Shown one piece after another: positions 1 to 64,000 of a stretch of 64,000 nucleotides of DNA; the stretch's first letter is position 1; every line of letters starts with the position of its first letter. The notes below the pieces were generated by a model. That model made no database searches. It saw nothing but the letters and a program-made list of their open reading frames with translations, and was not told the origin of the DNA. This DNA comes from Daphnia pulex (lineage: Eukaryota; Arthropoda; Branchiopoda; Diplostraca; Daphniidae). A program made the translations under genes and the position numbers. The stretch covers positions 4,588,001-4,652,000 of the forward strand of contig NC_060024.1 of NCBI RefSeq assembly GCF_021134715.1. Direction: 5' to 3'.

Positions 1-3000
1 CTTTACACATGTCAGGAAGCGTCACTGTTTACGAAATAATCAAATGATGAGCATTCAAAAGTCCTGATTCACTTCCGTAACAATAAAAAAAAGGAAGATG
101 ATCTAAAAAATTTTGCTTTCTAATGTTCAAACTGAAACCTTTCGACCACTGATCTGGAACGATACTGACTACCTAAAATCGCTTTAAAACCACCACCGGC
201 ACTACAAGGATCAACTGACACGCAAGACAGTTGGTATCACCTTTCGATCCCCCGATATAAACACGCCAAATGATCTTCTAACGAATTAAAATGACAGACC
301 TTAAGGCCTTAAGATGCGACGGTAGACGCAGACGCTCTTTCCACGGAAGCTTGGAGGGTTGTTTCAAATACTAAGGCACCTAAGGGAAAAAGTAATTTGG
401 AAATATCGGAACAAAATGTAACATGGAAACTTCAAAAATTCAAATAAAAACAAGTAAAATGATCTTACACGCTGAAATTTAGGAATCTCTAAAATCTGTA
501 GACTAAAACAAATAATCCACTCTAGATTGGTTTTTGTTCAAACTTCTCTTCATTATATACTATTTACTCATGCACTGGTTAACAGTAACCGATTTACAGC
601 TCATGTACCCAAATTAAATTTTTCGAATGCCTTCCTTTTAATTTTAATTTTGAAAAATGCCTACGTAGTAATTACCACTGAATCAGTTCAACTGCCTACA
701 CGTGGACATTTAGCGGCTGATGGCTGTAGTTTTTTTTTTTCGGAAAACAAAACCAACCCAAACAAGAAACAATTAATGTAGCGTTCACATCGTACATTAA
801 TTTACATTATGTAGGCACCTAAAAATTCACAGCACCTCTAACGGGACTTTCCCTTATTCAAGACTTATAGAATCGAAGAGCTATTTTGCGACCATTAATA
901 AATTGCTTTTCTGATGGATAATTAGCACAGTATTTGTTTTAACTTGAATTGGGGCGAGGATTTCAAATATTATAATCACGATGTGCAAGAATTGTTTAGC
1001 ATAGTGAGAAGGAGAAAAACGACACATTTACAATTTAATTTACAACACTCGGTACACCGCCTAGTTGAAACAAAAAGGTATCCTTACTATCCTATGTTCT
1101 AGAGATTTGAATGACACATAAACTTAAGATTTACCTGAGCTGTGAAGTGATGGAACAAACCGCCATGAACCAGTATGCGAAAAAAAACAAGGAATAGGAA
1201 GTCCTCGTGAATACCTTCACACTCGCATGAATGTACACGAGGACAAGGACGGGGAAGGATGAGAAAAGAAGATTCATCTGTGCGGTGTAGAATTGAGTGG
1301 TGAAATCCGGTCGTAATAGATGCAGGTGAGTCAATTTACACAAACCGAATCTAGTTCCTAAATCAAATAATAATCACTGCATTAATTAAAGACAAAGTAT
1401 TTAACTATGCACACATCAAATGTTAACTTAGAATGAAAACATTGAGTAGCGGTGTCGATGCTGAACAAACCGAAACACCGGAACAAACTAAAGGAGATTC
1501 TACACAATTCTAAGATTACGTAACCGATTTCGAGAAATCATTAAACTTCTGGAAATTGTAAAAGATACATAATTAGGACCCACAACTGTCGTTTGGAGTG
1601 TAAAACTGTAAGTGACATGGTTCATGTCTGTTTTAAATGGCCAGAAATAACAACAATGATTTTTGTTTTCAGCAAATATGCTGTTTTATAAACAAAGCAT
1701 TACTTTTCAACAAATGCTTTACTTTCCACTGTTATGTCACTAAATTTGTAATTTAAAAAAGCTTGTAACTTAAACCTCCACAGATAAAAAATTTTTGCTC
1801 TTGAATTGTGTGCTCTTCTTGAGAACAAGCGACTAAATTATCAGTAACAGCAGCTAAATAGAAAATGTATCAAAACACAAGTTACGAAGAACATGAACCA
1901 ACAAATCTACAACATAAACATCAAGATTTAATTAGAAGAGAAATTTAAGTGCTTTGATAGGGTTACAAATATTTAAAGTGCCGTTAGAGGAAAAAATAGA
2001 ATTGAATCAAGTCAAAAGAAAACATGGACGTTTTGGATTGCAAACAGTAAAAGCGAATACGTACGAAGAAGGTACGTACGAACTACGTAGTGAAATGGTC
2101 CATTTCTGTAAAAAAAAATATTGAGCTCATTAAATTTGACTTTCTATTCGCATATAACTTTATTCCACTTCCACATAAAGGTTACCAGGAAATTTACATT
2201 GTCATCGAGTCTCCATTCCAGCTCATTTCAATTGGATTCACCATTCACGTAGTTCACAAATAACGACGGAAGCAGCAGCAGACGACTTTTCCATCGCCCG
2301 AGAAAAAGAGCCACCTAGCGGGGAAAAGTTCAACTCTTCTAAGCGGTGGAAGTTATGTTCGTTTGTGTGTCCAAAAAAGATCAATCAAATAAAATATCTG
2401 TTATCAAAATTAAAGAACCTAAAAACACAAACAAGAGCACTTCAAATGGAAGATAAGAATTCAAAGAATTCAAGAGGGAACAGCGGTAGCGTCGAACTTA
2501 TTTCTTTTTGCCATATTTTGCGCCTAATAATGAACCTTGTTTGTTTTGTTTTTTAAGTTTCATGCTAATTATCCTATTTTTGGTTAAAAACAATTAACTT
2601 AATTAAGACATATTTTGATTCACCATCTCAGCACATAAAGTAAATGATTTATGACAGCTTCTCACCAACGTTATACCATTACGAGTTCCCGATCAACAGA
2701 CTTAGCCGTATAGTTTAGTAATAATCCATGTAATCTTTGTCATTATTAAACTGAAGTATGCAAATGTGAAAACGTGAAGGAAATCAACTGCATTAATAAA
2801 TGTTTCGTATTGCGTCAATCTTGTTTTTTTTAAAGACTACATTTTCAAACGGAAAATGTTAAAAAAATTCCTCAGCACAATCTCCAATCGGCTAATTTTA
2901 ATGCCCCGGTCAATAAGTTGTGCGGTTGACAATTTTCAGGGCACGAAATATTAATAGTTTGCAATTTGTACTGCGACGACGAGCCAACAAACCAACCGTT

Positions 3001-3400
3001 TTGTCTCGGGGGTTGGGAACGGCTGGCCGCCCCGGAATTTTCCACAGCGGTATTTGTCGTGTGCAACCTGACACGTATGAAGTATAGTAATTAATAAGTA
3101 TTTCTTGCCTTCTTGGTCGTATCCTTTTTGTGCAAGTGATATCTGTAAAACATCTTTTCTTCCGTAGACAAGATTGCAGCGCGTTCTTGGCTAATTTTGA
3201 TTCCCCAGAGACCTAATGATGTGAAGCCAAGAAAGTATGAAGCTGTTTGTTAACACATGTCTATACTAAAATTAACAGCTAAAGAGCTATAGTTTTAATT
3301 CAACAAATCATAGTTCAAATGTCTGATAATTGTATGAAACTCAAATCAAAATGTGTAACACCCACCTCAAAGGAAAAACAAGTTATGATACGGATGGTCT
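1..3400. other. Non-coding stretch, no gene recognised
   Basis: AT-rich DNA. I saw no protein family, RNA gene or clear repeat. The only GC-richer patch (about 2,880-3,070) has a 64-codon minus-strand reading frame with no motif I recognise and no convincing splice sites. Confidence 0.6.
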
Positions 3401-3414
3401 CTCATAATGTGAAA

Positions 3415-4118
3415 GGTTTTGTTAATACTGGCCAGCCACTCAGCTACACGTCGGACATGCCGGACAGCGACAACAACATGATCGAGATGATGCGCATCGA
3501 CGGAACGCAGGTCCCGCGACGACTCACAGAAGGCCTCGAGCGCGGATAAGAGTACGAATTCCGGTTGGCAGGACGCAACACACGCAACATCACATCGGCT
3601 TCGGCCAGGAAGCCGTCCGGGTTGTAACGACGCCGGAAAGGGCCCCGTCGGGTCCATCACGTACCGTTTTCAGACGCCCGACGTGGTCGCCATCCGCTAG
3701 TGGGACGTTCCGGCCCTGGCCATGGAGTACCACGACGGACGAGTCGTGGGCTACCTGATTCAGTTCCAGAAGAAGGCGCATGGATCGACAATAGCATGAA
3801 GCGACGTAGCGCAACGTGCTGTCGGTGCTCGACGGGCAAGGCCGTCTTCATCTGGCTGGGGGAAAACATGCATGAAGCGTCTTTTTCCGAACGGAGCGGA
3901 ACGTCATCCGGGCACCCATGTCGGTCCGCGCATTGGTGACTCCAGCGTAATCAACTCGAACGATCTATATACCTGTCGCCGGCCCGCAACACCGTCATGC
4001 ACCACCCAGACGGCGGCCCCACTGCCCGTGGTCAAGCCGGACTTTTACAGCAGCGTCGTCAACGGCAAGGAGATCACGGTCCGCCGTTTGCCGCAGGTCT
4101 CGGAGGAGAACGGATCAG
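3415..4118 (+). pseudogene. Fibronectin type III receptor fragment (frazzled/DCC-like)
   Basis: This island is clearly GC-richer than its surroundings. Reading across frames gives pieces of fibronectin-III domains. 'LERG' is followed by a stop and 'EYEFRLAGRN'. A frame-shifted 'FGQEAVRVVTTPE' is followed by 'YRFQTPDVVAI', then 'DGRVVGYLIQFQKK', 'KAVF' and 'APMSVRALVTPAS'. The order and wording fit consecutive FN3 repeats of an axon-guidance receptor, and I recall the closest match as frazzled/DCC/neogenin; Dscam or another FN3 receptor is possible. At least two in-frame stops (near 3,548 and 3,626) and several frame shifts break it, and no GT-AG introns rescue it. A late piece at 4,017-4,110 ('VNGKEITVRRLPQVSEEN') is open but unplaced. 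The transposon at 4,127 begins just after it. FN3 identity is seen in the sequence; the exact parent gene is inference. Confidence 0.5.
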
Positions 4119-4126
4119 CCACTATA

Positions 4127-4827
4127 GGGGAGAGGGGGGCTAGTTGGCAGGGTCACTTTTTGTGAATTTATTTGAATTTTTTTACCACACGTTTTGCAAA
4201 TTGAATGAATGAATCAGATTCAGATTTCAATTCTCTATGAATTGATCGTATTTGTTTACAATGTTCATTTACACGAAATTGTTAAATTGAGAAAAACTGC
4301 AAAAAAAAAGTCTGCCAACTTGCCCCACCTACGGGTAAGTTGGCAGCTGAAGATTCCCCATTGCTCCAAAATTTTAGGTAGAATTTTGAAAACTTGCAAC
4401 TCAGCATCTCGTGAGAAATCTGTATGCCAACATGCCCCTCCAAATTTCTGCCAACTAACCCCACAGGGTGCTTTTCGAACAAATAAATTTATAACTAAAT
4501 AACTTTATAATGTAGAAATGTCGGGTTTCTTTTAAAAATAAGACAAACATTGATTCTTTTTTGCTTGGGTTTTCTGACACTCTTAGAGTTTTATACTATA
4601 AGAAAAATGAAAAGTGCTGAGAGGCCCAAAAAAACCTTTTTGCCGTTTTTTTTTTCTTTTTGCTATAACTCCTGTTGGGGAAGTCATATACTTTTGAAAT
4701 TTTGTATGAGCAATATGGGTGTTGTCTTTCATATTTAATGTAAAATTCTTGATTTGTTTTGTACTGTAAGGGGTCTAACTAGCAAAATGCCAACTTATCC
4801 TATCTGCCGACTAGCCCCCCTCTCCCC
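4127..4827. mobile_element. 701-bp terminal-inverted-repeat element with TA duplication
   Basis: The left end GGGGAGAGGGGGGCTAGTTG is matched in inverted orientation at the right end (…ACTAGCCCCCCTCTCCCC), about 24 bp with one mismatch. A TA dinucleotide lies outside both ends (4,125-4,126 and 4,828-4,829), as expected for a TA-targeting element such as Tc1/mariner relatives. There is no transposase, so it is non-autonomous. A diverged, reverse-complemented copy of its left half lies at 31,137-31,489. Internal AT-rich sequence repeats variants of 'ttggcag'. Confidence 0.75.
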
Positions 4828-4828
4828 T

Positions 4829-4970
4829 ATCTCAAATTTCTTCAATGCAAGGATGACATTTTTCTTGTGTGTCATAAAAGGAAAGGGCAAGATGTCTTGC
4901 AAAATACGAGAAAGAATAGAGAAAGACAACCGCCAAGTTCAAAGTCGCATAGATGTGATGTGACTATGAA
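4829..4970 (+). repeat. Direct repeat copy 1 (about 142 bp)
   Basis: The sequence starting 'tctcaaatttcttcaatgca' is repeated at 5,311-5,456 with a few substitutions and a short insertion. This copy abuts the right TA of the 701-bp element. The second copy is not interrupted there, so it may show what the target looked like. Confidence 0.75.
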
Positions 4971-5310
4971 TTTTTAGACTTGGGGCGCGCACCAAAATCA
5001 CCTCAGGCATTTGCTACGCAAAAATAAATTCTGTATTTTAACTTTTGGGAGTTGGTGCCCCCTCGCTAATTTCCATAATGGGAAAACTTTGTCACTTCTC
5101 GAATGATATAGCCAAAAATGGAATGGCTCCTATCGCTTCTTGGATTTTTGTGATGTTATGCGTCTTTCAATATTTTATGCTGGTAAGACGAATGGTTAAT
5201 GATCTTTTTTTGTCAACATTTTGATGTTCCATCCAGGTAACATCCTTGGGGCATTTCGGCATTCTTATTACCTTGCGCGATAGAGTTACGCGTGCACAGC
5301 ATGCATTATC

Positions 5311-5456
5311 TTCTATCTCAAATTTCTTCAATGCATGGATGACATTTTTCTTGTGTGTCTTAAAAGGAAAGGGGAAGATGTCTTGCAAAATATACGTAGA
5401 GTAGAGAGAGAAAGACAAACGCCAAGTTCAAAGTCTCATAGATGTGATAGACGGCT
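5311..5456 (+). repeat. Direct repeat copy 2 (about 146 bp)
   Basis: Second copy of the 4,829-4,970 repeat, separated by about 340 bp. No coding content is visible in either copy. The rest of 4,971-6,700 holds nothing recognisable beyond homopolymer runs. Confidence 0.75.
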
Positions 5457-7064
5457 CTAATTACATATATCCTTGGATTAGAATATGATGTTTCTGTTTC
5501 GACACTAATTTCAGTTCCGGCTTGTGGTCACAAACAACAGGTGCCGAGTCAAAACGAGCAGTTATACAACTAATATATTGTCTGCAATCAGAAATTCTGA
5601 AGATAAAATTTTTCAACTTAAAGACTATTCCTTCTACTGTTCCTTTAGCAGACTTTAGGGGAAAACGGGGCAATTGAGGTAGTGGGTAACTTGGCACCCA
5701 CCGTTTTCTTCCTCTTGCGACCGAGGGATTGCATTTAAAAAATTACCAGTTAAAGTCTTCAATAATGCGCATCTTTAAAAAAAAATTACTGAAATAGTCC
5801 AAGTAGTATGGGAACAAGAAATAAAATTGTTTTTCTACCCTTAATTCGTGTCGTCCATTTTGTTTTCTTCTTTTCTTTTGTGGAATTCCCTAGTTAACTT
5901 AAAATTTATAAAAAATAAGTTTCTGAAAGGAAATTCTTTCTTCTTTCAGAAACCAATTTTTATTTATTTTTATTAACAAAATTATTTACAAAATTATTGC
6001 TTGAAAACGTAATAATAACAAAAAAACATTTTCTCAGGGCAACCTGTGTGGTTGGGTGCCTGTGTTAGAGATGGGAGGGAAAATGGTTCGGAAAAGTTAG
6101 TTGATCACGCCATCGCCAGGTGTTCTTTTAGCCCGTAAGAATAACATGGGCCGTCCTAGCCCACGTACACAAGCATATTGCCCCCCGACTCGACCCGCCC
6201 TCCTTCATTTTCAAAGCGCTTTCGGTTTCAAACAAAGCAAATTGTCAGAAACTAAAAAATACGCTTTTTATAGCAAATTTTTTCCTTTTTTTTAAGCCTA
6301 GCGGGGATAAAAAATATTGAGAAAGAAAGAAGTGGGGGCTCAAAAACAAAAAAAAGCGCCAACTAGTACAACTGTTTCCTATAGCCCATCGTCATTTGGC
6401 CCATTCTCAGCAAACCTATACAGCCTGCATCAGTACATACAAAACCAGTAGCACTGCGTACACTGGTGTGGATAACAGTCGAAGTTAACTGCGGTCATTT
6501 GTCGCGCGATAGCCAAGTCATTCAGAGCTCCCCGTCATTCAACCTTTTCCGTCCAATTTTATAATACAACTATATAGTATACCTATATAATCTATACCGG
6601 CTCTTTTTCTAGCTTCTTTTTCCTCTTCAGATTGACTCTGTGATAAAGATGACCAAAGCAGGGCTAATACTGTCTTGCTTATCTCATTAAACGAGTAGAT
6701 ATCGCTACTCGCTCGTCAACCTTATCGTGGTCGTTGAAGCATCGCTTTCCCTTTTTCTACTCTACACCAGCACGATGAGTTACTTCTACACAATTGCTGT
6801 AAACCAATTGAAGATAACTAGCAATCCGTCACCGGAAGACCTTCAGTTCAACTTGCTAGGAATCGAATCTGCCGCAGCATTGAAATATTTGGTGGTAGGG
6901 ACAAGTGACTGCACCCAACATCAACAAGGTAATATAGGCTTACATAGGCCCATGTGCAGCAAGCCTTTCGTATAATAAAAAAGCCTTACATAAATATTTA
7001 ATATATTACTAGCTATCTAATATAATAGGCCTACGATTGAAGTTGATGCTGCTGATTTTTACAG

Positions 7065-7532
7065 ATGGCCATTTTTACGATCGATATCGATGCTCTTCAA
7101 CAAGATCACCCGTGCCTCATCGATGCTATCCGTCGTGGCTACCTCCAAAATCCAGCGCCACCTGGCACTCCGCTCAATCTCGATCACCCAGATGTCGTGG
7201 ACCCGTCAGCAATTCAGTCAAAAGTCATCCTGCCGCTGCAAAACAAGGTTATTATTTTCAAATAAGTCCTATATCATTAGCAGCCAAATATGTTACATTT
7301 AAATTTGTCAAACATTTATTTGACGACGCGAAAGCAGACGGGAGGTTTCTTCATAGAGTGCGGAGCGGCTGACGGAGAAAGCAGTTCAAACACCCTCTAC
7401 ATGGAACGATACCTCGATTGGCAAGGCGTTTTGATTGAAGCTGATCGGAAATTTTACGATCGACTCTTGACTCGGAAGAGGAAATCATACGCCCTCCACG
7501 TTTGCCTGAGTCTCAAACCCCACCCAACAACC
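7065..7532 (+). pseudogene. Star/FkbM-type methyltransferase-domain protein, two exons
   Basis: Two phase-matched exons are visible: 7,065-7,247 (61 codons, donor 'aag/gttatt') and 7,338-7,532 (65 codons, acceptor 'gcag/acggga', donor 'acc/gtaata'). The first encodes 'QDHPCLIDAIRRGYLQNP' and the second the glycine-rich motif 'GGFFIECGAADGESSSNTL', then 'WQGVLIEADRKFYDRLL'. This is the start of the SAM-binding fold of the arthropod Star/FkbM-like family, which is related to Drosophila Star, an EGF-ligand trafficking protein. The remaining half of the domain is not found in the next 2 kb, so this is a truncated copy or a gene with a distant or lost 3' end. A possible upstream exon at about 6,775-6,938 ends with a good donor, but its phase does not join properly, so I leave it out. 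Family assignment is fairly sure; function is not shown. Confidence 0.6.
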
Positions 7533-9640
7533 GTAATATATAATAACTGTAGAGTTATATACAATATTACAGCTGCTGAGGCTATAAAATATCTTTATAT
7601 AATATAGCCTATTATATAATAATATATTCATAAAATTAGAACAAGATTGTTACCCTAATCTATGACTCAAAGTTTTTCCACTTGGTTGGTCCTACTAAAA
7701 TGAATTTCAAAGATGACGAGAGGATTAGTTAGCATGATATGTAGTTGTTGTTGTTCCAGCACAACGCACATACTGATGATTGACAGTATTCTGGTCTTTT
7801 CATTTTTGATTGTTAGAGTCAGCAGATGAAAAATACGAATTTAATATTTGTACCATAGATCTGTCGTTAAATCACATATTTCCTCTTCTTAAAAATGTGA
7901 AAATTTGTTTGTTAGTTAAGTTGTGCAATTGTTTTTTTGCAAAATTGTTATCAATTTCAGAAGTGGAATAGCAAACGAATCAAAGTGCCTGTTATATATT
8001 TATATTCTGCGGTACTGAGAATATATAAGTTAATATGCATGAGATATAATACAAATTAAATGCTTATAGGATAGGTTTGTTGAAGCAGTTTATCGCGAAA
8101 GGTTAGAGGCTGTTGAGATGTTGATGTAGGATAAGATACTTTAAAATCAATTAATACTTCATCTATTTAAGATTTTTTTAAAGAAACAAACAACAAACTT
8201 CAAGAAAAATGTTTAAAAATGAATGTGATTAAAGTAAAGGCCATAAAATGGTAAGAAAATGATGAATTTAAAAAAGACATAGCCATTACTGGTGCAACTT
8301 GAGCAAAACAATGGCAAACTAAAAAATATTTCAAAGGGTGGAATAAAGCAGCAGAAACGTGGAAAGCAAATCGGCTAGTTACGACCCTCTTGTCGTAAAC
8401 CTTTGCTGTCTAATATATGTAATAAAAATCTGTTTGGTGTCAAGTCTGATGATTAATTCGTCTTTGGTTATCTTACCCATCTCATTTAAAGTTCCCTTAC
8501 TGTATTCATTAAATATTTTTGACTGCCGAATAGTCTTTATACTCTTTTCGTGAAACTTTTCTTGGAGAAGGAATTGAAATGGGGAAAGCATGCGATTTAA
8601 CTTAGTTAGGGAAAAGTGAAATTCTCAGTTTGTGAGAGGGCTATTCTAGTTTACTTTAGAACTCCAAAACTGTATGCCGGAGTGTGTGTGCTTTAAAAAA
8701 CCGTTATAGATAATTTTGATACAAGGAAAACTTGTCATCGGCCGTAATGGTAACTGTGTTAATGTTTAGCGCAAAATATCAGTTAGCATTGCCGCGTTAT
8801 TCACATTTATTGCCGAAAAGAAGTCGAAGAAAGGTCAATATAGGAGATCAATCTAGCGGTAAAAAATCTCATTTATTTAGGGGTAGAAGAATATTCATGG
8901 GACCTTGAACCTTCCATAAATGTCTGCTTGGCCACAACTTCAATTTGAATTCAATCGCATTTAACTTTCCCTAATACATAGAAGAGGTGAAGGCTATGCG
9001 TCACATAGGCCTACAGCTATTAGCCAAGCTGACGGAGTAGATAGTCATAGCCTTCTGTGTTTCCAGTCATTTATCGCTCTGAGGGAAAAAATTGAAACTC
9101 GTAGGGGAAATCTAAGGGTACAAAAAAAAAATTCCGCGCGAAACTCCTTAAGAACTATCTTGCGCGGGTTAAAACACCAAAATTTTAAGGGGTAGATTCA
9201 ATACTTGACGGGGGTCTCTATAAGGATCTGCAACTAGGCAATTAAACTGTTATTGTCGGTCGTAACAACAACACTAACGCCACTTACAATGGCTTTATTG
9301 AAATTTAAAGAAGAATATTATCATTTATGTTGTTGATTACGAATAACATTCAAATAAGATTACCAGAGTTTTTACAACTCTGCAATCAGCAACGAAATTT
9401 AGATTGGAATTCTTATTTCTTTTCCCAATAAAAATAAATAGCGTCAGTAACTCCAGTGACACGCAAGACATCCGTTCTGAAATTTAAAGGAAAATATGTT
9501 AAATAATAATTGACCAAAAATGATAGCAAAATACTAAACACCGAAGTCTCTCAAATCTGAGTAAAAATTCAGTGGTTTTGACATCCTTTGCTTATATTGA
9601 ATGTTTATACACGATATAATAGGAAAGGTACACTCTCGGC
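7533..9640. other. AT-rich intergenic stretch, no gene recognised
   Basis: No coding signature, RNA gene or obvious transposon end was seen. Short 'tatataata' runs occur between 7,540 and 8,050. Confidence 0.55.
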
Positions 9641-9879
9641 TATCCCCAAGACCGGCGGGTGTTTAGTAAAGGGTCCCAAAATTCCCCGCCAGGTTCTCTA
9701 GGTTAGGAGGCCCCTCGCCTCTCGGGGGTATAGCAAAAATAGGGGTTTTTCGTTCGTAAACTATAAAATTACGAATCAATGGATTCAGAAATTGGTTTCA
9801 TTTAAGCTTTATTGAATTCCCTATCCATTAAAACCTAATTCATCTAGATTAGACAATTTAATATATGTTAAATTCCTGA

Positions 9880-10038
9880 TTGAAATTCGCATTTTTTGGA
9901 AAATTGCGCCAAAAAAATTTTAAAATATTAAAAATGAATTTAAAAATTCATTAAAATAGAATAAACAAAAATCAACAATAAAAAATACATTTGATTTGAT
10001 TTTTTTGGCGCAATTTTCCAAAAAATGCGAATTTCAAT
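9880..10038. repeat. 159-bp hairpin inside the inverted-repeat element
   Basis: Arms of about 40 bp at 9,880-9,919 and 9,999-10,038 are near-perfect inverted copies ('ttgaaattcgcattttttgg' on the left), with an AT-rich loop of about 80 bp. It looks like a small fold-back insertion nested at the inner edge of the left terminal repeat. Confidence 0.7.
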
Positions 10039-10779
10039 CACGAATTACCAATTTCGGCCGCTTTTAACACGGCATCTTATGGCGCTACGCGTCTTTAGTT
10101 TTTATTTTTTTTATTAGCAACCTTGTTGCTGTAATCATAAGATTTTTTTTTTTTTTTTTTTGGGGGGAGGGGGGTTTTGAATCAAAACTGGGAACAAGAA
10201 GAAAAATACGCCACCCCTTTATGTCCATTTCCCTACCCCCTGGAACTTGCGCCAACTGTACCAATTTCGCCGAGCGAAAGTTGGGGCAGTTGCCGTGCTT
10301 TTCTTATGGCGCTGCTCAAAATAGGGCCCTGTTTTTTTTAAATCTCAAAAAATAGCCGCTAGACTTAAGCTTGACGTTTAAGGGATATTTAATTTTACGT
10401 TCAATTTACGCTTACGCCAGGCAATTTTTGCTTATTGACGCGCTAAATAAAAAATACATAAGTGTGATTATCCCGTTTATCCGTTGCTGGCGCTGACGTC
10501 TATGAGAATGTTAATTCTCCCTCCGCTAGATGTCAGCACAACTTGACAAAATAGCATGAAAAATAGCGCCGGAAAATAGCTAGGTGCTGAAGACACGAGA
10601 AGAGACTGCGCCCGCTGAAACCAACGGAAGTGTCCAGCCTTTTTTCAGTAGAGCCACAGACATTCTTCAGGCTAAACGTAGTAGAACTAAAGCTGATCTT
10701 TTCCAAATACTAATGATCATTAAAAGAAATGCATGCATTGATTGAAAAATTTATTGATTCAATTGCAAAAATAAATAGC

Positions 10780-10945
10780 AAGCATTATCTTATCTTATCT
10801 TTATCTTATCTTTAAAAAAAACAGATAAAGATAATGTGCAAACTTATCTTTATCTTATCTGAAATTTATCTTATCTTTATCTTTTTTTTTGGGGGGGGGG
10901 GAATATCTTATCTGAGCGGTAGCAAAACAGGTGCTATCTTATAAG
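10780..10945. repeat. TTATC/GATAA repeat array with G-tract
   Basis: Irregular tandem copies of 'cttatctttat' on both strands are interrupted by a T10-G11 tract at 10,882-10,902. A similar T22-G tract lies at 10,141-10,177. This is low-complexity sequence with no gene. Confidence 0.75.
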
Positions 10946-11339
10946 ATAACGAAAAATCGAAAGACACGTTACACTTATTACAATATACTTCTGTGTGTTG
11001 AAAAAAGCAAACAGGCAATGTTGCGAAAAGCGCATAGGCAATGTTGCGAAGGTGGAAATTTTAAAAGAATTCGAATTGCAATCACGAATTTAACATATAA
11101 AATATTGACTAATCTACATGAATTTAGGATAGGGAATCAAATTAAGCTTAAATTAAATCAATTTTTGGACACATTGATTAGTAATTTTATCGATTACGAA
11201 CGAAAAACCCCTATTCTTATTATACCTCTGATAGGTGATCGGCCTGATAACCTAGCGAACCTGGCGAGGAATCTTGGGACCCTTTGCTATCCTTACTACT
11301 TTTACCTTTTACCGCCGGTCTTTCTTTTTTAAATAAACA

Positions 11340-12225
11340 TTTTAGAATTTTTTCCTTAACATTAATAACATGAACTTTGTAAAACAAACAATTCTACACC
11401 CAATATAAAATTTTTAAAGTTAAAAAGATATACATTAAATTGAATTGGGCTTTTTGAAAAAAAATCTAATTAAATGGTAATTCTTCATTCAAATTTTTTA
11501 GAATGACACTATGAAATAAAGAAACAAAGCAAAAGCACACCAAGCGGGTCTTTTAATTTTTGTCTTTTTTATTTTAGGCTGTCCCAAGGTGGGAATATAA
11601 CCATCCAATATGGCAACCTCGAACCACTCTATAGGAGGAGGTGGTAGAGGCAGGCCGTAAGGCATTGTGACAGCTTTCTCCCACCTGGGAGAGGGGAGTG
11701 GGCCGAAGAGGGGGAGTGCGGACGTGCCAGAGTAGAGGTTACATATTGCGATTGCTGTTAGCACTTTAATAGGCCTATTTTCCTTCAAAACCCCCAGATG
11801 TCATTATGTGTTGTAACTTTTTTGTTTATGCCAGCCGCTAGAGGGCGGGGGCAGGGAGACCGATACAGCAAAGTGAGGTCTCCCACTTCTTTTTGATGCG
11901 CCGAGCCGAGCGGGCTCGAACCTATCAAACGAACACGACAAAATTAATTTTCCTGTCACACCGTTGCACGCACAACCGTCACAGAGCTTTCAACATCTAT
12001 TTCCATGTCAATGAATCGAACCCAAAACAAAATGTAAACTGTCTCTGGGATAACATAATGAGAATTAGTATGAATAATGAGTCAATCAATAATCAATCAT
12101 CAATCAGTTTTCCTTCGCTGGACACAATCTTGAGCTCGTCATTGAGCAATTTACACCCAAACGTGTTTCCGAATCGTCTTCGGCATCATTTTTTTTCCAT
12201 ACTTCTCTTTCAGCATTCTCCTGAA
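11340..12225. other. Intergenic stretch, no gene recognised
   Basis: Short reading frames on both strands (such as 11,498-11,788 minus and 11,893-12,234 plus) show no family motif. I do not call them genes. Confidence 0.5.
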
Positions 12226-12600
12226 ATGTGCTGAGACAAGGTCTGTGACATTGACAATATGTTGCCCGCCTTTGGTTGTAGCAAATTTATTTTCAAACGA
12301 TGTATAACTCCACGAGTACAAGCCGCAATTTTAACAACTCGCCAGGAGAAAAAAACTAAAATATCTTCATCCACAGCATCCATCTACCAAAAACATAAAT
12401 GTAATTTGTTTAAATAAATATAACATTTCTCGAAGATGTTTTCTTAAAACTTTCCCAAATCGAAGGAGAAGTACGTGATTTCTGTGTAACTTGGTCCAAA
12501 ATAAGTACGAATCTCGGGAATATCAGCTTTAGTCATGTTGTATCTCCATTTAGCTGTTTGAATTGTTTCCCCGGTTATTAATAGAGCCAAGTTTTTATTT
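12226..12600 (-). pseudogene. Topoisomerase II-like ATPase-domain fragment, copy A
   Basis: On the minus strand one exon-like piece reads 'YTEITYFSFDLGKF' (about 12,455-12,600). After a gap a second reads 'MDAVDEDIL', then, in a shifted frame, 'FENKFATTKGGQHIVNVTDL' (12,230-12,390). In type II topoisomerases the corresponding parts of the GHKL-ATPase/transducer region are the 'T.I.F.PDL.KF…LD.D' stretch and the 'SFVN.IATTKGG.HV' loop that carries the switch lysine. The match to the TTKGG loop is what supports the call. Frame shifts and missing flanking domains make it non-functional. A second copy of the same segment lies at about 16,405-16,552, on the far side of two JmjC copies. Confidence 0.5.
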
Positions 12601-12904
12601 TTATTTTATTTTTCCAATTATATCTGGATCTCAAGGTTGAGAGTATACATAAATTTATTGCTTCTTTGCAATTTGTACCTATATTAACAGCCATGTGGTA
12701 GGCACCAGGGAATTTTAAGACATATATTTCCCGACTTCTTGTTTGATACAATCAAACGGAATTGGTGGGTCAGCCGCCCTCAGCACTTGTGGCATCACCA
12801 AGAAGCTCTTGTGACTAGAAAGGAAAAGGAGTAAAAAATGGCAACTGAAATCTCTACTAAGCAGGAGTAGTAATGTACAAAATCAAGTTACTTACCATTC
12901 GAAG

Positions 12905-13865
12905 TGGTCACATTTTCTACCTTTCACCTTTTAATTATACTCTTCCGGGTACAGCTTTTTTTAAGTAGTTTCAATAAACATTTTCTGTACCGAGCAGGAA
13001 TACTAAAAAAAAAAAAATGAAAAAAAAATTGATTGATTATGTTTTTAAATAAAAGAAATTGTTTGCAAATTTAAAAAATATTTACATGATCCAGTACTTC
13101 GGTTTACCGTCATGCAAAAAATTTACACTAGACAAATTAAGGTTTTCAACATGAATGCCCGTGTAAAATTGTGCCAGCCCAATCAATAGTTGGGGGGAGT
13201 TTACACCAGACATCTTTGTGTTGCAGGATCTTTCAAATAAGGAAGAAAAGTATTTTTTAAATTTGAAAGATACCTGGAAAAGTTAATACCAAAAGAAACT
13301 TAGTCATGATATATCAATAAAAAATATTAAACCAATTAATTTTTAGACATGAAAACTCACCAAAAATTGTCTCCTTTTAGAAATAGGATCGCATCCTTAT
13401 CGACTAAATATTCCGGGAAAGGCTTTTTGGGAGCCAAGCCTTTTCCTATTGCTTCTTCGTAGAAAAGTAAAAATAAACCTTTCCAATTAGTGTTTGTAGG
13501 CCCCAAACTGCCGAATCCTGTTTTGAACAGCGATATGGCAAATATCCTTTTGCCATAAACTGGCCCAGCGCCACACCTCTGCTTCTTTCAATCATTGTAC
13601 TTCTGAAAAACACCTTCGGCCTTCTTTTCATACTCTTTCTTTAGTGGATGGAAAGAAGACTTCAAAATATGGATTAGGAGATCAAAAGTGTTTTCTTGTT
13701 TTTAGGGGGTTAGGGATGATCAAAATACCCCCACTTTCATGTAAATGTTTTTTATAAGCCTTGCTGATAAATTTGGGAAAGTTTCCCATTTCGGCAGCTG
13801 TAGGCCAGAGGTCACGGCGTCGTGATCACAGACAGCTATTAAAATCAAATATGGAAAACACAAAA
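12905..13865 (-). pseudogene. JmjN/JmjC demethylase-like, copy A
   Basis: Minus-strand pieces come in the order expected for a JmjN-JmjC protein. An 'AVCDHDAVT' piece and a frame-shifted 'AAEMGNFPKFISKAYKKH' with 'SGGILIIPNP' (13,700-13,850) resemble JmjN. Next come 'FKTGFGSLG' and 'DKDAILFLKGDNFW' with a donor (13,380-13,560). The JmjC core 'MSGVNSPQLLIG…YTGIHVENLNLSSVNFLHDGKPKYW' is open at 13,100-13,240. It contains the H-x-E iron-binding pair and the SVNFLHDG stretch that corresponds to S(I/V)NYLH.G in KDM4-type demethylases. A last piece at 12,905-12,965 matches 'VPARY…LL'. Stops and frame shifts lie between the pieces. Copy B is the tandem neighbour. JmjC is fairly sure; JmjN is tentative. 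Confidence 0.55.
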
Positions 13866-14044
13866 TTTTTTTCCAAATGAACTAAAAAAATAACTTAGAA
13901 ATCGAGGAAAACAGAGGAACAGGCACATATATATAAGGATTATATAAATAATATAAATATAAGTATATATATAAGGATGTCATAAAATATGTCACCAATA
14001 TAGACATGCAAATTAAAAAGACAAATAAATAAATGGTACTCACG

Positions 14045-15325
14045 GACACTTGCAAGATGATCCCGTAAGGTTTTCCCCTTTCTGGAATCCAACCAATCCT
14101 TTCGCTCTGAACAGACCTTAAAGGAGTGCTGTATTTTTTTACAAAAAAAAATGCGTCCACTTTTGCGGTAATGGGAGCCTTTTCGTTCTCTTCGCGTGAT
14201 TCCTTTGTGCAGTTTTCCGCCGTCTACGCACATTATGTTTCGCACCTAAAATAACAAGTTGAAAAACAAAAACAAAAATGGAATAAATAAGGGAGACACA
14301 CAATAAGATGGTCACACTCTCCGGATACAGCATTCTTAGCAGTTCTAATACGGCTTTTCCGTGCCGAGCAGGAACACTTGAAAATAAAAAACATGGAAAA
14401 GAACAACACAAATAAATATTTTACTTTGGTATAATTACTTAATTAGTAACAATTTTTTTTAAGGCTTAAAAAAATTACATAATCCAATACTTGGCATAAC
14501 CTTCATGGAAAAAATTGACGCTTGCTAAGTTAAAATTTTCCACATGAATTCCTGTGTAGCTCTAAGCCGGCCCTATGAACAATTGTGGGGAATTTACTCC
14601 AGACATCTCTGAGGTAGGGTCTTTAAGATACGATAGAAAAGTTGCTTTTAAATTGGGAAGATACCTGGTAAAGGGATTTCCGCGGGAAAATTAGTCATGA
14701 AACACTAAATTATATACAAACAATAAATAATGACAATTCATTAAAATAATAAATAAATTTAACTTTTGGACATGAATGAATTTTAAGTCTCACCAAAATA
14801 TATTAATGTTATTTGAAACTCAACAAAAATTCTCGCCATTGGGAAACAGAATCGCGTTCTTATCCACTACATATTCGGGATATGGTTTATTTGGAGCCGT
14901 GTCTTTTTTTCTGCTACATCGTTGAACAATAGAAATAATCCTCTCCAATTTGTGTCCTTGGGCCCCAGACTGCCGAATCCTGTTTTGTACAGCAAGGGCT
15001 TGACTACTTTCGCCATAAATTGTCCCATCACCACACTATTGATGGGGGTGTCATGGTACTTCTGTACAAAATTCAGCTTTCTTCTGATATTCTTGCTGTA
15101 GTGGTTTTACTGTAGCCTTCAGAATATGGCCTAAGAGATTAAAATTTTTCTACTGCTTGTGGGAAGGGGGGATGATCAATATCCCCCCACTGTATTGCGA
15201 ATGTGTTTTTGAGCCTTCCTCACATATTCAGTAAAATTCTTCACTTCAGCAGCTTTAGGCCTGTATGTTACGGCGTCATGATCGCAGACAGCTACTAAAA
15301 TCTTAAATGAAAACAAAAAAAACAA
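14045..15325 (-). pseudogene. JmjN/JmjC demethylase-like, copy B
   Basis: Diverged tandem copy of 12,905-13,865 in the same orientation. The JmjN-like piece is 'DAVTYRPKAAEVKNFTEYV' (15,215-15,310). It is followed by 'MGQFMAKVVKPLLYKTGFGS' and 'NWRGLFLLFNDVAEKKTRLQ' (14,900-15,090). The JmjC core (14,480-14,640) contains 'GIHVENFNLASVNFFHEGYA' with the iron-ligand H-x-E. Further pieces are 'VPARHGKAVLELLRMLYPES' (about 14,310-14,380) and 'FVKKYSTPLRSV' (14,090-14,160). Intron-like gaps with GT-AG ends separate several pieces, so the source was an intron-containing gene, not a processed copy. In-frame stops in the JmjN-proximal exon (for example after 'TVGGY') show decay. It retains more open coding sequence than copy A. 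Confidence 0.6.
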
Positions 15326-15698
15326 TTTAAATTGTGAAATGACCTTTGGTCATTTCCGCAATCAAAGACTAAAAAAGAATATTCAACAACACGCTACTCA
15401 AGTTTACTTCAACTCCTCTAAAGTTGTGCTGCGGGTTACTCAGGTTGAGGAAAAGGTGGGTTGGTCACAGGTTGGGATGTTCTAGGCGCCCAAGAAAGAG
15501 GAAGGACGATAGGCTACTCGAAAACCACAGCTTCGCGTATTCCCAATCAAGCCGTAGATATGGATCTACTTCTGATACCCAGAGTACTCGTATGCGACTT
15601 CATGGACATCACCCCAACCAGCCGTCATACGGTTTCTTATAACCGTGGATCATAATCGGTATTTTTCAAAATATTATTGTGCAGTGCTGATAGCTGAT

Positions 15699-15950
15699 CT
15701 ACCCGTTCAGAACTTCGTACTTGTCACGGTCACCGTCCTTTTCCTTCTGGGCGTTTGGTCTCGGTAACCTATCGGCCTGCACTCTGTCGCGTCTTACTAC
15801 TTCTGCTTTGAGGGCTTCTCCAGTAAGCTCCTCTTCATCGTTCTTGTCAATCGGGTCGAACTCTTCGAGGCTGGCCGGAGCTGGTGCTTTTGCTTCCAGC
15901 ATTTTTTGTGTACGTGTCGGGGTCTCACACCCCTCGTCTGTGCAACATTT
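15699..15950 (-). other. Possible exon of unknown protein
   Basis: A GC-richer minus-strand frame reads an acidic and basic stretch ('FDPIDKNDEEELTGEALKAE') and ends in a stop at 15,699. No domain is recognised. It lies between JmjC copy B and the second topoisomerase-like fragment and could belong to either decayed gene or to neither. Confidence 0.3.
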
Positions 15951-16404
15951 GTCGGGCGATTTTTGCTCTTACAATCGAGGGCTATGAAAGCATTTCACAT
16001 CTATACATCAGTAAACAAATCTTTTGCTTGGTGTGCATTTTGAAAATTGAAAAGTGTAACAATCAGCTTTTCGAGAAACAGAGGAAAAGGCAGAAAATAA
16101 AAATCCAGAAGGCTGATGCAGAGATGGTTGATATCCTATTTTCCCAACATTCTCGCAAGCAGCATTAAACGTTACGTCACGCCACAATCGTTGAGCTGAA
16201 AAGAACAGCTCCTTTGTTAATACTAAGTAAATAAAATGTCAATTTATTTTTGATTTTTAACCTCGGTAAAAAATCTCCCGCTTGGTGTGCATTGTTGAAA
16301 ACACTCATCAGTCAAATTTTCCGTGTTCATAATTGAAAAATTGACAAAAATCCATATATGCTCCATTATAGTCTTAGATTTCAGAGTGGCTTGGTAGCCT
16401 ACTC

Positions 16405-16552
16405 TCTTAGGAAGTTAGTGAAATGTTGGGTAACCAGGTCGGTAATATAGGCAACATGTCTCCTGCCTTTTGTATGTGGCAAATTTGTTTATGAAAGAAA
16501 CTACTCCTTCGCTTGAAGAAGCTACTGCAATTTCCCAGGAATCATCTAACTT
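16405..16552 (-). pseudogene. Topoisomerase II-like ATPase-domain fragment, copy B
   Basis: The minus strand reads 'WEIAVASSSEGVVSFINKFA' followed by 'TYKRRRHVAYITDLVTQHF'. It aligns with copy A at 12.2 kb and with the topoisomerase II stretch 'W.VA…S.G…SFVN.IATTKGGRHVDYV.D'. Here the TTKGG loop has become TYKRR, so the switch-lysine environment is altered. The frame is open for about 45 codons but flanking domains are missing. Confidence 0.5.
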
Positions 16553-16559
16553 CGAACAC

Positions 16560-18300
16560 GCACTTCAGTTGTCCTTCAATACAATCCTTCTCACCCCAAA
16601 TTGAACAATATGATAAGTTTGTTTCATTTTTTTAATCGATGGAAAATGAAGGGGAAATACCAGGAGTCACTTTCCCAAGACACCAGTACCATTTTAAGAT
16701 ACTGTAACATAATCAGGAAGCCTTCTTGGTGATTTAAGTGGCTTCTTTGTGAGCAGTGGCCAGCTTCTTTGTGTGTTCCAAGCTGGATTCTTAGCAGTTT
16801 TTACGACTTACTTATTCCTTATGGGAAGTTTCTCCTTGGACAACATTTCTTGGCTTCTTGTTCAGTCGGGATCCATTAAGAAGCAACAATGAGTTTCCGT
16901 CAATATAAAGGCATCTTTTATCATTACTGAATATACCTCTTAGATGGAACAATGTCCTTCCAGGTAGCTACCTAGTTACTACTTTTGGGTGATTGATATT
17001 TCTAATGTGATTGGTAATGCTAAGGAAAACAATGAGGTTTTGGGCAACTAACACCCTTCCAATTGCGGCACTTCATTTTTATAGTTCTTTGACAATTAAT
17101 ATTTCTCTCCCACATCAATAAGGCAGAATCCAGATTGTCTTCTAGAAATGTACAGCCACGGATAAAGAGAATAGCAATTTACAGCAACTTGGGAAACAAA
17201 AAGCGTTTTATTCTAATACAGCATCATGGGTGGAGGTTCGAGCTCTCGAAGCCGTTGGAGCGGTGCTACATCTGGCTCAGCTTCTCACAGGCTCGTTCAG
17301 CTGCAGCTATATGTCTTGCTGTTGCGACCAGTGCTACAGCTTCCGTTGCTGCTTCTAGGCTTATTCCCGCAAACGTTATTAGTAATCTGCCAGTGACTCC
17401 ATTAACCACTTAAGTGCCTTCTCTAGAGAATTTGACGAATCTTCAGTAATTCCGTTCTTGAATTCGAGTACCAGTTTCGGCTCCGCGCGATGAGGCCAGA
17501 AAACTGTCCAATAATATAGAAAATCAATTCATTATTCTGATTGATTGAACTCAAATTCCCAAATAAAATATGCTTCAGTTTCTGTTGAGACATCGAATTA
17601 AGCAAACTCTGCAAATCTTGTTCTCTAGTATGCTTGTGTTTCATACAACCAAAATAGATGGTTAGATAATCACTATAAAACAGTATTTGAAACTAAGAAA
17701 CATTACTTAAATTAATTCCTCCCCTTCCACTTTGGGATCCAAAAGTGAGTGGTTATTCAAGTATTCATTAACCCTGTGACTAGGTTTATCTTTTTCTTAA
17801 CTGGATCGGCACGTGCACAGCCAAAAAATCGAGCTAAATTTGTATACCTGTTTAATGCCAGACGATCGAACATACCCATCGAATAGTGTCTGTTCCCCTC
17901 TTTTATAATGAGATGAAATAGGATTATGCTAGTCTTAGAATAGATAATAAAAATAAATTACTTTCGTAGCGCAGAATCCATTCTATGCTATAGTTATACT
18001 GCTCTTCCTCTTAGACATTGGCATCATTTGATGAGTCGTATGGTACTAAACGTGAGCAACAGAGATAACAGGGACAAAAGCACGTTGACGGAGCTCAAAA
18101 GTATCCTGCTGTATAGTACCCGTATGGTTACTGGGTTCTCATACCATGAACTCTAATCTGAAAGTTGTTGATTGCCTGAAGGAGTGAAGAAGATGTTGAA
18201 ACAGAAACGATGGTAAATGTCTTAGGTTGCTCAATTGGTGACTGCGTAGGGATGAAAGAGTTGATGGGTAAAGGATCGTCCACAGGTGTTGAAGTCACAA
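16560..18300. other. Intergenic stretch, no gene recognised
   Basis: A 92-codon plus frame at 17,135-17,413 and a 73-codon minus frame at 17,423-17,644 have no recognisable motif. No repeat ends were seen. Confidence 0.45.
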
Positions 18301-18308
18301 ACCACAAC

Positions 18309-18462
18309 ACGATTCTCCTGTCGTGAACTCAGTACAATTACACGAGGCCTTAATTGTACGTGCTGCGCGAGAAGGATTTCGCTTTTGTTGAGGTACACAA
18401 GATTCCTGTCGCGAAATCGGTAAAATTACACTAGTCCTTGTACGTGCTAAACGAGAAAGTAA
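18309..18462. repeat. Two diverged tandem copies of a roughly 60-90-bp unit
   Basis: 'gattctcctgtcgtgaactc' … 'ttgtacgtgct.cgcgagaa' at 18,309-18,373 recurs at 18,401-18,462 in altered form. A still more diverged copy may precede it near 18,120. Confidence 0.5.
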
Positions 18463-19215
18463 AGGAAGGGAGAGTTTGGCATGGCTGGAACTTCATTAAT
18501 CCTTTTGGAGGAGGGCTCGGTCCTTTTGAGTGCAAGTTGATATCTCTTACCGAAAACAAGTGAAAATGATGTAGTGTTGTGAAAGCAGGCGAATTAATAA
18601 AATTTAAAATAAAGAGAAGAGGATACTCAATTAAGCAAAAAAGCTTCCTATAATATTTATAATTAAGAGATATATCGTTAATTAAAATTTCAGGATTTTC
18701 CTTACCGCCTAGAAATTTGGGCTCTGTGTTGGCTGTTAGCAAAACAAATTACGGCATAAGGAATATTTAGAGTATAAGTGAAGTAATCCCTTAAATAACT
18801 TTATCAAAAGATAGAAAATGAAAAGTTTTACAAAAGTGTAAAAGTTTTTGTCGGTATTTAGAATATTTATCGAAATATTTCATTACCAGGAAATGGAAGA
18901 AAATTACGAATTTGGGACAGCAGACGCGAATTGGGACAACAAATTTTAAAAACAAAAATGTGTTATTTCGCAATGTCTGTATATCAATCGACGCAGAATT
19001 GGAGGCAAATCGATTGATGTATAAGGTTTAGGGTTTTTGGGCGGTCGTGCTACACGAGGAAGTGGAGGAAAGGAGGGTTTGGCATCTGGTACTTTACTAA
19101 TCCTTTTGGAGGAGGGCCTTCTCAATGCAGGTTGCTTTCTCTTGCGGGAAACAATAAGTGAAGGTGATTTAGTTCCGTGAAAGCAGGCAGCACACTTTAA
19201 GTTGAAAGTTTCTTT
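18445..19215 (-). repeat. Duplicated exon-like segment
   Basis: 18,445-18,592 and 19,058-19,203 are diverged copies in the same orientation. On the minus strand both read 'ACFH', then a basic/proline-rich tail ('SSKRISKVPDAKPSFPPL' in the second copy). The second copy belongs to a 117-codon frame (18,946-19,299) with several cysteines ('CSYVKC', 'CAACFH'), which could be a decayed zinc-binding domain. No family is assigned. Confidence 0.4.
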
Positions 19216-19299
19216 GCATTTTACATACGAACATAATCCGTACTGGCCAATGCCTCTAGGAAACAGGTACGATGGACTACTTCGTGACAAATAAAGCAA

Positions 19300-22200
19300 G
19301 GCACAATAACTTGAGGATTATCCTTTAAAAGAAACTTTGCAGGTGAAACACACATCATTTAGGTCTGTATTTTCAACTGATCAACATTTTCATAAAAATT
19401 TAAATTGGCTTTAGTTATCCACAAAACTGATATATCCAAAGTCGAACAAGATTATTCTTGGTAAATGTCAAAAACTAGAACTTCAAGTGAAAATGTGTTT
19501 ACCAAGTAGGATCTGCCGCCACACCGGCACCTCCTCGTAACAAATAACAGTAAAATGTATCTTGTGTTCTATTTTGGGAAAAGGATCATAATGTACGTAT
19601 ACATACATGTTTTACATAAGTGAAAATGAAGTTAAAAGTTTCTTTGTTATTTTTTAGCATTTTAGAAGTGAATCTATCTGCTTTCAAATGAAGCATGATT
19701 TGATTCTCTTTCAAAACGAGTGATCATTTTCGCTAACCAATGCAGTGATGTTTGAACTCAAATTATGCTGCAAATTCAACGTACTTCACTCCTTGCTCTC
19801 TAGAACTACTGCAGCAGTACTGTCGTATTGTATCTGTCACAAATAGTCAGTGAAACGAACGTCGTTTTTTTACTTAATTAATTTTTTGACTAAACCCTTC
19901 TGCAAACGTACATTCATAGGTTGTTTCAAAGTCGTCAACTTCGTTTAAGTTGGATATCCAAGCCGGACATCATTTTCCATTGTTTTGGACGTCAAAATAA
20001 CGTCTCCTAATCCGATGGATATTCCAAATAGGACCCCAAAAACAGAGGATCAAAATCGACTGTCAAGGATTTCCACAGCAGCCTGATAACGGACGGACCT
20101 AATTTGGGTGGCCGCGCTTTCTATGGACGTCCTATGGATGACGTGTGCTAGTAGGGAAGTAATGATTTAAGTCGTTTATTCACAAACGGTGACGTTTGAT
20201 GTATGCCTAAAAAAACTTGACTTTGACGTTGACGTTTCGGAAAATTAAAAAGACATTTTCCCGTCAAAGTCAATAAAAAAAATTTTCTGCTGTTTTCTGT
20301 AAAATCTCTGATGATTTTTTAGGTTCTGCCAGTTCAATTTTATGAAAATTGCTTAAGCAAGCAAAGAGTGATATCAATTGGGGTTTTTAAAATTGGGTAC
20401 AAAACAGTAACCTGGGAAACTTCCCACGAAAACGCGAACTGGGACGCAAATCGACGATTCTTTCTTAAATTAAAATACAAAATAATGTGAGGTTTATAAT
20501 ATCAAAAGCTTAATTTCTGATCAATTTGTAGACGACTCTCACCAAAATCACCAAAATCACCCTTTTCGTACTGCCTACGGCTGACTACAACCCTTTTTCT
20601 CCCTTAGGGCCTTAGGGCGAAATACGAAAAGGGTGATTAACGAAAACAAAAAACATTTTTGATAACATAGTTGCAGTTTTGCTGTATTTAAGTTCTATGA
20701 TGCTAATTGGGACAGCCGAATTGGAGACTGTGTCTCTTACCGCAGATTTCATTATACAGCAATCATCAGTGGCTCCTTGATTAAACGCTAGATTAGAATA
20801 CACGTTAGTCTTATGGTACACTGTCCGAATCCCGAATCCGATTAAACAAACAATTAATAATTCCCCAATTAAACTTATATTTTTTTAAATATTTGATTTA
20901 CTTCCATTGTCAAATGCATTTTTCTTCAAAAACAATAGTTGAGAAGAACAAAGGGTTGAAATCTCCCAAGGAAAATCTTACGCAACTCCAAGGCTTGAAC
21001 TTAAATCTACAACCTTATCCACTAGACCACCAATAATTGCAATAAAAGAACGAAAACATCACCAAAACCTATGCCAACGGACCCTTTTTCATTTCTATTT
21101 TCATTTGATTGCACGATTTTATTTCAATTGACCGCAAACATCATAGAGAATAAAAAATTTTGCCGAAAACATAATTAAGAATTTAGTCCAGAGGAAAACC
21201 TACAGAACTCGGTCCAGAAGTTTTTCATTTTAAATATCAAGTTAACTTTCAAGCAAAAAGTGGGTTGCGCAGAGGACAAAATTTTTAATGTAAATTAAGT
21301 TATAGTAAAATTTTCTTTTGGCCATAAAAAATAAAAAATGAAAAATAAAAAATAAAAATCCAAGGTATATGGATGGTATAACCGTATAACTCGATGAAAA
21401 AGTAATTTTGATGGTTCTAGTGATTTTACTTGCGATCATAGACTCGCTATCAACGTCAACTGGCAACCAGCATTTGATCATTAAACATTTATACGCACTC
21501 ATCATTTCTCAATTTTATGCTCAAAGGGTTGGTATATCATATAGAAAATATTCTTCTGTCACGAACGTTATTGCACCAAGGACCCACTATCCATTTAGAT
21601 TATATGCGGCTGATTTACAACCATTAAAAAAAGAAAATCACATTTTCGCCTTGCATTTTTTTTTACATTTAGGAAGTAATGTTGACGAGTGAGAATATAC
21701 CCGGTCCAGTAAATATCTGTGTGTGTGTACGTTCGCTGGATATATATATGTGTGTGTGAGTTGTGTGGCTACGTGTCTATAGCTCGGCTCCGATTGGCGG
21801 AGTTTATTGGGAACTAGACTGGGGCTGGCTCTAGTAAAAAAAAACCCTCCACACTTTTGCTACTCTTTTGATTTCTTCCCGTTCTGTCCTACGTCTACTC
21901 CCCAACAGCTAGTGGGTTGTATAGTAAAGAGAGAATAAGGAGACTGAATCCCCACAGCACGAGGATTGCTTCCCAGTCATTCAGTCATTCACCATTCGGA
22001 GTTTGACCAGGCTGGAATAGTGACACAAAAACGGTTGTGTTCACACAAGTGTCGTTCATACATTGACCCAAAATCAATTTTATTTTCCATAGCTTTCATT
22101 CGTGCTCGAGTTTTGACCCCCGTACATCGGAGTTAAACAGAAATGACGTGTCATGGTGGTGATTGCTGCTGATTGGACGTGAAATGACTTCAACAGCCTT

Positions 22201-22340
22201 GACACACACTTTAATTGGAAAGAATTCAAACTAAGAAGACATGGAACCCAGAGATCCAGAGAGGTAAAATGAAATCAAACCCATTTTCATAAAAAACTAT
22301 AAAAATCAATTCAATAATAAAGATTAGAATAGTTCTATAT
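19300..22340. other. Intergenic stretch with minor repeats
   Basis: No gene was seen. Minor features are a short inverted repeat at about 20,558-20,638 ('cacccttttcgtact' against 'aatacgaaaagggtg') and a (GT)n/(TA)n microsatellite at 21,718-21,765. Confidence 0.5.
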
Positions 22341-22354
22341 ATCTTGGAGATACA

Positions 22355-24460
22355 TAGAAATTAAAGATTCGCGTCGGCATAGATAGGCTACAGAGTCCGT
22401 TTCGGCCCATCTCTCTTCTCTCCACGCTGTACAAACTCTTCTCTGGCTGCATCGCCTCCCAGAGCACCACGTTGGCTAGCGACAACGAGTGGCTTTCACC
22501 AGGGCAGAAAGGATTTCTCCCGGGGGTGCACGGCATACAGGAGCATACCATGCTACTTGAGGGCGCCATCGAGGAGGCCGGGTCTCAGAAAAGAAGCGCA
22601 ACCATCTGCTGGCTGGACCTGGACAATGCTTTCGACTCATTACCACACGACTACCCCAATCAGCTCTTCTGCAGTCTTCCAGTCCCTCCGGCCTTAAGGA
22701 GCATCCTGACTGACATCTACCAGGACAATGAGTTCCGATTCGTTGTCGACCAGGAGCTTGTGACTGTTAAATCGACCTCCGGAGTGCGTCAAGGTGACGG
22801 GCTAAGTTCTGTCATCTTCAATCTCGCCACGGAGCCTCTAGTCCACCGTGCTAAGGCAAAATCTAACGCTGGGTTTCAACTCTTCAATACCCGCCTCAAA
22901 TCCACTGCCCATGCTTACGATATCTCTGTGGCTGACTCCAACCCAATCAGCCTCCAATCCACCATTGATGGCCTAAATAGTACAGCCTCGATCCTTGGTC
23001 TCCCTTTTTATGGTAATAAATACTATTCTCTCATTATCACTAACGGCAGGGCCAGGACGTCGACGAACCACTCCATCAACGGTATCCATATTCGGTCACT
23101 TGAGTAGGGGGAGTACGATCATCAGATTCTAAGTGAATCATCAGATTCACCTTTAGACCGGCCACAGACCTCCGCGAGAAGCTAATAAAGGTTGCTGACT
23201 CCTTGCTTGCTCCTTGGCAGAAGTTGGAGGTTTTCCGCGCGCACTTCCTGCCATCTCCTTCGCATCACTTAGAATCCGGACGAGTTCAGAGGGGCTTCCT
23301 CAACGAGCTCAACACACGATGCGTGGAATTCCTCCGCCAGGTTTCATACGTCCCGCACACTACTCACACAGCTTTCTTGTTTGCGGATCACCGGGCTGGT
23401 GGGCTTGGCGCTTCACAGCTGAAAAAAGACGCCGATGTGTGAACGGTTGCCAGATCCGTTCACTGCTGGACAGCAAAGACCAAGTCGTCCGCCTCATGAC
23501 CAGAGCCCAGGGGTCTTGACCAAGCCACGTATGGTCCACTCCCCCTATCCAAATTCCTGCCTAGCTTAACACAAGGGGTCCTGTATGACAATCGGGTCTA
23601 CAGGTGTGGTCTGAACCCTTGGACTCGCACGCGGAAAGCAGCCTGGCGCCTACATGTAAAGATTGATGTATCCAGCGATAGTTCTCGGTCGAAAGTGATC
23701 GCTGACGACGTCTCCTGCCTGTCGACCAAGGCTATCCGTGGATTCAGGACGGTAATCAGGCGCCGCTGTACTACCGAATTCTCTAATGCCTCAAACAAAG
23801 GAAAAGTACCAAGAGGTCTCCTTCTGGATTCATCGAGCGATATCGCCAGACTGAAATCATCCCGCACTAAACTCAACTTTGAGGAATGGAAGCTGCTTCA
23901 TCACAGCCGACTACCAATCCTACCTCTACTCGGTAAACCTGGAATTTCTGCTCCTGACAAGAGATACCGCTGGTGCAGGGCAGACGCAGAGACCACATCG
24001 CATGTGATCAGCCATTCTCGAGTCGACCTGCCGGAAATTGGGCACCGCCATTACACAATTCTGGAAGAACTGACCAGGACCATCCGCAGGGCAGGTCACA
24101 CGGTACGTGTCAACCAGGTGTTTCCAGATACTACCCTCCGCCCGGATATCGTCAACACCTTAGCTCATCATCGACTTGACGATCCCGTTTGATGCCTCAG
24201 AATCCTTACAAGCTGGATTTGACCGTAAAGTTCTCAAATACGGACATCTTGGCCCAACACTTCCGGTAGTGATCGGCACTTTGGGTTCCTGGATGCCTTC
24301 CAACAATGCAGTGTCCAACTCCCTAAGCATCCAGCCTAATTCGTTGCGACGGTTCAGGCGAAGGAGTCAACTCGCAGTCATCCAGGGTACTATGAGGGTT
24401 GTCTCAAATCACATTCGTGTAGCCGACAACTATGAAGGTCTGGAACTGGCGTCCGCATAA
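22355..24460 (+). mobile_element. Decayed R2/NeSL-type non-LTR retrotransposon (RT plus endonuclease)
   Basis: 22,382-23,107 reads a reverse transcriptase. It has 'FRPISLLSTLYKLFSGCIAS', 'GQKGFLPGVHGIQEHTMLLE', 'ATICWLDLDNAFDSLPH' (first catalytic Asp) and 'GVRQGDGLSSVIFNLATEP'. The usual A-D-D catalytic box is 'AYDISVA', so one catalytic aspartate is lost. Downstream, in shifted frames, come 'LGASQLKKDADV' (23,400), then 23,598-24,192 with the zinc-knuckle region 'WCRADAETTSHVISHSRVD' (last Cys replaced by Ser) and 'TLRPDIV'. A final frame, 24,176-24,460, has 'MTIPFDASESLQAG', 'KYGHLG' and 'VIGTLGSWMPSNN'. This order (RT, CCHC, restriction-like endonuclease) defines R2-clade elements. There are at least three frame breaks and no 28S rRNA sequence at the flanks. 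The copy is 5'-truncated and inactive. Confidence 0.85.
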
Positions 24461-25050
24461 AGGTTGCTACAGAACTCTCTCAGAATGTAATGTATTTAAC
24501 GTTTTCGTGTAATATGTGTATATGTATGTGTAATTGAAGCGTGTATGGTACTTATGTATTTGCTGCATCTCTTTATTTTACTTCCATTTTTGATCGTATT
24601 CTCAGATCGTTTGGAATTTTTCGATAGATCGTTGTCATGCCCACATGAAATAAACTCTAATATGTATCAGACATGGAAAAAGAATGACGATGTGTTATAT
24701 CAGACATGAAAAACCATTTAACAAATAAATTATTGTTGTTCACAAGACATTGATACTAAAACACATTAGTCACGAAATTAGTGTAGTGTAAGCCAATTTT
24801 TGTAAACACTCCCATTTTAACTATTAACAAGAATCATTTCCTTCGATTCTTCCCAAACTTTAAAGATTTTAGTTTAATTGGGGCTCGCGGCAATCGCTAT
24901 ACATGTGCAAGTCTCTAGGACCATTCTCACTCTCTAATTCTACTTCATCTATATTTATTAGTTTTTCTTGTCAGCTTTCCGTGTTGATGCTCTCCTTCAA
25001 AACAAACCAACGGAAGATGGATTTATTCAAAGAGAAAAAAGCAGGATCGA
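24461..25050. other. 3' flank of the R2-like element, no gene
   Basis: AT-rich sequence after the endonuclease stop. 'aataaa' at about 24,650 could serve as a polyadenylation signal of the element. No other feature was seen. Confidence 0.4.
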
Positions 25051-25057
25051 GATGTTG

Positions 25058-25660
25058 CTACTCATCGGTGAATTTGCTCACTCCAATTCTGTAGCGCAGT
25101 TTGGTGAACTTAGGGCCAGGAAATGGTTTGGTCAGTATATCGGCGAGTAAATCGGCATAGGAAAGACGATGGATTCTGTGCCTTCGCACAGGGCAATATA
25201 CTCGGATTCTGTGGTCGATTGTGCGATATCGGGCTCTTTCTTGCTGAACCACGCAACAGGGCCACCATACAAGAAAAGATACCTCCAGAGGTGGAACGGT
25301 AGTCATCTCGATCGCCGGCGAAGTTAGCGTTGGTGTATCCGATTAGTCCACTTTGGCTTCCACCTAGCCAGATTCCATAGTCCTTGGTGCCGACGAGGTA
25401 GGGGAAGATTTGAGACACAGCGTTCCAGTGGGACTGATTTGGGTTCTGGCAGTATTTCGATACCTGTCCGATGGCGTATGCAATGTCCGGTCTAAATCAT
25501 CAGTACGACGTAGAGGAGGGTGCCGACTTTTTCACGGTTGGGGTACGGAAAGGGCAGTCTTCTCTCCCTCGCCATTTGAGACATTGTCTGATGCGAGATG
25601 GACACTTGGGTCGGCCGGGATCATTTTCGGGGGAAGGTCCGACATTTTTAAGCGTTTACA
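25058..25660 (-). mobile_element. Ty1/copia retrotransposon remnant (RT end and RNase H)
   Basis: Reading the minus strand from 25,570 downward gives 'NREKVGTLLYVVLM', a frame shift, 'PDIAYAIGQVSKYCQNPNQS' and 'HWNAV'. Then come 'YLVGTKDYGIWLGG', 'GLIGYTNANFAGDRDDYRST' and 'SGG' (the RNase H region typical of copia polyproteins, with the second Asp of 'Y.D.D.A' changed to Asn). After another shift 'ADLLADILTKPFPGPKFTKL' ends at 25,058. This is the C-terminal part of a copia pol. At least two frame shifts and no LTRs nearby make it a dead fragment. Confidence 0.85.
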
Positions 25661-25745
25661 CAGTTTCTCAACCATGTGTGATCATATTGTTCGGCTGTCT
25701 GCAAGTTACATTAAGCCTGTTCCCACATAAACCATAAATTCCTTT

Positions 25746-25905
25746 CATACACACTTGATCGGTTACCTGTGAGTCTAGAGTCACAGCCCGTGTGTAGACA
25801 ATGAACAATTTTGTCCATGTGTAGACTCAAAGATTTTCTCATACACATTCAATCAGTTACCTGTGATTTTGAATCACAGTCCATGTGTAAATTCAAAGAT
25901 TTTTT
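25746..25905. repeat. Two copies of a roughly 100-bp tandem unit with a small palindrome
   Basis: 'gttacctgtga.t…tcacag' occurs at 25,764 and 25,857 within repeats beginning 'catacaca'. The first contains a perfect hairpin 'tgtgagtctagagtcaca'. No gene was seen in 25,920-27,050 apart from short exon-like scraps I cannot assign. Confidence 0.5.
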
Positions 25906-27054
25906 TTTTCACCAAGCAAAATTATTGTATCTTTCCATAACATGTATTCAGTGCATTAATTTATAACTTGTGTATACCTACAGCACGTTGGACAAGAGGC
26001 ATTAATTGATCAAGAACAAAGTACATCACCTTTTCTCCATGCAGATGCTAAAAACAGTTTTTAACAGTTAGTGGTGCCAAATTAAGTCAGTAGTAAATAC
26101 TTCCGAGCATTCACAAGATAAATTTTTCCACTTTAATTTTCTTTTACTAGAGTAAAAGTAACAGAACCATGTTCGATAAATATGGTCTGAATCCTTTAAC
26201 TGAAGTAAGTGTTAACTGTGTATCACAGTACCAGTTCTTTTCATATCACTGATGTTTCAAATTTATCTTTTTGAAATTAAAGGAACATATCTTGAAATTA
26301 AAGAGAGGCACTTCTTGCGTATTGTTCATTGGTCAGCTGGTACAAGCATCGTTCCCCGATAGATATTTTTACGATAATAATAGGATAACATTACTCAAGT
26401 ACAACTGGATCGACTTTATGGTTATCATTTTAGCTTATGAGCCATTCTAATACCAATTACAAAAAGTCATTAATAGGGATTATATCTTCCCATTATACTG
26501 TGATTAAACGGGCTAGGAGAGAGGCTGTAAAATTGTCATTCATGGAGGAACTTTTCCGGTCATAAAAACCGCAGCCTACAATCTTCGTTATCGTTTTGCT
26601 CGAATGCAGTCTAATAAGGATGCCGAAAGTTGTGTCTCAAATGATGATTATTGTGACGAACAATGTGTTCCTCCACACCACCTTCCAACATGCAAGGTTT
26701 TTCGATAACATTGAATTTTATTTATGCGGATTTCTAAAATTACAGTTTACTTATTGATATCGATATACAGATGTCTGCTGAAAGTGAAAATGATAATTTT
26801 TCGGTATCCAATGAAAACGGACGTGTTGTCTCCAAAGAGAAGGATGGGCGAAAAATATAAAATTCTGCTAATCATGTTGAGTTTGAATAAAAGAGTTTCA
26901 CATGTTGCTGAGTGAACTTCATTCCACACACTAGGTTCTTAGTGACAGGAGAAACAGCGAGAGAAGAAACTAGTAGCGAGCTTGACATAAACGAGGAAAG
27001 GGTTGAGGTGGATGCTAAACAGCATCTCAACTGACGGGTGTGGGTTTTGTGCCC

Positions 27055-27240
27055 CACATGATCGAGTCACGAAAGAAAAGGGCAACTTCTATCCCTCTGC
27101 CACTAATTCACGGTTGATGGATTGCAGAATAGCCAGCTGGGCACACATCACCAATGTCATCATTTAGCCAGGTTTCCGTGATAGCTAATAGGTCTAGACC
27201 AGTTACAGTTATATGGCAGTTGAACAAGTGTTTGTTAGAG
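27055..27240 (-). mobile_element. CR1/L2-like LINE endonuclease fragment
   Basis: The minus strand reads 'VTGLDLLAITETWLNDDIGD', then 'VCPAGYSAIHQP', a stop, and 'GRGIEVALFFRDSI'. The 'L.ITETWL' motif with the catalytic Glu, followed by 'P.GY…R' and 'GGGIA…' wording, is the start of the apurinic endonuclease of CR1/L2-type LINEs. About 60 codons survive. No reverse transcriptase is visible next to it. Confidence 0.65.
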
Positions 27241-27309
27241 ATTAATGAAGAAATCATACCGTAATATGCCTTGTTGCATTCTACACTGAGGTGTTGGTGA
27301 TTGACAGTT

Positions 27310-27535
27310 ACTCGGGTTTTCCAAATTTATCATACTTGGTCTTATTCTCGTGGCACAACATGCATTTCACTTTAAATCCCCTTCCGCTCTTCTGGTCATG
27401 AACAAATTGAAAGTACTTGGAAGGAAGTGTAATTTTATAGCTCGAGGACTGACTTGAAGCAGCACCTTTAGAAGAGTTGGCACATGATTCTTCCTCTTTT
27501 AACCTGGAAATTTATCAGACAATTACAGTAACGTT
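27310..27535 (-). pseudogene. BED-like zinc-finger fragment
   Basis: The minus strand is open for about 70 codons. A Ser-rich stretch is followed by 'KYFQFVHDQKSGRGFKVKCM' and 'LCHENKTKYDKFGKP', then a stop. C-x2-C with the surrounding aromatic residues resembles the first half of BED-type fingers found in hAT transposons and their domesticated relatives. A possible upstream exon at about 27,570-27,640 has an acidic/Ser stretch. Low confidence: the second half of the finger (H-x3-5-H/C) is missing. Confidence 0.35.
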
Positions 27536-28340
27536 TTTCTAATGAAAATGTATTAACAGTAAGTAACTTACAAAGCTTCACAATCAGAATCACCAGAATT
27601 TGAGTTTGATTTTACTTTTGATTCCTGTTTTCTAAATTTAATTACAAATTATCCAGAATCTCAGTACTGTTCTAGTTTGTGCTATTGCATTACTAATTAG
27701 GCAATCTATCCGTGAGTACATTTAGGAGATATTTTAGTTTATTAAATATTAGTTTTTAAAAATACATTACTGTTCAAACATATGTCTATCCATTTACAGG
27801 ATTAAAAATTAACTCAGTCATATATTTGGTCAACGAAACACTGTATTTAAAAATTTAACAAAACAGCAATCAAAGTTTACGCTGGCAATGTTGTGTAGCT
27901 TTGCAAGTTGTTGTCGTTACGCACTATCAAAAACCCAATTTCTATGGTTTTCATTGATCTTCTTGAACAGGAACGGAATCCAATATATCAATCCTTCCAC
28001 ATAAAATTGTTCTTCGAATAAGTCACTCCAACAACTTTTGATTGGCTGCCACAGCGTTTCTTGTGAAGTAATTTTAATTTCTCTTGGTTGATCATTACAA
28101 CTATTTCATGCCAAAATCTCTCTCCAGTGGCATTAAATCTCCGAAATCACACAGGCCAGGGTAGTTGCTGATTTGTCTCTTCGTTATCATTGAATAATTA
28201 CTGCACATATCTTGATGTGTGCACCAGATATTTATCGTGAGCAAAATTAATTGGAATGATACTAAAGTTTTCTTCAACTTTTTGTTTGAGAAAACAAACG
28301 TTTTGGCTTGTATCGATTCTACTATAAATTTGTTTAATGA

Positions 28341-29580
28341 CTATCGGACCATACCTTGGAAAGATATCCCCATACTTGAACCAATTTGGTTATGTTCAAA
28401 CGCTTGGAATCGCGATAGAGTGCAATAGTTCAGTAGTTCATAGTAGCAATAATGAGTAACCAGTTTCTTCATTAGGTTTATTAGTTTGGGAACAAAGTCA
28501 GTCACATTATGAGTGGTCGAAACTAGCTGTGTGTTGGTCTCCTTGGAAGCTTTCCATTCTTTGTAGGTGACTTCTTCTTCATGAATGTTATCCATAAGAT
28601 AATCAAATAGATCATCAGATGACGGACAGTTTTGGCATTTTCGTTTAGGAACATTGATAAACATGCAGCATTTTTCATTGTCAAATGAACACACTAATTT
28701 TTCCATCAGTTGTTTATAATCGAGGTCGATGTCTAAACCTTCAAGCATTAGAACAGGATTTACGTGATGGACACACACACAGACATTGTGGGTTCCTGGT
28801 GATCCAACAATAACACACCATTTTGGTCTCAACTTTCAAAAATTTGGATAATCCTAAATAAAAAAATATAAAAAAAAAATAAAGTATAAAAAATGAGAAG
28901 GGAAATTGCAGGAGAAATTAAGAATTAAATCAATTATCATACCGATTTTGACTGTTGAGTTCTCGGCCACCAAAACGACAAACAATTCTTCGATCTTATC
29001 CAACAGCAGCATACATTGCTTTTAAATTTTTGCTCCATTGGGGTCAACTTTATTCACATACTCTCGTGAGCCCGCACACATTTTTAAATTTTCTTCATAA
29101 AACGAAACAACAAAAGTTTTGTCTTCTGGAGAAATCTCGTTGCCTGCTTTATTTTTTTTCACAGTAGGAAGAATGCCATAATTTAGTTTTAACTTTGAAC
29201 TCTCGCGGACAAGATAACTTGTGCAGTTAAATTTGTTCATGATGTCCTTGATTTTAAAAGATTCAGGAACAAGAGTTAGAAACCTTTTTCTCTCCAAAAA
29301 GCTCGTTGATTCTTAAAATTTGTTGCCGAGTTCCTGAACAAGTCGATTACAATCTTGGCAGTGATGAGTTGATGGATCAATATCTACTTCAAGAGACGTT
29401 GAAAGTTGATAAGTCAAAGCTTCATTAACTTTTACGATTTTGTTAGTAGCTAATGTTGAGCGTCTATCTTTGCTGAGTTTCGTTGCAGTTGAAGTGAGTA
29501 AAAGTGACAGACCCAATGCACCACAGATCACCGAAAAACGATAGTAACTTAGAAACAAAAAATAACACTCCTCCAAATTT
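28341..29580 (-). pseudogene. Decayed transposon-associated protein of unknown function
   Basis: Minus-strand pieces in order: 'VDIDPSTHHCQDCNRLVQEL' (29,313-29,430); 'KRFLTLVPESFKIKDIMNKF' and 'LVRESSKLKLNYGILPTVKK' (29,150-29,297); 'VVSFYEENLKMCAGSREYV' (29,030-29,110). After an intron-like gap, 28,341-28,832 has 'LRPKWCVIVGSPGTHNVCVC', 'KRKCQNCPSSDDLFDYL' and 'TDFVPKLINLMKKLVTHYCY'. I recall this wording (YxxD/E..R.CPG.KD…LRPKWCV…GTHSVCVC…C.NCPG) from an uncharacterised, multi-copy protein family in arthropod and cnidarian genomes that behaves like a transposon gene. That is memory, not a search. In-frame stops at 29,313 and after 'GAKI' and a one-base shift before 'LRPKWC' show it is dead. 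Its upstream end is cut by the fold-back element at 29,581. Confidence 0.5.
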
Positions 29581-30570
29581 TTAACAAGCAATCCACCACT
29601 CAACCGCACCAAATCCATGGACCCCCCTTTTTTTCCCATTCCGCTATGGGACCTAGAAATCTGAAATAATTCAGGCATATCCAGTTTTTTACTCCGGATT
29701 CACCTGTGTTTTCAGAATTTAAATATTCCCTTCCGTTCGGGAGATATTTAATGTTAAAGTTTGAGTTTTTTCAAATTTTAACAATTTTAGGGGGCCTTTG
29801 GCATCGCTTTTTGGGTTAATGCTAACCTTTAAAAAAAAACAAATTCAACCAAAAGTTTGCTCGGCCATCCCTTAATACCAATCCAAAAGGAATTTACATT
29901 CCAAATTAGATTGGCCGAGTTATTTCCAATCTAGTAAAGTGTAATTTTAACCAGTTTCCCACCCAGCCTAGTCGCCATTTTTTATCACTCTTCCTCGCGT
30001 TCCTAGCGGATGACAGACGAAGCTACGCTTTCCTGGCCTTCACTTTAGCCCGGGGGACATACTGTGGGGCCCTTTCATATAGTCTAGTGGCCAGCAATAT
30101 AAAGCCCGAGGTGTAGAGAACTCGTATGCTTCGGCTGTCATCCGCCAGGAACGCGAGGGAGAGTGATAAAAAATGGCGACTAGGCTGGTTGGGAAACTGG
30201 TCAAAATTACACTTTACTAGATTGGAAATAACTCGGCCAATCTAATTCGAAATGTAAATTCCTTTTGGATTGGTATTAAGGGATGGCCGAGCAAACTTTT
30301 GGTTGAATTTTTTTTTTTTTTTATGTTAGCAGTAACCCAAAAAGCGATGCCAAAGGCCCCCTAAAATTGTTAAAATTGGAAAAAACTCAAACTTTAACAT
30401 TAAATATCTCCCGAACGGCAGGGAATATTTAAATTCTGAAAACACAGGTGAATCCGGAGTAAAAAACTGGATATGCCTGAGTTATTTCAGATTTCTAGGT
30501 CCCATAGCGGAATGGGAAAAAAAGGGGGGTCCATGGATTTGGTGCGGTTGAGTGGTGGATTGCTTGTTAA
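29581..30570. mobile_element. 990-bp fold-back element flanked by TTAA
   Basis: Arms 29,585-30,023 and 30,130-30,566 are highly similar inverted copies of about 438 bp around a loop of about 106 bp. The element begins TTAACAAGCAATCC and ends GGATTGCTTGTTAA, so TTAA lies at both ends. TTAA is the target site of piggyBac, Kolobok and some related superfamilies. No transposase is present. The left end interrupts a decayed transposon gene. Confidence 0.8.
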
Positions 30571-30661
30571 TATGTTTTTTAAGACATACTTAGCTATACA
30601 ATATTTAATTTTCACAAATAAAAAAGTGTACACTTTTTTCCGATTTATGGAATTTTTTTTT

Positions 30662-31791
30662 ATTTTTTCTACTTAAGTTAGGATCACCATCTTTTGTATA
30701 CTTATACAAGCGATATCAATCTATATTTTTATCGAATAAAAAATTAAAAAAACTTGTGACGTCATCCCTAGCGCATAGTTCAAAGTAGGGTGGTTTTTGC
30801 GTTCGGAAAGATCGATGGTGCTGCCACCTCAGTCGTCCGATTTCGACGCGATTTTTTTCTAAAATTAACTCGACTCTTATTAACTTTTTTCTAAATTAAT
30901 CATTCCCTTAACACATTCTGATCAATAGTTTCCCTTTAATTTTAGTTTAAAATATAGAAAAGTGCAATTTAAATGAATATGGTATCATTAGGGTACAAAA
31001 AATATAAATCGATGCCATCCCCTTATTTTTCAAAACCCTTCGACAAAAATCTTATTTTGACCTATATTTAAGATTTATCATTAAACAAATTTATTCGGGA
31101 ATAAACCCCGGCAAGTTAATTAGTTATCAATTTATATGTTCGAAAAGTACCCTGTGGGGTTAGTTGTCAGAAATTTTGAGAGGTATGTTGGCATATAGAT
31201 TTCTCATGAGATGCTGAGTTGCAAGGTTTCAAAATTTGACCTAGAAATTTTGGAGCAATGGGGAATCGTCAGCTGTCAACTTACCCCGTAGATGGGGCAA
31301 GTTGGCAGACTTTTTTTTGCAGGTTTTCACAATTTCACAATTTCGTGTAAATGAACAATGTAAACAAATACGATCAATTCATAAAGAATTGAAATCTGAA
31401 TTTGATTTATTCATTCAATTTGCAAAACGAGTGGTCAAAAAATTCAAATAAATTCACAAAAGTGACCCTGCCAACTAGCTCTCCCCTACCGTATTCATTT
31501 TTCTTTTTAATTGTAATTTTAGTATTTTAAAGTAAAACAAAAGAAAAAATACTGATCAGAAGGTGTAAACGGAATGATAACTTTATTTCAGAAAAAAATC
31601 GCGTTGTTATCGGACGACCTAGGTGACAGCACCATCGATCTTTCGGAACCCTTAAACCCCTAACTTACTTTGAACTATGCGCTAGGTACGACGTCACAAT
31701 TTTTTTAAATTTTTTATTCGATCGTAATGTAGTACTATTCTACTAGTTTGAGTATACTAAAGATGATAATCGTAACTTAAGTAAGAAAAGT
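30662..31791. mobile_element. 1.13-kb fold-back element with nested insertion
   Basis: Arms 30,662-30,981 and 31,490-31,791 are diverged inverted copies. They share 'cttaagtta', 'gacgtc.t.cctagcgcata', 'gatcgatggtgctg' and 'aatgaatacgg'. The core holds a 353-bp copy of the 4,127-4,827 element inserted exactly at the inner edge of the right arm, at a TA. There is no coding capacity. Confidence 0.75.
31137..31489 (-). mobile_element. Half copy of the 4,127-4,827 TIR element
   Basis: Reverse complement of 4,130-4,485 with scattered substitutions. It ends 'ccaactagctctcccc/ta' at the TA of the host fold-back arm, so that end is the original terminus. The other end (31,137) is internal, so the copy is truncated. 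Confidence 0.75.
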
Positions 31792-33950
31792 AATTAATTC
31801 CACAAAATGCAAAAACTGTCAAAATCGCAATTTTTTTTGAAAATTCATAGAAAAATTGTTGATAATTGGTTTTGCTTTAAAATAACACATTGAATATAGC
31901 TTAGTATGTCCTCAAAAACGTATTAAAAATTATAGGAGCTATGATTGGAATCCCTTTCATTCTGTCAAAGGTGGATAAAGATGACGTAACAAACGAAATC
32001 CATATGGAAGAAATTGCCGCTTAAGGTACTGTGGTATTTAAAAAAAACAGAAAATAAAATTTTGCAAAATAACGCGGTTAACTTATCGATCAAAGATACG
32101 TACAAGTTTCTCAGTCTTTAAACAGTTCTACTGTATAAAAGGTAACACCCGTGAATTGAGATAGATGAGTGACTGAAAAATTATAGTTCTTGATGAGTAA
32201 AAAACCTAGAGAAATACGCGAAATCTTTTAAACGCAATTATAAACCAAAAACAATGTTGAGAGATATTGTTTCGTAATTTCACTTTATGTATTGAAGTTT
32301 TTTTGATTGATTTACATATCAGTTAGTTAATGCATCCGTTAGTTTATTACACTGTAGCCAAATTGGCTTAAAAGAATGAATTAATTACACATTTTTATTT
32401 CTTTGTATTTATATTTCTCCTCAATTTTCTCGGGTGAAAAAGTCGGGACAAGGTAATTTTGTGCTTTTATAGGCTTCCAACTTCCAAGAGGAAAAAATAC
32501 TGTGTGTTGTCAGTCATGATTACACTGTGAAAATCCAGATTTTGTGGATCAGTGGTTGGGCGTGAATTCTCGTTTGAATTTTCTGATTCTTTTGCGAAAG
32601 TGTAGTGAGGAATTTGCTCTAAAATGCTAATAAAACGGCGTTGGATTTAACAATTGAAATCGGACGAAAAATCGGAAAAAATGCTATTTATTGGTTTTGG
32701 TCCTAGTATAAGTCAATAGCAAGGTTACGCAATCTCCATGAAAAGTGTAATGCTAATATCTCCTTTCTTGAATAGCAAAGCGTGTTTGACTCGATCAAAT
32801 TCGGAACCAGTGCGGTGTTGATTCTTGTTGATGAAAATGGACTCGAAACATCAGGCAATATCCAGTCTTGAGATGTAAAGCTTCTGAAAAAGTTGGATAA
32901 GGAATAAAACATACAACTTCAAATTGAATGAGCCCCAAGCAGCTGCAGGACGTCCGAAAACCACTTAATTAAAAAAAATTAATTCTTCCGATTTTTACTG
33001 TCCAATTTGATCTTTTTTTATTTTTTTTCCCTTCAGGAATGTCCCAACAGGAACATCGGTCGCCGAAAAAAGGCAAAATTTCACCACCGCTGAAGTCTGT
33101 TGGGACAATCCTGGCATCCAGAATTTCCTTTCCTTTCCAAGTAACAATTATATAACACAGAGGTATGTAAGCAATTACATAGGTTTATAGTGTGTATTGA
33201 GTAGCGCACTCACGTTGACTAAAAGGTAGTTTTATTCTAGGTAAATATAAATTTTTTACTATTAATTTCTCTAATTTAACGTTTGAACATAAAATATTAA
33301 GATAACGCTGTGATTATGATAGCAGCTATTACAATAAAATTCTTTGACAACTAGATATAAATCACGGATTTTAAAAACTTGTATTTCCTGCAATTGTTAT
33401 ATTTACCAAAGTATATTCCTTCTTGACTCATAGATGGCATTGGGCAGAATTTATGCCTGTAGTTTGTGCTTCGTTCACTAGAGGGCCTCTGCTGAGTAAG
33501 AGGGCACGTCTAGGTAGGGCTTGCTGCTACTTTCTTTATTCATGCCTAGCCGAGAGAGCTGTTATGAAGGATAAGTCCTCTGTCGTTTCGATTTTCGACG
33601 TCCTTCGAAGTCCTCTCGAATTTTTAGCATGCAAGTTAAATTTGTAAAATTTATTTTAGACTCTAAACATCGCTTCGCATAGCCCTAAGCTGGTATCGCC
33701 TTTCATAACTTCTATGAGAAGTTTGATGAACAAAGACCCAGTACCTAAATTAAAAGAATTAATTGTTATATGTTTCTAAACAAATTATTTGTCTTTGCTA
33801 TTATACTTCGCAATGAATCTCTTGTGTTAAAAAATGAAAAAGATTCCTGTCGAGGTGAAGACGATCTTATTTCCAAGAAATGCATGCCATTTCTAATTGG
33901 TGTGAGATCTTAAGGAATTAATAAGATATTCTGTAAAAAGCTATAATTTC
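31792..33950. other. Intergenic stretch with one exon-like piece
   Basis: Mostly AT-rich and featureless. At 33,036-33,148 a plus frame with a good acceptor ('cccttcag') reads 'NVPTGTSVAEKRQNFTTAEV' and 'CWDNPGIQNFL' and stops at a possible donor. The family is unknown. Confidence 0.4.
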
Positions 33951-33959
33951 ATTTAATAA

Positions 33960-34330
33960 ATTTTCCTTACCATTCGGAACATGATTGCATGAATGAACTT
34001 TGAAAGTCTGGCATCCTTCAATTACCAGCACTTTCGGCTTATCCAAAAGGAAATGGCAATCAATGAGAGACTTCCTCAGGCTTTGTATTTCTTTACTTTT
34101 ACCTTCAACATCCCAAATTCTGTCGTAGATTCCATGTGACAAAACGAAGACGAAGATCTTTTGAATTCAGATAGATCTTTTTTTACCAAATCATTTACTT
34201 CTGTTGTTAGCTTTTCCGTTGATGGCACTTCTTTTGAATCAAAAACAAAACCAAAACCTTCAAAAAACCCCTTTAATTGTTTCAAAGTCTCCTTCCAACA
34301 TGCCATTAAATTCTTGTTTGTTTCGACTAC
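33960..34330 (-). pseudogene. Caspase-like p20 fragment
   Basis: The minus strand encodes '[20 protein letters not shown]', then '[20 protein letters not shown]'. After a one-base shift it reads '[20 protein letters not shown]', 'LDKPKVLVIEGCQTFKVHSC' and a donor ('aatg/gtaagg' near 33,972). SHG carries the catalytic His, and 'KPK.L.I..C(Q/R)' the catalytic Cys, of the C14 (caspase) p20 subunit; both residues are present. The Cys-Gln-Thr context differs from the usual Cys-Arg/Gln-Gly. The one-base frame shift just before SHG breaks it unless it is a sequencing error. No p10 exon was found downstream. It overlaps a plus-strand MMADHC fragment head to head. Confidence 0.6.
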
Positions 34331-34356
34331 AACTGCGAATTTCTTTTTGAACTTCG

Positions 34357-34545
34357 AATTTCAAATTTGCGAACAACTGCAGAATGACGGCTATTGGTCT
34401 GATTTTATCGATCCTTCTTCTGGTCGACCGTATTTGGGAAGCTATACGAATGCCACGTTGTTCGAAACAGACGAACCTTATCGTCATTTAGGATTTTACA
34501 TAGAAGATCTCGGATGCTGTAAAATCATTCGTCACGGTACATGGA
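34357..34545 (+). pseudogene. MMADHC: MMADHC (cblD) C-terminal fragment
   Basis: An open plus frame reads '[20 protein letters not shown]', '[19 protein letters not shown]' and '[10 protein letters not shown]'. This is the C-terminal half of the MMADHC domain, the mitochondrial/cytosolic cobalamin-trafficking protein that passes B12 to methionine synthase and methylmalonyl-CoA mutase. The conserved '[11 protein letters not shown]', 'TLFETDE.YRHLGF' and 'DLGCCK.IRH' blocks are intact. The final residues expected after the IRH block diverge after 'WTND'. None of the rest of the gene is recognisable within several kb, so it is an isolated exon or gene fragment. Confidence 0.7.
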
Positions 34546-34639
34546 CAAATGACAGCCTTACCCGTCAGAAATATTTTGCATATCTGCATTTTTTAAACTT
34601 TGTACGCCAACGACTGTGTGACTACTGAAACACAAGTTA

Positions 34640-36000
34640 ACAAGAGTTACACTAGTATACATTGTGTGTAATGTTGAAGTAAATACAAAAATAATTATGC
34701 TGTTAGTATTTTTTATGTTAAAGCGCTAACTCACAAACATTGCAAACATTATGTCCAATAATCTTTACTGTTAAAACCATCCCTACCTCAAGTAGTGAAA
34801 GTCGTTCCGCTGGCTTCATCTAAAATTATCACAGAGAAATTTTGAACGAGTAAAGTTAGGGAATTAGTTGCGCAGCCAATTACCACGCAATTACATCGGT
34901 AGCTGTATGCTGTAAGCACACAGTATTGCCTAGTGATAGGATTGAAGCTATTGTCATAGCTAACAGAATACGTTTTTATTTATTTTGTGATTTATTTTTT
35001 GTTAAGGATTCTTTTTGATTGGCTAATTTTTACGCTCAGGATTTGGAACAAGTTTTTGACGCCATGGTAATTTCAATTTTTAAATTTCAGTGAGATGGTT
35101 TTGATGATTAATTTTTTTTATTTTCTTCTTGATTGTGGAGTTCAGAGTACCCCTTTAATTTCTATTGAGAATATTTGCTATTTTAGTGTAAGAACAAGAG
35201 ATACTTACGAAACTTGTGAAAATTTTAAATTAAATTTACCTTTTTTTATTTATCCTATCCATATGTTAAATACTTAAATTAATTCCAATTATTGTTTGTG
35301 TTGTCCTAATTCATAAGTAAAAAATATGTGATTACATAATTCGCGCCTAGATGGATCTACCTATGCATACATTGACGACACGCAGGACTGAACAGGAATG
35401 GACAGGAATGGACAGGATCGGACAGGAACAGACAGGACTTTTTGATCATCTTCAAAATAAGAAAACTAATTTCGGATAAAAAATAAGTTTGAATTGATTA
35501 ATTATTTTAATTATGATTGAAAATTATTGCTAAAATAGCAAGAGTTGATATTATCTTATTTAAAACAATTTCCGTTAAACAGTTAATTAAAAAATGGATC
35601 AAAATCAGTGGTGACAGGGGGTTTGCTGCCCGTACGGTATGGTGAGCTAGGTAGAAGCTTAGCGCAAGCTTCGGAGAGCAGGCTCCCATAATAGTGTAAG
35701 CTTCCAGGAGGCAAGTTAGATGTGCTCCGATGCAATGTAAGGGATTTTAACCGAGATGCAAGCTTGGCTATTGAAAAATAGCTTTTAGCTTTATTTGCGT
35801 AACTATAATTTTTGCTTGTGTACAGTAAGCTAGCCTATAGTGTAAAATCAATTCGTAAAGCTTATTTTGCACGATCGTATTCCACAACCAAGCCTTAGCT
35901 TGTATTAATCTAGCCTATATAATTAACTCAATTAAAATACTTCGATTTTAATATAACTCAAGATTTGTAGACACAATGAATTGTATTGATGTCACTCTAG
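34640..36000. other. Intergenic stretch, minisatellite only
   Basis: No gene was seen. It contains the 'ggacaggaa' minisatellite at 35,388-35,440. Confidence 0.5.
35388..35440. repeat. Short minisatellite, about 10-bp unit 'gacaggaatg'
   Basis: Five to six imperfect tandem units of 'ggacaggaat'. Confidence 0.85.
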
Positions 36001-36012
36001 ATTGTTCCGTGG

Positions 36013-36203
36013 CTTTAAAAACAGAATCAAGGGGCAAAATTGAGGCATTGAGGGAAAATTCACACAAGTGTGAAAAACAAGTGGGAAATACGTACATTTA
36101 AGAAACTTGGTTTTTAAAACAGAATCGAGGGCAGCAATTAAGGCAGTAAGGTAAAATTCACACAAGTGTGAACAACTAGTGGGAAATAGGACGTACGTTC
36201 AAT
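36013..36203. repeat. Two tandem copies of a roughly 95-bp unit
   Basis: 'aaaacagaatc.agggcaaa', 'aaattcacacaagtgtgaa' and 'gtgggaaata' occur in each of two adjacent units. Each unit holds a perfect 'cacacaagtgtg' palindrome-like core. Confidence 0.7.
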
Positions 36204-36489
36204 AAACTATAAAAACATTTCGCACGGCATGAAATAAAGGAATTAAAACACGTGAAAATCAATCAATAGGAGATAATAAAATCGAACTCGAGCACAAAAT
36301 GGCAGGACACGTAAAATGTATGCGTAAAATAAACTTAGGCTGTTTCATTTTGTCCTGTTTGCTGGTTGTTATCAAACAATCCATTGTTATTAGTAGCTTC
36401 ACCACCAAATATGTCATCTTCAACGTTTTGCTGCTGCCCTTTTAAATTCTTCTTCTTGGTTCTTTCGGTGCATCTCGCAGAGCATTGTA

Positions 36490-37700
36490 CTAGATCATTA
36501 TGTCACCATCGAATGGATGAACCTATACAAATATTGGTCAAAATAAGTTGTAAAAATAACAAAATAAGCCATCAATTACCATCCGCTTAGCAGCAGACTG
36601 AGAAGGACTCGCAGATGGTGTAGGAGGTAATGCTTCCGGTCGTCTATTCAAGTTAGAAATAACGTCATTAAGATGAAGGAGAATATCTTTCATTTCTAAG
36701 AAAAAAAAAACATATTATTAAAGACTTTATTAGGATCTAATTTTCTCAATTCCATACGCTGTGCTAACTCTCGTGGCTCTTCGTACCACGAGCGTAGAAT
36801 TTCCAAAGTATCTGTCAGTTCCTCATTTTCGTCTTCTTTATTCTTCAAATCTCTTTCAAGTCGTAAAAGTAATAAAGTAATTGTGTCTTCAAGTTTCCTA
36901 TTTGTGGACTTCAGTTCATCAATTTCCTTTAAAATATAATTATAAAGAAATGTCTCCTATTAACACATTAAAGAAAAATGTTTACTTCAACAAGTTTTTC
37001 TTCTGCAGGGTTGGGTTTGCTTTTCTTAGCAACTACTGAAAATGATGCATCTTGAGTGGTGTCGCCTTCAGGATACACAAGACTCCTTCTTGTCTTCTGA
37101 TTTGTTCCACGTAGCTCATTTGCATTCTTCTTTGCTGAAGATTTATCAAGAATGAGCTGTTGTCTGAGTTGAAGGAGGTTGTGTCTTGGTTACCTGTAAG
37201 GATCGAAAAAGAATAAATATTTGTCATAAATCATAATTCCAATAAGCTGTGCTATACTCACTCGATATTGCCACAGCAACTCCAGGTCTGTGATCACAAT
37301 ATAAAAGATTGTTTTTCTCATAAACTCTTTCACAGATTGCTGAATTGAAATCTTTGGGCCACCTATACAACACACAATTAATACAGAATCAAAATTAGAA
37401 CATTAAATCAAACGAGCATTTAAGATTTCACTCGTCAAAATTTGCCAAACCAGGTTTATGATATTACATAAATAGAAAAGCATTAGGCTAAATGCTAGAA
37501 TATAATTAAATGAAAAGTTGAACAAAGTCATACACCAAAAAATCCAAAAGATTTTACCTGACCACTAGTTTTGTTCTTTCTCTAACCCATATTTCTTGTA
37601 CTGTTGTAATCACGTCTTCTTTTTCATCGTCTGTCAGAATTGGACTCTTAACTGAACTAATTGCCCCTATACCAGGTTCACCAACGGTAAAATCAAAAAA
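36490..37700 (-). pseudogene. Coiled-coil protein gene, exons visible, one junction broken
   Basis: The minus strand shows five exon-like blocks with GT-AG edges. About 37,690-37,560 has 'VKSPILTDDEKEDVITTVQE'. 37,365-37,262 has 'WPKDFNSAICERVYEKNNLL'. 37,196-36,990 has 'NELRGTNQKTRRSLVYPEGD'. 36,930-36,737 is a long amphipathic helix with 'EIDELKSTNRKLEDTITLLL' and 'LERDLKNKEDENEELTDTLE'. 36,696-36,583 has 'MKDILLHLNDVISNLNRRPE' and a Pro/Ser tail, then a short last exon 'VHPFDGDIMI' ending in a stop at about 36,498. The joint from the second to the third block does not keep frame with the visible splice sites, so it may be a pseudogene or I may have missed an exon. The coiled coil plus short C-terminal motif is reminiscent of BEN-domain proteins, but I do not see a BEN fold. 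Function unknown. Confidence 0.45.
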
Positions 37701-37929
37701 AAAAAAAAAAAATTTAGGCCAGCTAAAATATGTTTTCGTTATTGGAACGATTTCGTGTCTATTCCTACCTAGATTGAAAACTTGACGGATGAACGAGACA
37801 GCTAACAGTTTTGGAGGGAAAAAGCCGATCAGGAACAGGGTTGCCAGAATTAATTTTACAAATAACCTCAAATGGTTAAAAAAACTTTTAATATATAAAA
37901 AAGAGACTAATAACTTCAAAACAAAAGAA

Positions 37930-38366
37930 AAACATGAAATTTATATAATTATTATTAGAATTTTGCAGCGTAATTTAAAGAAATCGTTTTAACAGATTTA
38001 ATCCGGTTTTTAAGTTTAATCGTCTGCTGTAGTACTGCTGTGAAAAAATTCAAGCTACGATCATTTTTATTTATTTTAAAGTGTATTAACATTAAAATGG
38101 CAGGGAATAGTTTTGGGTCATCGAAGTGGACTTAAAAAGGAGAAACACGCGATTAGCTACTGAGGATTACAACTAACCGATTGATCTGTAAGTCTGTAAC
38201 TGGATAATTAACTTAACTGCAAATAAATAAAAAGAACTGTAGACGAACAAAACTGTAGACTATTGTAAACTGTATCTTTCAATAAGCGATGAATGAGTAT
38301 AATCAAATTATTACTTTTATAAGTTTTAATGATGAGCCATATATATAGGAATGACCAATTTAAACT
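37930..38366. other. Flank of the large transposon, no gene
   Basis: AT-rich, nothing recognised. Confidence 0.5.
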
Positions 38367-38374
38367 ATTACCAG
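38367..38374 (+). repeat. Left candidate target-site duplication ATTACCAG
   Basis: The identical 8-mer lies at 52,644-52,651 in direct orientation. Each copy sits exactly 23 bp outside the first base of the conserved terminal repeat ('agacactag'), on both sides. Equal offset and direct orientation argue against chance, but one 8-mer is not proof. Confidence 0.6.
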
Positions 38375-38398
38375 GGCATGCCTACTTTAGACCTAATA

Positions 38399-38660
38399 GA
38401 CACTAGACCTTTTAACATTTAGGCACTAGAACTTCACAATAGAACATAAAAATAAGTCAGTTCTAGTGTCGTCAAAAATTTACATTTTAAAATTTAGATA
38501 GGTCTAGTGTCTCTACTACTAGTTCTAGTGTCTTCGAAGACATTTTAAATTGTAACATTCAAAAATATTAAAAAATCCATATTGAATATTTAAATTCAAA
38601 ATTGTTACAATTTCAAACGAATTTAGTTCTAGTGTCTTATAACCTAGTTCTAGTGTTTCC
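38399..38660. promoter_or_regulatory. Left subterminal motif array (AGTTCTAGTGTC)
   Basis: About seven copies of a 10-12-bp core, (a/g)(g)t(t)ctagtgtc, occur on both strands: near 38,399, 38,423, 38,459, 38,500, 38,521, 38,625 and 38,646. Such clusters in MULE ends typically bind the transposase. The role is inferred. Confidence 0.6.
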
Positions 38661-38965
38661 ATGATAATGGTAAATTAAAAAATTAAAAAAGAAATTGTTT
38701 GTTCTATTGACCCAGCTAACACTATCAACGTTAAATTTTTTTGAATTGGATTTGAGATTTTAGAATTTCGAAGCTCTGGTGTACTTGATGGCGCCATCTA
38801 GCGATAGGTAGGCGAATGCCATCCATCTATCGGTCGTGGTTGTTGCCGTTGTTGCTCTGTCAAATCTGTTGCCATGGTGGTTTCAGAAGATCTTTTCCCA
38901 CAAGAACTTGCCTCGTGTGGTCCTAAAAGTCATTACTGATTTATTTTTTATTTTTCCAAACAAGA

Positions 38966-40342
38966 ATGTCTTGCAACGACGTAGATGAATACACAATGTA
39001 CCTTCAGTTGTACAAATGGTACAAACAGGATTGTGTTGAGATGGGAAAGGTTCCCAAAGAATTAATATCGTTTCTCGGACAGTTAAAAGCAAAAGCTCGT
39101 GGCCCTGGTAATGCTGTTTTTTTTAAAATAAATTGTGATCATACATATATCTAATTTGTGTTTTCATTACCTCTAGGTGACGATAGTCAGTTGAAGGGAA
39201 ACTTAACTGAATCGCAAGAAAGTAAACCATCTTTGGTCTCAGTCTTGGAACCTCCTTGTCCTTCACCGATGACAACCAAATTTGATAATGTTGCTGCACA
39301 TTTTACAACCAGCTCATCCTTTGGTCATTCAGCATTGAATCCAAAATCTGCTAACAGAGCCACAAATTGTCCAGCCTTAGATGGCATCAAACGAAAGCTG
39401 AGAACCATTGAAGGGAAAAGTGTTCCTACAGTTAAGAAAAGTATGGGGCTTTCAAATTTTTTTTCTTAGAATTATCAACTCAATTCTTCTCTAAAATTTA
39501 ATTTAGGATGCATAAACACATCCACATTTACATTACATGTATTTGTGTTCCCACACTTCGGCTGGTTAGGAAGTACAGCCACTACAGGAGAAAAGGCAGA
39601 CTTTTGTGACATGTTTGTTGCTCAGAGAGTTGTAACTTTTCACCTTGATCATAACGAAACGAAACACAAAAACGCAATTTTGAAGTAATTTAAATTATTA
39701 AACTATTAAGATATTCAAATTTAACTTGAAACATTTTCAGTGCGTATGGCGATGTTTTCCTAGAGGACTTTGTGGCCCAAAGAGCTGTCAGCAATGGAAG
39801 TAGATTGACCTCTCCTAGAAATTTAAGCACTGAAGAACTTCAAAAGGTGTAAAATAATTAAAACTCACTTCTATTCATTTTTATTTATACTTATGTGGGA
39901 AAATAGGAAAGCGGCTTACTGTGGTGCACCTCAATAAAACCTTTGAAGTTGGAATCGGGTGGACAACGGTGTGCGCATTGTTTTCAAACTTTATCGAATT
40001 CTGTCGACAGCTACCAACTACATCAACTTGGTTGTCAACGTCGAAATGAATCCCTGGAGATTTTCGATGAAGAATCAGACGAATTCCTTCTTAATTCATC
40101 ATGTGCTTCTTTTCCCATTGACTTTGTTGACCATGAAAACGTCATCACACAAGTGACCATGGCTCATAAAGTTGTGGAGCATGCTGCAACACGAACTGCA
40201 TCTTAAGAGGAGCGTAGACTTCACTGTCTTTTGGCGGTGGAAAGAAGATTACCACCACTGCCTTGCACACCACCATTAACCAAGATGTTTACAGAGATCG
40301 TATCTGTGGGTCACGTTCCAACCGATCCTCCAACTCCTTCAG
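38966..40342 (+). pseudogene. HECT-type gene, left-arm copy, truncated
   Basis: Five exons with canonical, phase-matched splice sites: 38,966-39,107, 39,177-39,440, 39,507-39,684, 39,741-39,846 and 39,907-40,342. They have the same lengths as exons 1, 2, 3b, 4b and 5b of the right-arm copy. The start is ATG followed by 'SCNDVDEYTMYLQLYKWYK'. Exon 5 contains the C-x2-C…H-x4-C finger ('CAHCFQTLSNSVDSYQLHQL' then G-C). In exon 5 a TAA at 40,204-40,206 replaces the CAA seen in the right arm (a C-to-T change). The exons for the HECT domain are missing altogether. The copy can at most make a short protein of about 310 residues with the finger and no ligase domain. Such a product could compete with the full protein, but that is speculation. 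Confidence 0.8.
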
Positions 40343-40583
40343 GTGATTTAAAGTCCACGTTCGTCCACTCTCCCTCCTTTTTTCTAAATTATCTTATCCT
40401 TTTTAATCAAGCATGTTTTCTCTTTAAACAACCATCTAGTTAAAGTTAAACCCTGTTCCTAAAATCAAGATTACTTTCCTTGTCACAAGACTCATACTCT
40501 GCAGAATTTGTGCTTTATTTCAATAAAATAAACAGAAACTCGAAGCGATCAATCTTACAACAAATGTTGCTATTTTTTTGTTG

Positions 40584-40915
40584 AATGATTAACTTGTTAT
40601 ATTACTTAAGTATTTTTGGAAACTCCTGAACTGAATAACTGATAGCCGTCACTCATTTAGATTCAAATTTTCTCGTCATGACAACGCTGTCCCACATTTA
40701 AACAGAAAACAGCTGTTTCAACCACGTCCTCGATTCCACGAAGACGATAGCCATTGGGCTAAAGTGTGACCATCTTGTTTTTTACGGGAATGTGGGATTG
40801 TGAATTGAAACAAAAGTACACGCTTGTATCTTGTAAGTATTACGTTTGACTATAGTGTAATTTACGTTTACTTAATGTGAGTTTTTCAAGGAGATCGTCT
40901 TAGGACAGTTGAGTT
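40584..40915. promoter_or_regulatory. Spacer upstream of the MULE transposase gene
   Basis: Between the inner end of the left arm and the transposase ATG. It presumably holds the transposase promoter. I see no convincing TATA box or initiator. Confidence 0.3.
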
Positions 40916-43233
40916 ATGGCCGCTTTAGACCACGGAATATTATTGGTGTGTAGAACAGTGCCTGGTTCACGTTTTCGATCGTCTGTACTGGCATGTGAGC
41001 ACAATTACACATGGCATTTGAACGCCGATAGGTAATAGCATTATTCGGTATTCTTAGTATGTTTTAATGTATTTTTTTTCTTTTAATTGTATCGTTATTA
41101 GATTTTATCGTTGTTCAGAAACGAAACGTGGATGCTCAGCAAAGATTTATGTTTTAGAAGACGGTACTTACTGGATGACAAATGGGCACAATGGCCACTT
41201 AAATAAGGAACATGAAATCAAGTTGAACGCGGTGAAACGTGAAATGTGTATCCGTGCTAGCAATAGCAGAGTACCTTTCAGATTAATTTTTGATGAAGTT
41301 AGAGAAATGTAAGTTTTAATGTTTTAAAAGTTATTTGTGATGCTCAATATGCTATTACCATTTAAAGTTACCCTGACGTTGTAATCGGATATAATGGTAA
41401 CATTCAACGATCCATGCAGCGTGCAAGGAGTTCAGCGCAGCCTAGAAATCCGAGAACACTGGATGAAGTGGAGGCATTATTGGTTGCTACACCACTTTAC
41501 AAGTATTAAATATTCCAATTTTATTAAATGGTATCTTACTTATCTGTTACTTGTAAGTCGAACAAGAGATGGCAATTCACAATTCTACCATGGAAGGGTA
41601 TCTACTGCTACTGGTACTGCACTCATATTTATTAGCCTTTCCATGCTACCGGTATTGTGTACATCGCAGGAAGTGGCATGTGATGCTACTTTTGCAACTT
41701 TACCCTTGTTGTTTTCGCAAATGTTCACCGTGCATGTTTCAGCTTACACATATGTAAGTGCTATTTTGTCATTCAATTGCCATTTCTGTGTGTCAATAAT
41801 TTTTACTATTTTTGTCCCATTAGATGTTTCCATTAGCTTACGCCCTGATGACAGAAAAAACGGAAGCGTTATACACTTTAGTGCTGGGACGTATAATTGA
41901 AGTTTTAAATGCACTAACAGGTGGAGTTCCCGCAACTATAATATCTATGATAGCAGATTTCGAATATGCGATATTAAATGCGATGGAAACCACATTTCCA
42001 GCAGGCCATTCTAGGGGATGTTGGTATCATTTTGGACAGGTTAGATTACTTTTATTAACATACGCTTAAAAATTCTTGAAAGGTAAATTAGAAAAACATT
42101 TTATTATTTAGGCGATCTATAGGAAAGTTTGTGATGAGGGATTAAAACAAGCCTATGATGAAAGGCCCAATGTGCAAAAGCTAATAAAAATGTTGATTGC
42201 ACTTGCTCTTCTACCCGTGAATCAAGTTGATGCTGGATTCTTGGTAAATTTTGAATGTTTTCTTTATGTATTCTATGAGGAAATTATTTTAAATTTCTTT
42301 GGCTACAATTACAGCATATCAGGCAACAGTCTCTGATCTTACTTGCAGAAGAAACGCCTCAGGTGCGACAAGCTATGCATATCATTTTCGAATATATGCA
42401 AACCTATTGGTTGGATACTGTTACACCGGAGCGTTTTTGCGTTCAGGGACATTCACGTCGAACAAACAACGAGGTAGAATCGTTCCATCGCTGGTTCAAC
42501 GCACGATGTGGGAAATATCACCAGAACTTTTGGACTTTCTTAGGTACGCGTTTAATAAAATAAAAAATGTGTACTCCAGTTGTATTTAATTTCCGATACT
42601 ATTCTTTGTTTCAGAGTACTTACAAAAAATTGAATCTTTAACATTGAAAGATTTTGATATTGCAAGAGCAGGAGGTCAAATTCGACGAGATCAGGGTGTG
42701 ACGCAACGCCAAAAAGATGAGAGAATCCGGCATTTTGGTCGACAGCTTGCTAATGGGCAAATGCCACTTGGTCAGTATTTGGAAATGTGTTCATCGTTTT
42801 TCGAACCTGCACTACCACCTCCTGCAATACTTATTCCACTTGTACCTGCGCTGCCTGTGCATTTGGGTTCCGACGAGGATCACATCAATTCAGACAACTC
42901 TTCGGTAAGTACTTATCATTTTTCGGTACCTGATTATTCATAATTCTGTTCTCGTTTAATCAGAATGAAGAAGAAAATTACGCTGGTCATGCTGGTGGTG
43001 TTCATGGAAGGGGTCGAGCACCAAGAAGACGTCAAGTGAATCGCGAAGCTCAAAGGGTGCGAAGAGGAGTAAGAAGACATGGAGGAGTCAGAGTAGTTGG
43101 AGAAATTATAGAAGCACAAGTAGACGAAGCGGAACTGCGGCGAGCCCGTTTTCTACTGTTACAGGAAATGGGCAGAGAATTCACTATGCCACAGGCAGCC
43201 GAAATATTGCAAGCGGCTGCTGTATTGAATTGA
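40916..43233 (+). CDS. MULE-family transposase, nine exons, intact
   Basis: Exons 40,916-41,031, 41,102-41,308, 41,368-41,502, 41,558-41,753, 41,824-42,039, 42,112-42,243, 42,315-42,543, 42,615-42,904 and 42,964-43,233 join with GT-AG introns of 55-72 bp and preserve one frame: 1,791 nt, 596 residues. N-terminal FLYWCH-type zinc finger (about residues 15-65): 'YTWHLNADRFYRCSETKRGC', then 'TNGHNGHLNKEHEIK'. The DDE catalytic core shows 'VACDATFATLP' (first Asp), 'MIADFEYAILNAMETTFP' (second Asp), 'GCWYHFGQAIYRKV' (the C/H motif after it) and 'RTNNEVESFHRWFNARCGKY' (catalytic Glu). The C-terminus is Arg-rich. Exons alone keep frame while introns are full of stops, which shows purifying selection or recent activity. 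It would bind the ends of the surrounding element and move it. A domesticated transposase is the main alternative, but its place between inverted arms argues for an autonomous element. Confidence 0.9.
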
Positions 43234-44100
43234 ATGCTGTGTGCAGTATTTGTGTAACATATCATGTTTCAATACACTTCTGCTATCTGGACTGAATTAA
43301 CCTTAAATTTTAACGATCAATCGTTTCGTTCGTTCTAACGTACAAAACAGCTTTTGGTTTATTTTGTTAAACGAAAAACTTGTTGATTCCCTCTGCGCTG
43401 TGACCTTCACTATCCTATGTCATCCAGATATTTGAAAATGACCAGCAGAATTTATCGTACGACATTTGCATTTGTTTTGGAAATTGAGAACAACCTCTTT
43501 TGAAATGAAGTTTACCTGCTTTCTTGTAATAATCAGCAACCAGTTTTGGTGGTGGGGAAGGGGGGAGAACAACAGAGAACTTTTGATATTTAAAATTACA
43601 ATTTTTGTGATTAGTGAGTTTTGGTTAGTTTAGATTTCGACATAATTTATAACAGAACAATTAATATCCGAATTGTCCGCCATAGTCTTTTCTTCCCGAA
43701 TTTTCAGCTTCTATGCTCGCCGCATTGAACTGGATGGTAGCAGACGATAGCCTATTACCGTCCGGGACGTAGGAAATTTCTGTACACATGGCCAGCCCAA
43801 AAACATATTGAAACCATTAGAACAGATTCTCTTGCCAAATTATCGTGCGGGTAAACATTTCAAAATTTTCCTGTTTTCTTACTTGATGGATCGTGAAGGC
43901 CTCGTACGACGAACCGGTTTGCCCGTACTGTGTTTGGGAAGTAAGCATAAAAGAAAACAAGTAAAAAAAAAAGAAATGTGGTCAGTTAGCGGGCCGAGAA
44001 TTTCTTTTGGTTGTTCGTGAAAGAATTCCGTCTTGTGCAACAGTGTCCAATATCGTTTGAAACAATTTTCTGTAAAAGTCTACGACTCTTTAACTTCCTC
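43234..44100. other. Spacer between transposase and Ser/Tyr-repeat ORF
   Basis: The transposase 3' end lies here; no obvious AATAAA is seen close to the stop. A plus frame at 43,808-44,020 shows no recognisable motif. Nothing else is seen. Confidence 0.4.
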
Positions 44101-44101
44101 A

Positions 44102-44788
44102 CTAGGCACTTTGACGGAATTGTATAATTGGGGTACATGCCTGGCCAACTCGGAAATGGTCTCGTGCATAAATATTCTGTCGATGAGATGATTCGAAGGA
44201 ATCACGAACCGAATAATTGGGTGTTCGCTGCGCCATCTTCTCATTCCCGTGTGATGAATAATAGTTGTTTCGACTTCTGAATGTTTCACGAACTACCGGC
44301 TGGTATGTTTGCTCTCTGTGCCGATAATTCCGCTGTTCAGTCGAATGACTTGTGTGCCGACAAAAGGTTGCTGTACTGTAAGGACTATCAATCGGATCGC
44401 TGCTGGAAGAGGAATAGCCTTGGTCGCTACTGGGAGAGGAATAATTCGTGCCATCACTACTGGGTGAGGAATAACTTGGGCTATCACTGGGAGAGTAATA
44501 GTTCTGGCCAATACTGCTGGGAGAGGAATAACTCGGGACACTGCTGGGTGAGGAATGGCTTGAGTCACCACTGGAAGGAGAATAGCTCGGGTTATTACTG
44601 GCAAAGTAATAGTTCTGGCCAATATTGGTAGAAGAATAACTCTGATCACTAACGCCGTGTGATGTTGGTACAGCGTACACCACAATGGACTCAAAGCCAG
44701 CTCCTAGTCTACGGACGAGTCCGTTGGGAACCGAGGTGGCTATATTTAAAACGATTGCGAAACCTGTCAAGTGCAGTTCGATTTGCAT
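44102..44788 (-). CDS. Ser/Tyr-rich repeat protein, unknown function
   Basis: Single open frame of 228 codons. The start Met is followed by a hydrophobic stretch ('LHLTGFAIVLNIATSVPNG') that could be a weak signal peptide. Residues about 50-130 are imperfect repeats of the pattern SYSSPSS(D/I)GxNY, encoded by a minisatellite of about 30 bp. The C-terminus is basic and hydrophilic with many Arg/Tyr/Ser. No family is recognised. Such repeats occur in secreted or cuticle-like matrix proteins and in low-complexity disordered proteins. The plus strand through the same repeat is also open (44,281-44,631), as repeats often allow, so coding is not certain. It lies inside the 14.3-kb element as possible cargo. 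Confidence 0.45.
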   Translation of the reverse strand: MQIELHLTGFAIVLNIATSVPNGLVRRLGAGFESIVVYAVPTSHGVSDQSYSSTNIGQNYYFASNNPSYSPSSGDSSHSSPSSVPSYSSPSSIGQNYYSPSDSPSYSSPSSDGTNYSSPSSDQGYSSSSSDPIDSPYSTATFCRHTSHSTEQRNYRHREQTYQPVVRETFRSRNNYYSSHGNEKMAQRTPNYSVRDSFESSHRQNIYARDHFRVGQACTPIIQFRQSA

Positions 44789-45329
44789 GGCGTGAAAGAC
44801 GGTGTGAACGTTATGCAGTCTGTGACCGACTGAGTAGCCTGAACATTTTTCGCAGCAACTTATTGCAACCAGGAATCCAACGGTGTGTTCAAGATCCAGT
44901 TACGAAAGATAACAAGATTGAAGCGAGATAGGATAACTAACCATAGAGAGACATGGAGGGTCGTGCGTTGAATATGCAATTCAATTTCGAAGAGTGAAAA
45001 ATCCGCGCAAAGTTCCTTTGATGTGAATCAAGTCAACTGTCATGCAGGACAGGTTGCGCTCTTTTTTCTTTCTTTTTTTAATTTGTGCCTTGCGTCAATT
45101 TGATCTGTCAAGCTATTCATGCAAAGAAGGAAATCTTGTTTTTTTTCCTTTGTAGAAATATGATTTATTTTCATATGGGCATACACATACATAGAAAGGT
45201 CATTTAAGAAAAGAAAAAGTACAGTGAAAGAACACAATCAATATTTTGTTATTAAGTCGTTTTATTATCATCATTTATACTCTTTGTCTGCTATTCAGGA
45301 ATTTTTTGTTCTTGTTTGAGATTATTAAT

Positions 45330-46070
45330 TATATCCAACTTGGATCAAAGGGTTGACACTTGTTGCCATCGCCCCATTCCGACTCCAGTTCCTTATAGGA
45401 CTGAAAATTCCCATCTTGTTGCTGCTGCAGTCTTCGACACCAATTACAAAATCCATGACGTGACATGTCCTCCACGCTGTATTCCACATCATAATAATCT
45501 TTCCACTAGAAATACTCGTTGTTTAGCGTGTCGTTTGCATCGAGTAATTTGAGATAAGCAACCAATTCTTTTGATTTGAATTTGCGAGCGTCCATGTACG
45601 GATGGGGCGGTGCGTGTTGAGTGTAAGTTACTTGAGTGTCTATAGACCTATCTTAGTTATAAAGCAGTTTGGCCCGAAAAGGATGTTAATAGTCCTTTTT
45701 TGGGGGGGCTGGAGGGATAGGTGGGATATTTTCAAGCAATCACAAGTTATCAAGCATTTACGCACATGTAACGAAGTTTCAGAACGCCAAATAAGATTGC
45801 GCGTTTTCACACTTTCTTTTTCTTGATTACGCAATCTTACCGAAAGGTTTATTTAGGAACTTGATCCAAAACTACCAGACAAAATTAAAATGTATTCAGT
45901 TTTCTTTTTTTTTTATTCGAATATCTTCATTTGATTTGGCCAACAAAATTCGTCTATTGATGCTATACGCTGATTGCTTATTCGTTATCTTTGAGCGGAC
46001 GACCCCATCCATCATCGGAGATTATAACACAATCTTTATTGTCGTAAACGAAGGGAGTGTTTATCATTGT
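45330..46070 (-). pseudogene. Alpha-1,3-fucosyltransferase, truncated second copy
   Basis: 45,330-45,650 is a diverged copy of the C-terminal coding region of the neighbouring fucosyltransferase. It shares 'cgagtaatttgagataag', 'ggggcggtgcgtgttgagtg' and 'caaaatccatg.cgtg'. 45,950-46,070 resembles the N-terminal region ('gagcggacga.cccatc'). The middle, including the GT10 signature, is missing, and frame breaks are present. It lies in tandem just downstream of the longer copy, in the same orientation, so a local duplication inside the transposon followed by a large deletion is likely. Confidence 0.7.
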
Positions 46071-46282
46071 TTAAGGTTGAGCGGTCGTTTTGTGTCGAAT
46101 GTTATTTTTTTTTTATTAGTGAATCTTAATAAGTTTTTTTTCGGTTAAAGCTATGATGATATTGTTTCCATAACCAATTTGAGATTGTCTTGTTCGTATT
46201 TGCTGTACCGATGAGATGATTTAAACAAACTTTTGGCGCTCTTCGTGCTAAGGCAATCTAGATGTTATTTTACCACTTTGAA

Positions 46283-47650
46283 TTATGATTTATTTTTATT
46301 TTTATAGATATAACTACAGACAAGAAGGCTAATACAAAGAAGGGCCAAGAACAAGAAGCACAATGTTTTCTGCCAGTGCTCATTGAGAAATGTGTTTTCA
46401 CTAAGATCTGGTATCCAACTGGGGTCAAACGGTTGGCACTTGTTTTTTTCGCCCCATTCAGAATCTAGGTCTTTATACGATTTTAACTCTCCGTCTTTTT
46501 GCTCGTGCAGTTTTTGACACAGGTCACAAAATCCATGGTGCGTCGTGTCTTCAATGCTGTACTCCACGCGATAGTAATCCTTCCACCAGAAATACTCGTT
46601 GTAAAGCGTCTCGTTTGCATCGAGTAATTTGAGATAAGCGGCCAATTCTTTTGGTTGGAATTTCCTGGCGTCGATGTACGAATGAGGCGGTGCGTGTTGA
46701 GTGTAATCGGCTCCTCCGTAGACCACCGGAACGATGTCGTGTCCCATAATTTTGAAAAACTTTTCAGTGACGTAATCTGGGCAAATGGCATTTTCGAAAG
46801 ACAAGTAGAATTTGTAGGTCGACTCCAACATGTCATAGCATTGGGGATTGGAGATATGCAATGGGTGTTTTGCACAAGTCAAGTATTAGCCACATTGACC
46901 GAAAATATCGACGTCGATGTATTTGCTCAGCTCTTTGACGTACGTTTCTCGTTGGCTGTGTGTATCACAATGGGAAGCCATCCAGGCAACTAGTTTGGTT
47001 TTATTGCGTACGTTTTCTGGCGGCGAACTAAGGCGAGCTTTCTTCTTAAACGGCTTATCTCTTCCGGTTTGCTAGGAGCGTTTTCTTTTGGAATAATCCG
47101 ACCGTAGAGTAAGCGAATATCAGAGTCTATTCTGTACGTCATTGACCAATTGAAAAAATTAGCTAATCGAGTCATGTTTTAATACGATTGGAACGCTGGG
47201 GGAGCTTCTTGTGAAGCGAAGACGATTCGTTGACTTTGATTTCGTTTGATTGCAAACTCGGGCATCTTCGGTTGATCGGCCGACACGAATTCGTTATTAA
47301 ACAAGACGACGATTGCGTCGTAATATTCGAGCGGACGATCCCATCGGTTGTCGACTATCTCACGTCGAGTGTAAGTGCAATTCTTTTCGACGAACACGTC
47401 TTTGCCCGTACCAAAGGATGTCACTTCCACTCGGCCTTTTTGGGACTTTAGCGTGCCTCCGGAAGCGTTCCACAATAAAATGCTTTTCGTTTCGTTCTGC
47501 TGCTGAATGTATTGTTCCCATTGTACTTGTATTTTGAATGGTGGTGGTGCCGTTACGCGTAACAAATTGTACCAAATCGAACAACCCACTAGAGTAACAA
47601 AAGCGGCAATTGTAACTAATGAACGCGTTTTGCGTTTGAACCACTGCATG
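46283..47650 (-). pseudogene. Alpha-1,3-fucosyltransferase (GT10), broken
   Basis: Golgi type II enzyme that would add fucose from GDP-fucose to N-glycan GlcNAc. From 47,649 it has a short cytosolic start and a signal anchor ('LVTIAAFVTLVGCSIWYNLL'), then 'ILLWNASGG', 'DRPLEYYDAIVVLFNNEFV' and 'QRIVFASQEAPPAFQSY'. An in-frame TAA follows (47,179-47,181), then 'MTRLANFFNWSMTYRIDSDI'. A one-base insertion near 47,040 shifts the frame. The new frame reads 'KTKLVAWMASHCDTHSQRET', 'VDIFGQCG', a TAA, 'CAKHPLHI', and the GT10 signature 'LSFENAICPDYVTEKFFK', then 'PVVYGGADYTQHAPPHSYID'. So there are two stops and one frame shift, with all motifs otherwise well kept: a young pseudogene. It is intronless. 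The C-terminus ends in a second hydrophobic segment ('TLCFLFLALLCISLLVCSYI'), unusual for this enzyme class. It lies inside the MULE-like element and is probably captured host sequence. Confidence 0.85.
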
Positions 47651-47699
47651 TCCGTGCACTTGAACCTCCCGAACAAGGCACTCTAAAAGCGACATCACA

Positions 47700-48121
47700 A
47701 AAGTCGAGCCAGTTATTTTAAACTTTGGTAATCAGCGTTGGTTTTTATCAATGTTCTTCAGACTTGATAATTTTTTTGTTTTAAGTTGTTGACATACTGT
47801 ATTGTTTGATTTTCAGACAAACAGATATTGAAACCCCTTGTTATCTTGAGTGTTCAGGTAACGTGAACTATTCGAGCTTGCGACACTTTGGCCTTGTCGG
47901 TCGCCCCACAAATGGGAACTGTTTGTCATTCAGTCCCCGCTTCTCGCCATAGACCTTGTCTTATCTGTCGAAACCTGATGTTTTTCTTTGCGCATTTTGT
48001 GTCCGAACCACTGCATGGTGGTTTGGCGTCCACTTGAATCTTACGGACTGATGGAGGAAAGGACAAAGTAAGGAGGAAAGACACAACAGGAAAGACACAC
48101 AGTGTTGAGTGTCTTAAAAAG
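47700..48121. other. Spacer upstream of the fucosyltransferase copy
   Basis: May hold remnants of the captured gene's promoter. A short repeat of 'ttgaacctcc/ccactgcatg.tg' near 48,008-48,040 echoes 47,640-47,670, which suggests a third scrap of the gene's 5' end. Nothing else is seen. Confidence 0.4.
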
Positions 48122-48396
48122 AACAAAAAAATAGCAAAATTTGTTGTAAGATTGATCGCTTCTAGCTTCTGTTTATTTTATTGAAATAAAGAGCACAAAC
48201 TCTGCAGAGTATGAGTCTTGTGACAAGGAAAGTATTCTTGATTTTAGGAACAGGGTTTAACTTTAACTAGATGGTTGTTTAAAGAGAAAATATGCTTGAT
48301 TAAAACGGACAAGATAATTTAAAAAAAGGAGGGAGATTGGAATTGAATGCTGAGAAAGAGTGAACAAATCAGACTATAGCAATATGAGCAGAGCAG

Positions 48397-48591
48397 TTAC
48401 ACGAATGTGAAGCCAGCAACAAGCAGTTCAATGGGGTCGATACATACTTCAGTCAATTCTTGTTTGGTAATAAAAACGAAGACAACAGTGCGCGTCTTTA
48501 GCAGGACGAAGTTGGGGGTGATGGGGTCATCAATCCTTGTAGAAGGAATCATTGCTGATCCAGTGAGGAACACAAACAATTTAGATAACAC
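48397..48591 (-). pseudogene. Duplicated HECT C-terminal exon piece lacking the catalytic cysteine
   Basis: Diverged copy of the end of exon 8: 'LFVFLTGSAMIPSTRIDDPI' and 'FITKQELTEVCIDPIELLVA', ending 'GFTFV' and a stop as in the main copy. The segment with 'RTCPEFAELLFPVY' that holds the HECT catalytic Cys is deleted. It lies about 210 bp downstream of the main stop. It could act as an alternative last exon, but no clear acceptor is visible, so I treat it as a broken duplicate. Confidence 0.7.
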
Positions 48592-48799
48592 ATAAAATTA
48601 GGTTGGCCATTCAGCAAACCAGACAAGGTTATCAATGAAACTAGATCGTTGTTTTAAGAGAAAACACAATCGATGAAAAAAAAACATTAAAAAGGATAAC
48701 GGACAATTTTTTTAAAAAAAGGGAGAAGAGTGGAACGGAATGTAGATGAAAAGGGAACAAATCAGGACTTAAGCAAGATGAGTGATTCCAAATAAGCTG

Positions 48800-51700
48800 T
48801 CACACGAATGTGAAGCCAGCATCTAGCTGTTGAATAGCGTCGATCCATACTTCAGTCAACTCTTCTTTAGTGACATAAACAGGGAAGAGGAGTTCCGCGA
48901 ATTCGGGACATGTCCGGACCACCGGGCGCCTCTTTTCATTTTCTTGCAGCTGGACGAATTTCACTAAAATTAGGTAATCCAATGAAGAAGGAATCATTGC
49001 TGATCCAGTGAGGAACATCAACACTTTAGACAACACATCCGGTGAGGTTAGCCATTCAGCAAACCACTGTCTGCTCTCCCTTTCTGCACGTTTGATTGCT
49101 GTGTTTTTAGTTTTGGACATTTCAGACCAATCCAGAATCTCCATAACGTGCTCGGGAGTTAAGGGACGACAATTAAACAACGATACACACTCCAGGTCTG
49201 ACAAAATCTAAATACGACCACAAATGTAGACCACAAATTTAGAATCGAGATTTTGTATTAAAAATACCTGGTCAGCTGCATGCTGTGAGACCAAACCAGC
49301 AATATAAGGGTGTTGTTCGGCACCGGGTTTCTGGATCGCTACCAAACGGTTGTAGACTGGTAACATCCACCACGGACAAAGAGAAGTTTGCACAATAGCA
49401 AGACCTGATGGAAAAAATGGCCATCATTGAAACATTTTTACCGAACGTGAGTTAATTTCAAAATTACCAGATATTTGACCAGCGGCAAACATTTCGCTAT
49501 TCCAATCTTCTTGGGAAAAAAGAAAATGCTCTGAATCACTTGTGCCATCGTGCGAAAGGACAGACAATCTTGTATAGACCAATTTTTCAAGCAGCGTTGA
49601 CAAGAGATCTTTTAAAGGGCCAACCCCTATTCCCAGTTCCTGACTAAGCGATCCATTCTCATTTCGATTTTGGAAAGTAACTCCAATGAATTTATTCTTG
49701 TTTCTCCTGAAGTCTCCAGTTTTCATTAGGGCCAGGAAATCATGGATCAAATATTCCCCTCTTCTTACTCGAACTGAATTTACTCCCATTTCCATGACTG
49801 CCTTTCTATGTTCTTCCAGCTTTGCAATCGCTATTTGAAAAATGAGAAAATTTATTTATTGCTTATGAGAATGTTTTAAAACTTTAAATCACCCGAAGGA
49901 GTTGGAGGATCGGTTGGAACGTGACCCACAGATACGATCTCTGTAAACATCTTGGTTAATGGTGGTGTGCAAGGCAGTGGTGGTAATCTTCTTTCCACCG
50001 CCAAAAGGCAGTGAAGTCTACGCTCCTCTTGTGACGCAGTTCGTGTTGCAGCATGCTCCGGAACTTTATGAGCCATGGTCACTTGTGTGATGACGTTTTC
50101 ATGGTCAACGAAGTCAATGGGAAAAGGAGCACATGATGAATTAAGAAGGAATTCGTCTGATTCTTCATCGAAAATCTCCAGGGATTCATTTCGACGTTGA
50201 CAACCAAGTTGATGTAGTTGGTAGCTGTCGACAGAATTCGATAAAGTTTGAAAACAATGCGCACACCGTTGTCCACCCGATTCCAACTTCAAAGGTTTTA
50301 TTGAGGTGCACCACAGTAAGCCGCTTTCCTATTTTCCCACATAAGTATAAATAAAAATGAATAAAAGTGAGTTTTAATTATTTTACACCTTTTGAAGTTC
50401 TTCAGTGCTTAAATTTCTAAGAGAGGTCAATCTACTTCCATTGCTGACAGCTCTTTGGGCCACAAAGTCCTCTAGGAAAACATCGCCATACGCACTGAAA
50501 ATGTTGCAAGTTAAATTTGAATATCTTAATTATTTAATTATTTAAATTACTTCAAAATTGCGTTTTTGTGTTGCGTTTCGTTATGATCAAGGTGAAAAGT
50601 TACAACTCTCTGAGCAACAAACATGTCACACAAGTCCGCCTTTTCTCCTGTAGTGGCTGTACTTCCGAACCAGCCGAAGTGTGGGAACACAAATACATGT
50701 AATGTAAATGTGGATGTGTTTATGCATCCTAAATTAAATTTTAGAGAAGACCTGAGTTGATAATTCCAAGAAAAAAAAATTTTAAAGCCCCATACTTTTC
50801 TTAACTGTAGGAACACTTTTCACTTCAATGGTTCTCCCTTCTAATGGTATAAGAAAAGGTTAATCTCTTGCATCATGCAAAATTGCAACTTCGGAATCCT
50901 CCGACTCGTACTCCATGCCTTGATATCTTCGTAGACATACAAGTTGATGTTTTTTGAAGCTGTCTATAGAATTTGCTATAGTTTTAAAACAATTTGCACA
51001 TCGTTGGTTATTCAAGAATTTGTTCCCTTTGAAATTTAAAGGTGTTGTGGAGGTACACCACAACAGCCCAACTCCCTGTAATTTCAGACGATAGAACATT
51101 TAATTGGATAGAAATGATAGATTTTAATAATTTCACACCTTCTTAAGTTCATCAGTACTCAAATCAAGAAGAGATAACAGTCTTCTTCCATTGCGGTTAG
51201 CTCTTTGGGCCACAAAGTCCTGTAGGGAAATATCAGCATACATACTGCAAAATTTTTCTAGTTAAATTGAGTTATTAACAATTTCGTTATTTAAATTACT
51301 TTAAAATGGCTGTTTTGTGTTCCGCTTCACTGTGTTCAACACAGAAGGTGACAACTCTCTGAGCAACAAAAATGTCAGCAATATCGGACTTCTCAACAGG
51401 TGTAGCTCTGGTTCCCAGCCAGCCCAGGTGAGGTAACACAAATACATGTAATGTAAATGTGTTTATGCATCCTAAATTTAATTTTAGAGAAGAATTTAGT
51501 TGATAATTCTAAGCATAAAAATTTGAAAGCCACATACGTTTCTTAACTATGGGAACGTTTCTGCTTTCAATAGTTCTCAGCTTTCGTTTGAAACCATTTA
51601 AGGCAGGAAAATTTGTGGCTCTGTTAGCAGATTTTGGATTCAATGCTGAATGACCAGAGGATGAGGTGGTTGTAAAATGTGCAGCAACATTATCAAATTT

Positions 51701-52012
51701 GGTTGTCATCGGTGAAGGACAAGGAGGTTCCAAGACTGAGACCAAAGATGGTTTACTTTCTTGCGATTCAGTTAAGTTTCCCTTCAACTGACTATCGTCA
51801 CCTAGAGGTAATGAAAACACAAATTAGATATATGTATGATCACAATTTATTTAAAAAAAAAAAGCATTACCAGGGCCACGCGCTTTTGCTTTTAACTGTC
51901 CGAGAAACGATATTAATTCTTTGGGAACCTTTCCCATCTCAATACAATCCTGTTTGTACCGTTTGTACAACTGAAGGTACATTGTGAATTCATCTACGTC
52001 GTTGCAAGACAT
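48800..52012 (-). CDS. Zinc-finger HECT-domain ubiquitin-ligase-like protein of the transposon
   Basis: Exons (minus): 52,012-51,871; 51,801-51,538; 50,728-50,551; 50,495-50,390; 50,328-49,893; 49,830-49,468; 49,404-49,268; 49,207-48,800. Exons 3-5 also exist as an upstream tandem copy (separate entry). All junctions are GT-AG and phase-consistent. The N-terminal region has no known fold. Exon 5 holds a C-x2-C…H-x4-C finger ('CAHCFQTLSNSVDSYQLHQL' then G-C), similar in spacing to UBZ-type ubiquitin-binding fingers. Exon 6 is the HECT N-lobe ('VRVRRGEYLIHDFLALMKTG'), and exon 7 continues it ('GLAIVQTSLCPWWMLPVYNR'). Exon 8 is the C-lobe with 'VLMFLTGSAMIPS', the catalytic loop 'RRPVVRTCPEFAELLFPVY' and the tail 'GFTFV'. 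In HECT ligases that Cys takes ubiquitin from E2. HECT genes of the G2E3-like type are known in some animal transposons. Its role in transposition is unknown. Confidence 0.8.
50860..51471 (-). pseudogene. Upstream tandem duplicate of HECT-gene exons 3-5
   Basis: Exon-like blocks 51,471-51,300, 51,244-51,139 and 51,075-50,860 repeat exons 3-5 at about 60-70% by eye, with splice sites conserved. The zinc finger is kept in altered form: 'CANCFKTIANSIDSFKKHQL' then V-C. This copy of exon 5 runs into a stop at 50,860. It is followed directly by a copy of the end of exon 2 ('SVPTVKKS'), which marks the duplication joint near 50,850. If this set is used, the protein ends before the HECT domain; if it is skipped, the full HECT protein is made. 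The arrangement offers two alternative isoforms, but no transcript evidence is available. Confidence 0.7.
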
Positions 52013-52329
52013 TTTTGTTTGGAAAAATAAAAATAAATCAGTAATGGCTGATAGGACCACACGAGGCAAGTTCTTGTGGGAAAAGATCTTCTGAAACCAC
52101 CATGGCAACAGATTTGCCAGAGCAACAAAGGCAACAACCACGACCGATAGAGATGGCCATCCTATCGCTAGATGGCATTCGCCAACCTATCGCTAGATGG
52201 CAGCATTAAGTACACCAGGCTCTAAGAGGATATTTTTGAAAATCGAAAATCTCGAATCGAAATTTAAAAAATAAATTTAACATTTAACACTCATAGTGTT
52301 ATCGAAGACAATAGAACAAACATTTCTTT

Positions 52330-52622
52330 TTTAACTTTTAAATTAAGGAGACACTAGAACTAGCTTATAGGACACTAGAACTAAACAGTATTTAAAACTA
52401 TGTTAAAACTTTGACAATTTGGAATTAAAAAATTTAATTTGGATTTTGTAAATTTTATAACGTTAAAATTTAAAATGTCTTCGAAGACGCTAGAACTAGA
52501 AGTAGAGACACTAGACCTAGCTAAATTTTAAAATGTAAATTTTTGACGACACTAGAACTGACTTATGTTTATGTTCTATTGTAAAGTTCTAGTGTCTACA
52601 TGTTAAAAGGACTAGTGTCTAT
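52330..52622. promoter_or_regulatory. Right subterminal motif array (GACACTAGAACT)
   Basis: Reverse-complement counterpart of the left array. Copies of gacactaga(a/c)ct-like cores occur near 52,350, 52,370, 52,489, 52,508, 52,549, 52,586 and 52,612. Likely transposase-binding sites. Confidence 0.6.
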
Positions 52623-52643
52623 GTGGTTCATTGTCGCTTTCCC

Positions 52644-52651
52644 ATTACCAG
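52644..52651 (+). repeat. Right candidate target-site duplication ATTACCAG
   Basis: Partner of 38,367-38,374. Confidence 0.6.
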
Positions 52652-53500
52652 ACAAGTAAAAAGTATGCTAGTCACTGTTGAACTAGCTTGAAGTATATTT
52701 TTAAATATATTTTACCTAAAATACACCATACTTTCAATTATCAAGCATCCGCCTACCTTACAAAAAGACAAGAAAATATGCCAACTTATACTTAGTTCTG
52801 GATTGCTTGCCGCTCGCTTTGCTTTAAGTTTTAAACATCAAGTTTTGTACTTCGAAGCATTGCAAGTATGGGCGTTGCTAGAGTTCCGTCTCTCTTTTTT
52901 ATCAGAATCGAGTTCAACTTTCCGCAAGGTTTTTCCATACTTGTGAAGCTTTAACCTAGTACCGCGCAACCTTGTTACAAGTTTATTTTTTTGGACAAGC
53001 TAACCGTCGCGTACGGGTGATGAAATTTTGGGATGGCTATTTTATAAGTAGTGGCTCTCCACCTACCTCAATCATCATACGTTTTGTATTAACCTACGAA
53101 TACGAACTCAAAAACGGAATACGAACTAAAAAAAACGGGAATGAATACTCAACCAATGCGAAAACTTCCCGGAACGAAAAAAGAATTTCCTTTAGTCAAA
53201 TCCAAAATCGACAATAAGAGACCGGTCAAATTGGTAAAACCAACAGTCAATGCGACCAAACCAATGACTTTGAATCCGGATAAAATCCATTTAGTACCAG
53301 CTAATTTCACCATGGCTGATGGGGCCCCACAAATGCCCAAAATTGGATTCCGTTTTCAAGGATTTGGCTCGACCTCAATCACGGCAGCCATTCCCCAATC
53401 CCAGACTATCCGTCCATTACCAACTCATTTGGACAAAAAGATCCATCCACGTGATTGGACTTTTTCCCCGAAACCTGAATTGACAATCGCTGCTAAAAAG
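52652..53500. other. Right flank of the transposon with one open frame
   Basis: A plus frame at 53,141-53,548 (basic, Pro/Lys-rich: 'KRPVKLVKPTVNATKPMTLN') has no recognised domain, and its end overlaps the antisense TTC30 pseudogene. It could be an exon of an unknown gene or chance. Confidence 0.35.
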
Positions 53501-53519
53501 ACTGAAAAGATTTTTCTGC

Positions 53520-54490
53520 TCCTCTTCTTTCTCCAGTTTTCTCAATAGTTCTTCAGCTTCCTCATTTTGGGACGTAACCAAGTAGCAAACGCAAAGATTT
53601 GCAAGCACCACCGCACTGACGTCCAAAATCTTCACACGACACAAAACTTGCGGTAAATAAAAGAAAAGCTAAATTTCAAAATCATGCTAACCGTACGTTG
53701 TCGTAGTTCTGTTTCACGAGTGGCTCATAGAAACTAGTGGCCTCTCAAAACTTGTTTTCTTGCATAAACAAAGTATGGGCGACGTTCAAACGCCACACAT
53801 CAGCATCTCCACAGAGTTCAGCAGACTGGCGGAAAAGTTTCTCTACTTGAACGTAGTTTTCTCGATCCCAGTAAATCTTAGCTTGATTCATTAAAACGGG
53901 CAGGTAACTACAACAAAATTTCATTAATACAAATCAGAATTATGAATAAAGACGGATCAAGATTATTTCATTTCCAATGCTTGCTCATGCGCAAGCCCAG
54001 CAGCACTGATAGCGTGAGAATGCTATTGTCTCCGAGCTTCTTTCAAGTTGGTCCCCGTCCGCCGAACTGTCTCTCCGTAACGAACGCAAAGGGCATCAAA
54101 CTTGGCAAAAGCTTCTTCCGGCGATTTTTGCTGAATGATGAGCGCCTCTAGGAAATCGAACACATACTTCATACAAAAATAGAAAGGTAAAATCACGGTA
54201 AATTATAAGAGGTTTAACAATCGCTTACGGGACTGAGATGCTTATAGGTTAAATCCGCATGTTCCGCCATCAGATCGGCAGCCAAGTCGAAATATTCGTA
54301 TTTACAATACAGAAGAAGTAGATTGGCGAAAGTTTCAGGCGGACAGACTAACGGTCCGACACTCGTCAATCTCGCCTCGGGGTTTTCAAGTTGCTGCTGC
54401 TGTTGGGCTACTTGTTGTAGGAGAAGGAATTGAAGTTTGTCAAAACTTTCACTTGGGTTGGCATCCGCGCGGCTGCTTCGTCCATTAATT
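53520..54490 (-). pseudogene. TTC30/IFT70-like pseudogene (intraflagellar transport)
   Basis: Tetratricopeptide protein of the IFT-B complex that carries tubulin-modifying cargo in cilia. Four exon-like blocks on the minus strand: 54,490-54,229 ('PPETFANLLLLYCKYEYFDL', 'MAEHADLTYKHLSP'); 54,166-53,965 ('YVFDFLEALIIQQKSPEEAF', 'KFDALCVRYGETVRR'); 53,906-53,692 ('LPVLMNQAKIYWDRENYVQV', 'WRLNVAHTLFMQENKF'); and 53,644-53,520 ('SAVVLANLCVCYLVTSQNEE'). These follow TTC30 in order. A TAG after 'EARRQ' (about 54,017) and a TGA after 'QENKF' (about 53,746) interrupt it, and the N- and C-terminal TPRs are missing. Introns are retained, so it arose by DNA duplication, not retroposition. Confidence 0.75.
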
Positions 54491-54543
54491 AATCGATTGA
54501 TTGTATTATTTCAAAACACGTCATATTATAAGACGTACATGGA

Positions 54544-56367
54544 TTATTCAATTTCAGCAGAATCAATTAAAAATTGCTCGAAACCTTTGATGAATTTTCT
54601 GTAATTGAGTTGGTCACCTTTCCTTGCTCCATTAGCAGCAGCAGGAGTTCCTTTTGGGCTGACGCAATAACGTTCCAGAAGAAGTAGCAATCCATAGGCG
54701 GCAGGGTAGTTACGATCGAACACGTAATAAATGCTGAGAAGTTTCAACATTGCTTGCCAAATAGTTTGAACACTGATGTTCATGTAGTTTTTGGCCTCCC
54801 CATTAACTATTAACATGGAATGAAGGTTTTTCTTATCAAACTGCATGAAAAATACCGCGCTGGTGTTCAACCCTGAATAATTAACCATGATTGGGTTACC
54901 TTTCTGAAAAATACAAAAAAATAAATTAGCAATTTTCTTTGCTTTATTGTATGTATAAATAATCTATTTTAACATACCAATTCAACAGATAGTAAAGCCG
55001 GCATACCCTTCGCCCCCTGCTTCGATGAACACAGGTTGTTGATCTCCGTAAGGCACGAAATTGCCTCTTGCTCATCTCTTTCTTCAAACTTTTTTCCTTT
55101 ATCCGAAAGGATGTAACCCCTGAGATGATTGATTAGTGTCTCAAAAGTTGACTTGAAAGCTGTTTCGTCGTTCACTGCCGGCATATGAAGAAAATCAGCA
55201 TAAACCTATTAGTAAGATGGCAAAACTAGTAATTTAAATAAAGAAATGCCACTGTACAATATAAATTAAATTGTGATTACTTTGTCAAATTTTTTATAGT
55301 AAGGGATTGTTGCCAATAACTCTGCAGTTGTTTTTTTCTTGTTCCCATTGACTAAAGAACGACGCAAATGGGAATCGTCGATAGTTCCAGGAATGCTAGT
55401 GTCAAAGGCTCCATCAGCTTCAGCCGCATGATTGTTACTGCCAGTTGCGTCTTGCGCGTCAAGGCTTGCAGCAACCAAGAGAACAGATTCTTTCGATTTC
55501 TCGAGATTTCTCTTCAGTTTTCTCGATTTCTTTGTCTTAGTGTATGCTTCTTGGCTCTGCAATTTCTTGACAATTTGATCTTTCACCGTTTTCTATGTAG
55601 AAAAATACTATATAGCATATATGCTGTAAAAAAACCAAATAATTTGAATTATATAACAGTATAATTACGTATACACAAGAAACACCAACACCTTTGTTTT
55701 TAAGACACTCATATTTGTCTACGATCATTTGAGCGTATTTTGTATAGAGAGTTGGTTTACGGCCGACTGGGTGTGTTTTCTGAACATGCATTGCACAAAC
55801 ATAAAAAAATTGTTTGATGTGCAATGTCAGTTGACCTCTTTGGATAGCTTTGGTGAGAACTTGGTTGATTTCCCAGGGTTCACTCCCCTCAGAAGGAAGG
55901 AAAATTGGGGCCTCTTCATAAAGAAAAAGAAAATTAGTTAAAGGAAATAAGATAATATTTCAAGAATTACCAACTGGAACATCACTTTGTGATGGGAGCT
56001 GTCGTGAGAGGTTTAACTTCTCAACTGGCACACTTTCTGTAGCGAGATGATTCAGCTCTGCTTCTGGATGTCGGACTACTTGTGGTCCACACACTCTGAT
56101 AAATGTTATAAAATAATGAAATGTTATGCAAAAGGCAAAAATTACGAGACACAAAAGCATGCAATTGGTATGTATATAATTACCTCCCATCAACTGATCA
56201 ATAATAGCTGAAGCCGTTGTGTTCTGCAGTAAATCAACACCAGCCTTTACTGCTGTAAATTGTGATGTTAGCTTTCTTGCTTTCTTAATTGGAGGAGGCC
56301 TAATCTTTTGTCTACTTGAGAACTTGAGATACACCCTACAAAACTTCTTTCCCCTTCTCTTCAGCAC
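54544..56367 (-). CDS. Multi-exon gene of unknown function, apparently intact
   Basis: Six minus-strand exons with GT-AG edges: about 56,367-56,184 ('KIRPPPIKKARKL'); 56,095-55,971 ('VVRHPEAELNHLATESVPVE'); about 55,912-55,692 ('HIKQFFYVCAMHVQKTHPVG', 'LYTKYAQMIVDKYECL'); about 55,593-55,281 (a Lys-rich start, then 'ELLATIPYYKKFDK'); about 55,211-54,980 ('VYADFLHMPAVNDETAFKST'); and 54,900-54,544 ('MVNYSGLNTSAVFFMQFDKK', 'LLSIYYVFDRNYPAAYGLLL', stop). All are open and join in frame. The layout resembles an uncharacterised animal family (sometimes labelled SAMD3-like) in which an N-terminal nucleic-acid-binding-like segment ('YP.L…K.VK..I.K') precedes a conserved C-terminal domain. That is from memory and uncertain. 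The first exon with the start codon is not found. Confidence 0.6.
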
Positions 56368-56689
56368 AAGTAAGAAGTCCTTATCTTATTTTTCATAATC
56401 CTGAATTATAATTCAGATGAATGAAAAGAAATTACCAGAGGGGAAACAGTACCGAAGATGGGATAAATATGAAACGTTGGATGAGCTCATTTTGGGAGAG
56501 AATTTCGACTAATCGTTTGTGTGCTAGGTCGTGGTCTCTACCGTTCCAAAACCATCAATAATTTAATCAGTTACTACTTTGAAAATGAATTTCCCTAGCT
56601 TAGAACAGCTAAATTCTGAACGAGTTATTCAACAAGTTGACAGTCCAGTCTGCCAAAACTCGCTAATCTTATGTCGATCATCTTGACCC

Positions 56690-59600
56690 AAGAGAATTTG
56701 AGGAAAGGAGCAAATGGTAAGAGCGTTTAAATCAGCTACGACAAACGGAAGAACCAGTAGTTTTGCCAAACGATTCGGATAATCCAAATATACCAGAACC
56801 TTTAATAAGAAATAATACTATAGACATTCTTCCCTACAAACAACTTCTTAAGCAAACTCGTGCTGTACTAGATTCAAGTGAAATCACAAAAAGTACTGCA
56901 AATACAGAAAAAAAACCTTTTAATCTTTTCAATATTTACTTTTCCAACGAGGAAGTTCCAGACTGTCAGTAATTTTTTAACCAATACGAGCATACTAGGA
57001 TTACTGAGATCCCCTTGACCATTTTATTGTTGAATTGAAATACTTGTGAAAATAAAATAAAAGAGTAGATCTAACGAATTCCGAGTTTGAATCCGCGTCG
57101 ACACTCGACAGCTTTGCTTCTAACTCAACCTAATATAGTAACGCCTCTCGATCTATTTACGAAATGTTAATAGAAAACTGATTACGAATCTACTGAATCA
57201 GAATATTAATCCGTTGTTTCAGTAGAAATAAGACCTACAGAGACAAATTTTTATCTCTTGCCTATATCAAACAAGGGGGACGAGATAAATTTAGAAAATT
57301 CTTCTGGAACTTTACCTAAAAAGTTGCAAGTAAAACAGATTTATCTATTGGCCTAACTTCCACAACTAGTGCGTAAATGCATCATTCCTTCACGACCAAA
57401 ACCTACAGAACCATGGTAGCAACTTCTTGTCCACAGACGGAAAATTTTGCCGTTTTCTTTCTAAAAGTTAATTAATAATTATAATGATTATAGTTTTGAA
57501 ATCAACGATGAGGGTGTGATTGCAGGATTTTCCAAATCCATTTTAAAAATGTGACCTTTTCCGCTAATTTCCAATACTTGACTTTCGGCTAGCAAGACTA
57601 ATGAAGAAAATTCCACAATCATTGCGAATTGTTGAATTTCGTTTGAGATGAAATTGAATTTTAATGAAAGTGAACTCACAATCCATGTTAGTTTGATGCT
57701 AGACAAAGGTAAATATTGTACTTAAGATTAAGATAGTACTTAAGCGGATTCTACTTGAGACTCCGCAGAACTGTAAGTTATACACTGTTACGGAAAAAAT
57801 TACGATTACGGTCTGGATCAGCTTTACCGTGGCGATCCAGCAGAATGAAAAAGATGAAATTAATTAAGACGATGAGAGAAGAGAAATAACTTCAAAATCA
57901 ACGTGCCTAAAAAGTTGTCCACGATTCCATGATTGACCAACCACCATAGATTGGACAATCAGTCGTAACAAATACTCAGAATTTTGTGAAGGAAAAATAG
58001 GTGGAGCACTGCCACCACGATTCAGCAACCAAAAGCCGGGATGAAGAAGACCGGAATGACGATTACGAGCTGAATTCACTTTGCCGTAGTGATTGTGCGT
58101 ACAGGGAAAATAGCAAACACGGTAACGTGGGAGATAAGGGCCAAACAGCAACAGAAACACGGCAGCAAAAAACAGATAAAACACGAAAAGTTACAAACGC
58201 TCCAACGATGATGATGAATGACATGAACGATGGAAGAAGCTTTCCCGGTCGATACACAAAAAAAATTTGCCGAGAAAACTTAAACTCGAATTTATTGATT
58301 CTCGTCTATGAGCCGTTCCAAATGTGAATGTTCGATCAACAATTACGACAATTAAATTTCGATTCTAAAATTGAACAGCTTTCGTAGTGGGCAGAGTCCA
58401 CTGTTCGATCGTCGTCTATTGATATGGAAAACATTTTATTCCTACATAGTTCAGAAGAAATGCTTTGTGATTTAGCAAGATCTTTTGGCTAATCTATCGT
58501 ACAAATATTTAACAACTATTTTACATCAGATTACACCAAAGAGGCAGTTTCCCACCAGATAAAAGCACCAAAACCTACACTCCATCATAAATTTATATAC
58601 GAGATATTAATTTGAGCCATTGATTCAACGAATAAAATAGAAAATAGTCTAGTAAAGCTACATGCATTAATCGAAGACAAAATTGTTTGTTTTGAACAAT
58701 CTTTAAAGGTCTCATGGTCCTGGTAATCTCTTAATTAAACTAAATTTGGCAATTAGTGTGTTTCGTGTATAATAGATGATTTGGATACAATTAATTCCCT
58801 GATACCAAATGCGACATGTAAACTGGAAAAATTTAAAATGCAGTGCAAAATTGCTTGTCTATTGAACGATGACTTATTGAATTTGTTTGGTCTCTCTCAG
58901 TTTGTAAACAAGAAGGATACAAGAAAGTTGTAATTCCCAATAGATCTGAAGAGATACTGAATCGTCCATCCACGAACAAATTTTTATGTGTTCTAAATCT
59001 AAGTTATTGAGGGATGCATTACAAAATAACCGAACGATTGTGAGAAAACTTCGTCATAGAGCGCACAGTCTTGAAAAATTGAACAATAATTGAAAAATGT
59101 TGTTGGATTTCAAACGACCATTTTCTATAAATCTGAAAATCCCATGGAATGATCTGTAGAGTCATTAATAGAAATTTTCGATCGGGAAATAATAATCATT
59201 CTGAGAAACGAGCATCCTTTTAACAGTGCCAGTTAAAAAATTTAATGCTCCCACATAGACCTTAACATCCCCTAAAATAGACGAATTAATTATTTATTTA
59301 GCTTCTGGATTTCAAGAAAACCACAAAACAATGAAGATATTGTTATGGGACCTTAAAATGTCCCATAGCTATCCAAGAAAGAAGTCCAACGGTTCGGTTT
59401 ATTAGAGAGCAAGAATTACTTACACTTCCCTGTGAAAATATCATTATTAGTAACACCGGAACAACCAAGTGTGCAGCCGGAATAACAAACGTCAACCTGA
59501 CAAGACGAAAAATGATTGTCAATGATCTAACAGGTAAAAAAAAGAGAGTTAGCTTTAGGTCGATAAAATGGCCTGCAAATCTCTTTTGCTGTGGATTCAA

Positions 59601-61330
59601 TCTAGGCAGCAGTTTGTGGGCGAGATTGACTTTGGCAACGTGTCAATGAATTGTGATAAGAATAAACTCATAAACGAAGAATGTGAAGAAGAAGAAACAT
59701 ATGTCAAAGAGAATTCAAAATAAACAATTGGTCATGGTAGAGGTATAGATGGAGAAAATATTTCAGAAAATGTTGCGTTCAGTCAAGAAGACAATCCATT
59801 AGAGCACAATGAGTGCTAGCAAAGAGTCTCCTGAATTTCGTTATAACCGGATTAAGGAAGAGATACTCCTCACCAGCTGGCTGTTGGCCATTGGTGAGGC
59901 TAACTGCATGGAAGACGATAAGATTTTGCCTTTGAATTCACGTCATGAAAAACTTGAAGAAATACGATTTAAAGTTGACATAATTGTTGGAGATAATGCA
60001 AACGTTCGTGTAAAGCTGTTTAAGTTACTAAGAAGAACAACTGATAGAAAAGTAACGGATCCTGCAGATTCATCTAGATATTTGTTTGTTTTGTTCGACC
60101 ACACGCAATTTCTGAAAAAAAGACCAGGAATGAATTGATAGACCGTCACTTGAAATGCAATTGAGAATTGATTGATTTGTTCTTGATAAAGTAACTGTTT
60201 GCAAAAATAATGGATTGATATCTAACCAGAAGACATGTTGATCCGACAAACTTTGAGCGAATGAAAGTTAAATATGCAAGGAATCTTTTCAGTTCTGAGC
60301 ATTGCGAAGTACGCATGATTTGAAGGAACTTGGTTTCGAAAATGTAGAACCGCTTGTGAATTTCTTTCAATTTGTCTGGAAACAGTTTAACTACCACGAC
60401 TTTTGCAACCTGATTCTGTATTATCACTAGAGGGAAGCTTCGAAAAAGCCATTTTCTGATTAAAACAACGAACAACTATATGATCTCGACGAATAAATAC
60501 TGGATGGTTGATCACTGCTTGAGCGCGATTGAAAGAAGTAATCGGACACAACTAGCAAGATGAGTTGTTAAAGGCCTTTGATAACCGGAGATGTTCTGAA
60601 GAAAAAAGATGCCCGAATTATGAATGCAAGAAAACCAGAATGTACAAAATTATGGGAAAAAGAAATCTTGAAGAAAATGGAATCAGTTAATTAAATTTTT
60701 GATGGAGGTTACATTGCTCTCCAGTTTACACATTTTTTTATTTTGTTCATTTCTCAAAATATCTTGTAAAATTAGATCAAATTACAATACACGTGTAAAT
60801 CAAAAATGTAAAAATAGACAAACATCAAAGGAGATCATCTTTATTTCCGTGGAACGTTTAGCAAAGACGAGATAATTCTATCGTCCGGACATCGAGAACT
60901 ATTTGCCGTCACAAAAACGTTGGAATAAATGGGCAAGATTACAAACAGAGCTACCAATATATATTGGCTCACTGATTGCCAAAATATGGCGGCTTTTTTA
61001 ATAAAAGAATCAGGAAAAAGTCATATTTAGAAGGAGGTTTACCAAATCATGATTCGATTCAAGAGGCTCAACATCAGAATAATTTCAATTTATTGAATAC
61101 AAAACGACCCCCGAATCAAGATATCATACGATGACTCGAAAACCGTTGAAACGGACGAGTTGTTAAGTCAACGAAGAAACTTTCCAAAGGAACAACGAAA
61201 AATAAAACTTTACAATCGATTTATTCGCTTCCGATCGTAATTCAAAATGAAAATATTCTATTCGTATTTCTATTGTCCTAATACATCAGGTATCGACGAT
61301 TTTTTGCATTCTTGGGACGCGGAAGTAGCT
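56690..61330 (+). mobile_element. Heavily decayed retroelement (DIRS-like RNase H)
   Basis: Scattered open pieces lie on the plus strand. 56,690-56,972 reads a hydrophilic gag-like stretch ('VVLPNDSDNPNIPEPL'). 58,001-58,327 is Asp/Arg/Lys-rich. 60,835-61,078 reads RNase H wording: 'DHLYFRGTFSKDEIILSSGH', 'RELFAVTKTLE', a stop, 'NIYWLTDCQNMAAFLIKESG', a stop, 'KEVYQIM'. 61,080-61,330 adds 'DPRI', 'DDSKTVETDELL' and 'FYSYFYCPNTSGIDDFLHSW'. The block order (SS..REL.AV, W.TDS.N, DPRI…D.SK, DLFAS…FYS…GIDAF.H.W) is what I associate with DIRS-like tyrosine-recombinase retroelements. Stops are too frequent to define frames or limits, and no recombinase was recognised. Other pieces (59,405-59,640, 59,809-60,138) remain unassigned. 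Confidence 0.45.
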
Positions 61331-61335
61331 TGGAC

Positions 61336-61767
61336 CAAAAAGATTATCGTGTCTTCATTAAAAACATGAATTAATTAAAAGGAAATGCTGTCAGTCAGAT
61401 TGCTTCAATGTCTGAAGTCATGTTGGATATTACTGCAGCAGATGTTCTTGACTGCACTAATTCATCTATCCCTACTGGTAATAATCATTTATCAAACAAT
61501 GCCGATACAGGTGTCTATTGATTAACCTAACTTTTCAATTACCAGAATTCTATCGTGCTGCTTCTACAGATCTGTCAGCAAAAGTGGTGTTGAATACTAA
61601 AGCAGACATCTCAAAAGAAGACAGTTCTATTGAATCAATCAGCACTACTGGTAAATATATTCATTTATTAACCATAAAGATTATCGTGTCTTCATTAAAA
61701 ACATGAATTGATTTAAAGGAAATGCTGTCAGTCAGATTGCTCCAATGCCTGAATTCATGTTGGATAT
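61336..61767 (+). repeat. Direct repeat of about 97 bp flanking an exon-like unit
   Basis: 61,338-61,433 and 61,676-61,767 are nearly identical ('gattatcgtgtcttcattaa' … 'catgttggatatt'), spaced 338 bp. Between them lie two exon-like pieces with good splice edges: 'DVLDCTNSSIPTG' with donor gtaataat, and acceptor ttaccag with 'STDLSAKVVLNTKADISKED'. The second repeat copy ends exactly where the LTR begins. Confidence 0.75.
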
Positions 61768-62307
61768 TGTAAGGATCCATCGACCGCGAACGCCGTGAAA
61801 TCGAAAATAAATGTTACTACAGTTAAATTTAAGTATAATTCTAAATGAATAAAAAAATGCATCCGTTTGACCTCCTTTCACATCTGGCAAGGCCAGATGA
61901 CTGCTTGTTGACTCCGACCCCATGGGATCGGAGTATTCACACCTTGCTTCGCTCAAACCCTAATTGTTCACACCCTCTTTTTTATGACTTGCCCTCCGTT
62001 GAACTTTCTTATCGCTAACCTTGCCTATTGTATACCAACATTTTGACCTTCTATGAACTTTGATAAGAACTTGTGTAGCACGTAGAATATTAATTCCCTC
62101 GGCGGTGATTAAAAACATCCGACCTTGCAACTTGAAATAAATAGCTGGTCGTTTTGGCCGATGGGCCAGTCCATTTTTGATACGCGCACTGTGCGGGTGG
62201 TTGTAACGCTCCTCTCTGTATTAGTAATTGTCCTTTTTAGTAAATAAACTTTTAGCTTCCCTCAAACCCAACTCGTTCCGTGTCGTGTTCTTTCCGTGTC
62301 AGTTACA
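61768..62307 (+). mobile_element. 5' LTR of an LTR retrotransposon
   Basis: Begins TGTAAGG and ends AGTTACA, giving a perfect 5-bp inverted terminus (TGTAA/TTACA). It contains an 'aaataaata' TATA-like element (about 62,136) and 'agtaaataaacttttag' (about 62,238) as a polyadenylation signal, followed by a short U5. It is inserted into the 61.7-kb repeat. The sequence after it is 'atagtgccagc', a possibly degenerate primer-binding site. An alternative end at 62,686 ('tctaca') is followed by 'tggtggcagcgaacc', which looks like a better tRNA primer site. I prefer the first because of the inverted terminus and base-composition change. Confidence 0.65.
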
Positions 62308-63251
62308 ATAGTGCCAGCTTCCCCATCATCACCCAGTCCCGGTCTCCGCGCCGCCTTGATCCTTGAGCCTCGGCCGCCGTCTACCCAGCCAACCGCGCTT
62401 CGTCCAGTCACGCCGGCCGTCTACCCCGCCGACCGCCGCCTCACCCTCATCTAGCTCCATCTACTGTCGCTGCCCACTAGCTCACCACCTCCACCACCTC
62501 GCCTTCACGCCATTACCCCCCTCTGAAACATGGTTCAGCAGTAAGTCTCGAAAAATCCTTGTATCTCTCATAACAGCTGACACTAGATGAGACCTTCACA
62601 CCCAGACCTTGTACCTGTCGGCCGAAAGTATTGACCACACATCAATCCTTTCGGGCAACAGACAGCGAGACGGGAGGAGTTCTACATGTGGTGGCAGCGA
62701 ACCAGGTTCCCTTTCCCCCCCCCGCATTGTACTGGTCGGATCCATCGACCTATGGGCCGCCGCCGTTACCAAGAAAACCCCCCAATAGCGTTCATCTTTT
62801 CACCAATTTTATACAAGTCAAAACAAGGTCATCGACAGTTGAGTCAAGTTAACGTGGGTCGTAAATCAGAGAAGGGAATGACTTGCATCGAGGTCAGCGG
62901 GAACAATAAACCGCAATAAACAAACGAGGGGAATGGAATATTTTGCCGATAAGTAGAACGCTGGCAACATACCTTGGGGCCACAAAAGATTACGTCCCGC
63001 AATTTAACTACACAACACACAAAGACTGAAACTGGTAAAAAAGAAAGAAATAACAAATGATAGGGAGAGAAAAATCAGAATTTGTTCTTGCCTAAATACA
63101 GGGGCAAGTTGCGTCTTCTTTTGTCGATAGCGGCTTCGCACCAGTTTCCTCGAGGGTGAATTGAGATCATCCTCGCTGCCGCCATATGAAAGGTTTTGTA
63201 AAATCTCCACTCAGTGTTCAGTAATATGACTCCCCCGCCCTCCTTTTTTAA
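62308..63251 (+). other. Retrotransposon leader region
   Basis: GC-richer leader between the LTR and the open gag frame, with CG-rich proline-coding patches at 62,340-62,530 and the 'tggtggcagcgaacc' motif at 62,689. A minus frame at 63,075-63,362 is probably a shadow. Confidence 0.4.
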
Positions 63252-64000
63252 AAAACTTACAAAATCGTTCAAGAGTTCCTTTTCACGCAAACACCCCGAG
63301 GGCGCCACCGGTGCGTCCAACCTTCCCCCCTTGAAATAACGCAGGAATTTGAGGATCAGCAATTGGGCATAAACCCAACCATTAACTCTAACTGGGAGTT
63401 AGTGGGCGCTAGACCAAAGACAACCGCTTCTCAACCAACCCCGCACGCGCATAGTGGAAGGGATTGTGGGGCTTATTTATACTTGGCGGAACTCGCGCAA
63501 CAGCTCAAGGAATACGACCCATCACAGGAAGCTGAAAGAAGGGCTCTTTTAGCCAAAAACGAAACACTCATCAGCGAAGCCGAAAACACACTTGTCAACT
63601 CTTTCAATTCTCAAAATTTCTTTCTACATTACGGGAATCTCCCAATAATAGACGTCCCTCAGGACGAATTGTTGTTTGAGATCAAACACCATCTCCTTCT
63701 AAACCATAGAGAGCTATTGAATGATTCAGAACTCACCGATGCTGTTCGGGCACTACTAATTACGCGCCCGGAATTGGACACCCCTGTTAAGTTATTTCGT
63801 TATCTTGAGCTACAGACTAACTATTCCCCCTTACTGTCCCCAACGGATCAACAGCCATTACTTGAAAATACAACCCCGTCCACCTTTCATCCAATTCCGT
63901 CCTGTTCTACAGGCAATAAAGCAGCAGTACCGTTAACGATCAACGAATCCCCCATAGAAAAGAATCCGTCTTTTTGTCCTTTTTCTCCCCCGGTTACTCA
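63252..64000 (+). CDS. LTR-retrotransposon gag, open to the window end
   Basis: The frame is open for 249 codons from the stop at 63,249 to the last base, with no internal stop. No ATG occurs in the visible part, so the start is spliced, non-AUG or upstream in another frame. From 63,330 the reading is 'LEITQEFEDQQLGINPTINS', then 'AELAQQLKEYDPSQEAERRA', a helical stretch with 'IIDVPQDELLFEIKHHLLLN' and 'DAVRALLITRPELDTPVKLF', and a Pro/Ser/Thr-rich tail ('PSTFHPIPSCSTGNKAAVPL'). Helical bundle then Pro/Ser-rich linker is gag-like. Its position about 1 kb downstream of an LTR supports this. No zinc knuckle, protease or RT is reached, so the family (Gypsy or BEL/Pao) is undecided. The intact frame suggests a young insertion. 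Confidence 0.65.

What the first reader, a model, noticed from the sequence alone, without database searches (positions are those of the whole stretch)
38375..52643. Large MULE-like transposon whose inverted repeats carry a HECT ubiquitin-ligase gene and whose core carries captured genes
Seen: long inverted arms, direct 8-bp ATTACCAG at equal offset outside both arms, a complete MULE transposase between them, a HECT-domain gene in the arms and fucosyltransferase copies in the core. Known: MULEs have long TIRs, 8-11-bp duplications and capture genes in plants. Inference: an animal MULE pairing a transposase with a ubiquitin-ligase-like protein and carrying host glycosyltransferase cargo would be an unusual multi-gene element.
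Basis: partly seen in the sequence, partly recalled or inferred. Interest (0 to 1): 0.92.

Follow-up and report, generated by a model that had tools for sequence, protein, structure and literature searches.

The report
Animal jumping gene carrying ubiquitin ligase
A 14.3-kilobase jumping gene in a water-flea-like genome carries its own cutting enzyme, a complete gene for a ubiquitin-ligase-like protein and a copied piece of another chromosome's sugar-enzyme gene cluster, which lets gene theft by an animal jumping gene be studied base by base.

Summary
Window 38375-52643 (14,269 bp) is a mobile element flanked by ATTACCAG. Four of four related unoccupied sites read have one ATTACCAG. The genome also holds two identical 4,173-bp non-autonomous copies with the same ends and their own 8-bp duplications, a one-ended 99% identical copy on C9 and an end relic on C6. 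Inside lies a nine-exon MULE transposase (596 aa). An eight-exon gene (677 aa) with a HECT C-lobe and its catalytic cysteine runs inward from the right end; only its N-terminal half is repeated in the left arm. The core (43.34-47.99 kb) is captured from a fucosyltransferase cluster on C7 (71-86% identity in pieces); its larger fucosyltransferase is broken. The outer 21 bp of the two ends are not inverted repeats of each other, yet each is conserved. Of 31 HECT places compared, only the window's has a MULE within 76 kb. Best reading: an autonomous, gene-capturing MULE with a HECT gene that is a passenger (more likely) or an accessory; its role is open.

The parts
38367..38374 (.). left target-site duplication ATTACCAG
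   Evidence: single in four of four empty sites read
52644..52651 (.). right target-site duplication ATTACCAG
38375..52643 (.). whole element, 14,269 bp
   Evidence: bounded by TSDs; C5 and C1 copies end at the same bases
38375..38395 (+). left outer end, 21 bp, not an inverted repeat of the right end (10 of 21 match)
   Evidence: 3 places genome-wide at up to 3 mismatches, all exact; reversed-pattern control 1
52623..52643 (-). right outer end; its first 19 bp exact in 5 places genome-wide
   Evidence: 13 places at up to 2 mismatches, control 2
38375..40582 (+). left arm: inverted repeat with decayed N-terminal half of the HECT gene (one stop); lacks the HECT catalytic exons
48122..52643 (-). 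right arm with complete HECT gene; 48342-49880 has no counterpart in the left arm or in the C9 copy
40916..43233 (+). MULE transposase gene, nine exons, 596 aa; DDE residues D195, D263, E389 by alignment (assignment mine)
   Evidence: exons; Pfam MULE; Daphnia relatives; C9 copy differs at 6 of 1,791 coding bases
48800..52012 (-). HECT-like gene, eight exons, 677 aa, cysteine 642 in RTC motif
   Evidence: model; Pfam HECT; aligned with HUWE1, E 0.19; Daphnia magna protein, 58% over the C-terminal half
50860..51471 (-). diverged tandem copy of HECT exons 3-5, ends in a stop; skipped in the 677-aa model
48400..48621 (-). degenerate second HECT C-lobe exon
   Evidence: 53% identity to residues 586-673 of the 673-aa model
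43340..47988 (.). captured segment matching the C7:1502761-1511347 fucosyltransferase cluster piece by piece, net about 1.2 kb shorter near 45.7 kb
46283..47682 (-). fucosyltransferase (GT10) pseudogene, stops and frame change
   Evidence: Pfam 6.1e-47 for the 46283-46885 frame; 86% to C7:1509881-1511250; frames
45332..45626 (-). second fucosyltransferase fragment

Best explanation
A complete, recently active, gene-capturing Mutator-like element. Shown: exact ends, an 8-bp target duplication with matching empty sites, a full-length MULE transposase frame, other copies that use the same ends, and a core copied from a fucosyltransferase cluster on another contig. Inferred: the MULE transposase binds a repeated motif in the long subterminal arms (TCTAGTGTC occurs four times in the first 426 bp of each end), cuts at the conserved left and right outer ends and reinserts with an 8-bp stagger; shorter copies move in trans. 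Inferred: the right arm holds the promoter of the HECT gene, whose start codon begins at base 632 from the right end, so transposase (+) and HECT (-) read towards each other, as mudrA and mudrB do in maize MuDR (that layout is recalled). The HECT gene most likely began as an acquired host or element gene; its protein was under selection in its past, and its present role is probably none or minor.
For: Ends and TSDs. Empty sites. Shared ends. Two copies identical over 4,173 bp on different contigs with different TSDs. C9 copy 99.2% over 6,327 bp with no match over 16 bp between its 1-kb flank and the window's. Transposase frame and relatives. Captured core with the source cluster still present, and the same MULE-to-core junction in C9. 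HECT frame and selection: (tandem exons 3-5 dN 0.26-0.29, dS 0.72-1.28).
Against: The outer 21 bp of the two ends are not inverted repeats, unusual for a MULE, though Tm1 of nematodes has asymmetric outer motifs. Only one copy in this genome has both the transposase and both ends. No zinc finger was confirmed. No expression, excision or activity data. The gene structures are my splice models, without transcripts.
Confidence: 0.88

Rival explanations
1. The HECT protein is a working accessory protein of the element, as mudrB is in MuDR: a ubiquitin ligase that alters transposase level or a host silencing factor.
For: Intact 677-aa frame with the catalytic cysteine; N-terminal exons lie in both arms; purifying signal between tandem exon copies; a 469-aa Daphnia magna relative, 58% identical, ten member sequences. 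Other MULEs carry OTU or SET domains or second ORFs (PMC6446971 passages).
Against: 1 of 31 HECT places has a MULE within 76 kb; C9 copy and left arm lack the catalytic exons and share one stop; left against right arm dN/dS about 0.4 for exons 1-5 and 0.5 for exons 1-2, so recent constraint is weak or unclear.
Confidence: 0.3
2. The HECT gene is only a captured passenger, like the fucosyltransferases, still young enough to be open.
For: The same element demonstrably carries other captured DNA; no recurrent HECT-MULE pairing found in this genome; two of the three places with this gene lack its catalytic exons.
Against: Unlike the fucosyltransferase, the 677-aa frame is intact, and no donor locus with the same N-terminal half was found (matches to residues 1-378 only in the window and C9).
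Confidence: 0.6
3. Not one element: a small MULE nested in or beside duplicated host genes, joined by chance.
For: Tandem and inverted duplications inside; the core resembles C7 sequence.
Against: Both outer ends with one target duplication, empty sites without anything between, and the same transposase-to-core junction at a second place.
Confidence: 0.03

Closest known systems
Phantom/Muta MULEs of animals (Muta1 of Aedes aegypti, PMC5225508, passages read; group 20 of PMC6446971, passages read)
   Same: MULE transposase; 8-bp duplications are in their range (Muta1 8 or 9 bp, group 20 8-10 bp); Muta1 has arms over 100 bp with short subterminal repeats and non-autonomous relatives sharing ends; group 20 includes Crustacea
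   Different: Muta1 is 3,198 bp with TIRs of 145 bp; here 14.3 kb with HECT and a captured core. Clade membership not tested by a tree
Arthropod MULE survey 2026 (PMC13359780, passages and part of Table 1 seen)
   Same: same superfamily, TIRs plus transposase
   Different: complete elements there span 1,875-9,972 bp; longest TIR given as 1,193 bp in text and total row, 1,527 bp in the Hemiptera row; main text has no Daphnia, HECT or ubiquitin. This one is longer
Tm1 Mutator/Foldback elements of root-knot nematodes (PMC3169594, passages read)
   Same: long composite inverted arms with asymmetric outermost motifs, transposase
   Different: duplications mostly 9 bp, asymmetric motifs of 7 bp; the words HECT and ubiquitin do not occur in its main text
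Pack-MULEs of plants (PMC6431247 passages, otherwise recalled)
   Same: captured host gene pieces between TIRs
   Different: Pack-MULEs take their transposase in trans; this element carries its own with the cargo
MuDR of maize (mudrA/mudrB; PMC6446971 passage, layout recalled)
   Same: two genes, one transposase and one of another kind
   Different: mudrB is of unknown function in that passage and is not a HECT protein (recalled)

Membership tests
Mutator-like elements (MULE) | transposase with MULE domain | tested here: met
   Pfam PF10551 42.5 bits, cut-off 27.6; D195, D263, E389 kept in every row of A1 that covers them
Mutator-like elements (MULE) | 8-11 bp target-site duplication | tested here: met
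   perfect 8 bp in 3 of 3 copies with both ends; empty sites
Mutator-like elements (MULE) | long terminal inverted repeats | tested here: inconclusive
   arms of 2.2 and 4.5 kb alike at 82-97% in pieces, but the likeness begins only at base 22; the outer 21 bp match at 10 of 21
Mutator-like elements (MULE) | zinc finger (FLYWCH or other), frequent but not universal | tested here: inconclusive
   none by Pfam in this protein; 1 of 4 Daphnia relatives scanned shows a sub-threshold FLYWCH
Phantom/Muta clade | transposase groups with Phantom/Muta in a tree | not tested
   no reference transposases of the clade were fetched
Pack-MULE | non-autonomous, with host gene fragments | tested here: not met
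   the window element encodes a transposase; the C5/C1 pair is nearer the definition, but see Noticed in passing
HECT ubiquitin ligases | HECT C-lobe with catalytic cysteine near the C-terminus | tested here: met
   Pfam over cut-off for positions 193-305 of 306; cysteine 642 of 677 in register with the HUWE1 HTC motif, though at E 0.19
HECT ubiquitin ligases | N-lobe that binds E2 | tested here: inconclusive
   not matched by Pfam; structure model of the Daphnia magna relative failed (mean pLDDT 37.6); profile of 4 rows found no solved structure
HECT ubiquitin ligases | ubiquitin transfer activity | not testable with these tools
   needs protein
GT10 fucosyltransferase | intact reading frame | tested here: not met
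   stops and frame change

The most novel reading that the evidence does not exclude
A new lineage of autonomous animal MULE in which a transposase and a HECT ubiquitin ligase form a two-gene system: the ligase, driven from the arm, marks the transposase or a host silencing protein for turnover and so sets the rate of jumping, while the element also ferries pieces of chromosomal gene clusters.
Probability: 0.25. Interest if true: 0.82.

Novelty: new variant of a known kind. Interest (0 to 1): 0.6.

Why it matters
Gene capture is well documented for plant MULEs (PMC6431247 passages) and, as far as I recall, thinly for animal ones. Here ends, empty sites, source cluster and mobile relatives are all in one assembly, so capture by an animal MULE can be studied base by base. 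If the HECT protein acts, it would be a transposon-borne ubiquitin ligase, testable by one cysteine change. My ten paper searches listed no title or abstract start that reports HECT in a MULE; they cover open-access papers only, some lists were cut (one search showed 15 of 258), and only five papers were opened, by passages.

Tried and rejected
Segmental duplication instead of transposition: rejected by empty sites and by the unrelated 1-kb flank of the C9 copy. Chance ATTACCAG: rejected likewise. Recurrent HECT-MULE module: looked for and not found. I compared 106 MULE positions (all 55 rows and 51 of 88 rows, the other 37 being exons of places already listed; 78 clusters) with 31 HECT places (24 picked from the 62 rows, one per cluster, and 7 outside the element); only the window's HECT has a MULE within 76 kb, the next are 76.3 and 90 kb. 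The C9 copy's HECT part was left out as the same family. Searches are lower bounds by the tool's own statement (one search scored 73 of 185 candidates). Divergent HECT copies at C8:1405662 and C8:1207917: no MULE match in the 10 kb fetched around each. The 673-aa HECT search found no protein at E 0.001 among 7,999 scored; the C-terminal half found two. HECT relatives in viral contigs: none. Profile searches of solved structures: none for A2 or A1. Structure model too poor, so no fold search was run. Inexact right ends: of 13 places 5 are exact; of the other 8, I looked at 3 (C4 and two on C2): no HECT and no significant MULE match near them, and the arm searches do not list them; 5 were not looked at. 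A FLYWCH finger seen by eye was not supported by Pfam. A first reading of exon 6 that stopped 12 bases early (673 aa, and the searches that used it) was replaced by the 677-aa one.
Full report
What was claimed.

Boundaries. ATTACCAG stands at 38367-38374 and 52644-52651. The window has 13 copies of this 8-mer against a shuffled mean of 1.93, so the pair alone would not convince. I joined 300 bases of left flank, ending in one ATTACCAG, to 300 bases of right flank and searched the whole genome. Of 11 matches, two are the window's own flanks. C10:5084016-5084599 matches query bases 1-599 at 92%; C12:3647546, C10:5312144 and C8:895377 match 101-600 at 87-92%; C4:8963596 matches 101-460 at 75%; four short pieces match near the last four. 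I read the junction in four of these five; all four have a single ATTACCAG in unbroken sequence; C4 was not read. The element therefore inserted into a copy of a low-number repeat and duplicated 8 bp. Its length is 14,269 bp.

Family in the genome. The genome (G000, 133.19 Mb, 13 contigs) is unnamed; 14 of 14 transposase relatives listed are from Daphnia species, and size and contig number fit Daphnia pulex (recalled), so I call it Daphnia-like. Searching with 601 bases of each end gave 8 matches each. The left 21-bp end occurs in 3 places, all exact, at up to 3 mismatches (control 1); the right 19-bp end is exact in 5 places, C1, C5, C6, C8, C9, of 13 at up to 2 mismatches (control 2). C5:8954286-8958458 and C1:2969644-2973816 are identical over 4,173 bp, end at the same bases as the window element, and have their own perfect 8-bp duplications CCTGTTAT and CACAGATA. 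No transposase match is listed in them. That is recent movement by the same ends. The C9 copy has the right end, HECT N-terminal exons, transposase and part of the core, 99.2% identical over 6,327 bp, stops matching at C9:5475207 (window 45721) and has no left end and no second TTACAAAG up to 5485000. C6 has a right-end relic of 205 bp.

Ends. The arms are alike from base 22 inwards: 82% for 22-1685 of the left arm, 97.4% for 1026-1980 (these overlap because the right arm holds a tandem copy), 94.6% for 1990-2208. The outermost 21 bp agree at 10 of 21. In C5 and C1 both arms are the window's right-arm type at 99%, yet each keeps its own outer end. So the arms seem to have been homogenised while the outer ends stayed different, which suggests that the two ends are read differently (inference). 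Tm1 elements of root-knot nematodes show asymmetric 7-bp outer motifs (PMC3169594, passages).

Transposase. Nine exons with GT-AG borders, 40916-43233, 596 aa, no internal stop. Pfam MULE 42.5 bits over the 27.6 cut-off. Fourteen database proteins match among 8,000 scored, the best by E-value 53% identical over 74% of the query, from Daphnia magna. D195, D263 and E389 are kept in every row of the alignment that covers them (calling them the DDE triad is mine). The C9 copy differs by 6 of 1,791 coding bases, three amino acids, no internal stop; one change, E265K, lies two residues from D263. A zinc finger was not confirmed.

HECT gene. Eight exons, minus strand 52012-48800, 677 aa (exon 6 was extended by 12 bases after the relatives P0015 and P0016 showed four residues missing). 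Pfam HECT scores 42.6 bits for the last exon's frame and 38.3 for the 673-aa model (cut-off 23.9), but only over profile positions 193-305 of 306. Against solved structures the single sequence aligns with HUWE1 at E 0.19, not significant, with the catalytic cysteine motif in register; a profile of four rows found none. The protein ends GFTFV, with phenylalanine fourth from the end as in active HECT ligases (importance recalled). A 469-aa Daphnia magna protein is 58% identical over the whole C-terminal half and keeps RTC. The arms do not repeat the whole gene: the left arm and the C9 copy both lack window 48342-49880, which holds the catalytic exons, and share one stop. A diverged tandem copy of exons 3-5 (50860-51471) and a degenerate C-lobe exon (48400-48621) lie beside the gene. 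dN/dS: tandem exons 3-5 0.29/0.72 by NG86 and 0.26/1.28 by YN00; left against right arm exons 1-5 0.023/0.056; exons 1-2 alone 0.041/0.078; against the decayed copy at C8:1207917 dN 0.31, with dS not computable for the joined pieces and two of three exons and 0.42/1.61 for the third. So the protein was under selection in its past; recent selection is weak or unclear.

Core. Window 43340-45247 matches C7:1502761-1504764 at 78%. By the loci, 43862-45626 matches about C7:1503327-1505117 at 78%, 45769-46220 about C7:1506489-1506919 at 71%, 46250-47988 about C7:1507066-1508861 at 77%, and 46210-47759 also C7:1509802-1511347 at 84.5% (C7 positions are worked out from locus starts). The order is kept, with about 1.2 kb less sequence near 45.7 kb; because the source is a tandem cluster and the larger gene is closest to its third copy (86%), the exact donor is not settled. 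Sequence between the genes came along, so this is capture of genomic DNA, not a retrocopy. The larger window gene has stops and a frame change. The C9 copy has the same transposase-to-core junction, so the capture came before these two copies separated.

HECT and MULE as a pair. I compared 106 MULE hit positions with 31 HECT places (24, 7). Only the window's HECT lies within 76 kb of a MULE (7 kb); the next are 76.3 and 90 kb. The C9 copy, same family, was left out. The lists are lower bounds, as the tool states.

Mechanism. Shown: insertion with an 8-bp duplication, shared ends, copies in new places, captured cluster DNA. Inferred: cut-and-paste by the MULE transposase acting on the outer ends and on the motif TCTAGTGTC, four copies in the first 426 bp of each end; mobilisation of the short copies in trans; transcription of HECT from the right arm. 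Not known: whether HECT acts. I weigh passenger 0.6 against accessory 0.3.

Literature. Ten searches of open-access papers were run and five papers opened by passages. PMC13359780 (passages, part of Table 1): complete arthropod MULEs 1,875-9,972 bp, main text without Daphnia, HECT or ubiquitin. PMC6446971 (passages): extra ORFs and domains include mudrB, mutB, OTU, SET; the main text has no HECT, ubiquitin or Daphnia. PMC3169594, PMC5225508 and PMC6431247 (passages). Novelty is therefore a variant: a MULE with an extra enzyme type and a size I did not find described.

Noticed in passing
C5:8954286-8958458 and C8:12664886-12668094 (L028, L065): The interior of the 4,173-bp non-autonomous copies also occurs at C8 (arms 96% and 82%) where its left side lacks the 466-bp end (the right side was not read, and searches list no end there), so one inverted-repeat element seems to have been wrapped by the ends of another. 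A weak RRM-like fragment in it (E 0.02, below cut-off) lies in a stretch 83% like C6:5776705.
   Followed up: partly
38375-38395 and 52623-52643: Left and right outer 21 bp differ from each other but each is conserved across copies, although the arms just inside seem homogenised.
   Followed up: partly
C8:1405206-1407276 and C8:1207431-1209429 (L050, L051): Two decayed copies of a second HECT subfamily, 95% identical over 1,865 bp, nearer to the Daphnia magna protein P0015 (up to 93% in an exon) than to the window's HECT; reverse-transcriptase-like frames, named by eye, lie near both.
   Followed up: partly
44102-44899: Tandem repeat of about 27-30 bp read as a serine/tyrosine-rich frame, inside the captured core and matched in part in the C7 cluster.
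   Followed up: no
22358-24192: Reverse-transcriptase-like reading frames outside the element (named by eye).
   Followed up: no
flanks of the insertion, 38075-38374 and 52644-52951: The element sits in a repeat with five relatives in the genome; in four of them the first part of the flank lies about 3-4 kb away from the rest, so that repeat itself varies by an internal stretch.
   Followed up: no
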